Source of the DNA: Volutella citrinella
Taxonomy: Eukaryota > Ascomycota > Sordariomycetes > Hypocreales > Nectriaceae
Assembly (NCBI GenBank): GCA_034401135.1
Contig: JAWZSP010000003.1
Location: forward strand, 3,720,001 to 3,784,000
Direction of reading: 5' to 3'
DNA: 64,000 bases
The notes below the pieces were generated by a model. The model made no database searches. It was not told the origin of the DNA and worked only from the letters and a program-made list of their open reading frames with translations. This document shows positions 1 through 64,000 of this stretch, one piece after another. Numbering within the stretch: position 1 is the first letter of the stretch; each line of letters opens with the position of its first letter. Position numbers and translations under genes: made by a program.

Positions 1-2273
1 CGGTCCAGGACTGATCGAGCCTTGACAACGAGGCCATTCCTTTCCTCGAGGCGGGCATATAGTAGCCAGAGGGGCACTGACTTGGGAACTGCCTTGACAC
101 CAGTACCGTACGCCTCCCGGGCTTGGCCCACCTTGCCAAGGTCTTCGTAGATCTGCCCCTTCAGCATCCACAGCTTGGCAGCAGAAGGGAATAGCTGGAG
201 GGCTTGGATGACCAGGTCCAGGGCGGCTTCGATGTTGCCCAGGACTCTCTCGAAGACGACGCTCTTCATCCAGACACGATCGGTCGGGGCCTGCTCTCGC
301 GCAATCTCCAGCAGACTTCGAGCCTGGTCGGCATTGCCATTCTCGGCCTCCAGCTTGACAGCAGCCAGCCAAATATCCTCGTTGTTGGGATTCTGGTTGA
401 AAGCCCGCTTCAGCACCAACCGAGCATTGTCCACCTCTCCAGCCTGCCACTTCTCCTTGGCCAGCATCATCCACAAGTCTTCGCTCTTCGGGCAAGCCTC
501 TACCGCCTTCTCCAGCACCTGCCATAGTGACTCCCGTGTCCCGTGATTCCTTTCTAGGTCTGCCGCCGCCGTCCACATCGTCTTGCTGTTGACAAACACG
601 CGCAGCGCATAGGCGTAGATGGCCCTTGCGGTCTCGTATTTGCCTCTGTTGATACTGGCGCGAGCATCCTCCATCCAGGTATCCTTGCGATCGTCATCTT
701 CGTCCAGGCCCCACCCAAGTGTTTCTTGAATAATGTTGCCGCAGGTGATGATGGCGCCCTCCTCCTCACACCGCTCTGCCTCGGCGATCCACTCCTCACG
801 CTTGGGCATGGCCGACTCCTTCGCGAGAACCTGCACACCACGCTTGATGACATTGACCTTGGTGCCCTGACCCAGCTGCTCTTGCAAACGCGCGGCCGCA
901 ATCCAAATCTCGTACGAGGTAGGAACCGCCTTTCGTGCCCTGTTCAGTACCTTTTGCGCATTCTCGGGGGTCTCCAGGCGCGCCAAAGCCAGCCATAGAT
1001 CAACAGACAGGGGGATCAGTTCTGTGGCCTTGGCAAGCAGCAGCTTTGCATCATCAGGGTCCTCCTCCAAGTTGACAGCTTCCTTCCATAGCGCCTCGGA
1101 CTCGGGAATGTTGTCGAGGGCTTGTCTGATGACGCGCTTCTTGTTGCTGGGCAGAGTCTCCAACCTCATGGCTTCAACCCATAGCCGAACTGACTGGCCG
1201 TTGGCCTCGATGGCACGTCGCGCAATGACCTTTGCGTTCTGTGAGTCGTGGTTGAGGCGAATATTCTCCAGCCACACATCCTCGCTCTTGGGGCATCGCG
1301 TGCAGCCCGCGTCGATTGTCTTGCGTGCCGATACAATCTTGCCCGCAAGTTCTTCAAGTCGTGCTGCAGCAATCCATCCAAGCGCATTGTTGGGGTTCGT
1401 CTTGACCACGGACTGCAGCAGCTCCCGCACTCGGTTGATGTCGCCAACCTGGGCCTGGGCCTCGGTCATCTGCATCTTGTTGAGATTGGTGATGTAGCCC
1501 TGCGGATCGATGCTCGTTGAGCTGCCTCCAACCGTGGAGGCGCTGCCCTGTGAGGCCTGCTCAAGTCGCGACTTGAGCACCTTGTCTCGCGCCGCACCGA
1601 TTTTGGCAAAGTTGGTCATGGTTCCGTCTGAAGCATCTCCCCCGCTTGATGCAGTGCTCTCATCCATCACAGTCGTCCCCAGCTCAGTCGAGTCTCGTGC
1701 AGCCGCAAGCACGCTGTCGGGAACCGCGTAGAATCGTTGTCGCAAGGCCTCCTTGCTTCGGCGGTTCTTGCCTGTCAAGTCTCCCACCTCGGGCAGGTTC
1801 GCCCACTCGTCGTCTGAAACTGTTGCAAGAGCTCGCTTGAGGTCCGAGAACTGTTGCTGGATCTTGGGGTTGTTGCGCTCGTACTCGTCTCGCTCGGCCT
1901 GCTCGCGTGCCTCTCGCTGCCTTTTTCGTCGGTCCATCCTCTCGTCGACCCATTCCCAGATCTTGTCGGCTTCTTCGTCATCCTTGTCGTACACTCCTCC
2001 TGCGAACAGGCCAACCTCGTTGTCGGGGTCTTGGTATCGCTCGTTGCTGTCGTCGGCCTCGTCCGTCGCTTTGTCCTTACCCTTCTTGCCATCAGGTGCG
2101 AGTCCCAGCTGAGCGGCGCGCTTGGCTAGAGCCTCTTTAATCTGGTCCTCACTCGGGCCGTCGCGCGCAGGTCCCAGGTCGGATCTTGTGGTGAAGCCAG
2201 TAGCACCTCGACCGAGACCAGCAACGTAGTTCTCGGGTGCCGGCTGGCTGAGGAAGTCGCGTCGGCTCGCCAT
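1..2273 (-). CDS. prp1: Pre-mRNA splicing factor PRP1/PRP6 (U4/U6.U5 tri-snRNP), 3' end cut by window edge
   Basis: Prp6-family proteins bridge U5 and U4/U6 snRNPs in the nucleus. The reading frame opens at the ATG on 2273-2271 and stays open, without an intron, to base 1 (about 757 codons). The family is usually about 900-950 residues, so the C-terminal part lies outside the window. The N-terminus matches the PRP1_N pattern: a start MASRRDFLSQPAPENYVAG, then GLGRGATGFTTRSDLGPAR, then an acidic/charged stretch with DKIWEWVDERMDRR. From about residue 260 there are repeated HAT/TPR-like helical pairs of the form W-x-x-x-A-R-L-E, for example GWIAAARLEE and LWVEAMRLE, and the last visible codons read WLLYARLEERNGLVV. 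It diverges from DIM1 across a 407-bp spacer. Identity is confident; only the missing end is uncertain. Confidence 0.93.
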   Translation of the reverse strand, partial: MASRRDFLSQPAPENYVAGLGRGATGFTTRSDLGPARDGPSEDQIKEALAKRAAQLGLAPDGKKGKDKATDEADDSNERYQDPDNEVGLFAGGVYDKDDEEADKIWEWVDERMDRRKRQREAREQAERDEYERNNPKIQQQFSDLKRALATVSDDEWANLPEVGDLTGKNRRSKEALRQRFYAVPDSVLAAARDSTELGTTVMDESTASSGGDASDGTMTNFAKIGAARDKVLKSRLEQASQGSASTVGGSSTSIDPQGYITNLNKMQMTEAQAQVGDINRVRELLQSVVKTNPNNALGWIAAARLEELAGKIVSARKTIDAGCTRCPKSEDVWLENIRLNHDSQNAKVIARRAIEANGQSVRLWVEAMRLETLPSNKKRVIRQALDNIPESEALWKEAVNLEEDPDDAKLLLAKATELIPLSVDLWLALARLETPENAQKVLNRARKAVPTSYEIWIAAARLQEQLGQGTKVNVIKRGVQVLAKESAMPKREEWIAEAERCEEEGAIITCGNIIQETLGWGLDEDDDRKDTWMEDARASINRGKYETARAIYAYALRVFVNSKTMWTAAADLERNHGTRESLWQVLEKAVEACPKSEDLWMMLAKEKWQAGEVDNARLVLKRAFNQNPNNEDIWLAAVKLEAENGNADQARSLLEIAREQAPTDRVWMKSVVFERVLGNIEAALDLVIQALQLFPSAAKLWMLKGQIYEDLGKVGQAREAYGTGVKAVPKSVPLWLLYARLEERNGLVVKARSVLD

Positions 2274-3899
<1,626 letters not shown>

Positions 3900-4690
3900 T
3901 GCTGTTCATGGCCATACCATATATACTTACATGAATGGATGAGTGGGTACTGGGCGGTCGGGTTGAAGATAGTTCTGGTTGTTCAAAAAGCAAGGCTTGT
4001 GGCGTTTTGGGGTTTTGCAAAACAGATCCAGGGGATCTACGTTGGTAGAGGAGACGCGCTGTGATACCTTTTTTACGACACCGTTCGCAAATTTTTACTT
4101 GAGTTTACCAAAAAATAAGCATAAATTTGGTATCTTCCATCGTGTGTATATACACCAAACCCATCTTTGTTTGTCCTACCACCTCTCACATGGCGTCCAG
4201 GCTTTCCCACTTCGTCTTTTCTGTGTTAAGTCGTCATAAGGCGTTACAATTACAACCCGAAGTTGCCACTTTTCCATCTATCAGGGTCTGGTGGGGAATC
4301 AAATCATTAAAAGGGGAAACAACAAGACTCCTCCCGAAAAAAAAAGCAAGGCTCACTGCGTGTGCAATAGAGAACCGCCTTTCTGATGTTGGACGGAATC
4401 CCAGGAGACAGCAAGAGCCCTGCAACAAACACGCAATATAGACCCAAGAAACACCTCACAGGGCGCAAATGCGGGGATTTGCCTATAGCCAAAGAATCAA
4501 ACCTGTTTTTGAGTCTCCATTTCTCCTCAATGTTCAGCCATGATTCGGTTGGAAATTTATCATCCAACGCCGCTTGCTCCCTGAGATGCCATGCCATGCG
4601 CGCTCAATATACACAAAGACAATTGTGCTTGACAAAGGAAAGGCCAAATGCGCTTCAGCCGAAAAGGCCTCTGCTCATCTAGTAAAAAGT
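3900..4690. other. Intergenic, convergent 3' regions of DIM1 and VAC7
   Basis: This 790-bp, comparatively AT-rich stretch lies between two convergent stop codons. It is expected to hold both 3' UTRs and polyadenylation sites. No coding or RNA gene is seen. Confidence 0.6.
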
Positions 4691-7438
4691 TCATCCAGTG
4701 GTTGTACCGTTGGGCGGGTCGTTGGCTGAGTTTGGCTTCACAGTCTTTCTTCCCGATACTGTTGCACTGCGAATACGAGCGCTCAGGGGAAGGCTGTACT
4801 TGACGACACCCTTCACAATGAGGTCGAACTCGTTCTGGTAAATTCGCTCCCAGCGGCGAGCGCCACCGACAGTGCTATTTCCAGGATATGCAAGCTGCAC
4901 TTCGCCCGTTGATGCAGAGGTGCCCTGGTGAAACAAGGATCCTTCAAACGTCAACGGGCTATCAAACTCTGTGATCCGTCCCAAGAGTACATTCGGTTTA
5001 GATTCGTCGTCGTCATCAGGATCGTCCATTGGAGGATCAAAATCAGGATCGTCTCGAATGCGGATATCCTCGGGACCGTGAGGCGCATGCGGATGCGTTA
5101 CCCACTTCCAGTCCGAGTCGGTCCCTGCAAATTCCGACTTTGCAAATACTTCCAGGTTTGCGTGGTCGATGGTAACAACGACGATATTAGGGTTGTGTGC
5201 TTTGACCGTCAAGTCAAACATCAGCACCTGATCGCTGGTGACAACGTTGTGAATTGCGGTGATTTCAATGCCCGTCATGGGCTGCGAAGTGGCAAACATG
5301 AAGCCAATCGCGCCAGTAATAACCAGCATGAACATCATGGTGAGGACGAGGCAAGCGGCGAACCGGTTGAGGTATGACGAGCGCCTCGCAAATGTTTGCG
5401 ACTCTGCCTGTCTGAGGGAGTGAGGCCCACGGCGGTTTCGGTTCGAGCGAATCGATCGCATGGACCCCATCAGCGGAGTGCGTTCATCATCCGCCCCTGT
5501 GTCCTCCATATCGTAGCTCGATGACATGTGCATCGTCGATCGCTTACCCCCAAGAGCACCTCTGGTTGAGTGGTTCCGAGGGCTGGGGGGGCCCGATGTG
5601 TTGCGAGAGCCAGACAGCTTTGTCCTGGCTGCATTAGGGAAGGGCGACTCGTTGTCAAACAGCGACGTATGGCTATTTCCGGGCTGTCGACCCCAACGGC
5701 CAATGTGATGGTGGTGCCTGGCAGTACCTCGTCCAGAGCCGCCGGCGCTACGGCTGCTTCCCTTGCCATCCTCATCTCCGGTGGTGAGGCTGTCGGTGCC
5801 ATTCGCGTTGAATGTGTTGACGAATTTCATCGTCTTCTTAGGTTGGTGGGATGGCCCAGACCCCTCCATGACGCCGTATATGGATCTCAAGTTCTGTCTA
5901 TCAGCCTGACTGACCATGGAGGTGGCACTGGGGGTCCTCGAATGGAATCTCCGGCCAGCACGGTCGTTTCCGTCAGGTGGATTAGAGTCGTAGACGAAGG
6001 TCTCTTCAGAGTCAGACGTGTTGGCTTCGTCCACGGCACTGGCAATGGTGGCTTCGAAGACGTCTGCCTTGGAACCTGGGCGCGGCATAGTTAGTAAAGA
6101 GTGGTCACGCGACCAGTGGCTGGCGGCTGGCTATATATAAGGGGAAAACTTTAAAGCTGGCAGCCACCAGGTCCATCTCTCCGCAACCATATCCCTCAAG
6201 GGGGATTGGAATGCGGCCAGAATGGGCGCTAGCGGGGACCAAATGCTGGGCTGAAATGACGCCCGAATCGAAGGAAAGAAAAACGGAGTTCTGGGTGTCT
6301 TACCTGTGCCAGAATTGACAGCAGGCTGTTTGCGTGCCGTCTTCTTCCTCTCTTTTTTAGGTTTAATCGTCTCCGAGCTCGGCTTCGCCTTGAGGGTCCC
6401 ATTGACGCCTTCAGGTTTTGGCCCAGTCGCTAGTGCAACCTGAGGAACGCTTGGAACAGTCTCGGTCTCAACCGTCATGCTTGGAGTCGAGCCGTCTTGC
6501 TTAGATTTGGCTGGCTTGCTCGACATGGCACTAGATTGCCTTGACACAAGGGGGGGCGGGACTGACGTGGTCCGTCGCTGATCAGCCTTATTATTGCTGC
6601 TGTCGCTCCCACTTTCATGCGCGCCCAAGTTTGGCCTGCTTCGCAGAGTCCGCTCGCCGAGTCCTGAATCAGAGTGGTTTTCTGAGATGGACAGCCTCTC
6701 CTTGACCTTGTCCAGCAAGGCAGACTCGTTTGCTGGCTGGGGAGAGTTGGGAAGGCTAACTTCTTGCACAGTTTCGAGCGCTCCTATGACTGGCGTTCGG
6801 ATTCCGGACTGGGGCTGAGGTTCGTCCAGCTCGCTGTCAGGAGTCGGGAGAGGCTCCGCAGGCTTAGGCGACGGTGTAGGTCGCTGGAGATTGATGGAAG
6901 GTACCTCATGCTCGCTGCGACGGGTCTGAACAGCAGGTCTAATGAACTGGCTCGGGGGAGGGGACCGCAGTCGCGGCGAGACAGGCCATCGCAGACTGTC
7001 ACGAATGTCGGCCATGGAGTTCGGCTTCTGCGGAGTGGGCGCCTGGATCTGATTGTTATGTTCGCTTGACGGCAGCAACGTGGGTGTGGTGGCAGCAGAC
7101 AACGATCGCGAGGGCGTCGTCGTGGAAGTAGCGAAGGCGGGTCTCGTCTGACGAGTTGGGCTCAGTTCGGTGCTGTTCTTGCGAGGCCTGCTGCCGACAA
7201 GTCGCTGAGAGGAGTTGGCCCTTCGAGGCTGGCGGGCGGGGGACGCCTCGCGCGATTCCAAAGGCGATGGGTTGGTGGAGTTATTACCCGATGAGTTCTT
7301 CGATGCCGAAGTGGCATTGGAGGTGGTCGAGTTGGGTGCTGAGAGGTCCATTGTGTTGGAGCGCCGTCTCTTGCTCTTGTTGAATGCGTTGCCGCCAGGG
7401 CTGGGCGCAGCTTCAGTCGAGAGGGATGATTTGTCCAT
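4691..7438 (-). CDS. vac7: Vac7-like regulator of PI(3,5)P2 synthesis
   Basis: Vac7 is a vacuolar-membrane protein that activates the Fab1 PI3P 5-kinase complex (with Vac14 and Fig4). There are two exons, 7438-6304 and 6075-4691. The 228-bp intron has a GTAAGA donor, CTAAC branch and CCCAG acceptor; the junction rebuilds a Gly codon inside NSGTGSKADVFEAT. The product is 839 residues. The first 580 residues or so are Ser/Pro/Thr-rich and disordered, with poly-Arg patches and a conserved segment DEANTSDSEETFVYDSNPPD. One membrane span follows (FAACLVLTMMFMLVITGAIG), then a lumenal domain containing MTGIEITAIHNVVTSDQVLM and VVTIDHANLEVFAKSEF, typical of the Vac7 family. An upstream TTG at 7498 is in frame, but the first ATG is at 7438. 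Length and layout resemble filamentous-fungal Vac7 rather than the longer yeast protein. Confidence 0.9.
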
Positions 7439-10400
7439 TGTGTGCGAAAGTTTGTCGAGGGGAACGATATCGACAGAGGCGCTCCGAATCAGGGACAATA
7501 AATGGCAATGCAGACAACCGACAAGCTCATTGTGGTTGGCTTGTCATCGAGCAGGACGGAAGGCAGCCAGAGACCTGCGCCGCTGCGGGCCGCCGAGGGC
7601 GCAAAACCCAACCGTATCCGAGACGGCAGCTGGGCTTGTCTGGCGAGAGCGGCTGCCGACAAGACGAAGCGGACGAGACGGACGGTTGGGCTGCTGTGTG
7701 ATGGAGTGTCGAAACGAGAAGAGCCGTGGCCGAGATGCTGATGGGGTATTGCTGCTGAAATTGAGCGAGTACGTCGCGAAATAGTTGGTGTCTGGTATGT
7801 TGCGCCTGTGTTGACGACAAGATGGAGGGACGGGTGGTGACGAGGAGACGTGGTCGAGGTAAGAGGTGAGCGGTGGTGAGCAGTAAGTGGTGACGACGGT
7901 GGTGGCCGTACAAATGTGTGGTGGTGGGCGTAGTGTCTACAGAGGAGATGCTGGGTGACGCTGAGACGTACCCTGCCGTACCTATATCCACACGCTTGTA
8001 AGGTGTATCCGCTCGTAAGGTACAGAGTACTGCGTACATGCTCCGCAGCACAGCGCACGGCTAGTACCTTCCGTGGCGCACAGCCGGAGAGGTATGACAA
8101 ATGTACCAAGGTCTCCGAGGTGCGCGGGCCGCTCGGCGCTGTTGGGGGTACCGGGTACCTGGAGCATACGCCTTCCTGCGTAACTCTTCCGGAGAACCTG
8201 GGCAGGGCAGGAACCTGGAAAGGGTATCCTGGCAGGGGCAGATTTTTGGGCTGGGGAAATAGCACGCGATTGGCCAGCCGAGGCGTGTGCGTGAGCATGA
8301 CACAATCTGTCGGGACGGCCTGTATTGGTGTGCCCTGGTGAGAAGGACGGGACTTGGATTCATCCAAGGCGGCCTAGCGCCATGGGCTTGCTTCTGCTCC
8401 CTCCTCCCCTCCCACCTCATTCCACCGGCTGGATGGGCTGCTGCACTCGCCTACTGCCCTGATGCCCAAGTGTGTTTTAGCGGCCCCGCGCCTGAAAAAG
8501 CCTGAAAAAAAGCCTCTAGGAGGTGGGCTTCCAGGGCGGGCTTCCACCAGCGCTTGTTGTGGTGCGGCGAGACGAGGGCCAGCAACGAAGCCCGGGAAGG
8601 GCAGGGCGACAGTATTTTGCGACAAAAGCAAGCACACGCAAAAACCAACCTACTGGACGGAGTGATGTCGTAACAACCCCCCTGCAACCCGGCAAACCAG
8701 TGACACGCACACTCGGCTCTCTTCCAAGTTCGGCTGCCCTTCGTTCCTCGGCCTATGTTCCTACCTGGTGGTAGAGTTTTTGGCGCAGTGCTTGATGGGA
8801 TGGGGTCAGAACACACTGGCACGGGCTTCATGACGGGTTTTGCTTTGAAATGAAGCGAGAGATTGAATGGCCTGATGAGGAACTCTCACTCTGTAGGTAG
8901 GTACCTATTGATCCACCTCGGAGCCTGGCTTGCTGAGAGGGCCCGACAAAAACAGTCGCTGGGAGATGGGGCACACGACAACCAGCCCTTTGCCGGTCGT
9001 CCTGTTGGGGCCAGCGCCATTCCACCGGCCACGCAGGGCCCAGTGTCGCCAACTCCCAGCCTGAGGCGGCCTGGTGGAGCTAGCCCTTGCCCACTGGAAT
9101 CATCATTGAGGGTCCTATGGCAGAGCCCTGCCCCTACCCTTTCCGGGTGGCTCCGCGCCCTACACAGCACTCCGCCCCAGGCGCTGGGTGCGCTGTGCTC
9201 CCACCATCACACACATCCCATCCCATCCTATCCGCCCTCTTGACATCCGAGGGGCCAACGGCGCACTCACCGGCTCTTTCGCCTCCTGCCCGCCTGGCCC
9301 GGTACCTGATCCGGTGCGACGTGGCGGACCTGACCAGGGCAACAATGCTTTTGGGGCGTGCAAGCTAATTATCAGGCCCTGTCCCCTCCCTTGTGCCTTG
9401 AGCGGGACATCTCCCTCGCCCAGGCACCAACTGCGCCAGAGGCCACTCGTCGCTGGATGCCTGGGTCCTCCAGAATAGATGGTGTTTGATAAGGTACCTT
9501 ACGACTGGAAAGAAGCCCTAGAGGGTACTATACTGAATCACATCCCGCGTGCCCCCATCACGCGGCCGTCAAATGTGGAAGTGTTACGCGGCCAAGAGCA
9601 CCGGGAGCCTGAGGTGAGTGAGGACAGGAGAAGAAGCCAGTTTCTGTCGCATTGTCGCATCCCAGGCAAATGCGCGCCTCGCAAGCACAAACCAAGGAGC
9701 GTTTGCCCCGGGGGCGCCATGCTTGGGTGCTGGTGGACGGATGGGCACATTAGCACAATCTGCCCTGATGGCTGGCTCGCAACTCGATGACTAAAGCAAG
9801 ACAGCAATCCAACGACCCGCTGTTTGACACGTACGTAGAGGCTAGAGATGCCCCCGTGCGGCATGTCGTTGGAAGTCGAGACTCCAATAGCAATCTTCAA
9901 GTTGCATGCGTATCTGATTCCCTCTCTGCAAAACTGCCGTGTTTTCTGCCTTTCTGTCGAATTGCCTTGCTGGAACGTCGGCGGCCCACGCCACGCAGCG
10001 GCTGTCGGCAGCCACCCGCGACGACAAGTACGTACACAATGTACATAAATCTTATGGATGGAATTGCCTGTGAAGAGATTGGCGCATTCCGTCCGGTGGG
10101 CTCAACGACATGCTTCCACGTCTCTCCCTACCAAGATTATCTCCAGTTCCAATCCCAGTGCATGTGCATATATGCGCCGCCGCCGTGAGCCCGAGGAGAA
10201 GCCGGCCAAAGCAAGCCACGGCACCTGTTCGCAGCCAGCGACCTGCTGTTACTGCGTACTACCAGTACTAGGTACGGAGTACAGAAAGACACAACGATCT
10301 GTTGAGAGGTCCCTGACGAGCCAAGGGCTGATTAGTCGCCAGTAATTAGATCAGGTACGGCGGGCAATAACATGGTAGCCTACCTTGCCCTACCCAGCAC

Positions 10401-13400
10401 CACAGACAGCGCCCTAATTAATTAACGAACTCGCCCATCACAATGGCCACCCGATACCAGTACCGTATCAAGCCCTGGACAAGGCCCGGGCTCCCGTGGG
10501 TCGGCCAGCGCCAGGCCCCGCGAGCCGGAGCGCCGGACCCCGAAGAGGCAACGGTCCACGCCAAACAGCCTGCCTCCTCCACTCGCCTGCTGGCCCAAGG
10601 CCCAAACCCCGATCGATGACTCTGCTCTGAGTCTGACCGCCATATCTGTTGATCCTAAGGGGGTGGATTTCATGCCCGACCGCCTACCAGCAGCTTCTTA
10701 GAAACGAGGCGGTATAATTACGGGCTTGGCCTCCTGGTGAGACGGCGGCCAGCATTGTTGAGGACGTCCTCTCTTTTTTTTTCCCCTAGGCCCAGGGCGT
10801 TTACTCCCTCCCACCAGGGGTGTGTTTTTTTTCTGCCTCCGCTTCCAGAAACCCCTGGGTGGCCCGGGGCTAACGACGTCTGGAAACGCTCAGCAGATTT
10901 CCCCAGAAGCCGCTCCATGCAAGATATAGTGCCATGCCATCAAAGCCACGAGGCCAAGGGCCAGGCGCCCCAGCCCTGAGCGGCCGTTCCATCAGGATCA
11001 CCAGGACACAACGAGGAGGGCAAATAATTACAGAAGGAATCACGTTGACAGTGAGCCACTTTGGTGGATTCCCCGAGGTCCGCCAGTGGTCGGTCGCCCA
11101 ACATGTCTACAGCCTTCCAAACCGCTTTTCATCAGGTCCAGCAAAGCCACATCCATTGATTCCATTCCCACATAATACTTGCATCAGGCGCATGCACAAA
11201 ATCCCCCTCTTCTGCCGGCTCGGCTCGAACAGTGAGAGGGCTGCCAGCTGTCACTGCCCGGACTAACGTGTGCATATTCCAGTGGCCCGGCCAGTGACGC
11301 ACGTCTCATCACCATGGTGGCAGGGTGTAGTCGTAATCAATCACATCCGTAGAGACCATTCTAGGACCTCGGTTCGGTTCACTCCATCATGCCATCACCA
11401 TTTCACATCCCAGCCCAGTTGCTCCTCCGGTTGATCTCGGACAGCGGCCATTCATCCGATAGCCGCTTCCAGACATGCCGAGTATTCGCGCGGGTGTGAC
11501 GCACAGGACGAACAGCCCCCTCCAAGGCTCCCCCATGTCCATCGACAATGGTATTGGGCATGTCGAGGCAGGCGGCTGCGGCCCAGCTGCAGGGCTTGAT
11601 TGAAGGCGTGAACCAATGTCGCGCCCCTCGCAACCCCACCCATCCTTCACTGTTGACTCCCGTCTTCCATGCCGCCCTCGGCCTCTCACAGCCCGACACG
11701 ATATTGATTGCCCACCCGCCGCCGACCCGCTGGTGGTGGGTGTGGCACATGTGTCGAGCCGACATGAGCAGGTCAGGCACCCGTGGCTTGGTGCTGTTGG
11801 CTTGGATGTACCCCGTGGCCCAAGAATGTCGGCGCAGCTACAAGCAATCTTCAGCCCTGGGTGATCAATCGCTGTACGACTTGCACCGGGCTGGCACCTT
11901 TGGAGGGCTTCAGCAGGCAGCCTTGGCGTGTGCTGGCCTCATTGACCCAGCCATCAGCTCGGCGCCTCAGATGACTTCGCCCCTTGCTTGCGCGGCGTCG
12001 TCCATCATATGTTGGCTGATGGCTCGACGGGAAGCCTGAGCTGTGCAAAGAAAAACAAAAATACCTCACCCTCCTCGTCTTGTCACACAGACGGCTCGCA
12101 TTGCATGCTGCCTTGGTCGCCGATGGCTTGTATAGGGTAGGTGGCCAGCCCATCTGGGACGAGTTGATGGAGTTGACGTGGTGGACACTGGCGGTGGCCC
12201 TTGCCCACAGTATGGACATCACCAGATCTCGGGCCGCAAGAATCTCAAACACGCCCCATTGCCCCTTACCATCCCACCGAAACAAAGGCACGCGCTCCGT
12301 CCTCGCGGGCCTTGCAAGGTGTAATAGTACATAGTGTACTGTACATACTTAGTATCTAATCTCCAGAAACAAGCTCCCCACGCGTCATTTCCGCCCAACC
12401 CAGCGGGCAGTCAGACGGGCCATGGCTCCCGCACCTCCCGGGCCTATCCAAGCCTCGGGTTCCTGCGCAGGTGATCCTCCCGCCGTGCGCGACCCCCCCG
12501 TCCACCCACGCTCTTTGCTGCTTTGTCCAGCCCAAGAGGCGCCAAACCTGCTAATCAGTAGGTAGCCTGGCCACCGAGGCACTCTGAAAATTCAGCACGG
12601 CAGGCGAAAGGGGGAATGGACCCCTGCGCCCTCGTTGGCTAATACCTCTCTGCTCTCTCTGTCTGGGCTTGGGAGGATGGAACAGCCGGGGGGGGGGGGG
12701 CTGCGCCAGGGTCTACCGGGATATTGCCACTTGTTCGTCACTGCTTGGTACGGCCCTCTGCCTGGGAGATGACGGTTGCGAATAGGCGTCAAACACAACA
12801 GCGGTGAACATCCCATCCCAGAGCCACAACCTTGCCGTCGCGGGAAGGGGGTTTCCAGTCTTTGATGAGTCCGAGGGGGCTTTCCGGCTGTCACTATCGC
12901 CTTTGCTGTGGTCGAAAGGGGGGGGCCTTTGTATCTGTGACTTTGTCCCGTTGTCATGAGAGGCTTGCCTTTTGCCGGAGACTTCGAAATTCCCTCGCCT
13001 CATTCATCAACTCGCGTGATGCAGGCAATCTACCCTGTCCAAATTAATACCATGGGGTAGGCGAGATTTCCGGTAGTATGGTATTTGTCGACCGACTTCA
13101 ACCTGTGTCATGTGTGCCTTGGATGATTTCCCCATGTTGTTAGAGGCCCCGACAGGGTGCGCAATCTTCTAGAAGCCTCGTAACCTAGTTCTATTATTTC
13201 TTGCGCCGCTGTTAATTAATCGCTAATCTGTCGTACTCGCCATTTGTTTCCTGGCGTAATCGTATGAAGCCCTGTCAATTAACTGCAACAGCTCGCCTTG
13301 TCTCCAAGCCAACCACCAACAACAGTAGCATTCGCTTCGCTGGAACTGACCAGCTGCCCACCACAAGCCCTCCGATATCCCGTCAGAACATGGATCTAAA

Positions 13401-14172
13401 CCCGGCGAGGGGCTATCTAGCAAGCGTGTAAGACTATGACCACCAGTTCCTGAATGGCAAGAGTATGCATCGAGATACCAACAAGAATCTTCCCACATGA
13501 GCAATACTGGAGGAGGACCATGTTAGGTTTAAATGTCATTGACCCCCTGGTTTCTAAAAGCAATAAGTCTTCGATATGTCGATAATCGACTGCTTTCTCA
13601 ATTCACCAACCCCCCGAACTGTTCCAGCAACAGGCGAATATTTAGCACTCGCATCATACAGTGAGTTTCGAAAATGTAGACCGCCTGGGCAGAATCAAAG
13701 ACTTTGTTAGTCTAGTGACATCAAGAGCTGCTACTCCATCATCCGTTCCCCTAAACTTCGCATTTAAAACGAAGCTATGTTCTCGATCGCAAGGAATAGC
13801 ATTTGGCAGACAGATGACAAGGTTGAAACTATGTAGTTTATTATCGCACTAGACAGGCGGTCGCCAAATGGCCGACCCTCAATCTTCAACCAGAGTATAC
13901 GGATGCATGTCTGACGGAGTCATCAAGAAGAACCCAGAAGCCCAACTCCACTGTATCTACTGCAATTGACGTAAATCGTACATGACCGGTCATGAGCAAC
14001 CACCCCATACTCCCTCCAACAGCGCCTTCTCTCAAACGAACAAGGACGTATATATGCTGCCGTCATAGGTGCTAATAGTATCCAAATAATCGCGCCGTCT
14101 AAAAGAGATCGGTCTTCCGCCCCTGCTCCGGTGTTCTCATTACCGCGGAACCTGCTCATCCAAGTCCCGATC
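7439..14172. other. Long gene-poor intergenic region (6.7 kb)
   Basis: I found no ORF with recognisable protein character here; the short open frames on both strands are low-complexity or Trp/Arg/Pro-rich shadows of GC-rich DNA. The first kilobase or so is the VAC7 upstream region, with many GGTGA-like and GGTGGT-like motifs around 7820-7930. Scattered GGTACC/TACGGAGTA palindromes occur, and a 13-base G run lies at 12688-12700. The last 0.8 kb (about 13400-14170) is more AT-rich. Unannotated non-coding transcripts or a fast-evolving spliced gene cannot be excluded. Confidence 0.5.
12688..12700. repeat. Poly-G tract (13 bases)
   Basis: There are thirteen consecutive G residues on the + strand, flanked by aacagcc and ctgcgcc. 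It is a mononucleotide tract that is prone to length variation and sequencing error. Confidence 0.9.
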
Positions 14173-16078
14173 CTATTCCGGGATCGGGTCGCTGGGCTGC
14201 GTCGGCGGCTGCTCGCCCTCCTTCTTTCCCCACGTCCACCCAGAGTACCAGCTGGCCCTCTTGTTATCCTTGACAACATCCTGGTTCTCCTGAACGAGTC
14301 GCAGCGGCCGCGGCTTGCCACCTTGGAACGACGTCGTGTGCTTGTCAGTGTGGGATCTCGGCGGCGACTGCGACGACGCCGTGGACATGTCGTTGGAGTG
14401 CTCGCTGATGCTCGAAGTCTCACTGCGCATGCCGGGGAAGTTGCCAGATGTTGCGCCCTGGCTGCCGCTGGGCACCCGAGCCGCCGCGTTGGGGTTGCTG
14501 GAATCTCTGGACGGGGAGAAGAAAGTCTGGGAGTGTCGTGGTGTGCTCACCAACGATGGAGAGGCCGGGCCATCAGGACCTCGATACATTTGGCTCACCA
14601 GGCTCGCGGCACCAGTGAACTGGTCGCTCTGTGGCCGCGAGCGGCGTGTGCTCTGTGATCGGGTCAGGTTGCCGATGGGAATGCTGGGGGCTTTGTCCGG
14701 GTCGGTGTGGTCCGCACTGGGCGGCGCCATGACCGAGACAGGTCTGGGTCGGGGCTTTGCTTGACCGACAGCCATGGTTTTGGCTCGCTGCAGCAGCGAC
14801 TGGCCGTTCACCTTGTCGCCGGGGGGAGGAGGGAGGTCCTTGTTTGTGTCCGGGATGGCTTTCAAGTCGGACGAGGTATCCAGGATGGACTCGAAATCCT
14901 GGTGCTGAAGAAGGCGCTCGATGATCTTGTTGATGTACAAGGTGAGAGCCTTGTTCTGCTCCTTAAGCGACCTCAGCTCTGACTCTAGGCGTCGATCGCC
15001 CTCGTTGGCGGATTCGCTCTCTGTGGCCTCTGATAACTCGTCGGCGAGGCTTGAGCCCCCGGCCCTACCCTCAAGGGCATTGAGGGCGTCTTGGTTAGAA
15101 TTGCTACCCATGTAGCTGAAGTCGCTCTGGCCGAAGTCGCCCTTGAGCGTCCTTTCCTGCAGGAGCAGCTGATAGCTTTCATTGTCCTCCATCAAGCGAG
15201 CATTGGCCATGCGGGCTTCCATGAGCGAGCGCTCGACCTCGTGAAGCCGACCCCCGCCTTGGTTCTCCGACTCGACCAGCTTGATCTGGGCTTCGGCAAG
15301 CTCGAGTCGCAGAGACTCGATGAGCTTGTCTTTCTGGAGAATGAGTTTGGAACTATTTCGAGAGTCGCTGCGCTGAAGTGAGGATGGAGGGGCAAAGCTG
15401 CCGCCGTCAATGGAGGGGGAGGAGTTATCTATAGAGCGTAAGGGTTAGCATGACGGTGGAAATTGGGATAATGACAGGGCAATCATGCGTACTCTGCCTC
15501 GAGGGTCGGATCTCCTCGTCTGGGTGATTCCGCTGAGCTAGGCTGTCCTTGAGGCGCTGTATCACGGTCTGCATTTCCTCTTCTCGATTGGCCATCTCCT
15601 CCTTCTCCTTGAGCATGGAACTCCGTTCAGCCTCGTAGATGCTCTCCATCTCACGCATCTGGCGGGTGACTTCTCGTTTCTCGTTGGTCAGCGTCTCAAT
15701 CTGCTCCTCGTGCTCGTGGGCCTTCTCCTCGAGCTTGGCCGAGTCCTTGGTCGCCTCATCGAGCTTCGACTGTAGGACGTCGGTCTGGCGCTTGAACTGC
15801 TCCGACTGCTTCTCCTCGTTCTCGAGGCGCTTCTGCAGGTCCTCGAGGGCGGACGCAGCCTCTGCACGGGCATCCGAATCCACAGTATCTCGTCGAGCGG
15901 CGGCAGCACGGGCAGAGACGGGGTTGTTGGTCCGCACCGATCGTGTGCGCGCATGACCGTTGGTGGGCGTCGAGGCCCGAGAGGAAGAGCGCGAGAGGGT
16001 AGGGCCCGCGGCGCCGGTGTCAGCATTGGACACGCGGCCGACGGCGCCTGCTGGAGGCTTCTTGGTGGCTGCGGACAT
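14173..16078 (-). CDS. Coiled-coil protein of unknown function, two exons
   Basis: I do not recognise this protein. Exons are 16078-15493 and 15428-14173. The 64-bp intron has a GTACGC donor, CTAAC branch and CTATAG acceptor, joins in phase 1, and gives 613 residues. The N-terminal 70 residues are Ser/Arg-rich (RSSSRASTPTNGHARTRSVR). Residues 80-195 form a long heptad-rich coiled coil with Lys/Glu (SALEDLQKRLENEEKQSEQF). A second coiled coil follows the splice site (KLILQKDKLIESLRLELAEA). A shorter one (ELRSLKEQNKALTLYINKII) precedes a Pro/Ser-rich tail. The C-terminus carries aromatic SWYSGWTWGKKEG. The layout suggests a cytoskeletal, septal or polarity scaffold; that is inference from architecture only. 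Confidence 0.85.
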
Positions 16079-17454
16079 GTCGCGCGGTTAGGGGAGCCGA
16101 GGCGACGTGGGCGGGATTAGTTGTTGTTGTGGTCGTGGGCGGCGTGGATGGGTTGATGCAGGTTGGCGAGATTGAGAACGGCGGGTCGGTCAAAAGAAGA
16201 GACAGGCGCCGCAAGGAGAGCTGGAGACAGTGCGGCTCGTGGAGCAGGGCGCGCGGCTGCAACTCGGTCGGCCGGCGGGGTTGTTGAGTAAGTATGCTTG
16301 GGTTGTAATCGAATGTCGGCTTATGATGGTGGCCGATGGGGAGAACTAGAAGAATGAGAGCCGGAAAGTAGGTGAGGTGTACTCCGTACTCGACTCGACT
16401 GGCTGGAGGGTTAGCTTAGTCCGGGCTCGGGCTGGGGTGGTGGAGGTGGAGGTGGTGGTGGAGGGCGGCGGATTGCAGCAGGATTGGGAAACAAGAGGTG
16501 GAGGGCGGTAGGCTAGCACTTAGCGGTTGAGAAGTACCTAAGCCGTAGGCAGTGGGCCTGCGCCTCAGCGGGCTTGTGGCGTTGGTGTGCCCGAAACTCT
16601 CAGCGGTAGTCCCCCCCCCGGAAACGCCCAAAAGCCAAAAATAAGACAGCGAGTGGGAACGGCTGCGCTGTCGCATCCAGGGCAGCTGCGGGTGGCTCAG
16701 CGGGAGCAATAATTATCGGCCGGCGCTCAGCGACGAAATTGACGCGAGACGCGGAGGTTTAGGGTGCCCTTGCATTAAATATGGAGTAATTGCCTTTGTT
16801 GTCATCGAGGGCATGGGAGAAGGGGCATGTTATGAGAGCGGACATGGCATAACACGAGGATAGGAGCGCGCGTCGTGGTAGGCTCAACGCGGCGACCACC
16901 AATGTCAAGACTACGTGTGAGCGTATCATTGCGCCGGCGACGCATTTATTCAATGTGTCCGGACTAAGGCATGTGAGTTGCCACCACCGCCGCCGTGATC
17001 TGATGCACACTGCAATGTATACTGCTTGCCAGATTAGCAGCGGCCGTTGACGGACGCGCCGTTGACATCGAGGGGTTTGGGCGGCACATGATAGGCTGGT
17101 TGGCTCCATGAACAACAGACTGAAGAGGAGGTGGGCGGGCACATGGGGATGTGCTGGCTGACGGCATCCTCGATATCGCCGTCCGGAACCCGGCCCTTGT
17201 ACATGGCCGGTCGGCAGTGCTACTAGTAGTGGTGGTCGTTACACAGTAACACAGATGAAGCGCCATGCATGATGTACGTTTCTGTTTTGTTCATCAGCAA
17301 CGATCTACGCCACCGGGGGCCGCAATGTATGGCTTGCGCATCTGCTACATAAGGTCCAGTACTTAGGTAGAGCAATCATCCCCTGGCACCCCGTGCCCCT
17401 GTTCTGCGGCTGCCGTGCGTCACGTTGCACGGCCCCCATTCCTGGAGGATGATG
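16079..17454. other. Intergenic, upstream of the coiled-coil gene
   Basis: I see no gene. It contains G-rich GGTGG/GGAGG tracts around 16425-16470 on the + strand, and an exact GTACTCCGTAC palindrome-like 11-mer at 16379-16389. It ends where the repeat-rich island begins. Confidence 0.5.
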
Positions 17455-17477
17455 AAACGCTGCATCCTGACTGACTA
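17455..17477 (+). repeat. 23-bp direct repeat, copy 1
   Basis: The 23 bases beginning AAACGCTGCATCCTG are repeated exactly at 17918-17940. The pair brackets 440 bp at the left edge of the accessory island. Its function is unknown; it could be a footprint of an insertion. Confidence 0.85.
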
Positions 17478-17917
17478 CGCTCTTATGCCGTTTTAGGACG
17501 GGCGGCTATGATGAGGCCGCATTTCAAATCCATGGATCCTTCCGCCAACTTATTAATTTCTTACTATTGGCTGTCACAGCTGGCCGTTGCGTCTGGAATA
17601 CATCCATCAAGAGCACTGCCTGGCCGCTTCCAGACCCGTGCGTCCCGCGCATGACCCTCAAAGCCTGCGCAAGATGATCTCGGCCTGGCTGCGAATCAAT
17701 GCGGAATTTTAACTTATGCTCGCTCTAGTTCAGGCACCAGCCTAGTAGTAGAAACCATCAAGCTTTGCGGCCTTCTGCATTCGGCTTGGCGCCTTTATTT
17801 TGCTTCCAAGTCGGTCAGCCCCAACAAGGTTTCATCTCGGTGTTACCTGAGACACGCGGCAAATCTATGGGAAGTTTAGATAAAGGTCTACTTGCATATT
17901 CCATAGGAAGTGCAGAT

Positions 17918-17940
17918 AAACGCTGCATCCTGACTGACTA
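17918..17940 (+). repeat. 23-bp direct repeat, copy 2
   Basis: Exact second copy of the 23-mer at 17455-17477. It sits immediately before the first GAATTCC-rich 59-bp repeat. Confidence 0.85.
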
Positions 17941-17946
17941 TAGTTT

Positions 17947-18064
17947 CAGTCTTCTATTCAGAATTCCGGGATGAATTCCAGGGGAACACTAGAAGAACCC
18001 TCTTCCAGTCTTCTGTTTGGAATTCCGGGACGAATTCCAGGGGAACACCGGAAGAACCTTCTTC
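17947..18064 (+). repeat. 59-bp direct repeat, two copies, GAATTCC-rich
   Basis: Two adjacent copies start at 17947 and 18006, 59 bp apart. Each has CAGTCTTCT, then a GAATTCC motif, then GAATTCCAGGGGAACA, then GAAGAACC. They differ at several positions. Similar GAATTCCG motifs recur at the opposite end of the island (24602-24700). Confidence 0.8.
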
Positions 18065-18109
18065 CAAGCTTCCGCTTGGCAGGGGTAAGAACCAGTAGTA
18101 TTCCTGAGC

Positions 18110-18770
18110 CTGGGACAGTTACTTAGAGAGGTCGTCCACAGGATGACGTGAGTGTTCCTGGGACAGTTGCCCAGAGAGGTCGTCCACAGGATGACCAGAG
18201 CCTTCTTAGGGCAGTTGCTCAGAGAGGTCGTCCACAGGATGATGTGAGCGTTCCTGGGACAGTTGCCTGCCTTCCTGGGACAGTTGCCCAGAGTCGTCCA
18301 CAGAATGACCTGAGCCTTCCTGGGATAGTTGCCCACAGTTGTCCACGGAATGACCAGAGCCTTCCTAAGGCAGTTACCTAGAGAGGTCGCCCATAGGATG
18401 ACCAGAGCCTTCCTAGGGCAGTTACTCAGAGAGGTCGTCCACAGGATGACGCAAGCGTTCCTGGGACAGTTGCCTGCCTTCCTGGGATAGTTGCCCAGAG
18501 TCGTCCACGGAATGACCTGGGACTTCCTAGGACAATTGCCCAGAGTCATCTATGTAATGATGGGCCTTCCTAGGACAATTGCCCAGAGTCGTCCACGGAA
18601 TAACCTGGGACTTCCTAGGACAATTGCCCAGAGTCGTCCACGGAATAACCTGGGACTTCCTAGGACAATTGCCCAGAGTCGTCCACGGAATAACCTGGGA
18701 CTTCCTAGGACAATTGCCCAGAGTCGTCCATAGAATGACCTGAGCCTTCCTGAGGCAGTTGCCTGCCTGG
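18110..18770 (-). repeat. Minisatellite of 45/48-bp units, about 14 copies, open on the minus strand
   Basis: Tandem units contain CGTCCACRGAATGACC and CAGTTGCCCAGAG variants. Units spaced 48 bp start with GAGAGGTCGTCC (18126, 18174, 18222). Others lack the AGG and are 45 bp. Three copies at 18601, 18646 and 18691 are identical over 45 bp. Unit lengths are multiples of three, so the minus strand reads continuous 15/16-residue units such as GNCPRKSQVIPWTTL. A minus-strand ORF with a true ATG runs 18549-17989 (186 residues); a second open stretch covers 18802-18527 in another frame. No signal peptide, known domain or promoter is evident, so translation is unproven. Confidence 0.9.
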
Positions 18771-18929
18771 TATACTATCAGTTTTGTTATGTGTTGGCGC
18801 ATGCTCCTTCCTAGCAGCCAAGACGCGCCTGGAAGAGCCGCACCTGCTCCTTCCCTATCGACTTCACAACAGAAGTATCGAGAAGAACTGTGTCTGTTCC
18901 TTCCCAGTAGACTTAGGAGAGAGAAATAC

Positions 18930-19330
18930 AGAAGACCGTGGCTGGATCTGAACTTTCATCCTCTTTATTCTCCTCCATCCCCAAGCTCTGCAAGATCCTC
19001 CAGCTTCCCCGTCTCCTCCAGATCAATAACGGTGTGTTCATCAAGGTCACCAAGGCCATCACACTTTCATCTTCCTCATTCTTCACCCATCTCCAGGCCC
19101 TGCAAGATCCTCCAGCTTCTCCGTCTCCTCCAGATCAACCACGGCGTGTTTGTCAAGGTCACCAAGGCTACCACACTTTCATCTTCTTTATTCTGCATCT
19201 ACCCCCAAGCCCTGCAAGATTCTCCAGCTTCTCTGTCTCCTCCAGATCAACAACGGTGTGTTCATCAAGGCCACCACGGCCACCAAGGCCAACCAAGGCC
19301 ACCACAATTTCATCTTTCTCATTCTGCATC
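18930..19330 (+). repeat. 112-bp tandem repeat, three copies, in the leader of the GIY-YIG ORF
   Basis: The segment TGCAAGATYCTCCAGCTT recurs at 18989, 19101 and 19213, exactly 112 bp apart. Each is followed by CTCCTCCAGATCAA and a CATCAAGG/GTCAAGG stretch. The array ends just before the first ATG of the downstream ORF. Degenerate TGYTCCTTCC-containing repeats lie further upstream (about 18805-18940). Confidence 0.85.
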
Positions 19331-19347
19331 CACAAATCTGTATTGTG

Positions 19348-20820
19348 ATGATGGCTGCAACAACAATCCTGTCTTTCCTTTTACACCTGACCTGGGCATG
19401 CCTATGTGCATCGCCTACTAAGAGCGCACAGTTCACGGAGTTCTTTTCATCCTCTGAAGTTCTTGAGCAGACAGCAGCACTGGTCACTTTTTCATTCTGT
19501 ACTGGACTTCTACACATTCTCCAAGCGGCAACACCACCAACAATTGACTTCTTTGAAAATCTTCCCTTACCGAAAAAGAAGCAATGGGGCATCTATGTAC
19601 TGGTGTACAAAAGAGCTGGCGCGATTCCATTAATCTACATCGGCTCTGGAACATCTGTCCATGGTGTTTTAACTAGGCTGAAGAATTACCGCACACCGCA
19701 TCAAGCAAACGTCGCAAGATACATCCTCAAAGCGATCTCTGATGGGTACACTCTCACAAACGCCGGGGTATTACTCTCATGTCCAATTCCGCATTTGTTG
19801 CTACTCCCCAAAGTCCGGATGTTATTCCTCGCTCTTGAAGCAACTCTCGCATTTGTTTTCTGGGCGATGAAGTCTGCAACAAAAGACTACGGAATTGAGA
19901 GTTCCTGGCAACTATGGGAGAAAGACTCATTCACATACGGCGGTTTGTGCTCGCACAGTGCATTACTCGAAGGGGTCAGAGGCCTCGACCTTTCAGAAGA
20001 AGAACTGAAAAGGATCACGAAATCGAAAAAACAAGCATTACAGCAATACCAGAAGAAGTACGTTCAGAATCTCACTGAATCGAGAAGACAAGAATTACGC
20101 CAATACCGCCAGAATTACGGCAAGAAGCTCCGCATCAATAATCCTGCACTTGTGCACGCCCGAGACCACAAGCGAACACCACAGAAGGTTGCAGCAGCAA
20201 GGCGTCGAGCGCAATCCGCCAGATTGGCGAAGACATTTCACTGCATGGTCTGTAATAAGAGCTTTGGAACTAAGCGCACCTTGCAACGACACTTCGGCGG
20301 GCCAAGACACCGACAAATTACTGGCAAGCAAGAGACTGATTCCCAACGAATCTATCGCCAAACTCACAACAAGACGCACGTCCGATCTGCTCAGCGGACA
20401 AGGGCATCGGACAAATTCCGATGTAATACATGCAAACGGGGCTTTGCATGTGCGCGGGACCTTAAGACCCATCTCCGCGGCGTCAAGCATGCGAAAGTTG
20501 AGGCACAGAAGCACATGACACAGGCGGAAAGGGACGTCGCCAAACGCCTGCATGACAAGAAGAGGAAGCAGAAAAGCCAGGCAAAGACCAAAGCTTCCGG
20601 AAAGTTTCGGTGCCAGGACTGTGAAAAGAACTTCCAAGACAACAGGGCACTGCAGATCCATTTCCAAGGGGTCGTCCATAAGAGAGTTGTCGACAATGCC
20701 AAACAGGGGCATACTCCCAAATTCCGATGCGAGCCATGCTCTGCTAATCTTGAGACGAAAGCAAGCTTTAACCGCCATTTACGGTCAAAGAAACACCGAA
20801 ATCAAATGGACAAAGAATGA
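19348..20820 (+). CDS. GIY-YIG endonuclease-domain protein with four U1/C2H2-type zinc fingers (probable mobile-element protein)
   Basis: The frame is open upstream, but the first ATG after the 112-bp repeats is at 19348, giving 490 residues in one exon. A hydrophobic N-terminus (TTILSFLLHLTWACLC) is followed at about residues 80-170 by a GIY-YIG-like domain: WGIYVLVYK, PLIYIGSG, an Arg-bearing LTRLKNYR, and LFLALEATLAF, whose Glu could be the metal-binding catalytic residue. A basic helical segment (SKKQALQQYQKKYVQ) leads to four fingers spaced C-x2-C-x12-H-x5-H: FHCMVCNKSF, FRCNTCKRGF, FRCQDCEKNF and FRCEPCSANL. GIY-YIG domains cut DNA in homing endonucleases, UvrC/Slx1 and Penelope-like elements. 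No reverse transcriptase is visible here. It sits in a repeat-rich island beside retroelement debris. Function in mobility is inference. Confidence 0.82.
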   Translation: MMAATTILSFLLHLTWACLCASPTKSAQFTEFFSSSEVLEQTAALVTFSFCTGLLHILQAATPPTIDFFENLPLPKKKQWGIYVLVYKRAGAIPLIYIGSGTSVHGVLTRLKNYRTPHQANVARYILKAISDGYTLTNAGVLLSCPIPHLLLLPKVRMLFLALEATLAFVFWAMKSATKDYGIESSWQLWEKDSFTYGGLCSHSALLEGVRGLDLSEEELKRITKSKKQALQQYQKKYVQNLTESRRQELRQYRQNYGKKLRINNPALVHARDHKRTPQKVAAARRRAQSARLAKTFHCMVCNKSFGTKRTLQRHFGGPRHRQITGKQETDSQRIYRQTHNKTHVRSAQRTRASDKFRCNTCKRGFACARDLKTHLRGVKHAKVEAQKHMTQAERDVAKRLHDKKRKQKSQAKTKASGKFRCQDCEKNFQDNRALQIHFQGVVHKRVVDNAKQGHTPKFRCEPCSANLETKASFNRHLRSKKHRNQMDKE

Positions 20821-21109
20821 GATATTGACAAACTGGTCTGTATCATTTGACACTTTTTACTTTGCTACATTGCATTGGCGTTGGCATGGAGGGCCAGGAA
20901 GGGGGATTTTGCGACGGAAATGGTTTACTGGGGTAAAACATGGAAGAAAGACTACTCATCCCGCGATGTACACAGACTGAGCTCAGCAGATAGCCAGAGA
21001 TAATAGAGATTTACCTTGCTTCAAATGAATAGGGTGCAAAGTCTTCCAGATGATCCTCCTTCCTTGGGAACATGGAATAGAGCGCCGAGGAATGGAGAAA
21101 TGCCCTAAT

Positions 21110-21960
21110 GACCGAGCTGAAAAGATGCAATTGGGGAACTCCGAAAGAAATCATCTCAGACAGGGACCGCAAGTTTACTTTGGAATTTTAGCGTAGAATG
21201 TGGAAGGCATTCGGAACCAAGGTGAGATACACTACTGCCTACTACCTGCAAGCAGAGAGGCAGTCCGAAAGGACCAACCAGACAGTGGAACTGGGTATAT
21301 TATGGATCACCTGGAATAGGATTGGACAGAAGCGCTGGTACCTACTGTATCGCTTTTACTTCTTGACCGTTATATACCACAGCTATCGGGATGACCCCGA
21401 CGGAACTTGTGGTAGGCTTCCGTCGTGACGGAGCATTCCTGACGCTAGGACATTCCAACGCCGTCGGCAGACAGAAGGAACTCCAGGACCAAGCAAGGCT
21501 GTGCATCGCCTGCCGCCATGAAGGCCCGGTAGGACAGAAAGCATTATACCAAACCGAGGGACTGGGTATAGCTGAAGCTCTCCAAGGATAGACAGCGTTG
21601 CCGACGCACTGCCCAATAAGCTGAAGGAATGACGGACTGCAATGTATAAAGTACTGCAACGAGTCGAACACCTTGGAGATAACCGACAACTCCACCCGGT
21701 GGTGTCCGTAGCACACCTGAAGTTGACGGAAGCACCGCAGGCGAGACCCGAACTAGTGCTAGTGGAAGGAGACGACTCGTCTCGGTGGCGGGAAGACTAC
21801 CAGCACTAAGAGGTAGGTCGGATCGTTGTTAATAAAGGACGTCTGGGGACTCAAGTCGAACGGAGTATCTTGTCGTCTGGAAGGGCTGGCTGAGGAACTA
21901 TAACATATGGTTAGACGAGGAAGCCATCAACGCAGATAAAAAGATCAGGGAATACCGTGG
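21110..21960 (+). pseudogene. Relic of Ty3/Gypsy (chromovirus) integrase with chromodomain
   Basis: Fragments in order on the + strand match a Gypsy integrase core and C-terminus: TPKEIISDRDRKFT, then a TAG stop, MWKAFGTKVRYTTAY, QSERTNQTVELGI, HPVVSVAHLK near 21700, and a chromodomain-like EYLVVWKGW...WLDEEAI at 21863-21959. Frame changes and stops break it. Several differences from the family pattern TAYHPQxDGQSERTNQT (H to Y, P to L, G to R, W to stop) are C-to-T or G-to-A changes, as expected from repeat-induced point mutation. No gag, protease, RT or LTRs were recognised nearby, so it is a 3' fragment. It is a genomic fungal retroelement remnant, not a functional gene. Confidence 0.82.
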
Positions 21961-22416
21961 AAGAACAAAGGAGAAGGAAGACCTTCAGAGGACAGAGGCA
22001 GGAGGGCCTGCCCTCATTTTCTCAGAAGACAGCAGACTCAACTGGAACGCAGATCGAAGTGGCTGGAGCACACCACTATGCCGCAGTAAAAAGAGGATAG
22101 GGCAGGCCTTGGAAGGATGCAACCCATAGACAACCCGACAAGGACAAGAATAAAGAGGCGGAATCAGAGGCGATGAGACGACCTACTCGCATCACAGGGA
22201 CTCGGGGGCGCAACGAGATGAGCCATCCATTGGAATTCAATCGGAAGACGGACGAAAGAATCTTCCGGTGAATTCCACTGGAGGACCCACCAACGGCTGT
22301 CAGAAGACGTGAGGGGGGGGCAAACACGCGGTTGCCCAGGCACCCAGGTGACAACAAGCGGGGCAATAACAATTCCCCCGCGTACCACAAAAACAACCGT
22401 CACCCGCACCCTCAAT

Positions 22417-24222
22417 ATGCCTGACATAGGGCCCTTCGATATTCCAATCTGCACCGAACGCTTCCTGTCCAGGGATCCTCAATTCCGAGTGGCCTTCTCC
22501 GACGTACTTAGTACAAAGAAGGCAGCACTTGCTTACGACGGCTACAGAAGAGCCCTTGAAATTTACGGCAACGAGAACGGTATACTCAAGTCCGAACGTT
22601 CAGGCCACTTCGCAGAGTGGAAAAGAAACAACAAGGAAGTCCTCAAGGCGTGGAGACAGCGCGCTGACGTAGAGGGATACAACTGGCTCGAAGGACACGC
22701 CGAACCCAGAGCCGGAGTCTACCATTGGATTAGCCCCTCTGACCCGCGATACCAGTCTGCACATCTCACGCCTCGCACAAACCCTTTCCGTGACCGCACT
22801 TTCAGAACTCCCCACGGCACCCCTCGCCGCGTCGCACAACTGCAACGCGACATTCTGACTTCCGCCGAGACGCCGACCCGAAGATCCACTGCCCGAAGAC
22901 GTATCCCCACGTTTTCCTCCAACACACATCTACAGTCTTACGACTCTGACGAAGAAAGCAAGGCCGAGAGTAGCGACGAGGAAGACTTCCCCCCTATCCT
23001 TTCCCCGCTGGAATTCCCAACCTCGACACGATCAAACGCCACGATGCCACCCCAAGACCGAGCCCAAGTGCGCAGCACCCGAGGACGTTATGTCGCCGTC
23101 AACAGCGAGGTCAAATCCGCCATCGAGCAGATGGAAGGCCTCATAGCACCATCCGCGAACGACATCAATGGGACTTCCGTCGGAGCAGCCGAGGCCTCCG
23201 TCCTGCTCGCCGGAGCTATCGAAAGCCTGGTCCGAAATCGTGAGAAGAACAAGTCCACCGCATAGGAAAAGGCGGAACAACTTCTTCAGGTCTTCGACGG
23301 AAGTAAGGGCATGCGACGATTTGTCGACGTTATCCAGTCACAGGTCGGTACCATCGATGTCCCGGACTCTCCCCCACTCGGGTCAACCCTCAAGAACCGA
23401 GGATCTCCTGTGGGAAGGAACCTCGGGGACCCTGTTCCATTCCGTCTGCCCAGCGCCAGCGCTACCAACGTCCTCCAGGGGACAGACGCCGATGTCTTCA
23501 AGACTCCGAATAACAAGCGCAAGGACAACCCATTCCTTGTTATGTCCGAGAAGCGCGCCCGGGTCGCCGCCGTCACCGCCAGCAAGCGAGCCAACCTGGA
23601 CACCACGAACCTGAAGAAGTACCCCATCGTGGTTGGAACCCAGATCACTAGCAACAAGCAGGAATTCTATGTCCATTGCGTGATCTTTGGCAACGAGGCC
23701 ATGCCCTTCCCGAACCAGGAAACCGCCACAGCTTTCGGAACCTTTGTCGAACACTGCCGCGAGAAGACCAGCCGCGGAATCACGCTGAAGCAAGTGGCCA
23801 AGTACGCTGGCCTTGATCCCAACCTGGTGGTAGAAATGGACTTCACCCACTTCATCCCTCGCGAAGACGAACCTTGCTTCATGGACACGGTCCTGGCCAT
23901 GCGCCAGCACCGAGCGCTCCACAGCGGCGAGGACTTCCAGAACCATTTGCTGGACTGCACTGACATCAACATCGCCAATGAGTGGGACCCTCTGCGCCTG
24001 CCGCCTTGCGTCTTCCCCCGACAGGACGGCAAGGGAGTCGGGGTCGTCACGGGTGAACCAGTGGCGGTTGCAGTCACTGCCGCCGGAATTCCCACCGACA
24101 TGCGTCCCATGCGCGAGGAAGACTGGGGCGTCCCGAACTGTTACGTCGCCGAGACCCTTCGCTCTAAGGACTGGAAGCAGTACCTCGAGAAGGCCGATCG
24201 ACATGGCGCTGACGCCGCGTGA
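22417..24222 (+). pseudogene. Unrecognised ORF interrupted by a single in-frame TAG (candidate mobile-element protein)
   Basis: I do not recognise this protein. The frame starts at ATG 22417, is open to a TAG at 23263-23265, and continues in the same frame from 23266 to a TGA at 24220-24222. Without the stop it would be 601 residues. The first part has RRALEIYGNENGILKSER, YNWLEG, a Thr/Arg/Pro-rich middle and an acidic patch (DSDEESKAESSDEEDF). The second has a basic nuclear-signal-like NNKRKDN and a compact domain with KYPIVVGTQIT, EFYVHCVIFGNEAMPF, LKQVAKYAGLDP and EEDWGVPNCYVAETLRSKDW. No zinc knuckle, protease or polymerase motif is seen. A short intron removing the TAG does not work: the 50-bp GTGAGA..TTCAG option breaks frame. 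It may be a C-to-T nonsense mutation, or two genes, or readthrough. Confidence 0.6.
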
Positions 24223-24764
24223 GAGCGTATCTCACGACCACAGACCAGGCGTCCTCAACGCCCAGAACCCCGGAACTCCGGAGCCCCTTAAGGGCATGCT
24301 CTGTCCGTCGCAAGTCAAGAGTCACATCCTTGCTTGACCGCCGCGAGTGTTTGATTTTATTTGCTTTATAACGACCCGTCGCGCCCGACCGAGGAAAGTA
24401 GCCATAAAGGCCCTACGGTAATGACAGCATGATGCTGCGGCATGACGCCCTAGATAAAACTGTCGCCCTGCACTATATTGCTCTGCGGAATTTCTTAGTT
24501 AGTGGATAGTTGCTCTCTGCTTAGTGGCGAGAAAATAGAAGAATTGTACTGGACTTCCTGATTGCAAATCAAGTGAGCAGCTGAGCTCTGATTGTTATGG
24601 AAGACAGGTGGAATTCCGCGCTGCTTCCAGCTCCAAGGGGAGACGGGCGGAATTCCGCGCTGCTTCCAGCTCAAGGGAAGACAGGTGGAATTCCGCGGGA
24701 GTAAGTACCTAAGACTGGAAGAATATTCTTCCGATCTTCCTTTGGAATTCCATTATATATTTTT
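24223..24764. other. Right flank of the island and 3' flank of the GH28 gene
   Basis: No gene. It contains the GAATTCCG repeat array described separately. A 16-base inverted repeat GGAAGAATATTCTTCC lies at 24718-24733, 32 bp beyond the GH28 stop codon. Confidence 0.6.
24602..24700 (+). repeat. Approx. 39-bp tandem repeat, about 2.5 copies, GAATTCCGCG-containing
   Basis: AGACAGGTGGAATTCCGCG and its variant AGACGGGCGGAATTCCGCG start at 24602, 24641 and 24679. Each full unit continues CTGCTTCCAGCTC. It lies between the island and the GH28 stop codon, probably in the GH28 3' region. Confidence 0.82.
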
Positions 24765-26439
24765 TTATCCAGGGACACAACCAACTCCTCCTAGTCCCTT
24801 CATCAGCTCTTTATCCATAAATCTGCACTTCCACTGCGGTTCCTTGCCGCTGGGCTGGGTGAGAGTAACGTTCTCGGCCCTGATGTTATCGCAAGACTGC
24901 AACCTCGTTAGCGGAGATGGCAGATATCGAGATGAGCAATGAACTCACATCCTCTGAACCACAGATCAAAGTCCCTGCTGTAGGGGAATCGGCTCCATCT
25001 GAATCTCCCCAAAAATTACGCTGATGTTGTTGGGTCAGTTAAGCCATCGAAATGTTGGGTTCAAATTGTGTGAATGGGGTCAACGCACGAAAGTCACGTC
25101 AGTGAGAATAACGCCCGAGGGGTACTTCTCGCACTCGCTAGCGTTAATGGCGCCGTAGCATTGGTCAATCTGAATCGCAAGGCCGTTGTTCATGTTGATC
25201 ATGGTATCATACGTGACGTTGCGCACGTATCCCTTGCCGCCGCCTCCAACCCATGGGGGGTTGCCACGCTTCTTAGCTTCCGCGCCCGGCCACACCTTGA
25301 GTCGTGCGGCAGTCGTGGTGTTGGCCATGGTATTGTTGTAGATCCACAAGTCCGAGACAATGTCAAAGTCCTCGGGGTAGTTGCCAAGAGATCCAACCGA
25401 AATGCCGTGGGAGCCGTTGCACCACAGGCCTTGGACAATGACGTTGGTGCTGTTGGGCTTGAAGGACACGCAGTCGTCGTCGTGGTTGATGACAGAGTTC
25501 TGGATGACAATGTTATCAGAGCGGAAAGTATCCCAGCCATCCAGATTCTTTGCAAAGTTGTTGGAAGTTGAGCGGGAGAAGATATCAATATCGGAGATAA
25601 GGAGATCAGAGCTGTTGGCAATGAGGTGGTGCCACTACAAGGACGTCGTTAGAGTTTAAAAAAACAGGCAAAGTCAAGAGGTCCGGGAGCATACGTTGGG
25701 AGACTGTCGAATCTTCAGGCCCGTGATCGATCCCCCCTTCCAGCCGTCGGCGATGAACAGAATAGGGCGCAAGACGGATGAGTTTGTGGCTTGAGCATCC
25801 CACCATTCCTGGGCGTTACCATTGATCTCTCCAACTCCGGCTCCATAGAGATTCACGTCTGAGAAATGGTCAGTTACAAGTACCATGGGGGTTGGCAGTA
25901 GGATAACACTCACCCTCGCCTCCCCAGACCCACCAGGAAGAGGCGTTCTGGAACTTGAACTTGAAGAAGCTGTGCTGCCACTTGTCAAGTTGGCCATTGC
26001 AAAATTCAACCTTGCCGGTCAGTGCCACGTCGACGTGCTTCAGGAACCGGATGTCCATGGCGGTGCAGATGGAGTACTCCTTGTCGAGAACAATGGTGCC
26101 GCCATTGTTACACTTCTTGAAGGCCTTGAGAATCGCCTTGCTGTCGTCCGCCTTCTTGCCCTTCTTTGGCTTGCCAGGCTTCACGAAGCAGATCTTGCGA
26201 GGGTCTCGTTTGCCGTTGAGCTCGATTTTCTTGTACGGCTGATAAGGCTGAGGCAGGATCTTGGGTCTCTTGATGTAGCCCTTGCCGGGTTTGCTATCAA
26301 GCTCCATGTCGCTATAGAGCTCGACATCTCCGGAATCAATGTCCGGAGATTCAATGTCTTGGGACTCGCCGTCATTGCTAGCCTCGGCAACAACAGCCAG
26401 AAGGCCTAGAGCCAGGGTGAGGATCTTCTTCGGGATCAT
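24765..26439 (-). CDS. Secreted exopolygalacturonase (GH28, galacturan 1,4-alpha-galacturonidase type)
   Basis: GH28 exo-enzymes release galacturonic acid from pectin chain ends outside the cell. Five exons are 26439-25914, 25858-25695, 25634-25089, 25020-24949 and 24896-24765. Introns of 55, 60, 68 and 52 bp all have GT..AG ends and keep frame, giving 479 residues. A signal peptide (MIPKKILTLALGLLAVVAEA) precedes an unusual acidic then basic linker (SQDIESPDIDSGDVELYSDM). Parallel beta-helix landmarks are FLKHVDVALTGKVEF, WWDAQ, and the catalytic set NLDGWDT, HDDDCVSFK, NGSHGISVGSLG and ARLKVWPG. These correspond to the N-x-D, DD, G-H-G and R-x-K GH28 motifs. The C-terminal exon has the paired Cys region SCDN...WKCRFMDKE. 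An upstream in-frame TTG at 26499 is not the start. Confidence 0.92.
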
Positions 26440-28158
26440 GGCGATGGTGCCTGCTGTGGCCTCGAAGATGTGTGCTGTGTCTTGACAGTGTGCAAACAAG
26501 ACTCTACAGGTCGGTTCTACAGCTTCTTATATATTCCCGCTTCCTCTATACACCGAATGATCAGATAATGACTTCAATTCGTGGTATCCACGCGGTCACA
26601 GCTATAGGCGCAAGGATCCCCGCCATGGCGATGTGATCATTGTTCGATTGTTGCTTAGATGGCAACGATAATGGCAAAGGCGGGGTTGGAATCATGGGGA
26701 GTGGATTAGGCAAATCTACTTCCGCTCTGCGTCAAGCAATCCGTGGCTTGGCGGGAAATTCAAGTGTGGACGATAATTATTCCATCAATGAGGAGCAACG
26801 GGGTCGAGTGAAGCTGGGGATAGCTCCATGGACGATCTGCTGACCAGCACCTAGCTACCCCACAGGCCAGGAGGGCAATCGGTTAAGCTTGTATGCGAGA
26901 GGATAGCTGGGTCGACTCCAGACTGGGGGATAGGGAAAATGCTCAAGGCAATAATACATCTCCACACAATTGAAGAGCCAATCGTCATTTAGCCTGAATG
27001 TGTTCCGCACAGGCTCAACTGGCCGGGCGAAATGGGTAACCAGTATCTAGCTTGTCATTTAGCCTCTCTGAAATTGGTCCATTTTCGAAGATCCCGAGAA
27101 GTAGATTCCGCGGTACGCATTTCTTGGACTGGGTGATGTGACCGCTTGCAGAGTAGCGTCGGGGCTTGTTCAACCGAGCTTCCCTGCCATTGCCGGCTGT
27201 CTATGCGAGGGACTTGGGATCTTGAACGACCGGGCTACATTGACAATGATGTGCCTACACCGTTGTTTGCTGACGGGGGTCTACACTGTCACAAAGCTGG
27301 GTAATGAATGGAAACATGCTTGGGAGTGTGCCTTTTCCTGTTTCTTGAACCTTGGGTTCTTGACAGTTGATGTGTCGCACACAGCTTCACAACCAATTGT
27401 GAAACAATAAACCATGGGTTTCGGGATATGGTAACGCTGGGCAACTTGAAACGGGTTAAATAACAGAGAATCCAAAGCACGATAAAAAGTCAACATTCCT
27501 TCGTGTCCCCAGACCCTGGGGTAAGAGTATGGTAACATGAGCGGGGCTGGGGGTCCCATTGACAGTCAGGGCGGGCCCGTGAATATTACCACGATTGCTG
27601 CATCGAATTTGCCGACGGCCCTGCAACTGGGTAAAGCTGGAAATAAACGGTTACAATTTATCCGCTCTGCATGGCCCACTCCATTTACCAAGATTCGGCA
27701 TCAACTCACAGCATCGATACATGTACGAGAGGCGTCCGGAGACCATTTCTCAGCCGCAGATATGTGTGCCTCTCGAATGATAGATGTGCCAGACGCAGAC
27801 TCACTGGCTTAGAATCCCTTGGTAGCTGGATGAGACAACTGGTAGTGGAGGATAGAGGTTCTACTCAGGCAAATTCTTGGTTCTGGCAAATCCATGTCAC
27901 ATAGCAGAGTTGCGTACAGTTGGCGGGGAACAATGGTCATGAGCTTTATTGTTTCATTGAGTAAGGCAGATATCCTATTCCAGATAGCGTGCCGTAGCAA
28001 GCCCACGACATCAAGGCCGAGGGGAGCATAGCCCACCAGAGGTGGTCTGTACTCTTGAAAATTCGTCGCTTTTCACATCACATTGAATGGTATATCCTCG
28101 TAACAGCCCTGGACACATTTTACCCGAACGCCGTGAAATGCACATCCTCTTGGGCTAT
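26440..28158. other. Intergenic, upstream of GH28 and downstream of RPL30
   Basis: The GH28 promoter side carries a TATATA at 26528-26533, about 90 bp before the ATG. The rest (about 26640-28150) shows only short, unremarkable open frames on both strands. No gene, tRNA or mobile-element protein was recognised. Confidence 0.5.
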
Positions 28159-28752
28159 TTAAGCCTGCTGGTCGCTGAGGATGTCGGAGTCACCAGCGTC
28201 GAGAATGGCCATGGTGGAGCAACGGAAGAGCTTACCGCAAGCGGTACCGAGCTCAATCTGCACGAGGAAACCAGTAAGCAAATGGACCCTCCAAAGTCTG
28301 AACAGACTTCTTCTCTGGGCAAGCCGCTCAAGAATTGCTTCTTGGGGCCAGAGAAGCGCTTCCAGCTTGGAAGCGCCTCTGAGAAGTAAGAAAACATCTC
28401 GTAGGAGAGCCTACAAGATGGCACATGGCAAGGAGACTATATTGAGACTGAACTTACGTTGTTGGAGGAGAAGTGGTGGATGGGAGCGTGGGACAGCATG
28501 CTGTAGTACTCCAGCTCGGACTTGCGGAGAGGAGGAGTGTTGGCAGCGATGATGATCAGCTTGGCCTTGCCGGATCGGAGGCTCTTGAGGGTGGACTTGT
28601 AGCCAAGAGTGACTGGATATCGAGAGTCAGCGACGGAGCGCACATGAATTGATTTGAGGGCGACGTTGCGTACCCTTTCCGGACTTCATAACAAGCGCCA
28701 ACTTGGAGTTGATGCTGTTGGCATCCTTCTTGCTCTTCTTCTGGGGGGCCAT
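28159..28752 (-). CDS. rpl30: 60S ribosomal protein L30 (eL30)
   Basis: eL30 is a small kink-turn-binding protein of the large cytosolic subunit. Three exons, 28752-28674, 28612-28458 and 28257-28159, are separated by 61-bp and 200-bp introns and encode 110 residues, the family size. Start is [20 protein letters not shown]; then [20 protein letters not shown] across the first junction, [37 protein letters not shown], and after intron 2 [13 protein letters not shown], ending [12 protein letters not shown]. Introns have GTACGC and GTAAGT donors and CAG acceptors. Intron 2 is rich in perfect inverted repeats (see separate feature). The gene diverges from RPL10 across 357 bp. Confidence 0.96.
28294..28380 (-). 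promoter_or_regulatory. Highly structured element inside RPL30 intron 2
   Basis: Read on the transcribed strand, the 200-bp intron contains several inverted repeats. A 12-bp stem with a 5-base loop lies at 28380-28352 (AGAGGCGCTTCC / GGAAGCGCTTCT, with one pair a G-U). A 9-bp stem joins 28356-28348 and 28318-28310 (CTTCTCTGG / CCAGAGAAG) and encloses a 6-bp hairpin with GCAA tetraloop at 28344-28329. AAGTCTG-TT-CAGACTT lies at 28309-28294. The first two stems overlap and are mutually exclusive. In budding yeast eL30 represses splicing of its own transcript by binding a kink-turn; an analogous role here is inference. An intronic small RNA is the alternative. Confidence 0.5.
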
Positions 28753-29109
28753 TTTGACGGATTGGGCGCTCGTGGGTTGGCGACTTGTCGGTTGTTGTGA
28801 GAGTGCTGAGGAGAAGGCTCGAAAAGTTTCGCGATGCTCGAACTTTGGGGAGATTTTTGGTAGTGGGAAGTGGGCGGCCTTGGGCGGGGCCACAAATATC
28901 ATTGAACCAATAATGTCGCACCACCATCCCAGATCCCTAGCCCTAAAGTCCCGGAGTTTACGCGGAGCACCACGGAAGGTGGAGGATGCTGCTTTGAAAT
29001 CAATCCGGTGGGTTACTCACAGAAAGGGCAGTCCGGATCTTTTTAGTCGGCCTCATCTTCGACCAAACACATAACCCACCCACGGTAAGATCACCAAAAC
29101 ACCGACAAA
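28753..29109. promoter_or_regulatory. Bidirectional ribosomal-protein promoter (RPL30 / RPL10)
   Basis: A 357-bp spacer separates the divergent start codons of two 60S ribosomal protein genes, so one control region probably serves both. A telomere-like CCCTAGCCCTAA lies at 28935-28946. TTAGGG-type boxes bound by Tbf1-like factors are known at ribosomal protein genes in some ascomycete yeasts, but the assignment here is tentative. Confidence 0.6.
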
Positions 29110-30010
29110 ATGGCGCGCCGTCCCGCTCGTTGCTACCGCTACTGCAAGAACAAGGTGAGTTTGCGTCCTCGCTGCTCTGGCTCGAATTTTGGGGGATTTG
29201 GTCGATGTTTGCGTCTGAACGACACCTCCGCCCGAACCCCTCGAATCCTGCCTTGATGCCAGCTTCCTCGTCACTGGTGACGCCTTCACGAGAGGTTGGG
29301 CCGATGGACTGACTCTTGAATCCCACAGCCGTACCCCAAGTCGCGCTTCAACCGTGGTGTCCCCGACCCCAAGATCCGCATCTTCGATCTTGGCCGAAAG
29401 CGCGCCAATGTCGACGACTTCCCTCTCTGCATCCACCTCGTCTCCAACGAGTATGAGCAGCTGAGCTCCGAGGCTCTTGAGGCCGCCCGTATCTGCGCCA
29501 ACAAGTACCTCGTCAAGCACAGCGGCAAGGAAGGTTTCCACCTCCGTGTCCGTGCCCACCCCTTCCACGTCGTCCGTATCAACAAGATGTTGTCTTGCGC
29601 CGGTGCCGATAGACTGCAGACTGGTATGCGTGGTGCCTGGGGCAAGCCCAACGGCACTGTCGCCCGTGTCAACATTGGCCAGATCCTGATGAGCGTCCGC
29701 ACCCGTGATGCTAGTGAGTTCAATCCTCAAGTCACCCATTTTGCCACTCTGCAGCTCTTACTAATACACCACAGACCGTCACCTCGCCCTCGAGGCCCTC
29801 CGCCGATCTCAGTACAAGTTCCCCGGTCGCCAGAAGATCATCATCTCCAAGAACTGGGGCTTCACCCCCCTCCGCCGCGAGGAGTACCTCGAGAAGAAGG
29901 CTGCTGGCCGCGTCAAGGTCGATGGTGCCTACGTCCAGTTCCTGTCCAACCACGGCTCTCTGGAGCAGAACATGCGCCGCTTCCCCGACGCTTTCAAGTC
30001 TGAGGCATAG
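29110..30010 (+). CDS. rpl10: 60S ribosomal protein L10 (uL16)
   Basis: uL16 is a late-joining large-subunit protein near the peptidyl-transferase centre. Three exons, 29110-29154, 29329-29713 and 29775-30010, with introns of 174 and 61 bp, encode 221 residues, the normal size. Start [20 protein letters not shown] is rebuilt across intron 1. Conserved segments include [78 protein letters not shown] and, after intron 2, [20 protein letters not shown] and WGFTPL. The 15-codon first exon followed by an intron is a common arrangement in fungal ribosomal protein genes. Confidence 0.97.
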
Positions 30011-32202
30011 ATGATGGATGGGTTAGCATCTGGATTTAGGCTGGCGTCAAAAGGGCATGTCAAATAAGACTTCTCGAGTTAAAAGGGAATCGATTCGGCA
30101 AATTACATGTTGCTTTCGGAATCTCTTGATTCCACTTACTCGCATACCCAGTAGTCTATTGATACATTGCAACCTGTGTTCACTGACCGAACGACGAGTA
30201 TAAGCAAGATTGTCGTTTCACCAATGTTTGATGTGTGTCGTGGTACTCAAAGCCGATTGTCGTCATAGATCTCCTTGGACGCTATCTCTCATCCGGTCGA
30301 CGAAGAGGGCGTTGGCGAAACTCCAGTGCGATGAGATGATTACTCGACACTGAACTGAGGAATGATTTCCCGACGTCAACTGGCGGTCCTGTACGATACA
30401 CGTGTAGGGCATCTCGCGCAACCGAGGACGAGATGCGGAGGATGCTTACTAACTTATGAAGTCGCGCTGACACTTCATGTACCCTCTACCGTTTCAGGCA
30501 CAGTATAAAAACGGCAATGGAAGTCTACTGGCTCAGGTGGCCTAGAAAGTGTTGAGAGGTGTGGCCCATCCGGGGCTGGGCTGCCACCACATGACCTCAG
30601 AGGAGAGTTCCGTGACGCCATCCAGTTAGAGTCATGGACCCATGGCCTCAAGGCTCTGACATCAGCGACGTGTAAATGAAGCGTAAATGACCTTTGAGCC
30701 CAACAACGGGCTTGAAGTGGCTGTCCGATAGGACTGCGGGATAGAGTGAGACCATTGTATCCCTATCCCAGCTCCTTGGTTGCTGAGCCATAGTCGTGCC
30801 AGTATTGTTCATGCGGATCCGTAATAATGGCCCCTCCCAATCATGTGGGAGTGTGTAACGGGGCTTGCATGTCATCTGGGATGAAGTGGTTTTCTTTTGC
30901 ATGGGGGCTGCTTTATTTATTCTGGGATGCAGGGTGCCGCCGACTGACAGCCGCCTCAAGGCGCAGCAGCAAGCAGTTGATCGCTTATCTCGGTGGTTGT
31001 AGTCCGTGCCAAAAGGGACTTGCTGACTTGACAACGCGACAGGTGCAGTAGCGGTGACAAGGGCCGACTTAAATTGTGGAAACCGATGGCTTCGACTCCT
31101 CGCAGCTCGTCTTCCGACTACGGCGAGACGGACCGGCTGATCGTGGTGTTGATTGTACACGATCAAGCCATGGTTGCATAGGGCTGCCAGCGAGGCCAGG
31201 GATAACCAATACGTGACGGGCGATGATATGACGACGACTGGTTGCTGTGTCCCCGACCACACTGCCGTGTTGGAAATCCGTTGAGCGCCTTGCAAGCGAG
31301 TCACGCAGCATCAGGCGGTCCAGGCGGTCCCCGGACGGAACAGATAAGTAGAGACCTCCTATAATAATAGCGCGCAGAGCAGTGTGGTCGGGCGACTAGG
31401 AGCCCTAGTCTCAGGAGCCGTTGGAGCAGGAGATGCGTTGCGTTAGGACTACTGAGTAGTAGGCCGGGTTGCTGCGTTTGAGGGATGGCACTGTGGATGG
31501 ATACATGGCATGGCGGAGGGGGATGTGGCGGCGTGCTGAGCACAACGAGACACGCGAGCCCCCCCACCGCCGATCTGCTCCCGACAGCTGAGAGTGCATG
31601 TACTATTGCTGTGTATGCACGCTGGAAGAGGGAGGAGTAGATGACGCTCGCTCTCAGGCCGCCTGCCACTCCCTTTCGTTCCCGTCCCGTCTTGTCCGAG
31701 ACTGTTTCCCTGCCTCGACCTAGCCAAGCCAGCCCGCTCACATTGCATCGAGGCGTCTGGGACAGATCTCGTTGGGGCGCATCGGTTTCTGTATCCTTTT
31801 CTTCCTCATCCCCCCTCCTGCATCATCCGTTATCCGTGCGGTTAGCGACAGCTGGCACTTCTGCTCCCTACGTGTTGTTGTCGGCGTCATCGGGCACCAG
31901 CTGAAGCTGGAGCGCTCCTGATCTCATCCCGCCAGGTTGTCCCCACAGCCTGCCACCGCCCGCCGCTGCCCGCTGCAAGCCCCCGAACACAAAGGATCCA
32001 CTCGCTACAACCACACGCGCGCTGGCAGTCCACCTTCGCAGGACACCCGTCATATAAGGTACCCCAGGTACTTACTGGGACCTACTCCCCATCCGTTGCT
32101 GGCCCCCTTCTCCCTCAGTCGTCAAGGCGAAACAACCAAGATAAACAAACATCGACTCTCGACACGACGATCTGACTCGGACTCAGACGAAGCCATCCCG
32201 CC
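30011..32202. other. Intergenic, RPL10 to the 32.2-kb gene
   Basis: No gene recognised in 2.2 kb. It contains a GGCGGTCC direct repeat near 31315-31333 and, toward the next start, pyrimidine-rich leader sequence with AGGTACCCCAGGTACTT around 32057. Confidence 0.5.
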
Positions 32203-33903
32203 ATGGCTTTCCACCAGCCAACTCGCCAGGCGGTCCAGCGGGTGGTCCGCCCGACTGTTGAGGATGCTCGCCTCGATGCTGGCGTCCCTTCCGACCGCCA
32301 GACGGAGGAGTCTCAGACATGGGTCCTATTCGCGCCGACCGAAGCAATAACGACCTCCGACCTGAGCGAGACGGAGCAATCCCTCGGGACTGTTGGTAGA
32401 TCCCAAGCAACTGATTTAGGAAGCATCCAGCCCGATGCGCGATCTGCTATCCACGGAGAGTCTGCGCAATCGGCGTCGCTATCGGTGGTGGACGACGAGT
32501 ACACCGAGGATGATGCCGAACTCGACAGCCTCGACAGCCATCTCCCCGAGTTTCGCTCATTACCGGGAATATATTCGCACTCGCAGCATGACGCCAACCA
32601 GGACTCTCAACCAGTCTTCCCCAGTCACGACGGGCTGGGCTCCTTCCGAATAGACCAACCCGCGCTGGGCGCGGATGCCCAGGACCAGATATACCAGTTT
32701 GAACGCTTCAACCCGAGGAGACTACGCCGGCGACGCGAGAGCCTAGACCTCGCCCAGATTGACTGGGAGCATGAGCAATTGCAGGACGTTGAGAAACGAC
32801 AGCGCATCGAGGCCTGGCGCCTGGAACATAGCAGGGTGCTGCTGAGCGAGATCCAACGTGAGACGCGGCGGAGGAGGCAGTCCCAATCGTCGCACCACCG
32901 GCGCTCTTCTTCTACCCCTATTGCGATTCCGTCTCCAAGGGCGCGTGATGCCGAATCTGACAACATGACATGGCACGATGAGGATGCTGTTCAGACCCCA
33001 ACAGAGTCGGAAGGGTTCCTCACCAGAATTGCCCGCAAGTTCCTCCAAGATGTAATGGGCATCGACGAGAGGATGCTTTCTATCCTCCTCGGCGAGACCG
33101 CCATCAACCCTGGCGAAGAGCTCTCCACGACCCCTCGCGCATCGCCGCTCGGCGGTCAAGCCCCACAACCTCCGAGCTCCGAGTCTTGGCAGCAGGATGT
33201 GCTGGAGAGGATGTCACGAGAGTTGGGCTTGCTCGTCCACCAGATCTCCCATCACCCCGGGGCCTTTTCTGCGTACTCGCGGGTACAGAGCATGCCGCTC
33301 CCCTATGCTGGCCTTCCCATAATCCCCGAATCAAATCCTTCCCACTCTGCCGGGGAGAATATCTCTCCGACTGAACCCGAACATTCATTCCCTCAGTTCA
33401 AGCCGACCATTCGCTCTGCGCCTCAACCGGCCCAAACCGTAGAGCGACCTGGAGAATCATTTACAGAAACGACGCAGGCTTCGAGTCAGCATCTTGGGGC
33501 TACTTTTACGCAAGAAGAGTGGGAGAAGGACCTGGACATGAAGCTCGTCTTTAGGTACCTCCGCTCCCGGTTCGCCACTCGCAGCAGCAGTCCGCCATCG
33601 GCCGGCACGGCGCACCTTGCAACGTCGAGCACGCAGGACATTGCGGCAAAGGTGGCCCGCGTGCGCCAACACCATCCCCTTGTCTCGCGGATGCGACCGG
33701 TCGAGCGGCGTAGCTTCAAAGCGGCGGCTCCTACCAGCCCGGTGGCGCTACGGCATGCGAGCAGCTGCGCGAGTCAGAGCACTAGGCGGTCGGCGCGAAG
33801 GAGTAGCGTGTCTTCGCGCCATTATTGGGACATTGGGGGTTCCCTCAGGACGGGGTCCGTGATCGCCTCGAACGGGCCGATGGGAAGCTGGGGTGAGGTG
33901 TAG
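32203..33903 (+). CDS. Unrecognised fungal protein, 566 residues, single exon
   Basis: I do not recognise a family. The ATG at 32203 has a good context (CCGCCATGGC) and opens 566 codons. The N-terminal third contains TWVLFAPTE, TEQSLGTVGRSQATDLGS and an acidic stretch ending DDAELDSLDSHLPEF, the kind of compact conserved blocks seen in conserved hypothetical proteins. Residues about 165-230 form a highly charged helix (FNPRRLRRRRESLDLAQIDW, then WEHEQLQDVEKRQRIEAWRL). A second helical block, FLTRIARKFLQDVMGIDERM, lies near residue 270. The C-terminus is Arg/Ser-rich. There is no signal peptide or membrane span. Real coding is likely from length, codon-like composition and ordered segments; function is unknown. 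Confidence 0.8.
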   Translation: MAFHQPTRQAVQRVVRPTVEDARLDAGVPSDRQTEESQTWVLFAPTEAITTSDLSETEQSLGTVGRSQATDLGSIQPDARSAIHGESAQSASLSVVDDEYTEDDAELDSLDSHLPEFRSLPGIYSHSQHDANQDSQPVFPSHDGLGSFRIDQPALGADAQDQIYQFERFNPRRLRRRRESLDLAQIDWEHEQLQDVEKRQRIEAWRLEHSRVLLSEIQRETRRRRQSQSSHHRRSSSTPIAIPSPRARDAESDNMTWHDEDAVQTPTESEGFLTRIARKFLQDVMGIDERMLSILLGETAINPGEELSTTPRASPLGGQAPQPPSSESWQQDVLERMSRELGLLVHQISHHPGAFSAYSRVQSMPLPYAGLPIIPESNPSHSAGENISPTEPEHSFPQFKPTIRSAPQPAQTVERPGESFTETTQASSQHLGATFTQEEWEKDLDMKLVFRYLRSRFATRSSSPPSAGTAHLATSSTQDIAAKVARVRQHHPLVSRMRPVERRSFKAAAPTSPVALRHASSCASQSTRRSARRSSVSSRHYWDIGGSLRTGSVIASNGPMGSWGEV

Positions 33904-36255
33904 TGTAGAGGTGCGTTTTGTCACATCAGTTGTCGTAGGTTGCAGCGGCGGCGCGACTTTAGAGATACGGCGGCCATTTTCGGGGCACTCTTCTCATGTA
34001 TTACAAGATCTTGTCATTTGACGCGGGCCATTTTGGGATACACAGCGATTTTTGGAACTTTGAAGGGCTGGTCTTTTCTCTTTTTACTCAAAGGGTTCAC
34101 TACAGATACCCAATACAATCCATCTCACTTGGGATCATGTTCCGGGACTATTTCGGCGTGAAGTAATTATATCAATGGGGATCTATTGACTTGACTTGTC
34201 AACCTGTAGAATGCCGGGGCACTGGCTGAGAGAGTTAGTTTTGACCAGATTTAGCCGTTATCGACGTACGGCAGCGCTTGGCGAAATGGACACGCAAATG
34301 TGTGATGGGATGCATGGCGCTGTGCTTGGGAATTTTGCGGCCCAACGTCCGCGCAGCCAGTCCAAGTTGAAGGCGGCAAGATTGGGGTGCAGCCTCACGA
34401 AACGAGTCGGAACGCAGAGCCCAAGGCCCCGGGGGTATCACGTCAACTGCTGGGTTAGGAACGAGGCCCCGGCAAGGCGGGTTTGCCTCCACCCAATAGG
34501 TCCAGCGCAGCCCTGAGCAGACAGAATCGCATCCATTCATGCTCACCGTAATGATTACGCCATTACCTGAGGAATGCGGGTGTGCGTGGTGCTGCGCCCT
34601 TTGTTGGCAACCTGTGAGGCGGCATTCGAGGTCAGATGCATCTACAACAGGAATGTCTTCGGTCTGGATGTTTCGACCCCTGGGAGACTGATAGAGAGAG
34701 GGCGCGGGGTTGGTTGAGTCAGACGCAGGTGCATGTGTGCCTGGCTCGGTGGGTGGGCGGGTGTGCTTCAGGTGCGTGCGACAGCGCCAGCGATGGGCGA
34801 CCCGGCGAGGCGACACCACTGCCACTGGACATCAATTACCACAACGGGCGTCCGAAGCTGTTTCTGATGCCCCAAGGACGCGATGAGTCGAGAGCGGGGC
34901 GGGCTGCGGAAGCATCCCATTGGTGGAAGCCCTGGCCATTGTGGCACGGGCCGGCTTAAGTACCTTCTGGAGAAGGGACACCGCGTAAAGCACACTCTTC
35001 AGCGCCAGGCCGTGGTGCGTCGTTGCATGAATGTTCCCCTCGCAGGGAGAAGGGATGGATTGTAGACGTATGGCTCTCAGCGAGAAAATAAGTATCTAAA
35101 AAATTCACCACTTATTATGAGGGCTAGTTTTTTATATTCTGGATTTTTCAAAACTCCGCTATCACTAAAATTGAGCGAACAACGGGACTCCGTTTCTCAC
35201 TCGCTTATCTCGTCGACTTGAGTTGACGGCCCTGGTTCGTCGCGGGGTCACCAGCTGGAGTCGGGACTCGCAGAGTGACCTTGGCTGGGTCGCGGACTGA
35301 GACATTGGCGGCGCTGCTTTAACCAGCTCCCCCTCCGACGCAAACCTCCAGCGCATGTGGAAATAGGCAGCTAAGGTACTAAGTTGCCGAAGCTCGTCAA
35401 CTGCTTGTTGCCTCCTTGGAGCCAATGCGGCGAAACTCACGGGACTATGTTGCCTTTCCTCTTAGCGCCCGCAGCCTTACTCGACCTAGTTTCAACGCCG
35501 TGAATCCGCACACGCCCGCCCTTGTCCAGCTCCCTCGCCATTGTCCTGATGACTTGGGCATAATTTATCAACTACTCATAATGCTTGCAAGCCCGCAGCG
35601 GTTAAGGCAGCGCCCCTTCAAACTGCCCCATCCGGCAACATCGTCAGGGTGCGCGTCAACACAGACGTGTTTGTAGTGGGGAGAGGCGCCCATCACACCC
35701 ACTAACACAGCGCAACCAGCCAACACCACCCATGCCCAGGTTGCCGCCCTGTCCCGTCCTGTGCCTCCCACCATCCATCTCATCAGTCCCTCCAGGCCGC
35801 AGGCACAGCTCCTGCGCGACGCAACCTCCCCCAACCCACACCTCAACTTTTCCTCCTGTCCACTACATCGGATCCGCCTGCCCTTTCGCCTCGACAGCCC
35901 GACTCTTCACCTTTTTCTCGCGCGCATATATAATTCCACAGCCTGTCTCGCCCATTCCAGCCCTTCTTAGCTTGTTGCCTTACCAGGTCAGCCATTTCGA
36001 TGCCTCAGAACCTCGCATCACCACATCCTGGCCGCCTACTGACTACCAATCGCAGAGCTATGAACAACTAGACCGGGCTGCCCTTCTGCCTGCGACCCAT
36101 CTGGGCCTGGTTGGGCTCCGTGATACTATCGCGGCCCTGAATCAGACCGGCCTGCGCCTGGTCTACCGGCCTCGAGCTCTCCTAGCCCGCCTCGGCTTCA
36201 TCGAACCTCATAGAATCGATCCTGACCCCCGCGACATGAGCGCTCGCGGGACCCA
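33904..36255. other. Intergenic, 2.35 kb between two unrecognised genes
   Basis: The first 0.25 kb is probably the 3' UTR of the upstream gene. The remainder has no supportable ORF. The last 0.5 kb is Pro/pyrimidine-rich leader-like sequence of the 36.3-kb gene, with an overlapping upstream ORF (separate feature). Confidence 0.5.
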
Positions 36256-36328
36256 ATGGCTGCGACACCTTTCGATCCGTCTCACCTCGCTGCGAATCCG
36301 TTCGACATCTACACCGATGCGCCCGTAA
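36236..36328 (+). promoter_or_regulatory. Overlapping upstream ORF (30 codons)
   Basis: An ATG at 36236 lies 20 bp before the main start at 36256 in a different frame and terminates at a TAA ending 36328, inside the main CDS. If transcribed in the same leader it would reduce initiation at 36256 or force leaky scanning. Confidence 0.45.
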
Positions 36329-39063
36329 TCCAGCCACCCAACCCTATCCTCCCCGGCGGCGCCTGCAACTTCGTCGACTTGACGCCCGGTGCCAATGGGG
36401 CTCGGTGCGGCTGTCGCCGCTTCTGGAGTCGCTGCGCTCTGCCCAATTTCGCACCGGACCAGACCCAATGGTGCATGTGTAACCACCATGCCTGCTTTCA
36501 CGAGGAAGGAGATCGTGATGGCCATGCCCCGGAGGCCAATCCCCTTGGCCAGGAAAACGAGCGACCCAGGACCGGACGTGAACCACTGAGTCCCGTAATG
36601 GACATGGCCCTGAAGGATAATCCACCGGTTACCGGGATAGACTTTGCCCTTGGGAGCTTTGGCGCCAAAAGCCTCTCCTTTATTAACCAGCCCATCGAGG
36701 AAATCATCCCGCAGCCGCAGGTCAATGCGAGCCCTCAGCATGGCCAGTCCATTCCGGACACATTGAATTGGGGAGATTTGATGCAATCCCAGCCGGATGC
36801 TAATATAATGCCGTCGATTCCTCCTCAGTGTCTGTTGTCCCAGACCGCTTCCACGGCCTCAGCCCAGGCTAAGTATCTGCGACCATTCGCAGGAAAGGGA
36901 CTCCAGACATTGAGTGGCGCATCCGGACCTAAGCAACCGTCGCCGTTGCAGGAGAAGCCAATGGTTCCCAACTCTGCTGCTGGGCCTGCCGAAACTGCTC
37001 AGATGGCAGAGTCGTTCGTGTTTGTGACACAGGATCAAGCACGCCAAGGAAACTCACAGGCAGACTCAGCTACCCAAGTTGAGCCTCGCGCACAAGCCGC
37101 CGCAGGCGTGGCACCACAGGCATTCAAGAACCTGGCCGAGACAGTTGCTGATCATGACCAGCGACTGGATCGCCTTGAGACGGTCTCCTTCTCCGCGCCT
37201 GGCCATGATGAGTGCTCGGAGAGGCACGACCAAGCTGACGTGCGACTTACTGAGCTCGAGAGCCGGGTCGAGGAAGTTGAGAAGCTGGTCAACGACAATG
37301 GCAGCGTTGTATCTCGCCGAAACCTGGCCGACGATGCCAGTGTGGCCTCTTTCTCAACCAACGTCACTGCCCGACCTGCACATTCTCAGGAACTCTACAG
37401 CCAAGTCCAGTCATTGCAGGCGCAGGTCCTGCATCTCCGATCACTCATGCCATCCTCGAGCCATCCATGGGAAGTGGAGATTGTCTTCCTCCCCTTTCCG
37501 CTGAAGAGGGTGTGGCAGGATGCCAACGAGTTCAAAGCCGAGCCTCAGCTCGGTGATGACGAATGGACCCAGCTTCCCATGACACACAGCACCGCGACGA
37601 TGCGGTCACAGTCTCCCTTCTATCCTGACTGGGCCAGCCCGGAGCACGATTCGGATTGGCTGCTGCCTAGAGCTTTCAGCGAAAACCATGTTGTCAATAG
37701 ACGACTGCGGAGCCGTGGCCTCGTCAAGACAGTTACGGTGAACGGGTCAGACGCAAGGAGTGTCAATCTCGCCCTGATATCTGCGTTCGGCGGCGTCTTT
37801 CGCGAGATGCAGTTGGCATCGCGCCCCCAGGCCAACGACCCACGCGTTTCTACCTTCCTCGGTTTGCAATCCTCGTGGGTCCCACTGCGAAAGATTCACA
37901 AAGACTCCCGGCTGCGGTTTCTCAGCCCGGGCGAGATGGTGACGCCCACGACTTGGGATGTCCAGTTCCTGAGCTCAGTCATGATGCGGGCGTCTGAACC
38001 TAGATTGTTCGTCACCCATCCCGACGCCTACCTGCAAGACTTCCAGTCGTATGAGACGGGATGGACGTGGCAGAGGCTAAGGGAGATGAAGAATGTGAGC
38101 CAGGAGCCGACATCGCCATCGCATGGTGCGGCTCAGCCTGACCCTGCGTCGAATTGCTGGTCCTGGGTCGACGCACTGGACGAGGCACAGAGCACGCACA
38201 CATCAATGAGTGCTCCCAGCAGCCGTCACCGGGTGTCGTCTTCGCCCTCGCAGCCCTTCTTCCCAGCTGTCCAGTCGCTGAGGGCTTCCAGCCCGATGAT
38301 TACTCGTGCTCAGTCACCGCTGCTTGCGGGCAGACGGGGATCTCGGCCGCCTCAAATCCGAACAACCTCGATGCCAATGTCCGTGACAGCGCAGCAGTCG
38401 CCCGCCTCGGCCCGTCGTCGAGTTGCGTCTTACGGGCACAGTCGACGGTCGTCTCCCGCTGTCCACGCGATTCAGGCGGTACCCCAGTCGGCCATCATGA
38501 AACGACGACACACTCGGTCACCCAGCCGCCAGCGGTTCACTCCGAGATGGACAGCATCTCCAAGCCCGATGCCGCTATCAGAACGCCAGCCGCCGCGGGG
38601 AACTACCCCATTTGCCTACGCAACCCCGTACAGCAACGCGCCGCTTCAAGAGATGCGCTCAGGACGAGGCGGAAGCGTCGGGCAAGCAGCACAGCCATAC
38701 ACTTCAGATGATGACCCCGACTTCAACATAGACTTTTACGACAGCGGCTCAGATAACATGTATGAAGATGACGACGACGAAAGCGTGGGCAGCGTTGAAA
38801 TGGTCCACGCCCAACCAAACACTTCATATGATTCGCAGGGAGCGCCGCTTCCCGAGGACGAGCCATGGCCAGGCCTCGAGGACCGGAACCAGCTCTCGGA
38901 TGGAGAGAACATCGATCCCCTGGGCGCAGACCAGCTCAGCGACGTCAGCAGCCAGCCATCTGAATACCCAAGCACGCAAAGCGCCTGGCCCGGTGAAGCT
39001 TCTCGACCAGGACCTGGCGGTTTTCAGATCCACGTTGATGAGGAAACCAGCCAGAAGCAGTGA
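36256..39063 (+). CDS. Unrecognised large fungal protein with N-terminal Cys/His cluster and coiled coil
   Basis: A single exon of 935 residues. I do not recognise the family. The N-terminus has a compact metal-binding-like cluster: C37, C51, C53, C60, C73, C75, H77, H78, C80 and H82 in CGCRRFWSRC and CMCNHHACFH. Residues about 270-360 contain heptads (AETVADHDQRLDRLET; DVRLTELESRVEEVEKLVND). A folded-looking segment follows from about 405 to 620 with EVEIVFLPFPLKRVWQDANE, LKTVTVNG-like strands (GLVKTVTVNGSDARSVNLAL), STFLGLQSSWVPLRKIHKDS and ETGWTWQRLREMKN. The last 300 residues are Ser/Arg/Pro-rich, then acidic (DDDPDFNIDF, EDDDDESVGS). No signal peptide or membrane span. Probably a nuclear or cytoplasmic scaffold; that is a guess from composition. 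Confidence 0.85.
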   Translation: MAATPFDPSHLAANPFDIYTDAPVIQPPNPILPGGACNFVDLTPGANGARCGCRRFWSRCALPNFAPDQTQWCMCNHHACFHEEGDRDGHAPEANPLGQENERPRTGREPLSPVMDMALKDNPPVTGIDFALGSFGAKSLSFINQPIEEIIPQPQVNASPQHGQSIPDTLNWGDLMQSQPDANIMPSIPPQCLLSQTASTASAQAKYLRPFAGKGLQTLSGASGPKQPSPLQEKPMVPNSAAGPAETAQMAESFVFVTQDQARQGNSQADSATQVEPRAQAAAGVAPQAFKNLAETVADHDQRLDRLETVSFSAPGHDECSERHDQADVRLTELESRVEEVEKLVNDNGSVVSRRNLADDASVASFSTNVTARPAHSQELYSQVQSLQAQVLHLRSLMPSSSHPWEVEIVFLPFPLKRVWQDANEFKAEPQLGDDEWTQLPMTHSTATMRSQSPFYPDWASPEHDSDWLLPRAFSENHVVNRRLRSRGLVKTVTVNGSDARSVNLALISAFGGVFREMQLASRPQANDPRVSTFLGLQSSWVPLRKIHKDSRLRFLSPGEMVTPTTWDVQFLSSVMMRASEPRLFVTHPDAYLQDFQSYETGWTWQRLREMKNVSQEPTSPSHGAAQPDPASNCWSWVDALDEAQSTHTSMSAPSSRHRVSSSPSQPFFPAVQSLRASSPMITRAQSPLLAGRRGSRPPQIRTTSMPMSVTAQQSPASARRRVASYGHSRRSSPAVHAIQAVPQSAIMKRRHTRSPSRQRFTPRWTASPSPMPLSERQPPRGTTPFAYATPYSNAPLQEMRSGRGGSVGQAAQPYTSDDDPDFNIDFYDSGSDNMYEDDDDESVGSVEMVHAQPNTSYDSQGAPLPEDEPWPGLEDRNQLSDGENIDPLGADQLSDVSSQPSEYPSTQSAWPGEASRPGPGGFQIHVDEETSQKQ

Positions 39064-41048
39064 CTGGCCATCAGCGCGGAGTCCAAGCCCGAGAGAATGA
39101 AATGACAGTAGCCCAGTAACGCGCCCTACGATGTTGGACGTTGGCAATATGCACAAGACGTCACAATGAACGACACACACGAACATACGATACGTTTTTC
39201 TATCAGCGGTTTCCTTTTCTTCTCTTTTGTCTTTGGGGACATACCAGGAGTTTTCTACATGTTGGATAAATCTGGCTTGGGTGTTTGGAGTAGTGATCTA
39301 CACTTGCGACTGGCTGTACGGTGTCCTGGAGAGAGTAACAGTGGGCGCAAAAGGAGCGAGCGAGCTGAATTGACGCATGACTTCCCGCTATGCGTGTCGG
39401 CAATTGTTGGTAGATCACGGAAAGAATTCGGGGGTGTATTGAAGTGTCGTAATGCCAGAGAACCACCCCTCTTCGCCTTTGTACTAGGCATTCATCTCAA
39501 TATAGCAACTCTCCTTGTCTTGAAATTCCGGAACGATAAGGGACTTCTGCCTTGTGGCGCTTGAGACCTGCAGCGCAAGGACCGGGACAGAGAGTGCTGA
39601 CCACCAACCACATGCCGAAGGCCCGTTTGACGACCAAGTATCCGCACGTCGATGGCATCTCCCTTTACACAGCCCGCTCCTGTCATACTCGCGTCGCAGT
39701 TCCTCCTGTTTGAACTTTGCCGCAGGCGGACCGGGAGAAGAAGACAAGGGGTACATTCTCTCTCCCTCCCTGCTTTGTACTGCGCGCTAACCCCGAGGTA
39801 CCGCCCCCCCGGCCCGCTGTAAGTGTCACTCGATTTAGAGCGTCGGGCCTCATCCGTCAGAGTTTCGATTACGAGCCGTCCAACCGGTGCCCTTGTGCCG
39901 CGACGCGCGCTCTTTGGTGCCAGCGGAGATGGGGCGGGCTACGCAACAGCAATAAGACTGTAATAATCTCCCCCTGCGGTGGTGACACGGCTAGCCCGAC
40001 TAATGCATCGAAGCCGTGGCGCGGGGTGGTCATCTTGACGCGGCTCTGTCGTGCCGTTGGGGGCGTGAGGCTCCGTCGGCTGCAGCGCGGTGCTTCTCCC
40101 CTAAAGATTACGGCCCGCCCAACCAGCAGGCAGTCCCGCCCTACTACGCCGTATAATTATAATTTTTCCCATTTGCCATGATACGGGAGTCGGGAGTCGC
40201 GAGCCGTGGGGCTTGGGGCTTGGTGCTTGGGCCGTGGCGGATTACGTACGTCCCGGCCTGCAGAGAAGAAGCAAAGTACTACTAGCAGTAAGTAATTATT
40301 ACGATAGTACTAATTACTTCTGTTGCAGCCGTGGGCGAACCAAAGGACAAATCTTTTAGCATTCGCGGGCGGCTGCTTACGATATACGAAATATCAGTGA
40401 CAGTACATTGCAGTATGGAGGGCACATGATTCATCCCGATCCCTGCCCGGGTGCCGCGTAATCGGCCTTGCTTGTTTCTGCCGTCTGTGTGTCACCCAAG
40501 ATTCGCGCTTGGCGAGGGGCTGGCGCCTTGGCATCCCATTCCGACGGTGCGGGAGGGGAAGCTGATCGTGTGTGCCAAGTGTGCGTGGCCCGATTCCCGG
40601 GGGTTCCTGGTTATTCCCCGTCCGCCGGACTTGACGATTGAGCGCCGACGCCGAAACCGCGAATACGGAGGCGGTGACGGGTTGCGGCGGGCGAGCAGCC
40701 TGCCAAGGACTACCACCGACACTACTACTGGAATGCAGCGCCGCAACGCACCTCGTCATGGCGCCATCTCCCCGGCCGATACCTTGACAGTTCTACAATC
40801 GCCAAACCAGCCGATGCATGTCACCCAAGAACGCCAAGGGCGACAGGCCGCCATTTGCCTCCGATTCAGCCGACGCCCGCTACGATTGGCCCAAGCCGGT
40901 TCGTCAGCGTGGGATCGTAAAGGCACGTCTGTGGCAGGGCTAGCCAGCGACTAGCTTTGCACCATGTAAGCCATTGAACTATCATGGGCGAAAAAAAATT
41001 CCTCATCATGGTGCCAGTAGTGATAGTAAGTAGTGATAGTAATAGTAA

Positions 41049-41088
<40 letters not shown>

Positions 41089-41535
41089 GGTAGTAAGTAT
41101 GTAGGTTGGTAGGTATACATGATAATTCACAAGTCTCCAATCGAGACCGCGAGCTTCTCCCCTTCCAGAAGAGGCTTCTTTGCACAATATCTCTCGTCTT
41201 TGGGTATCGGGTATCGAAGGACCCTGCTCAAGGCATCCAAATCCCTCAAGCCTCCAGGCCGGGATATCAAACCAAAACAAAAAATATGAAAGACTAGGAA
41301 ACCAAAAACCCCAGAACATGCAAAAAGGAAACGGAATTCCACCTCTACACAATGGACCACCTATGCGCCAGCTGTCTACCGTGATGCTGTGAGCGGACAA
41401 GTAAGTAATAAGGAAAGAGACAAGACCGAAAACACCCCTGTGATGCTGTTTCAATGCGTCGCGAACGCCACGCTCCCGGCACCTCCGAACCAGACTTGCA
41501 GCATCCGGCACGAACGCGAGAGCCTCAGTGGCATG
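39064..41535. other. Intergenic, convergent 3' regions
   Basis: This 2.47-kb gap lies between convergent stop codons. No gene recognised. It includes the TAG microsatellite at 41023-41095 and a GC-rich segment at 39780-40150. Confidence 0.5.
41023..41095 (+). repeat. (TAG)n microsatellite with GTG interruption
   Basis: Imperfect TAGTGATAG and TAGTAA units lead into about a dozen uninterrupted TAG/GTA triplets around 41050-41080, followed by four GTG units. It is intergenic, so length change should not affect a protein. Confidence 0.9.
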
Positions 41536-43077
41536 CTAATACCAGGCAGACTCCTGCTTCATCTTGTACAAAAGTCTGCACTTTTCATTCTTGCACAACT
41601 TGTGCCGATCGAGGTGCTTGAATATGGGGCCATTCGGACCAGTGACGTAGTGGTACTGCCCGAAGAGGCGCCACTGCCGATGGTCCGCCAGTGCGTACAC
41701 CTCGTCACCCCAGCGTCCGCGAAAATGGAACCAAGAGGTTGGCGCACGCGGGTTGGACGCAGCTGGAACGAGGCTCTGGGGTTCTTCGTCGCTGTCGTAG
41801 TTGTCGTCGACGGAATAGTCGTAGTGGTAGGCATAGTTGTTCAGCGACGGATCCCAAAGCGGACCCTTGTCGGTCTGGTCCTTGAGGATGTCAAAGGGGA
41901 GGATGTATGCGTGGTCGTTGGGCATCGCATAGTTTGCGTGGGAGCCAACGGCGCAGTAGACGATGGGGCGCTCACCCCGCTTCTCCAGAGAGTCAAACGT
42001 GTACGCCAGGCCGCCCTCATGCTCCGACAGAAAGACGCCCTTGGGCACGCCGTTGTGGAAGCGGATCATGCAGTGCTCCCAGTCGCCGACGTGGTTGCCA
42101 AAGCGAATGTTGAAGACGGTCTGTCCCAGATTGTACGAGTAAAAGAAGAACCAGAACGCATCGACAATGCCAGCGCCCTTATCCACTAGGATGAGAACGG
42201 CGGGTGCGCTGGAGTAGCCGCTGGCATCCGGCTTGTGGCCACGGGCACCAATTTGCGGCCATTTGGGGCGACGATGATGCCTATTCTTGCGCTGGTTCTT
42301 GCGGGGATCAGAGATGCGGTGCAGCGGGTGTGCTCTGTCGGCGTCGAACCAGCTCGAGTCTTCGCCATACTTGGGGGGCAGCCCATCATTGGGACCCGAA
42401 GGAGGCACAGTGGTTTCGCCTCCTGGAGGCGAATCCGGGTACTGGTTGGGCATGTTGCGGTGGCTATGCAGCCAGCCGGGCCTGTCTTCCACGTCGTCGT
42501 TGCTTCGCATAGTAATCTTGCCGGAATACTGGTTCAGGCGGTGTAGGTTGTGCAAAGTCCACTTCTCCGTCGAGTTGAGAGGGACATCGTCAATGTGGAT
42601 AGTCATGTGCTCGACATGCTCCCGAATGTCAGAGGGGAAGAACTCCTCTCCCGAAAACAAATGAACTAGAGGGGCATGCTTGTAGACATAATCGGGCACG
42701 TCTTTCAAGATCTTCTTTCGTCGCTGCTGGGGGTTGCGCTTCTTGTCGTCCTTGCGCGGCTGCTCCTCAGCAGCGGCATCATCCTCCCAGCGCAGAGCCT
42801 TTCGCTTCAGCTCGCTCCATTCTTCGACGTCGTCGACCTGGTCGTGAGTTGGGTTTGCGGCAGGGTCCTGCCTCAGGTGGTGTATGCCGCAGAGGCTGAT
42901 CCAGCGGCAGGCCTGGCGGTCCCAAAAGTACGGGCTGCTGGCAACCCAGCGGCGATCTCTGGCTCGCCGCTCCGGCACCTTGGTACTTGGGTCGAGGGCC
43001 CTAGGAACAATCCAGGCAAGGAAGGAGAAGGTGAAGAAGACGATGAGTAGAATGACACCGCGGCGTAACCAAAACAT
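41536..43077 (-). CDS. vps62: Vps62-like protein
   Basis: A single exon of 513 residues starting at the ATG on 43077-43075. An N-terminal hydrophobic segment (VILLIVFFTFSFLAWIV) is a signal anchor, followed by a Lys/Arg-rich stalk. The family core is clear: PDYVYKHAPLVHLFSGEEFF, a divergent Asn-rich middle, APAVLILVDKG, VDAFWFFFYSYNLGQTVFNI, FGNHVGDWEHCMIRFHNGVP, a SEHEGG block, GERPIVYCAVGSHANYAMP and TDKGPLWDPSLN, near the C-terminus WFHFRGRWGDE. The yeast founder was found in vacuolar protein sorting screens; its biochemistry is not established. The His/Asp-rich motifs (GDWEH, GSHANY) look like a conserved active or metal site, which is inference. Confidence 0.9.
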   Translation of the reverse strand: MFWLRRGVILLIVFFTFSFLAWIVPRALDPSTKVPERRARDRRWVASSPYFWDRQACRWISLCGIHHLRQDPAANPTHDQVDDVEEWSELKRKALRWEDDAAAEEQPRKDDKKRNPQQRRKKILKDVPDYVYKHAPLVHLFSGEEFFPSDIREHVEHMTIHIDDVPLNSTEKWTLHNLHRLNQYSGKITMRSNDDVEDRPGWLHSHRNMPNQYPDSPPGGETTVPPSGPNDGLPPKYGEDSSWFDADRAHPLHRISDPRKNQRKNRHHRRPKWPQIGARGHKPDASGYSSAPAVLILVDKGAGIVDAFWFFFYSYNLGQTVFNIRFGNHVGDWEHCMIRFHNGVPKGVFLSEHEGGLAYTFDSLEKRGERPIVYCAVGSHANYAMPNDHAYILPFDILKDQTDKGPLWDPSLNNYAYHYDYSVDDNYDSDEEPQSLVPAASNPRAPTSWFHFRGRWGDEVYALADHRQWRLFGQYHYVTGPNGPIFKHLDRHKLCKNEKCRLLYKMKQESAWY

Positions 43078-46000
43078 GGCGGCTGGCTGTGGTGGTCGCG
43101 ACGACGAAGCGTCAGCGACGTTGATGGACGAGGCAGCGGAGGTGGAAGCGGAAGCGGAATCGGCGCCGGGACCTTGATCGGAGACGTGTGGGGAACTGGG
43201 TCCGGGGTTGAATCGCCGGGCTGCCGGGGCGTCAAGCGGGCGGAGAAGTAGGAAAAGGGAAGGGATTGAGATGATGAGGGAGGATAGGCCAGCTATAAGA
43301 GCATATCGACAGCAAAGAGGGTATTTACGACGGCCGCTGGCGGCATGTCGAGGGGTGTGGCCTAGACCTTAGACCGATGGGGGAGGGAGAGTAAGGTGCG
43401 GGAGTTGAGCAGAAGGCGACGCCTGGACGAAACAATGAGGAGCATGAGCGACGGGAAGGGAAAGGATTGGTGGGCGGCAAGGCCAGAGCGGGCCAGGGTA
43501 CCGAAGCACAGGGTGTTAGCGCAGGGTACGGAGGGTCTCCCAAGTCATTCAAGTGTGGCCCAGCACGGTCCAGCGTGGTCCAAGGTGGTCCAGGCGGTCC
43601 AGCGCTGGCCTGGAGGAGCCCATCGCGCCCCATCTTGTGCCCCAGCGCGCGCCAGACCTGCAAGGCCAGGGTGGGGAAAGACCTGTGGAAAAGCCAGGGT
43701 ACCTGCCCGCCACGCCCCACCAGGTACACTCCTGGACGGAGTCCGTACCTGCCTTGGGAATCGCCGTCCCGTTGGTCGGGGCTTCGTGGTTGGTGGTGTT
43801 CAAGCCGTTCCTGCCTCTGCTCCCATCCACCTCCCTCCGCAACCAGCCCATCAATCCTGGCCTGCTGGTGTTGGCGGCTGCGCCTACCCGCCCGCCAAAA
43901 CCAAGTACGAATACGTCCACGAGTCGAATCCGGCCGGTGGGATACAATCCCTCCCAGGCACATCCCAAAGTCATCATGCGCCGTCACCAGCCTGGGGAAG
44001 AGAAAAAGAGAGGCACGAGGGCCGGGTAATGGCAACGATCACAAGCGGCTAAATTACAGCTCGCCCTAGGCCTTCAACTTGACAGCAATTCACGCCCAAC
44101 TGCAGACTACTCCAGGACTATCACAACCACTAGTTCGAATGGCGCTGTACGGAGTAGTCAGGTTGCATCTCACGGCACAACGGCACAGAGGCCTATCCAA
44201 CCTTGGCGACGATGGCGTTCTAGACTGCACCCCCGAAGTTCCTCAGAGATCGGTTGCGAAACCGGGGTCGCCGCGCTAAACTGCTAGTGGTACCCGACTC
44301 GGGCGCTCGGCTCATTCCACCTCGGTGGTAAGAGGCTCCCCCGTAAAGAGGCACACGGAAACTCATCCCACAGCCGTGTACCCGCCCTCTTTGGCTGGAG
44401 GCTGAAGCCGCGAAAGCAGATTTGGAAGGTAATGAACCGGCTTGTATTCTTGCGCCATGCAGGCAACATGCGGTGGCAACCAGGTCAGGCTCATTTCGTG
44501 CTCCCTAGGCGCCAGTGCTCAACGAGGCTTAGAGAGCAGACATCAATCTCACCGGGCGTGTGTGATAGGACAACACGTAAATCCACAGAGGGATGACGTG
44601 AAACGCCGTGCAATACCACTCAGCAGAAGTCCCATTCACCACTGGGCCTAGACTCACAACATTGACGCGGCGCACACGTATAATACGAAGGAAGCACAGT
44701 CCAGCCAACTCGTCAATCGGCCTCGCTACGAGATAGCGAACCCTAGGGCTGGATTTTCCCGGGGTCATCTACCCAGCCAGGGCCTCCCCCCCCTCAATTT
44801 ATGTCGGTTCTGTTGAAGACGGATCTAGTCACGCATTGAGTCAAGGGACTCTCAAGGACTCCCGTCTCAAGCCCCGGCCGGTTCTACCACGCTTGCAGAA
44901 CGGTCACCCAACAGCAGATGGGTGAGCAAGATATCCCACGAGCACTCACGCCTGGTCACAACCCCACGTCCGCTGACAAAGGCGGCAAGACACCGTGGGG
45001 CACGAACCATCATGGGGACTGTTGGGGGTATCTCAAAATACTAGTACGACTGGTGTGCGGGCAGCACAGGTGGTACTTTGGTCATGGCCGCAGCCATGTA
45101 CCATTGCCAAAACCGTCCCTGAGTAATGCGATGCGGTTATAAGAGACCGGCGCCAGCGAATAGCGTCCTTCCAGTTGGTAGTACCGGGCCCTGGCTGGGA
45201 CGCCGAGGACGGGGGGAATGAGATGATCTAGACCCTTCCCCCCCTGGTCCACCACAGTAAGGCTGGCTGCGTGCATCGCCCCTAAAATATCACTTTTTCG
45301 CTTTCCGTGCTTGCTGATGGATGACAATGCTGGGCTCTGGCTTTGACATCAGCAGGCGATGCCATTACACCCACTCAGCCATCGCACTGCCCGGTGTACT
45401 GCTACATGGCAAGACCGCACGCCTGTCTTGACGATTATGTCCTACTTCTGGTTCAGAACCAGTAGGCGAATCTCAATTACGGTACTGCCATACACAATAC
45501 CGAGAGCAACCACACGACTGGCCACCGACGAACCACCGTCAGCATATTAGCCACATGGCTAATTGTGTGTGCCTGTGACTCGCAGGCAGCTCAGTTACGA
45601 AAATCCACCACCTGGGCGTCCCGCGGAGAACCCCCTCCCCCCCCCCTTGCTAGAGTTGGTCTAAGCTCAATCGGCCAATCGCCATTCCGCAACCAACGCG
45701 TGGGCCCCAGCAGAGGTCAGCCTTCAGGATGATGGGCTTCACCGCCGACACCCCAGAAAGAAAGACCGAAGACATTGTCTGTCTGGGTATCCTCGTGAGC
45801 TCTTTCGGCAGGTACTATGTAGGAGAGGCGACGGTGTTGCCGAAGCTGCCAATGCCAGCCCACCACTTCGACTATGCGCCCAAGGAGGACCACCTCATCC
45901 AATAGCTCGCACCATGGTCTGTCGAGACTAGCTGAAAATAATAGGCAAAATTCCACTTGAGAGACGCAATGAGCGCCATGGGTATCATATCTCTAGCGCC

Positions 46001-46184
46001 AGTAGCTAACCTGCCACACCAGTTCCCTCATCGTTGCATCGAATGGCGCAATCAGGCATCGATTGTTGGCGTTCTCCAACCCCAAGCAATGCATCAACTG
46101 CCTCAAGGTGGTGCGAGTGACGGACTACCATGCTGGTGCGACTCTGCTCTGGCGGTCCTCGCGAAGCGCAGGCGAGGGATTTTT
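43078..46184. other. Intergenic, VPS62 to TFC7 (3.1 kb)
   Basis: No supportable gene. A cluster of GGTCCA repeats (CGGTCCAGCG, TGGTCCAAGG, TGGTCCAGG, CGGTCCAGCG) lies at about 43565-43606. A near-match to the GTACGGAGTAC motif occurs at about 44148. No tRNA or 5S rRNA was recognised. Confidence 0.5.
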
Positions 46185-47565
46185 CTAGGCTTGGGCCGTC
46201 ATTGTCACGTCGCCGTCGTCGTCCATGTCACTCCCCTCCTCGTCCGATCCTGGTTCCTCATCGTCCTCGTCCCTTTCCATAATCTCTTCCCAATGAGCCG
46301 GGGTTGGGGTTGACAGGGAGCTTGCGACGTCTGGCCTTGGAACGGCGGGGCTGGCAGCCTCTAGTCCCGATGACCCGCGTCGAGCGCGTCTTGGCCGTCC
46401 ATCACCCGCCTGCCGCCGAGCTCGCCGCCCGCCTCGGCGCTGTTCGCGCCTTGGCAAAACCTCCTCTCCGTCCTCATTGAGGATTCGCCTCTTCCTTCGA
46501 GGTCGGTAGTCGGGATCCCTGTTATCCTTAAAGTTCTTTCCCTCTCCATCCTTGGCGTATACCGTGACTGCGTCCGTCTCGCCCTTCTTCTTCTTCAGGG
46601 CAATGAGGTTCTCGAGAAAGCGTGTCTGCTGAGCGCGCTCGCCGGTGCGGTCCTTGCCGACGGGGATTCGGATGTTCCATTCCTCGCGAATCGGTGCCAA
46701 GTGGTCCTCGTCCTGGATTCTCGACTTGACAATCCTTTCCTTGGTCAGGATGCGTGACGCGCTGGCCGCCAAGAGGTCGACCCCTCCCTCCAAATGCCGA
46801 AGGGCGGGCAGGGGGCGTTGCTCATCGCGATGCGCGAAGATGGCCTCGGTCCCAATCACTTCCGCCCACGAACCTTCAAACACGCGACCTCTGTAGGAGA
46901 TGATGGGGTGGTCGGAGTGAAGCTCCAAGATTTGAATGTCCTCGGCAGGTTCGTCGTCAAATTCTCCGCTGTTGTTTTCCTGGGCCTTGTCCGGTACCTG
47001 TTCCTGGTCTTGTACTTGCTGCTCATTCTCGTCGCCGCGGTCGACACCTTTGCCCTTTTCGCTTTCGGCTAGGAGCTGCGGATCGATGGCTTCATCTGGA
47101 TCATGGATTTCAGCCTCGCGCTCTGGTAGGCGGACGGCCGCATTGGCGCTGCCAGCGCTGACGGAGTTGTTGACGTTGTGGGCGTCTTCGCCTTCTCGTT
47201 CATGGTCGTCCTTGTCCAAGTCTGTCGGTAGCCTTACTTGGGCAGGATTCTGGTCCAGCCAGTTTTTGTAGTATCCACCTCGGCTATGGTGAGGAACCCG
47301 TGTTTGGGGCCCTTTGAATTCGGGGTGGGAGAGTTCGACGGTGAGGTAGTATGTCTTGCGAAGAATTAGCATTGGATCGCGGTCCTCGCGGCATGCATTG
47401 CGCCCCGAGGCTGCCCTGTGCGTATCCTACCTCCGTTTCCGTGGTCGAGTATTCGTACTCCCATTCTTCCTGCTCATTACGCCGTTCCGTATCCTCGTCG
47501 AGATTGAGAGCTGCGACCTGGTCGTCCGGAATCTTCTCGCCTGCCTTCCGCAGCAGTTCGTACAT
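46185..47565 (-). CDS. tfc7: TFIIIC subunit with triple-barrel domain (Tfc7/Sfc7-like)
   Basis: TFIIIC recruits RNA polymerase III machinery to tRNA and 5S genes. Two exons, 47565-47431 and 47354-46185, with a 76-bp intron (GTAGGA donor, CTAAT branch, GCAAG acceptor), give 434 residues. The TFIIIC triple-barrel signature spans the junction: EEWEYEYSTTETE joined to TYYLTVELSHPEF. It continues after an acidic Gln/Glu-rich insert with DIQILELHSDHPIISYRGRV and FEGSWAEVIGTEAIFAHRDE. The rest is charged, with RPRRKRRILNEDG, an Arg-rich patch and an acidic C-terminus (DEEGSDMDDDGDV). No phosphatase domain is present, unlike the budding-yeast tau55 subunit. Start chosen at MYELLRKAGEKIPDDQ; farther upstream starts are non-ATG or out of frame. 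Confidence 0.88.
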
Positions 47566-48188
47566 GTCGCTGAGAGATTCGGAGCATGAGCGAACCCTCC
47601 AGGGGCCGCTGCATGTAGTAACTGAGGTCAAGGGGAGTAGGGTGCGTAGGTGCGCGGGTGAGCTTCATCAAGGTTGGTGGTTGCGCGGAGGCTTCGGATC
47701 AAAAATCATACCAGCGCGGCATGTGGGCGGGCATCCAATTGCGAGCCGCATGGCGACACGCGAAGGACAGAGGCAGGGTACTTAAAGTTTGGTGGTAGGA
47801 TTCGGGCTCTGGAGGTACCTTCCGACGCGTCTACAGCCTACAGGTGGGGCAGAGGTCGGCTCCCATGGGTTAAGGTAGGGATCAGGCGGGGCAGGTTCAG
47901 ATTTCTGGATTGCCCCGCTATCGCTGGCGACGACGGCAGAAACCAGAAACCACCAGACCAGAGGAGTCACTAAGGCTTCGGCGAGCCTCACCAATTTCTG
48001 ACTCACGTCTCCCCGGGTTTCCTGCTTGAATAAGCTACTGCGACTGCGCTTGAATTCAGAACATCCCGTTATATTCGTCTTTCTGCGACCAGCCTTGTCC
48101 TCCGACATTGAATATCCCAGCGTTGTTTTCACTGGTGCACCCCTCCTCGCATCTGTCTGGTTTCCTCTCCTCTCTTCAGCCTGACATC
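47566..48188. promoter_or_regulatory. Divergent promoter of TFC7 and HIS7
   Basis: A 623-bp spacer. It carries an exact TGACTCA at 47999-48005, 184 bp upstream of the HIS7 ATG, and a partial reverse copy GAGTCA at 47964-47969. Both are Gcn4/Cpc1-type (general amino-acid control) elements. Pyrimidine-rich leader precedes the HIS7 start. Confidence 0.65.
47999..48005 (+). promoter_or_regulatory. Cpc1/Gcn4 site TGACTCA upstream of HIS7
   Basis: The perfect palindromic consensus heptamer lies 184 bp before HIS7. Cross-pathway control of histidine genes by Cpc1 is established in filamentous ascomycetes. The position and exact match make this a likely functional site. Confidence 0.68.
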
Positions 48189-49921
48189 ATGCCGACCGTC
48201 CACCTGCTCGACTACGTCGCCGGCAACATCCGAAGCCTGGTGAATGCCATTGAGAGCCAAGGATACGAAGTCGAGTGGATTCGCTCGCCCGAGGATGTCC
48301 CCAAATCCGAGGTATGACAGAGCGCAGCGCCCTTCCATCTGATCCAGTGCTTCTCTTTCGACCTCGAAGAGCCTCTTGCTAACAGATACACGCGAAACAG
48401 AAGCTGATTCTCCCCGGTGTCGGCCACTTCGGCCACTGCCTAAGCCAACTCGCGCAGGCCAACTACATCGAACCGATCCGAAAACACATCGAGTCCGGCA
48501 AGCCCTTCTTCGGCGTCTGTGTTGGCATGCAAGCCCTGTTCGAGGGCTCCAGCGAGGACCCGGCTGTTCCTGGCCTCGGTATTATCAAGGGAAGCCTAGA
48601 GCGCTTCAATGATTCTGACAAGGCCGTCCCCCACATTGGATGGAACAGTGCCAACACAGCCGGCATCGCGCTGCAGGATCTCCGCCCCGAATCCAAGTAC
48701 TACTACGTCCACTCTTACAAGTTCCCCTACACCAAGGGCCAGCTCGAGTCCCAAGGCTGGACCGTTGCTACCGGAACCTACGGCTCTGAGACCTTCGTCG
48801 GTGCTGTCGCCAAGGGAAACATCTACGCGACCCAGTTCCACCCAGAGAAGTCGGGCGTCGCTGGCCTTCGCACACTCCGTGCATTCCTGACTGGCGAGGG
48901 CACTGCGAGCGTTGGCACCGTCGGACCCGAGGGCCCCGTTAATGTAGACTACAAGGACAGCCTGACCCGCCGTGTCATTGCATGCCTTGACGTCCGAACC
49001 AACGACCAAGGCGATCTCGTCGTCACCAAGGGTGACCAGTACGATGTCCGAGAAAAGGACGACGCCCGCGGCGTGCGCAACCTGGGCAAGCCCGTCGACA
49101 TGGCCAAGCGATACTATGAAGATGGCGCCGATGAGGTCACTTTCCTCAACATTACGTCCTTCCGCGACTGCCCCGTCGCCGACCTTCCCATGCTTGAGGT
49201 CCTCCGCCTCACATCGCGCTCCGTCTTCGTGCCCCTGACCATTGGCGGTGGTATCCGTGACACCGTCGACACAGACGGCACCAAGGTCTCGGCCCTCGAC
49301 ATCGCTACGATGTACTTCAAGTCGGGAGCCGACAAGGTCTCCATCGGCTCCGACGCCGTTCTCGCCGCCGAGGAGTACTACGCCATCGGCCGCAAGCTCT
49401 TTGGCAACACCGCCATTGAGCAAATCTCCCGCGCCTACGGCAACCAGGCCGTCGTCGTCTCCGTAGATCCCAAGCGAATCTACGTCCCCAAGCCCGACGC
49501 CACCCGCCACAACATCCTCCGCACCGAGACGCCCGGCCCCCGCGGCGAGGAGTACTGCTGGTACGCCTGCACGATCAAGGGCGGGCGAGAGACGCGGGAC
49601 ATGGACGTCGTCGAGCTCGTCCAGGCCGTCGAGGCCATGGGCGCCGGCGAGATCCTCCTCAACTGCATCGACAAGGACGGCACCAACTCGGGCTTTGACC
49701 ACGAGCTGATAAACCAAGTCAAGGCTGCCATCCGCATCCCGGTCATTGCCTCCAGCGGAGCAGGCGTCCCCGCGCACTTCCAGGACGTCTTTGAGAAGAC
49801 GACTACGGACGCCGCCCTCGGCGCCGGCATGTTCCACCGCGGCGAATACACCGTCAAGCAGGTCAAGGACTATCTCAAGGAACAAGGCCTCAAGGTGAGG
49901 CAGTTTGAGCAGGGTCCCTAG
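48189..49921 (+). CDS. his7: Imidazole glycerol phosphate synthase, bifunctional amidotransferase/cyclase (HisHF)
   Basis: This enzyme uses glutamine ammonia to convert PRFAR to imidazole glycerol phosphate and AICAR, linking histidine and purine pathways. Exons 48189-48311 and 48401-49921, with an 89-bp intron (GTATGA donor, CTAAC branch, ACAG acceptor), give 547 residues, close to the yeast enzyme. The N-terminal glutaminase has the oxyanion strand [10 protein letters not shown], nucleophile C81 in [14 protein letters not shown], and H188/E190 in QFHPEKSG. The cyclase barrel starts [20 protein letters not shown] with its catalytic Asp. It continues with [51 protein letters not shown] with the second Asp, and [10 protein letters not shown]. 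It is fused, as in all fungi. Confidence 0.97.
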
Positions 49922-50573
49922 ATGGCGGGCGAGATGAATCGTAAAAGGAAAAGCTCCCCTGGCCCCTAGAGGGGAAAGGAACAGCAAAATAGACGGCGAA
50001 AGAAGAAGTTTGGGATTTGGGATAGATAGACTCGAAAGGAGTTGACATGAATATGAAAGCGATTTTTCCTCTAGTTCAACGCACATGGTCTGGACCATTG
50101 CCCAATCAACCCAGGAGTAGCTATGTTCTGCCGACATGCAAATCGGGGTGAACCAACCTGAAGACATTTAATAGTGGCTGACTTGGAATCGTCCTTCTTG
50201 GTGGAAAAGTGTGGTCATTGGTGGGTGGTGAACACATGCACACGTAAAGGTTCAAATATCGAAACTTCAATTTTTGAGCTTGTCGAGGGTCCATGTCATT
50301 CATGGTTAAGTACCGCATTGTGCTACAACCGCTCTTACCATGCAGAAAGCTAAACCATTACTAAAAAGATGCAAGCGTAGGAAAATCCATGATAAAGCAA
50401 CACGATACAGATCATTCAAGGTTGAGGATGCCACCGCCAATGTGACGGGGCTGAATCCACAGTGCCAAGACCCAAAGGCCCCCCCTTTCAGGATAATAGA
50501 ACGAAAGTTGAAATCACGAGCCAAGTCAAATGAAACGAATTCTCCCAAACTCCTGGTCATACCGGCACAGTGC
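49922..50573. other. Convergent 3' region between HIS7 and antizyme
   Basis: A 652-bp gap between convergent stop codons that should hold both 3' UTRs. Nothing else seen. Confidence 0.55.
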
Positions 50574-51571
50574 CTAGAGCTCCATACCCATAAACATCCA
50601 CTGCTTGCTGGTGACGTCCAGATCATTGGCCCAATGATCCAGCGTCGTGATGTCGAAACCAACCCACTGAAGACTCTTGGACAAAGACTGCGCCTCATCC
50701 AAGGGAATACGCCTGTCAATGCAAGTCACAATGTGGGAGCAGTCCAGAGGACCGTCGGCTATTTCGATAAGAGCCATGAGACTGTTGAAGGGTTAGTCGG
50801 CCAAATGGCATGGGATGCTTAAGGGGGGGGGTTGACATACGCCTTTTTCAGGTCTCGGCCCAGGACGCCTTCAATGTCGAAGAAGACAAAGAGTGTCTTG
50901 TCTTCGCCGTCATCGGCGACGAATGCGCGAAAGCTCGCCCCGCCGGCGTAATCCCACACCTCCATCCAAGCGTTCGGGACAAAGCTAGGAGAGTTGACAT
51001 CCATGGGATTTTGGAAGTGGGCATTAAACCGGCCGTTCCCTTCGGGCGGCGGCGTTTGCAAATAAGCACCAGACAGGCCGGAGCCATTCATCAACGGGTT
51101 CCCCTCACCGTGGAATGCCGTCTTCATGGACTCGCAAAAGAATCTCTCACATTCTTCCCTGATCGAGAGTGCTGCCCCCCCTCGCCGGCCCAGGCGCCGG
51201 CCTGGGATCTCACGCTTCCTAGTCTTAGGAAGAAGCGCGAGCTCGTTCGACGAGGTTAGTGCGGCGAGGGGGGGACTTGCTGGAGGGGAGGGTAGGCCTG
51301 AGGAAGGGACCTCAGGAATACCACTCGGCCCCTGTGAGCAAGCGTTAGCATGCGTGCGGTTCGGAGACCTTGGTTTGTACTGGTGGAATTTCTATTGACC
51401 ACCACGACGAGGGGGGAACGTACCTGCAACCCCGGTAGTGCAGTAGTGGAGGCCCTTGAGGTTGGCGGCGGAATCGACGATGTAGCACGAGGCAAGGACA
51501 TTGACCTGCTGGGCAATGGCCTCGCCGTAATTACTACTGTAATTCGAATTCTGGTTATTCATTGGCGCCAT
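50574..51571 (-). CDS. oaz: Ornithine decarboxylase antizyme, needs +1 ribosomal frameshift
   Basis: Antizyme binds ornithine decarboxylase and sends it to the proteasome; polyamines stimulate the frameshift that makes it. Exons are 51571-51424, 51331-50841 and 50781-50574 (introns 92 and 59 bp). Frame 0 reads MAPMNNQNSNYSSNYG, ending TGG-TAT-TCC-TGA, with the stop at 51314-51312. Skipping T51314 continues in frame +1 through EVPSSGLPSPPASPP, LPKTRKREIPGRRLGRRGG, REECERFFCESMKTAFHGEG, SFVPNAWMEVWDYAGGASFR and GEDKTLFVFFDIEG, to RRIPLDEAQSLSKSLQWVGF and DLDVTSKQWMFMGMEL, the antizyme C-terminus. The shifted product has 281 residues. UCC-UGA is the known antizyme slip site. Without the shift only 55 residues are made. 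A second ATG lies at 51562. Confidence 0.93.
51312..51317 (-). promoter_or_regulatory. Programmed +1 frameshift site UCC-UGA
   Basis: On the sense strand TGG-TAT-TCC-TGA-GGT sits 5 codons after the first splice junction. The open frames before and after are offset by one base, and both are antizyme sequence. UCC-UGA is the established frameshift site of antizyme mRNAs from animals and fungi. A perfect 7-bp inverted repeat with 4-base loop lies 3' of the site at 51189-51206; a stimulatory role for it is speculative. Confidence 0.92.
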
Positions 51572-54486
51572 TGCTAGTGATTGTCCAGGGTTTTCTTTTC
51601 GGGTGTTGTTGGTATTGGTTGGATGACTCGGTCGCGGCAGAGTCAGAGTGGCAGCAGGCGGAGCGGCTAGGATTTCTGTGCGAGGGTATCGACTTTTCTG
51701 TGGCTTTGGGGGATGGTGTTGTGTGCGTTCTCGGGGAGACGATGACGAGCTCGGATATATAGTGACGTTTTGAATTGGGATTGTCTGTTGACACGATCGG
51801 GGGTAGCGGTGAGACTGAGACTCGGTGAAGAGTGGGAGGATGTCAGGCTTTGGGAACGAGGAAGAGCGGGAGGGCGGAAGGCGGATGGGAGCGGAGGTAG
51901 TCAGTCAAATGGGCAAGGGCGAGGGCCGGGGCTCCGGGCGGCGACCTGCCCAGTGGGAGAAAGTGACTTTTTGCTAGGGCCGTTCCTTCCACGGTGTGCG
52001 TGGTGGTGCTTGGCGCCGCATGGGGAAGCCCTTGTTACCCACTGTGCCACTGTGCATCTGTGCGTGTGGCCTACCCCAGTTGGGCTACAACGGCACTGTA
52101 CGACATCACAGACTCGGTTTGAGGTCAGACAGTGCCAGGCGCACGGTCTTGAGGTGCCAGGTGCCTAGCAGCCTGTACACCGGCAGCGTGTTGCAGACAG
52201 TCGCCACTAACAATGCAAACACCCCCACTGAGGCCGTTGCCGTAGCACATGGCCGGCTCGACTGGATGGCGACCGCCGATCGCTGTCAAAGCGTTGAGCA
52301 GCCAATAGACAATGTGGGAATGTCGCGACCTTTTTGTGGCCCTCTCCTGTCATACTGCACAAGTGTGCTGATTGGGGCGGAGATTCGCCTCTCTTCCATG
52401 GAACGCCACGGATCGCTCAACACCGAAGCAAGATGGAACTCCCATTCTGTGACTCTGTGTGCCTTTCTCTCGCCTGTATCGCACTGTGCCAGTAAACCAG
52501 CGTGGGCTTGACCGGCCAATTGCGTCGAGAACTCGCCCACAAGTCCAATGCCGCCAGCGGCCAGACAGTGAGCGGTCAGCGCTGCAGACAGGGGCTGACC
52601 CATGCTATCGAGTCGCCCGCCCATGTCGGCTCCAGTCGGTAAGCTGTGTCTGTGGGACGCCACAGTGTCACTGCGGCACTGTCCGTGCCGCAAATGTCAG
52701 AATGTGTGCCAAGGTTTGTGCTTAGATAGGCCAGGTGTCGGCCAGATCAAAATGCGTGACGAAAAGCATGACGGAGACAACGAAGTAACTCAGGTTGCAT
52801 TGGATCGTCAGACGTTCTGTCGCCATCGTTATTTGTCATTAGCAATTCGCCTCTTGGCTGATGACAGGATGCTTGCGGGTCTCTGCTGACTCATTCTCAA
52901 CATGTAAGTTGATTGGTAGGACTCTGTGGCGGACATCGTCCCCGCACGGTGCAGCGCGATGTTGTTATTGCACCCAAGATTCCACAAGGCGCCACCTAGC
53001 CCGTCCCTCCACTGGCTTTGCGGGGAAAGCTTCCGTGGCCAACAGGCGCCGACACACCTCCGTACCCAGCTGTATAGTGGCTTGTCGAACCTTCCAACTA
53101 CTGCACGACTCTGCCGCATCCAACCTTGCAAATGCGGGGCCGTTATTCCCATACATGATCAACACGCATTCCTTCCTAATCGCATGCTCGTGGCTGCTTG
53201 TCTGGCGAGCCCGACGCACGTGAGAGCCTCCAACCCACTTCTAACTTCATTCCACGTTGGGGGGATTGGCGCCCGCTCTCAAGTGCCGTCCAACCTGAGC
53301 CAACAGATAGACTGCATTGCTCTTTAACCACGCAGACTTCTATTGCACGGGAACACAGCTCGGAGGCTCCAGTCTTGGTCTGACACACACATCTACCGCA
53401 TTCCTCACTCTCTGAAGCTGCTGTTTGCCCTTCGGAGCAGCCAATGGTTGATTGAGTGTTACCTTTGTCGCCTCAGGTATTTGGGCGTTTGAAGGCCTCC
53501 TCGCTTGACACTAGTTCTAAGAATAGTTCCCGATTCACGTGGGTAATCTTTTATTACCATTCAAAACTTTACACTCGTCGCCGGCTATTCTCCCGTTCGC
53601 AGGCTTACTTGAAGAACAGCTCGACTAACTTCGAATACTGATCACCAAGGTCGATTGCTATTATGACAAATCGTTTCCTATCGCATTTTTGACAATTTAT
53701 GGAGAAACCCTCTTCTTTGATCTCTATTCATGCCTTTTGCACTATTTCTTCCAACTCCATGGGTACGCTCGAAATAGCGGGTGTTTCCGCAAAGCGAGAG
53801 TACAAGTATTGCACTATGGCTGCTTTGGTATTTCATCCTTTGAAGATATCACAGCAGGAGGCTCTATCCGTTGGTAGGAAACCCTGCATCAGAGACATAC
53901 AATTGCCGAGATTGTTCCCATCATTGCAGAAGGCCATCTTGGCTCCTATGACTCTCAAGCTAGCAGATAAAAATCCAACAAGCCAGCATTCAAATGCTCT
54001 TCCGTCACCAATGTGTGGGGAAACACCCAAGATGCTCATGACCACCTTACTCCTCCGACTTCATCGCCAGTCGGACAAGGTTCTAGCTGGCTTTCGGCCT
54101 AGTTCTACTTGAATTGATATTATCCAATTACTAGCCTTCCCAGCAGAGCAATCAGCCGGGGATCCTCGAGGCTCCCAAGCATTGTTCAACAAATCCTGGA
54201 AGTACCGCAGGCTGGCCGTCCATTGGAGCCACTAGCCCTTCTTGCCTCTTCCAACGGGACACATATTGAGTTAACGTCATACGAAAATGTATTTAGGCCG
54301 GGTGTAGGGGCCGAGTCGTACTATGATGTGATGATACCGTTACCCCTGACTTTGAGTCATCTCCAAAAGGTTCTTAACTAGAACCGCTGGGTGCAGCCGT
54401 AAACCAACATTACTAATTATTATCATACACTGATCCTTTCAATCACATATATACGGTATTGAGACATTAGCTGGAATTTATCCACT
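51572..54486. other. Intergenic, antizyme to ArfGAP gene (2.9 kb)
   Basis: No supportable gene. The first 0.2 kb is antizyme leader. About 52000-52750 is rich in CACTGTGCC/GGCACTG-like repeats on both strands. About 53450-54480 is noticeably more AT-rich than its surroundings and could be a decayed insertion, but I could not recognise any protein fragment in it. Confidence 0.45.
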
Positions 54487-56922
54487 TCAACCCTGCCGAG
54501 CGCTGAGGCTAGCAAAGGCATCGGGACTGTGTCGTCCATTTGTCCACGCCAGGTCCATGCCAAGGTTCATACTCTCTCGGCTCCTCGCAGCGAAGGGGTC
54601 AGGAGCTCCGGTAGCTGGTGCCTTGCTAGTCATGAAAGGGTTGGTACTGGGCGCTGCAGGCTGAACTGCCATCTGGGGCTGAGGGGCTGCCACCGCGTGG
54701 TAGGTTGGTGACTGCACCGCATGGTTTTCGGGGATGGTCGAAGTTTGGATGGACTGAACAGGTTGTATGAGCTGGGCGGGCTGCTCCTGGGCAACAGGAT
54801 TCTGGGGCGTTTGGGAGGAGCTCCCATAGAGGGCCATGATGGAGGCCTTGTCTGGCCGTGCAGCCTGATACATTTGCTGTTGCTGCAGCTGCTGTTGCTG
54901 CAGTTGCTGCTGCTGTAGTTGCTGCTGCTGCTGTAGTTGCTGTTGCTGCTGTAGTTGCTGTTGCTGCATTTGAAGCTGCTGCATTTGAGGCTGTTGCTGT
55001 GGCTGCAGCTGAGGTTGCGCTTGCTGCGTTGCCTGCTGTCCCAAGAACTGCTGGCCAAATGGATTATGTCCATTTACTGGAGACGTTTGAGCCACAGGCT
55101 GCCCAAAAGGATTGGTGGGCACAGGAGGGGTCTGCACAGCACTGGAAAAGAAAGGATTGGTGGCAGTCTCTTGAGGCAGAGGCGAGGGGCTCTGAAACAC
55201 GCCGGAACTTTGGAACACGGTCTGCGTAGGGAAGGCAGTCGCCTGCGCCTGTTCAGGGATCTGGCCGAGGCTGGGCGAGGCAATTCTGGTCGGAGAGCGG
55301 GCGAAGGGATTGAACGAGTTCTGTGTCTGCGCCGTGTTCACTGTCATGGCCGGCTGCGGTAGTTGATTTGGCAATTGCGGAGAAATGGGGCTCGAGGAAT
55401 TCGAAAAGAACGGGTTATATCCAGTCGCCTGCTGCTGCAGAGGTTGTGGGTAGGTAAGGTTGCTGAATGCCATGGGCATGTAGGTGTTGGGGCTTGTGGG
55501 AGCAGAGGGGGCCATTGGGTTGCCATAGACCGCAGGCTGTACAGCCGGTTGGGCGGCAGGGCCTCCAGTGTGGTTCGGAAACAGTGGCTGTGGAGTCGAC
55601 AGCGACATGGTCTGGAAGGCCTGGGAGAAGGGGTCGGGCTGCTGCGGCTTCTGTTGTTGCTGAGTCGGTGCTCCGAAGGGATTCGTTGTTGGGCTGTACG
55701 GGTTCTTGTTCTGCAGAGTGCCAGTTGACTGCGCCGTCTGCGGTTGCGCCGGACCCAGGTTATCAAAGGGGTTTGTCGATCCGCTCGAGGGAGTCGTCGG
55801 TCGATCAGTTGCTGAGCGAGTCGGGACGCTCAGTCCGGCACCCAACCCCAGTCCCCCGGAGGTCGGCGTAATAGGCGTCAGGGACCGAGAAGTACGCAGT
55901 GTCTGCTCTCGTGGCGACGGTGTAGGAAGAGGTGATGGTCGGCCACCTTCCCCAAGCCGCACAAGAGCCTCGATGGCTCGCTCCAGGTTCCCATTGACGC
56001 CCTTCAAGACCAGGGCGTTCCTCTTGGCATCGCGGAATCCCATATCTCGAAGCCGTGCCAGGTTCTCCGAGTCATCGGCATCCTGTCCCACGGTTGCCCC
56101 AAATACCTTGGAGGGCTTATTCGAGAGTCGGGAGGGAGGTGGGCTTCGAGGCATTGGGGGTTGCGCATGCGTCGCTGCCAGCTTTGCCTCCTTTTTCGCC
56201 TTTGAGGAGAGAGGGAATATGGATGAGGCGGATCGGAAGCCAAATTTGCTAGAGTTCTTGGGAGGCAGCGGTGGAGGGGTGTCATCGTCGAAGGCGGGCG
56301 ATCGTGGCAGTGGCTTATTGTATCCATTCGGGGATGCTTTGTTGTTCATGTACTTCTGGCGAATAAATCGTTCCATAGCTCCATCAACTTCATCAGCATC
56401 GACAGGTACTGGGGCCTTTCGGTGTTCGGGGTTATAGATGTTATTCGAGGCGTCATTGCCGACCTTGCGCATATTCTAAAGCTATGGTTAGTATTGCGGC
56501 CGCCATACACTTTCGCATACCCCGTGGAGGAAGGCCTACATCAACTTGCTCGTTCGACCAACTGTCCATGCTCAAAGATTTAACTTTGGAGATGTGGGTG
56601 CCCAACTTGCGATGGATAGCGGCACACCTCATGCACAAGAAGACGCCCAACTGGGACGGTGGTTAGCTAGGGTCAATCGACTGTAGTTCACGAACAGAAG
56701 GGTAGCAAGCATACACTCCATGATGCCCAAGCTGCAACATGCAAAACCCATTAGCCAGAGTCTCCTTCAGACGGGCCTACACGGCCAGTGGGCAGATCAA
56801 AACATACCAGGACTGCGCGCATGGCAGTCAGCGCACATATTGTTGCCGGGAACATTGTGGACGAGGTCCTGAAGGACCTTCTCGTTGCGGGCCTGCTGCC
56901 GCTTGCTCAAAGCTCCAGACAT
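54487..56922 (-). CDS. ArfGAP / UBA / poly-Gln protein (Gts1/Ucp3-like)
   Basis: ArfGAPs trigger GTP hydrolysis by Arf GTPases in vesicle traffic. Four exons, 56922-56808, 56731-56715 (only 17 nt), 56650-56540 and 56475-54487, with introns of 76, 64 and 64 bp, give 743 residues. Splicing rebuilds the ArfGAP zinc finger exactly: [20 protein letters not shown] followed by CMRC, C-x2-C-x16-C-x2-C. The catalytic Arg follows in [24 protein letters not shown] domain lies at about residues 218-265 ([20 protein letters not shown]). The C-terminal half is Pro/Asn/Gln-rich with a Gln run coded near 54870-55000. It has at least eight NPF tripeptides ([23 protein letters not shown]), which typically bind EH domains of endocytic adaptors. 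The layout matches yeast Gts1 and fission-yeast Ucp3. Confidence 0.93.
54870..55000 (-). repeat. CAG/CAA repeat coding poly-glutamine in the ArfGAP gene
   Basis: Runs of CTG/TTG triplets on the + strand (CAG/CAA on the coding strand) encode uninterrupted or Leu/Met-interrupted glutamines. The mixed CAG/CAA codons reduce slippage compared with a pure run. Gts1 of budding yeast carries a similar Gln tract. Confidence 0.9.
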
Positions 56923-59900
56923 GATGCGGGGCGTCCGAGGTACGGGCGATGGTCGCCGAAGGCAGCACAACCCGTATTGTCGCGCCGAGAGGTGTAACCG
57001 TGTTTTTCGTCAACCGCCGGGGGGCGCACGGTGAGGGCAAGCGGAAGACGGAGCGACAGAGGCGGTAGAGGACGGCGTTGAAGTGGGCGTCGACTCTGGC
57101 CGGTAGCTGGAGGGCAACGCAACGGCAGGCCAGCCAAAAGCAACGATTCTGGAGCGGCGGGAACGACAAAAAGGGACAGACGAGGTGGTAAATGGGACAG
57201 CAGAGGACGCGCAAAAAAAGGGAAAAGTCGCCACCAACGAGATGGATCCGAGCGATTTCTCGAGGGAGGTGGTGAGGAGGAGAGTGACGGGGGAAAGGGA
57301 GAGAAGAGAAAGGCGTGAGGCCTTCGAACAAGAATCGCGTTGTATTATCCAGACCACCCACTGGTACTGGGTCCGGTGGTGCGCTATGGGTGCGGGTAGC
57401 GGAAGCACTTGCCTCGACGGGGGCTATCTGCGAGAAGGCACTACGAGTGCGAGAAGCGAGAAAAGGAGTCGCCCAAAGCGGCTTCGGGAGGCCAAGGACT
57501 TCACTGACCCAAGAACCTCTACAGCGCTTCTAGGGGGGTTTTGGCCCTCTGGATAGCGGTACCAGCCCCTGGAAGCAGGGCCGCCTGGGCCAACACAGCC
57601 AGAGGACCCCGACGCATGCACAGAGGGGAATAGCCAGCCACAGTGGGGTGCCGGTTGACGGCGGACCACCTCGCCAGGCTTGCCCCCTACCAAGGCCCCA
57701 GTAAGTAGCCCAAATTAGCCTAGCGCTTCGCTCTTTGCCCGCCCGAGGAGCATCTCGAAGGCCTTTGTCGCTCGGTCCCTGGAACGACCCCAGGGAATTG
57801 CTCATGGGGGCGGCCCAATGGCGCCTGGCTTGGCGGACCGGAAAAATAGACGCGGACACAGGTTGAAGCATTGTGTGCGGTTGGATAATGCTAGCTTGCC
57901 TTCTGGGGCGGCCTAGGGTCGCTGGCTCTGAGTTGCTCGAGCGTGTCCGAGTCAGGCGCGAAAGATTTTGCATCAGGGCGTGCTGGAGCGGTATACCAGC
58001 CAACGGGTCTGGGATGTCGCATTGCTACGGAGTAAGTAAGGTATTCTGCAATTCCAACAGTCACCAACTGACATGTCGACGTGCCATTTGCTCGCATTCA
58101 GTGGTTCGCAGGCGGCAAGTGGAGAATATCGCCGTGGTCCTGGCATACCACGTTGACGGCTATCTCGCAAGGGATATCCCCGGTTAGGCCCTCACCTGTT
58201 TGGGCGCTATGTCACCCACAATTATTGACCACGCGCCCGAAAGAAGGAGGGCGCGGCGCTGGCCCACCGTCCATGTACTCCGTACCTGGTAGGTGAGTCC
58301 AAGACCCAGGTCACCTCACTTTTTGCCATTTGGACAACCTTGGGAAGTGATTCCAGCAACTGGCGCTGCAGATACCAATCACGCAGCAATGCAGCAATGC
58401 AACGGCTGGCCTCTTTTCTTTGTTGCTATTTTTGCAATTGAGTTCTGCCGGTCGCGCGATGAGCCATCCACGTCCCAGCCACCTGGCCCTAGCCCGGTTC
58501 CCGCCTGACGTTGAAACGTGCTAAACAGTGAAGGACGACCTGCAACACGTCCGAGACAGGGCGACGCTCTCCGGATTCTAAGTTACGCCGGGTACGAAGT
58601 AGACTGAGGAGTGTTCGTTCCGTCTTCGAGGGGAGCACTGCCGTGCCCGGATTGACCGGAAATCCCTTGACGGTGACGAATGGCGATGAGTTCATATCGC
58701 TCCGGGAGCATCGGCGTTCTCCATGCTATATGTCAGCACGCAGTAACAGTATCATGGATCAAGTGGAAACAAAGTTGCTACTAGTAGCTTTCTGTGTGGT
58801 GGTGAATCGCGGTAGGACGCAACAAAGTTTCCCCAGGAAAGTTGAGGGCACTGCAGATACCACGGCGACAGTGGATTTAGCTCAGCCCGATATTATGCTG
58901 CATAATTGCACCCTTTTCATTGAATTCTTACCCAGCGTAGAACCCGGGGCGCTTACCTCGGAAAGCTAGCTACGATTGTAACAAGGGAACTAAATATGGT
59001 AACAGGACGCCCCATATCCCGTCGTAGGGTAAGTGCGATGATCGACACGCACTCGTCTTCAACAACTATTACTCGTGTACTCTGAATAGCCGTAGTGTTA
59101 CTGGCAATCGACTTCCCCATTGTCGTTCCCACTGTAGTCATCAGTCTCGTGGGCCACCAACCACACCAGGCTGCACCTCGTCGGAAAGCAACCCTGGTTC
59201 ACCTGTGGCTGCAGTCATTTTTGCGGATGACGACTTGCCAAGGATGACACGTTATGGGATTCGTGCCGTTCTCTCCGGACCATGGACAACTTCAAACCAT
59301 GACGACAACAGGCGCGCGAAGCCGAAACGACCAGGGAAACAGCTGCCGCGCGGTATGCGATCACTAATTACCAGGCGACATGCCAGACAATTCCATGCGG
59401 ATGACGTAAAGCAGCTGCTAAATATGATCTGGCAGCAAGCGGCGGGTGCTTGTCCTGACGACGGCGCCCTCCCGCTGTGGCTGTGCGGCCCCATCCCATG
59501 TAATACGCAGCAAACCCCGACGGAGCTTCCGTTGGTGTAATGCAAAGCCCCCCCTACCAGCCCGTATCTGATGTATTATTCGCACTCGTAAGGCAGACAG
59601 ACCCGCGGAGTCCCTCAAGCTTTGCTTATTCGGTGCCTTTTCTCTGTATTATCCCTGGAGAAAGCGAAAGAAGAGGACCGGGAGTTGAGCGCGCCCTAGG
59701 GAGGTACAATCTCCCGCCCAGCCCTCAGCCCCAATCGCCAGACATTGGCATCCATCCCTTCGTCTCCAGCCACCGCCAGCCCCCGCCTTACCCGTCGCCC
59801 GCCTCCTCGACAACGTTCACGACCAACCGCTGCTGCCAGTCTCACGCAGGCTTTAGTAGTAGCCTCGCTGCGCACGGGAGCGCAACTGACCTCCTGGAAC

Positions 59901-60437
59901 CATCACCTCGCGAGCAGCAACAATCTGTCGCCAAACCAATCCAGTCCTCGGCCCAAGTCCACCACTAATTCAGAGTGGGACAACGCCCCTGGCCACCTCA
60001 GCTCCAGGCACTACATCCTACTAGTAGTAAATCTGGTAGTCGGGTTTCGTCAATTATAGGTCGGTACCTCTCCAAGCTTGTACCCCTCCCCTCCCTGCCT
60101 CCCCTCGCCTCGTGTCAACACCTTTTCGGTACCTGCCTGGTTGTCGACGGAACCTCTGTCCACGTACGAAGGCTTCTCCCATAAGATTACGGACCACCCT
60201 CCACGCGCGGCACCTCGTCAGTTCTTTTTTTTTATCGTTGTTTCTTCTTTTCTTTTGCGACCTGACGTCCGCATATTCCGAGCTCATTCTCGCGAGACCG
60301 AGCGATCCGGAATGGGCCCTGGCTAAAATAATTACTCGACCAGATCCAGTCCCGATCGTCCCGCCAGCCTACTCCCACTTCCCCCATTACCTTGCTTGCC
60401 TTGCTCTTCTCAACGCCAGTCGCGCATCGCGCCAAAG
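56923..60437. other. Divergent intergenic region, ArfGAP to OSH3-like (3.5 kb)
   Basis: No supportable gene. An exact GTACTCCGTAC lies at 58275-58285. The final kilobase (59500-60437) is pyrimidine-rich leader-like sequence of the OSH3-like gene. Confidence 0.5.
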
Positions 60438-63400
60438 ATGGCAGGCATTGAGCAACTCGAAGTCCACAGCAAGGTACGTCCGAAGCTTCCTGGGTGCGCC
60501 CTCGTGTTCTGTTCCGTGTGCGCCAGTATTTGTTGGGATTCGCCAAGCTGACAGTTGTCTCCCCAGTCATACATTGTACGCTGGGTCAGGGTTGAGGAAG
60601 GCAACACTCTCTCCTGGAGTGTTCAGCCCCATAAGAAATCCATGTATGAAATTTTGCCATGTAGGAATCGACCTTGCCTCGAGCATGTGCTAAGGCGACT
60701 ATAGAAACTTCGGGCTCGTGAAACACCCTGGCAGCGGCGCAACTACCCTTGTATCTTCGACTTGCGATACCGACACTCTCCAGGAGGGCGACGACGAAAC
60801 CCGTGGCGTGTCCGACGCGAAACATAGCCGCTTCTCCAAGAAGGAAACGACAGCACAAGACCTGCTGAAGAACAAAGGCTTCATTCCCATCAAATGGCTC
60901 GGAAAATGCGAAGCGGACAAAGTGTCCATGGGGACCTATGAGGTCATCCCTGGTCAGACCGGCATGTATGGCCTGGTGTTCGACAATACCTTTTCCAAGC
61001 AGACATCAAAGACGGCCACCTTTGTTGTTCTGACCTACCCCACAGGCGCCGCGCCTCAGACGTCCTCTCACATGCCCAATCTCCAGGCTGCCAGCAGCCA
61101 GACGAGTCTTGGTCGACATGGTAGCCCCAAGCTTGAGGGCGTAGCTTCGGCGTCATTCGACAGCCTACACAGTCACAAAGCAGGCGGGAAGACGACTTCA
61201 ATCTCGGGCCGCAGCGATGGCGGCATCTCTAGCAACTACCACGTCGGCAACCTCCACAAGCGTCGTCGAAAGAAGGGCCAGGGATACGCGCGTCGGTTTT
61301 TCTCCCTGGACTACTCTACTTGCACACTGTCGTACTACTACAATAGGAACTCGTCTGCTCTGCGAGGTGCTATCCCACTAAGCTTGGCCGCTATCGCGGC
61401 CGACGAACGGCGCAGGGAAATTAGCATAGATTCTGGCGCCGAGGTCTGGCACCTCAAGGCTCCCAACGACAAGGAGTTCCAAGAATGGGCCCGGGCACTG
61501 GAAAAAGCCAGCCGAGTCGCTAGAGGCCTTGAGGTCCTGGACTTACAACCAACCAACCATGTCCACAAGGTTACTACGAGACATCACCAGCCGACGCACA
61601 CTTCGTCAGCCCAGGAGGACAGGGAGTGGCTTCAGGTCGAGACACTGGTTAGCCGTGTGGTGGGAACTCGCGACGCGCTTCGACGCCTCACCAAGGAAAT
61701 CGCAGCACAGTCGAAGCCAACACCATCACCACAGTTCTTATCGCCTGGCTCTGCGACTGGTGCAGAGGAGGGCGACAACTACTTCTCCGCTGCCCCCGAG
61801 AAGAAATCTTTCTGGAAACGGCGATCCGCGGTCCCACTAGCCTCTCCTTCAGCTGTCCAGGCGGCTACGATCTCTGCGTTGGCAGTTCCCTCCCCAGGAA
61901 GCGTTACCACGACGATATCCGGTGGACCTAGGTCAAACCGCCGATCCTATGGGCCCTCGCAGGAGGAAAACTCCATCCAGGACCATTGCCAAGCTCTGCT
62001 GACAGACCTCGACTCTGTTGTTTCCGAGTTCACGGCCTTGATCAATAACAGCAAACGGCGTCGCACGCCGCTTCCCATGTCTCCCGGGGGCGGAGTCTCG
62101 AGGAAGAGCATGGAGACTGTATCGACAGCTGATGAGTTTTTCGATGCCGAAGACGCCGCGTCTGGTGTTGTGAAGATTGACGCAAGCGAAGATGAGACAC
62201 CAGCATCAGATGGTGATGAAGGTTCCTTCCGAGACAGCTCGTCGGTATCATCCTTAGGAGAAGATGACAATGTTGATGTCAACGATGCTGACCATTTCTT
62301 CCCATCAAAACCGAAGAGCCTCGCGCCTTTGCCCATCGAAGAATCGATTGTGCGAAGGACAACAGTGCCCAAGGTAACCTGGGCGCCACTGAACATGCTT
62401 AGCTTTGTAAGAAAGAACGTTGGCAAAGACTTGAGCACAATCAGCATTCCGTTGACGGCCAATGAGCCGCTATCGATGCTGCAAAAGGTTGCCGAGCAGT
62501 TGGAGTACGGACAGCTGTTGACCCAGGCAGCCAAGCAGTCCTCTCCAACGGACCGGCTAATGTTTGTGGCGGCCTTTGCAGTATCGCAATTCAGCAGTGT
62601 TCGAGCGAAGGAGAGGGCTATCCGAAAGCCCTTTAACCCTCTGCTGGGCGAGACATTCGAACTTTTGCGCACGGAGAAGGAGGTTCCAGGAGGGTTTAGA
62701 CTTCTCGTCGAGAAGGTCTGTCATCGGCCGGTCGTCTTGGCGATGCACGCAGATTCAGCCCATTGGTCGTTTAACCAGTCTCCATGCCCAGGCCAGAAGT
62801 TTTGGGGCAAGAGCATGGAGTTTACCACCGAGGGCCGCATCAGAATCGTCCTGCGCCTCCCCAATGGCCAGGATGAGAGGTACTCTTTCAACGTTGCGAC
62901 CATGTTCCTACGTAACTTTGTCATGGGTGAGAAGTATATTGAGCCCGTGGGGACAATGCATGTTATGAACGATAGTACTGGACACAAGGCTGCTGTCGAG
63001 TTCAGGAGCAAGGGAATGTTTGGTGGCCGTGCTGAGGATGTTCATGTCGAGATCTTCAGCCCCGAAGGAGCCAACACTGGAACTGGCCTAACTGGAACTT
63101 GGACGAATGGTCTCAAGACTTCCGGCAAGGGTGGAGGGCAGGACATCTGGCGAGTCGGATCGCTCGTGGAGAACGCTGCCCAAACTTATGGGTACACGAC
63201 ATTTGCGGCGTCGCTGAACGAGATAACGAAAATAGAGAAGGGCAAGTTGCCGCCAACAGATGCCAGATTGCGGCCTGATCAGCGTCTGTTGGAGGAGGGC
63301 AGGGTTGATGAAGCCGAGGGGTGGAAGCACAGCTTAGAGGAGGCCCAGCGCGCGCGCCGGCGAGAGCTCGAAGAATCTGGCGATGTCTATAAACCCAGGT

Positions 63401-63540
63401 GGTTCGTCAAGGCAGAGGGCTCGCCAGACGGGGAAGAGGTCTGGAAGATTAAGACGGGTAAGGATTCATACTGGGAAGAGCGTGCACGAGGAACATGGGA
63501 TGGGGTTGGGGACATATACGCAGTCCCAGATCAAGAGTAG
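60438..63540 (+). CDS. osh3: Osh3-like oxysterol-binding-protein homologue (GOLD-PH-FFAT-ORD)
   Basis: Osh proteins move or sense lipids and PI4P at ER contact sites. Three exons, 60438-60473, 60567-60643 and 60705-63540 (introns 93 and 61 bp), give 982 residues. The N-terminal GOLD-type region is rebuilt across both introns: VHSKSYIVRWVRVEEGNTLS, SWSVQPHKKSINFGLVKHPG, then GTYEVIPGQTGMYGLVFDNT. A PH domain lies at about residues 222-307 (GYARRFFSLDYSTCTLSYYY; EFQEWARALEKAS). A canonical FFAT motif EFFDAED (bases 62134-62154, about residue 515) should bind the ER protein Scs2/VAP. The ORD runs from about 590: SFVRKNVGKDLSTISIPLTA, RAIRKPFNPLLGETFELLRT, then EKVCHRPVVLAMHADSAHWS where most family members have EQVSHHPP. 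It ends RWFVKAEG...SYWEERARG. Confidence 0.94.
62134..62154 (+). other. FFAT motif (EFFDAED) in the Osh3-like protein
   Basis: Seven codons read E-F-F-D-A-E-D, preceded by an acidic/Ser context (STAD). This matches the EFFDAxE consensus recognised by VAP/Scs2 on the ER. It sits between PH and ORD, the usual position in OSBP-family proteins. Confidence 0.88.
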
Positions 63541-64000
63541 CGGCGTTGGGATAATCCAGTCCAATCTAGAACTTTTATTTATGCTACACACCCCGTCACC
63601 TAGCTATTTCCTGATATTGGCTCACTAGGGCGGCTGTTCTTGTTGTTAGAGTACTACGAATGTCGAGGGGGATGGATGACGGCAATCGTTGACACGCAGC
63701 AACTACAATATCCCCATCGCTGACGTGCAACGACGATGAGCCATCTTCAACAAGGGCCATGGCAGAAGGAAACACCACGACGAAACAAACTCACTATCTC
63801 GGTGTGAGTAGTCTCCACTGGCAGAGATTGGATGGTGATTGCAATATGCAGGTCGACCGCTCTGGCCACAAGGATCGCCTGAAGACCGGTTAACTGGATC
63901 CTGAGACTGGAGAAGGCATGTTTCATGATTTGGACCCGTCACCGCAATGCTTGGCCACTGCTTGGCTGGCAGATCTTAGCCTCGATGGACAGGCCACTGG
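63541..64000. other. 3' flank of OSH3-like gene to window end
   Basis: Contains the expected 3' UTR. No further gene could be supported in the remaining 460 bp on either strand. Confidence 0.5.

What the first reader, a model, noticed from the sequence alone, without database searches (positions are those of the whole stretch)
19348..20820. Intact GIY-YIG nuclease domain fused to four U1-type zinc fingers
The sequence shows GIY...YIG strands, an Arg helix and a Glu-bearing helix at about residues 80-170, then four fingers with uniform C-x2-C-x12-H-x5-H spacing. GIY-YIG domains are known in homing enzymes, Slx1, UvrC and Penelope-like elements. A stand-alone GIY-YIG with a C-terminal array of U1/matrin-type fingers is not a combination I can name. 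The ORF is intact amid decayed repeats, which suggests recent arrival or selection. It could be the endonuclease of an undescribed mobile element.
Basis: partly seen in the sequence, partly recalled or inferred. Interest (0 to 1): 0.75.

Follow-up and report, generated by a model that had tools for sequence, protein, structure and literature searches.

The report
Fungal nuclear homing endonuclease gene
The gene encodes an I-TevI-like DNA-cutting enzyme with zinc fingers from an uncharacterised fungal family whose members often sit inside essential nuclear genes, apparently within ordinary introns, which suggests that cell genomes may carry self-spreading introns of a kind recently reported in giant viruses.

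The parts
19348..20820 (+). Intact ORF, 490 aa, GIY-YIG homing-type endonuclease with four zinc fingers
19348..19578 (+). N-terminal helical region (residues 1-77), conserved in the family
19579..19962 (+). GIY-YIG nuclease domain (residues 78-205), on the I-TevI catalytic domain; Y83 Y97 G99 R110 E164
19963..20241 (+). Lys/Arg-rich, mostly helical linker (residues 206-298)
20242..20310 (+). Zinc finger 1 (residues 299-321)
20422..20490 (+). Zinc finger 2 (residues 359-381)
20611..20679 (+). Zinc finger 3 (residues 422-444)
20728..20796 (+). Zinc finger 4 (residues 461-483)
18979..19062 (+). Copy 1 of an exon piece of ribosomal protein L7 (uL30), 94% identical to the live gene at G000:C4:3945698-3945781
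19093..19174 (+). Copy 2 of the L7 exon piece (91%)
19202..19285 (+). Copy 3 of the L7 exon piece (94%), in the reading frame of the endonuclease ORF

Best explanation
The ORF is an intact, free-standing member of a fungal nuclear homing-endonuclease family. The GIY-YIG domain would cut a conserved coding sequence; the basic linker and the U1-type fingers would give target specificity; repair from the copy that carries the gene would carry it into the empty allele. Where a host can be traced, the gene rides inside a conserved nuclear gene, apparently within a spliceosomal intron, so the host protein is still made after splicing. Lineages keep to a host gene and cross between fungal classes. 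The window copy belongs to the Hsp70-associated lineage but now lies outside any host gene I could find, next to three pieces of a ribosomal protein L7 exon, possibly a former or ectopic target. Shown: ORF, domains, fold, family, junctions in gene models, tree pattern, L7 pieces. Inferred: cleavage, homing, splicing of the gene-bearing introns, history and activity of this copy.
For: Fold and catalytic residues as in I-TevI. 18 of 89 homologues carry host-gene sequence: Pfam confirms it in the 12 scanned here, the precomputed Pfam column in the other 6. In 4 of 18 (P0080, P0086, P0088, P0089) both host halves flank the nuclease, with 1 to 9 host residues unaccounted for, compared by eye with this genome's genes. 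Recurrent sites: Hsp70 KKR|TFTT region in Alternaria, F. decemcellulare, Botrytis and Aureobasidium; CPSase MIN|YNPET in Neocucurbitaria and Neonectria; aconitase EY(F/H)| in Cosmosporella and Zymoseptoria. In the window's own genome, of 12 gene-sites, 4 have a plain short intron at the break and 2 within two codons (56-164 bp, GT-AG or GC-AG, read from sequence without transcripts); 6 are uninterrupted. On the nuclease tree (87 rows) host gene changes 6 times for 7 states, the minimum; 0 of 2000 label shuffles reach 6 (mean 10.25). Fungal class changes 9 times, and all 2000 shuffles do as well or better. The window copy is in a starred 22-row clade (99/97) with all six Hsp70-hosted members and no other known host.
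Against: All host junctions come from public gene models; no DNA of a nuclease-bearing site was readable, so its intron borders are not seen. A predictor that wrongly joins neighbours would also use real donor sites, so the 14 one-sided models are weaker than the 4 two-sided ones, and I computed no chance rate for breaks falling on introns. The C. tanaceti ATP synthase model may be such an error: the related copy here lies within about 2.6 kb downstream of Atp1, not in it. The window copy has no host gene around it that I could find and no splice borders that I could establish. The Hsp70 link rests on about 215 residues; 15 other rows of that clade have no known host, and 35 of 84 inner branches of the tree are weak. 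L7 pieces lie on one side only.
Confidence: 0.8

Rival explanations
1. A host nuclease gene family with an ordinary cellular role (repair or RNA processing); the fusions with housekeeping genes are gene-prediction errors that join neighbours.
For: Junctions are known from gene models only; 71 of 89 homologues show no recognised host part; the copy near Atp1 in this genome is a neighbour, not an insert.
Against: Four models hold the nuclease between two nearly complete halves of one host gene; break points recur in different classes; hosts are few and highly conserved; the host label fits the nuclease tree with the fewest possible changes.
Confidence: 0.1
2. Endonuclease of a transposon (Penelope-like or other), dispersed by transposition.
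For: GIY-YIG domains occur in Penelope-like elements (recalled; also in the listing); the copy sits among repeats. Two 16-nt, 81% inverted pairs bracket the ORF (I10, I11), not tested against chance.
Against: DNA searches with flanks of three of the four loci did not hit the other loci; no direct repeat of 14 nt or more brackets the ORF in 18700-21500; no reverse transcriptase domain in the Pfam columns of the 89 homologues.
Confidence: 0.05
3. The family homes, but the window copy itself is a stray or fossil, or serves something else.
For: No host gene; the other three loci here are truncated or broken.
Against: 490 codons open, core residues and all 16 zinc ligands kept.
Confidence: 0.35

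Closest known systems
Spliceosomal homing introns ('shintrons') of mirusviruses (PMC12768974; abstract, search passages and section 9 seen)
   Same: Homing-type endonucleases, GIY-YIG among them, inside spliceosomal introns of key genes, with target-gene preference
   Different: Those are viral; here the apparent hosts are essential fungal nuclear genes, and the protein has a conserved N-terminal region and a U1-type finger array. A scan of IMG/VR by one short peptide pattern found no relative
I-TevI and other GIY-YIG homing endonucleases of group I introns
   Same: Catalytic domain fold and core residues
   Different: No Rfam match up to E 1 in 17.5-23.0 kb; the DNA-binding part is a row of four U1-type fingers
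Nuclear relic of a mitochondrial GIY-YIG homing endonuclease in Ustilago maydis (PMC7593156; abstract and section list seen)
   Same: GIY-YIG homing gene in a fungal nuclear genome, interrupting a gene
   Different: A single, apparently inactive mitochondrial transfer; here a large family with host-gene pattern
Slx1 structure-selective nuclease
   Different: Much weaker match; no U1-type finger array (recalled)

Membership tests
GIY-YIG nuclease superfamily | GIY and YIG strands, catalytic Tyr, Arg and Glu in the fold | tested here: met
Homing endonuclease genes | Gene inserted in a conserved target gene, with filled and empty alleles at the same site | tested here: inconclusive
   Relatives: yes at the level of gene models, 18 of 89 with 4 two-sided, and uninterrupted sites in this genome, compared between species. 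Window copy: no host gene found
Homing endonuclease genes | Site-specific cleavage and super-Mendelian inheritance | not testable with these tools
   needs bench work and crosses
Spliceosomal homing introns (shintrons) | Endonuclease ORF between spliceosomal donor and acceptor of the host gene | tested here: inconclusive
   Break points meet plain introns of this genome at 6 of 12 gene-sites (4 at the break, 2 within two codons); DNA of filled sites not available
Group I / group II introns | Self-splicing ribozyme around the ORF | tested here: inconclusive
   No Rfam match up to E 1 in window 17500-23000
Penelope-like elements | Reverse transcriptase in the same ORF as GIY-YIG | tested here: not met
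   No RT domain in the ORF by Pfam, none in the Pfam columns of 89 homologues

The most novel reading that the evidence does not exclude
Cell nuclei carry spliceosomal homing introns: a GIY-YIG/zinc-finger endonuclease family spreads among filamentous ascomycetes by homing into conserved coding sequence of essential genes, is removed by the host spliceosome, moves between fungal classes along host-gene lines, and leaves plain introns behind when the ORF is lost, so it is a source of new nuclear introns.
Probability: 0.6. Interest if true: 0.92.

Novelty: new variant of a known kind. Interest (0 to 1): 0.84.

Why it matters
How nuclear introns are gained and spread is a long-standing question. 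A homing nuclease in spliceosomal introns would give a direct, testable route in cells, with filled, plain and empty sites to compare. It would also be a natural selfish element in essential nuclear genes, and a source of nucleases aimed at conserved coding sequence. Nine literature searches, of which I saw the listings, showed the idea only for mirusviruses; that library is open-licence PubMed Central without bioRxiv, so print elsewhere is not excluded.

Tried and rejected
Pfam and PHROGs did not name the nuclease domain; the PDB sequence search gave mainly zinc-finger chains; Foldseek on the full model showed fingers and noise in the listed rows. Scans of viral and prokaryote contigs, one short peptide pattern each, confirmed no relative (11 and 12 stretches matched). 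I asked whether the copy near Atp1 is inside the neighbouring NAD(P)H-hydrate dehydratase gene: it is downstream of it. I looked for pieces of the 18 fused proteins beside the window copy: none, and nothing convincing against this genome's Hsp70 intron (best E 0.14); the L7 pieces came from the DNA search instead. Pieces beside the C2 copy come from a gene that I do not recognise as housekeeping. N-terminal extensions of ten homologues hold no Pfam host domain. Fungal class as an explanation of the tree was tested and rejected. Inverted repeats: 15 pairs in 17-24 kb, two 16-nt pairs bracket the ORF; direct repeats: none brackets it.

Rows dropped: P0005, P0075, P0076, P0078, P0079 as near-duplicates by my judgement, before the tree; the C1 fragment was never put in. 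P0044 was not counted as fused because only its name says carbamoyl-phosphate synthase. The structure alignment left out the fused models and some near-duplicates (63 homologues used).

Names Ssa/Ssb, Ded1 and pyruvate carboxylase for hosts are my reading and recalled; Pfam gives HSP70, DEAD/Helicase_C and Biotin_carb_N. Fungal classes of the species are recalled. Notebook entry 5 holds rougher intron lengths; one search has the right ones.

Full report

The family. Three protein searches gave 89 distinct homologues. Twenty-seven bear a species name, all filamentous ascomycetes (taxonomy recalled); most of the rest are unnamed metagenome proteins. Eighteen of the 89 are gene models joined to a conserved nuclear gene: aconitase (P0006, P0021, P0033, P0040, P0052, P0055), Hsp70 (P0069, P0072, P0086-P0089), carbamoyl-phosphate synthase (P0046, P0083), and one each of ATP synthase alpha (P0020), a DEAD-box helicase (P0080), clathrin heavy chain (P0031) and a biotin carboxylase (P0036). 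Nine carry only the N-terminal host half, five only the C-terminal half, four both. In those four the insert of 332-385 residues sits between host halves that meet with 1 to 9 residues unaccounted for (compared by eye): for example ...ILVATAVAA [nuclease] GLDIPNVTHV... in the helicase of Fusarium nematophilum, where the window's genome reads ...ILVATAVAARGLDIPNV... without interruption.

Sites. Break points lie in conserved stretches and recur: the Hsp70 KKR|TFTT region in four species of three classes, Hsp70 KK|DL in two paralogues of two species, CPSase MIN|YNPET in two, aconitase EY(F/H)| in two and IG|QWDR in two. I read the same twelve gene-sites in the window's genome. A plain intron stands at the break in four (Atp1 56 bp, Hsp70 KKR 164 bp, CPSase 67 bp, aconitase PK|D 56 bp) and within two codons in two more (Hsp70 KK|DL of one paralogue, 66 bp, GC-AG; aconitase NM|GA, 58 bp). 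Six are uninterrupted (helicase, the other Hsp70 paralogue, two aconitase sites, biotin carboxylase, clathrin). These introns are my reading of the sequence, without transcripts. So three states seem to exist: nuclease-bearing, plain intron, empty. I have no chance rate for a break falling on an intron, and a predictor that joins neighbours would also pick real donors; the two-sided models carry the argument.

Tree. On 87 nuclease domains the host gene, known for 18 rows, needs six changes for seven states, the minimum; none of 2000 label shuffles does as well (mean 10.25, lowest 7). Fungal class needs nine, and all 2000 shuffles do as well or better. Lineages follow their target gene, not their carrier, as expected of homing with transfer between species. 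Caveat: 35 of 84 inner branches are weakly supported.

The window copy. It lies in a starred 22-row clade (99/97) with all six Hsp70-hosted members; the 15 other rows of that clade have no known host. It is one of four loci found in this 45.1-Mb genome (the search gives lower bounds). The others are truncated or broken: C5 keeps the nuclease domain but no fingers in its frame, C2 is a 165-codon stretch without fingers, C1 is a fragment with a stop. The C5 copy falls with the ATP synthase-associated protein of Colletotrichum tanaceti and the long-branched C2 copy (100/94) and lies within about 2.6 kb downstream of Atp1, with an NAD(P)H-hydrate dehydratase gene between. The link to the gene persists where the copy is not inside it; this also weakens the C. 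tanaceti model as an insertion.

Ribosomal protein L7 pieces. Sixty-two bases before the start codon ends the third of three 82-84-bp copies of an exon of the 60S ribosomal protein L7 gene, 94, 91 and 94% identical to the live gene on C4, which Pfam and PDB searches identify. The third copy is in frame with the ORF, a one-in-three chance. No L7 sequence was found after the ORF, and the live L7 gene has no intron there. Since the relatives with a traceable host sit in such genes, L7 is a candidate target or former home; filler copied during break repair would leave the same.

Mechanism, shown and inferred. Shown: domains, fold, family, junctions in models, tree pattern. Inferred: that the protein cuts an uninterrupted allele, that fingers and basic linker read the target, that repair copies the gene in, and that the spliceosome removes it from host mRNA. 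Mirusvirus introns with GIY-YIG and other endonucleases, named shintrons in 2025, are the precedent; their authors state that no such link with spliceosomal introns had been observed before (PMC12768974). I found nothing in print for cellular genes in the listings of nine searches of an open-licence library.

Limits. Gene models can err, and reads across a filled site are needed before calling it a shintron. The window copy may be active, or a stray.

Noticed in passing
window 18952-19332: A 112-bp tandem repeat whose units hold a ribosomal protein L7 exon piece, three full copies and a fourth partial one (41 nt at 19292-19332), next to the endonuclease gene.
   Followed up: partly
window 18109-18763: Array of 45-66-bp tandem repeats without a match elsewhere in the DNA search, which skips common words.
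   Followed up: no
window 21100-21430: Broken stretch that reads by eye like a Ty3/gypsy integrase core; part of 20830-20972 has a 93% match at C1:1480855.
   Followed up: no
L005 4485-5546 (-): Second family copy within about 2.6 kb downstream of Atp1, just downstream of an NAD(P)H-hydrate dehydratase gene; no fingers in its frame.
   Followed up: yes
L019, reverse complement 2239-2304: GC-AG intron (66 bp) in an Hsp70 gene at a family insertion site.
   Followed up: partly
L006 6191-8467 (+): Single-frame cytochrome P450 fused to FAD/NAD/2Fe-2S reductase domains.
   Followed up: no
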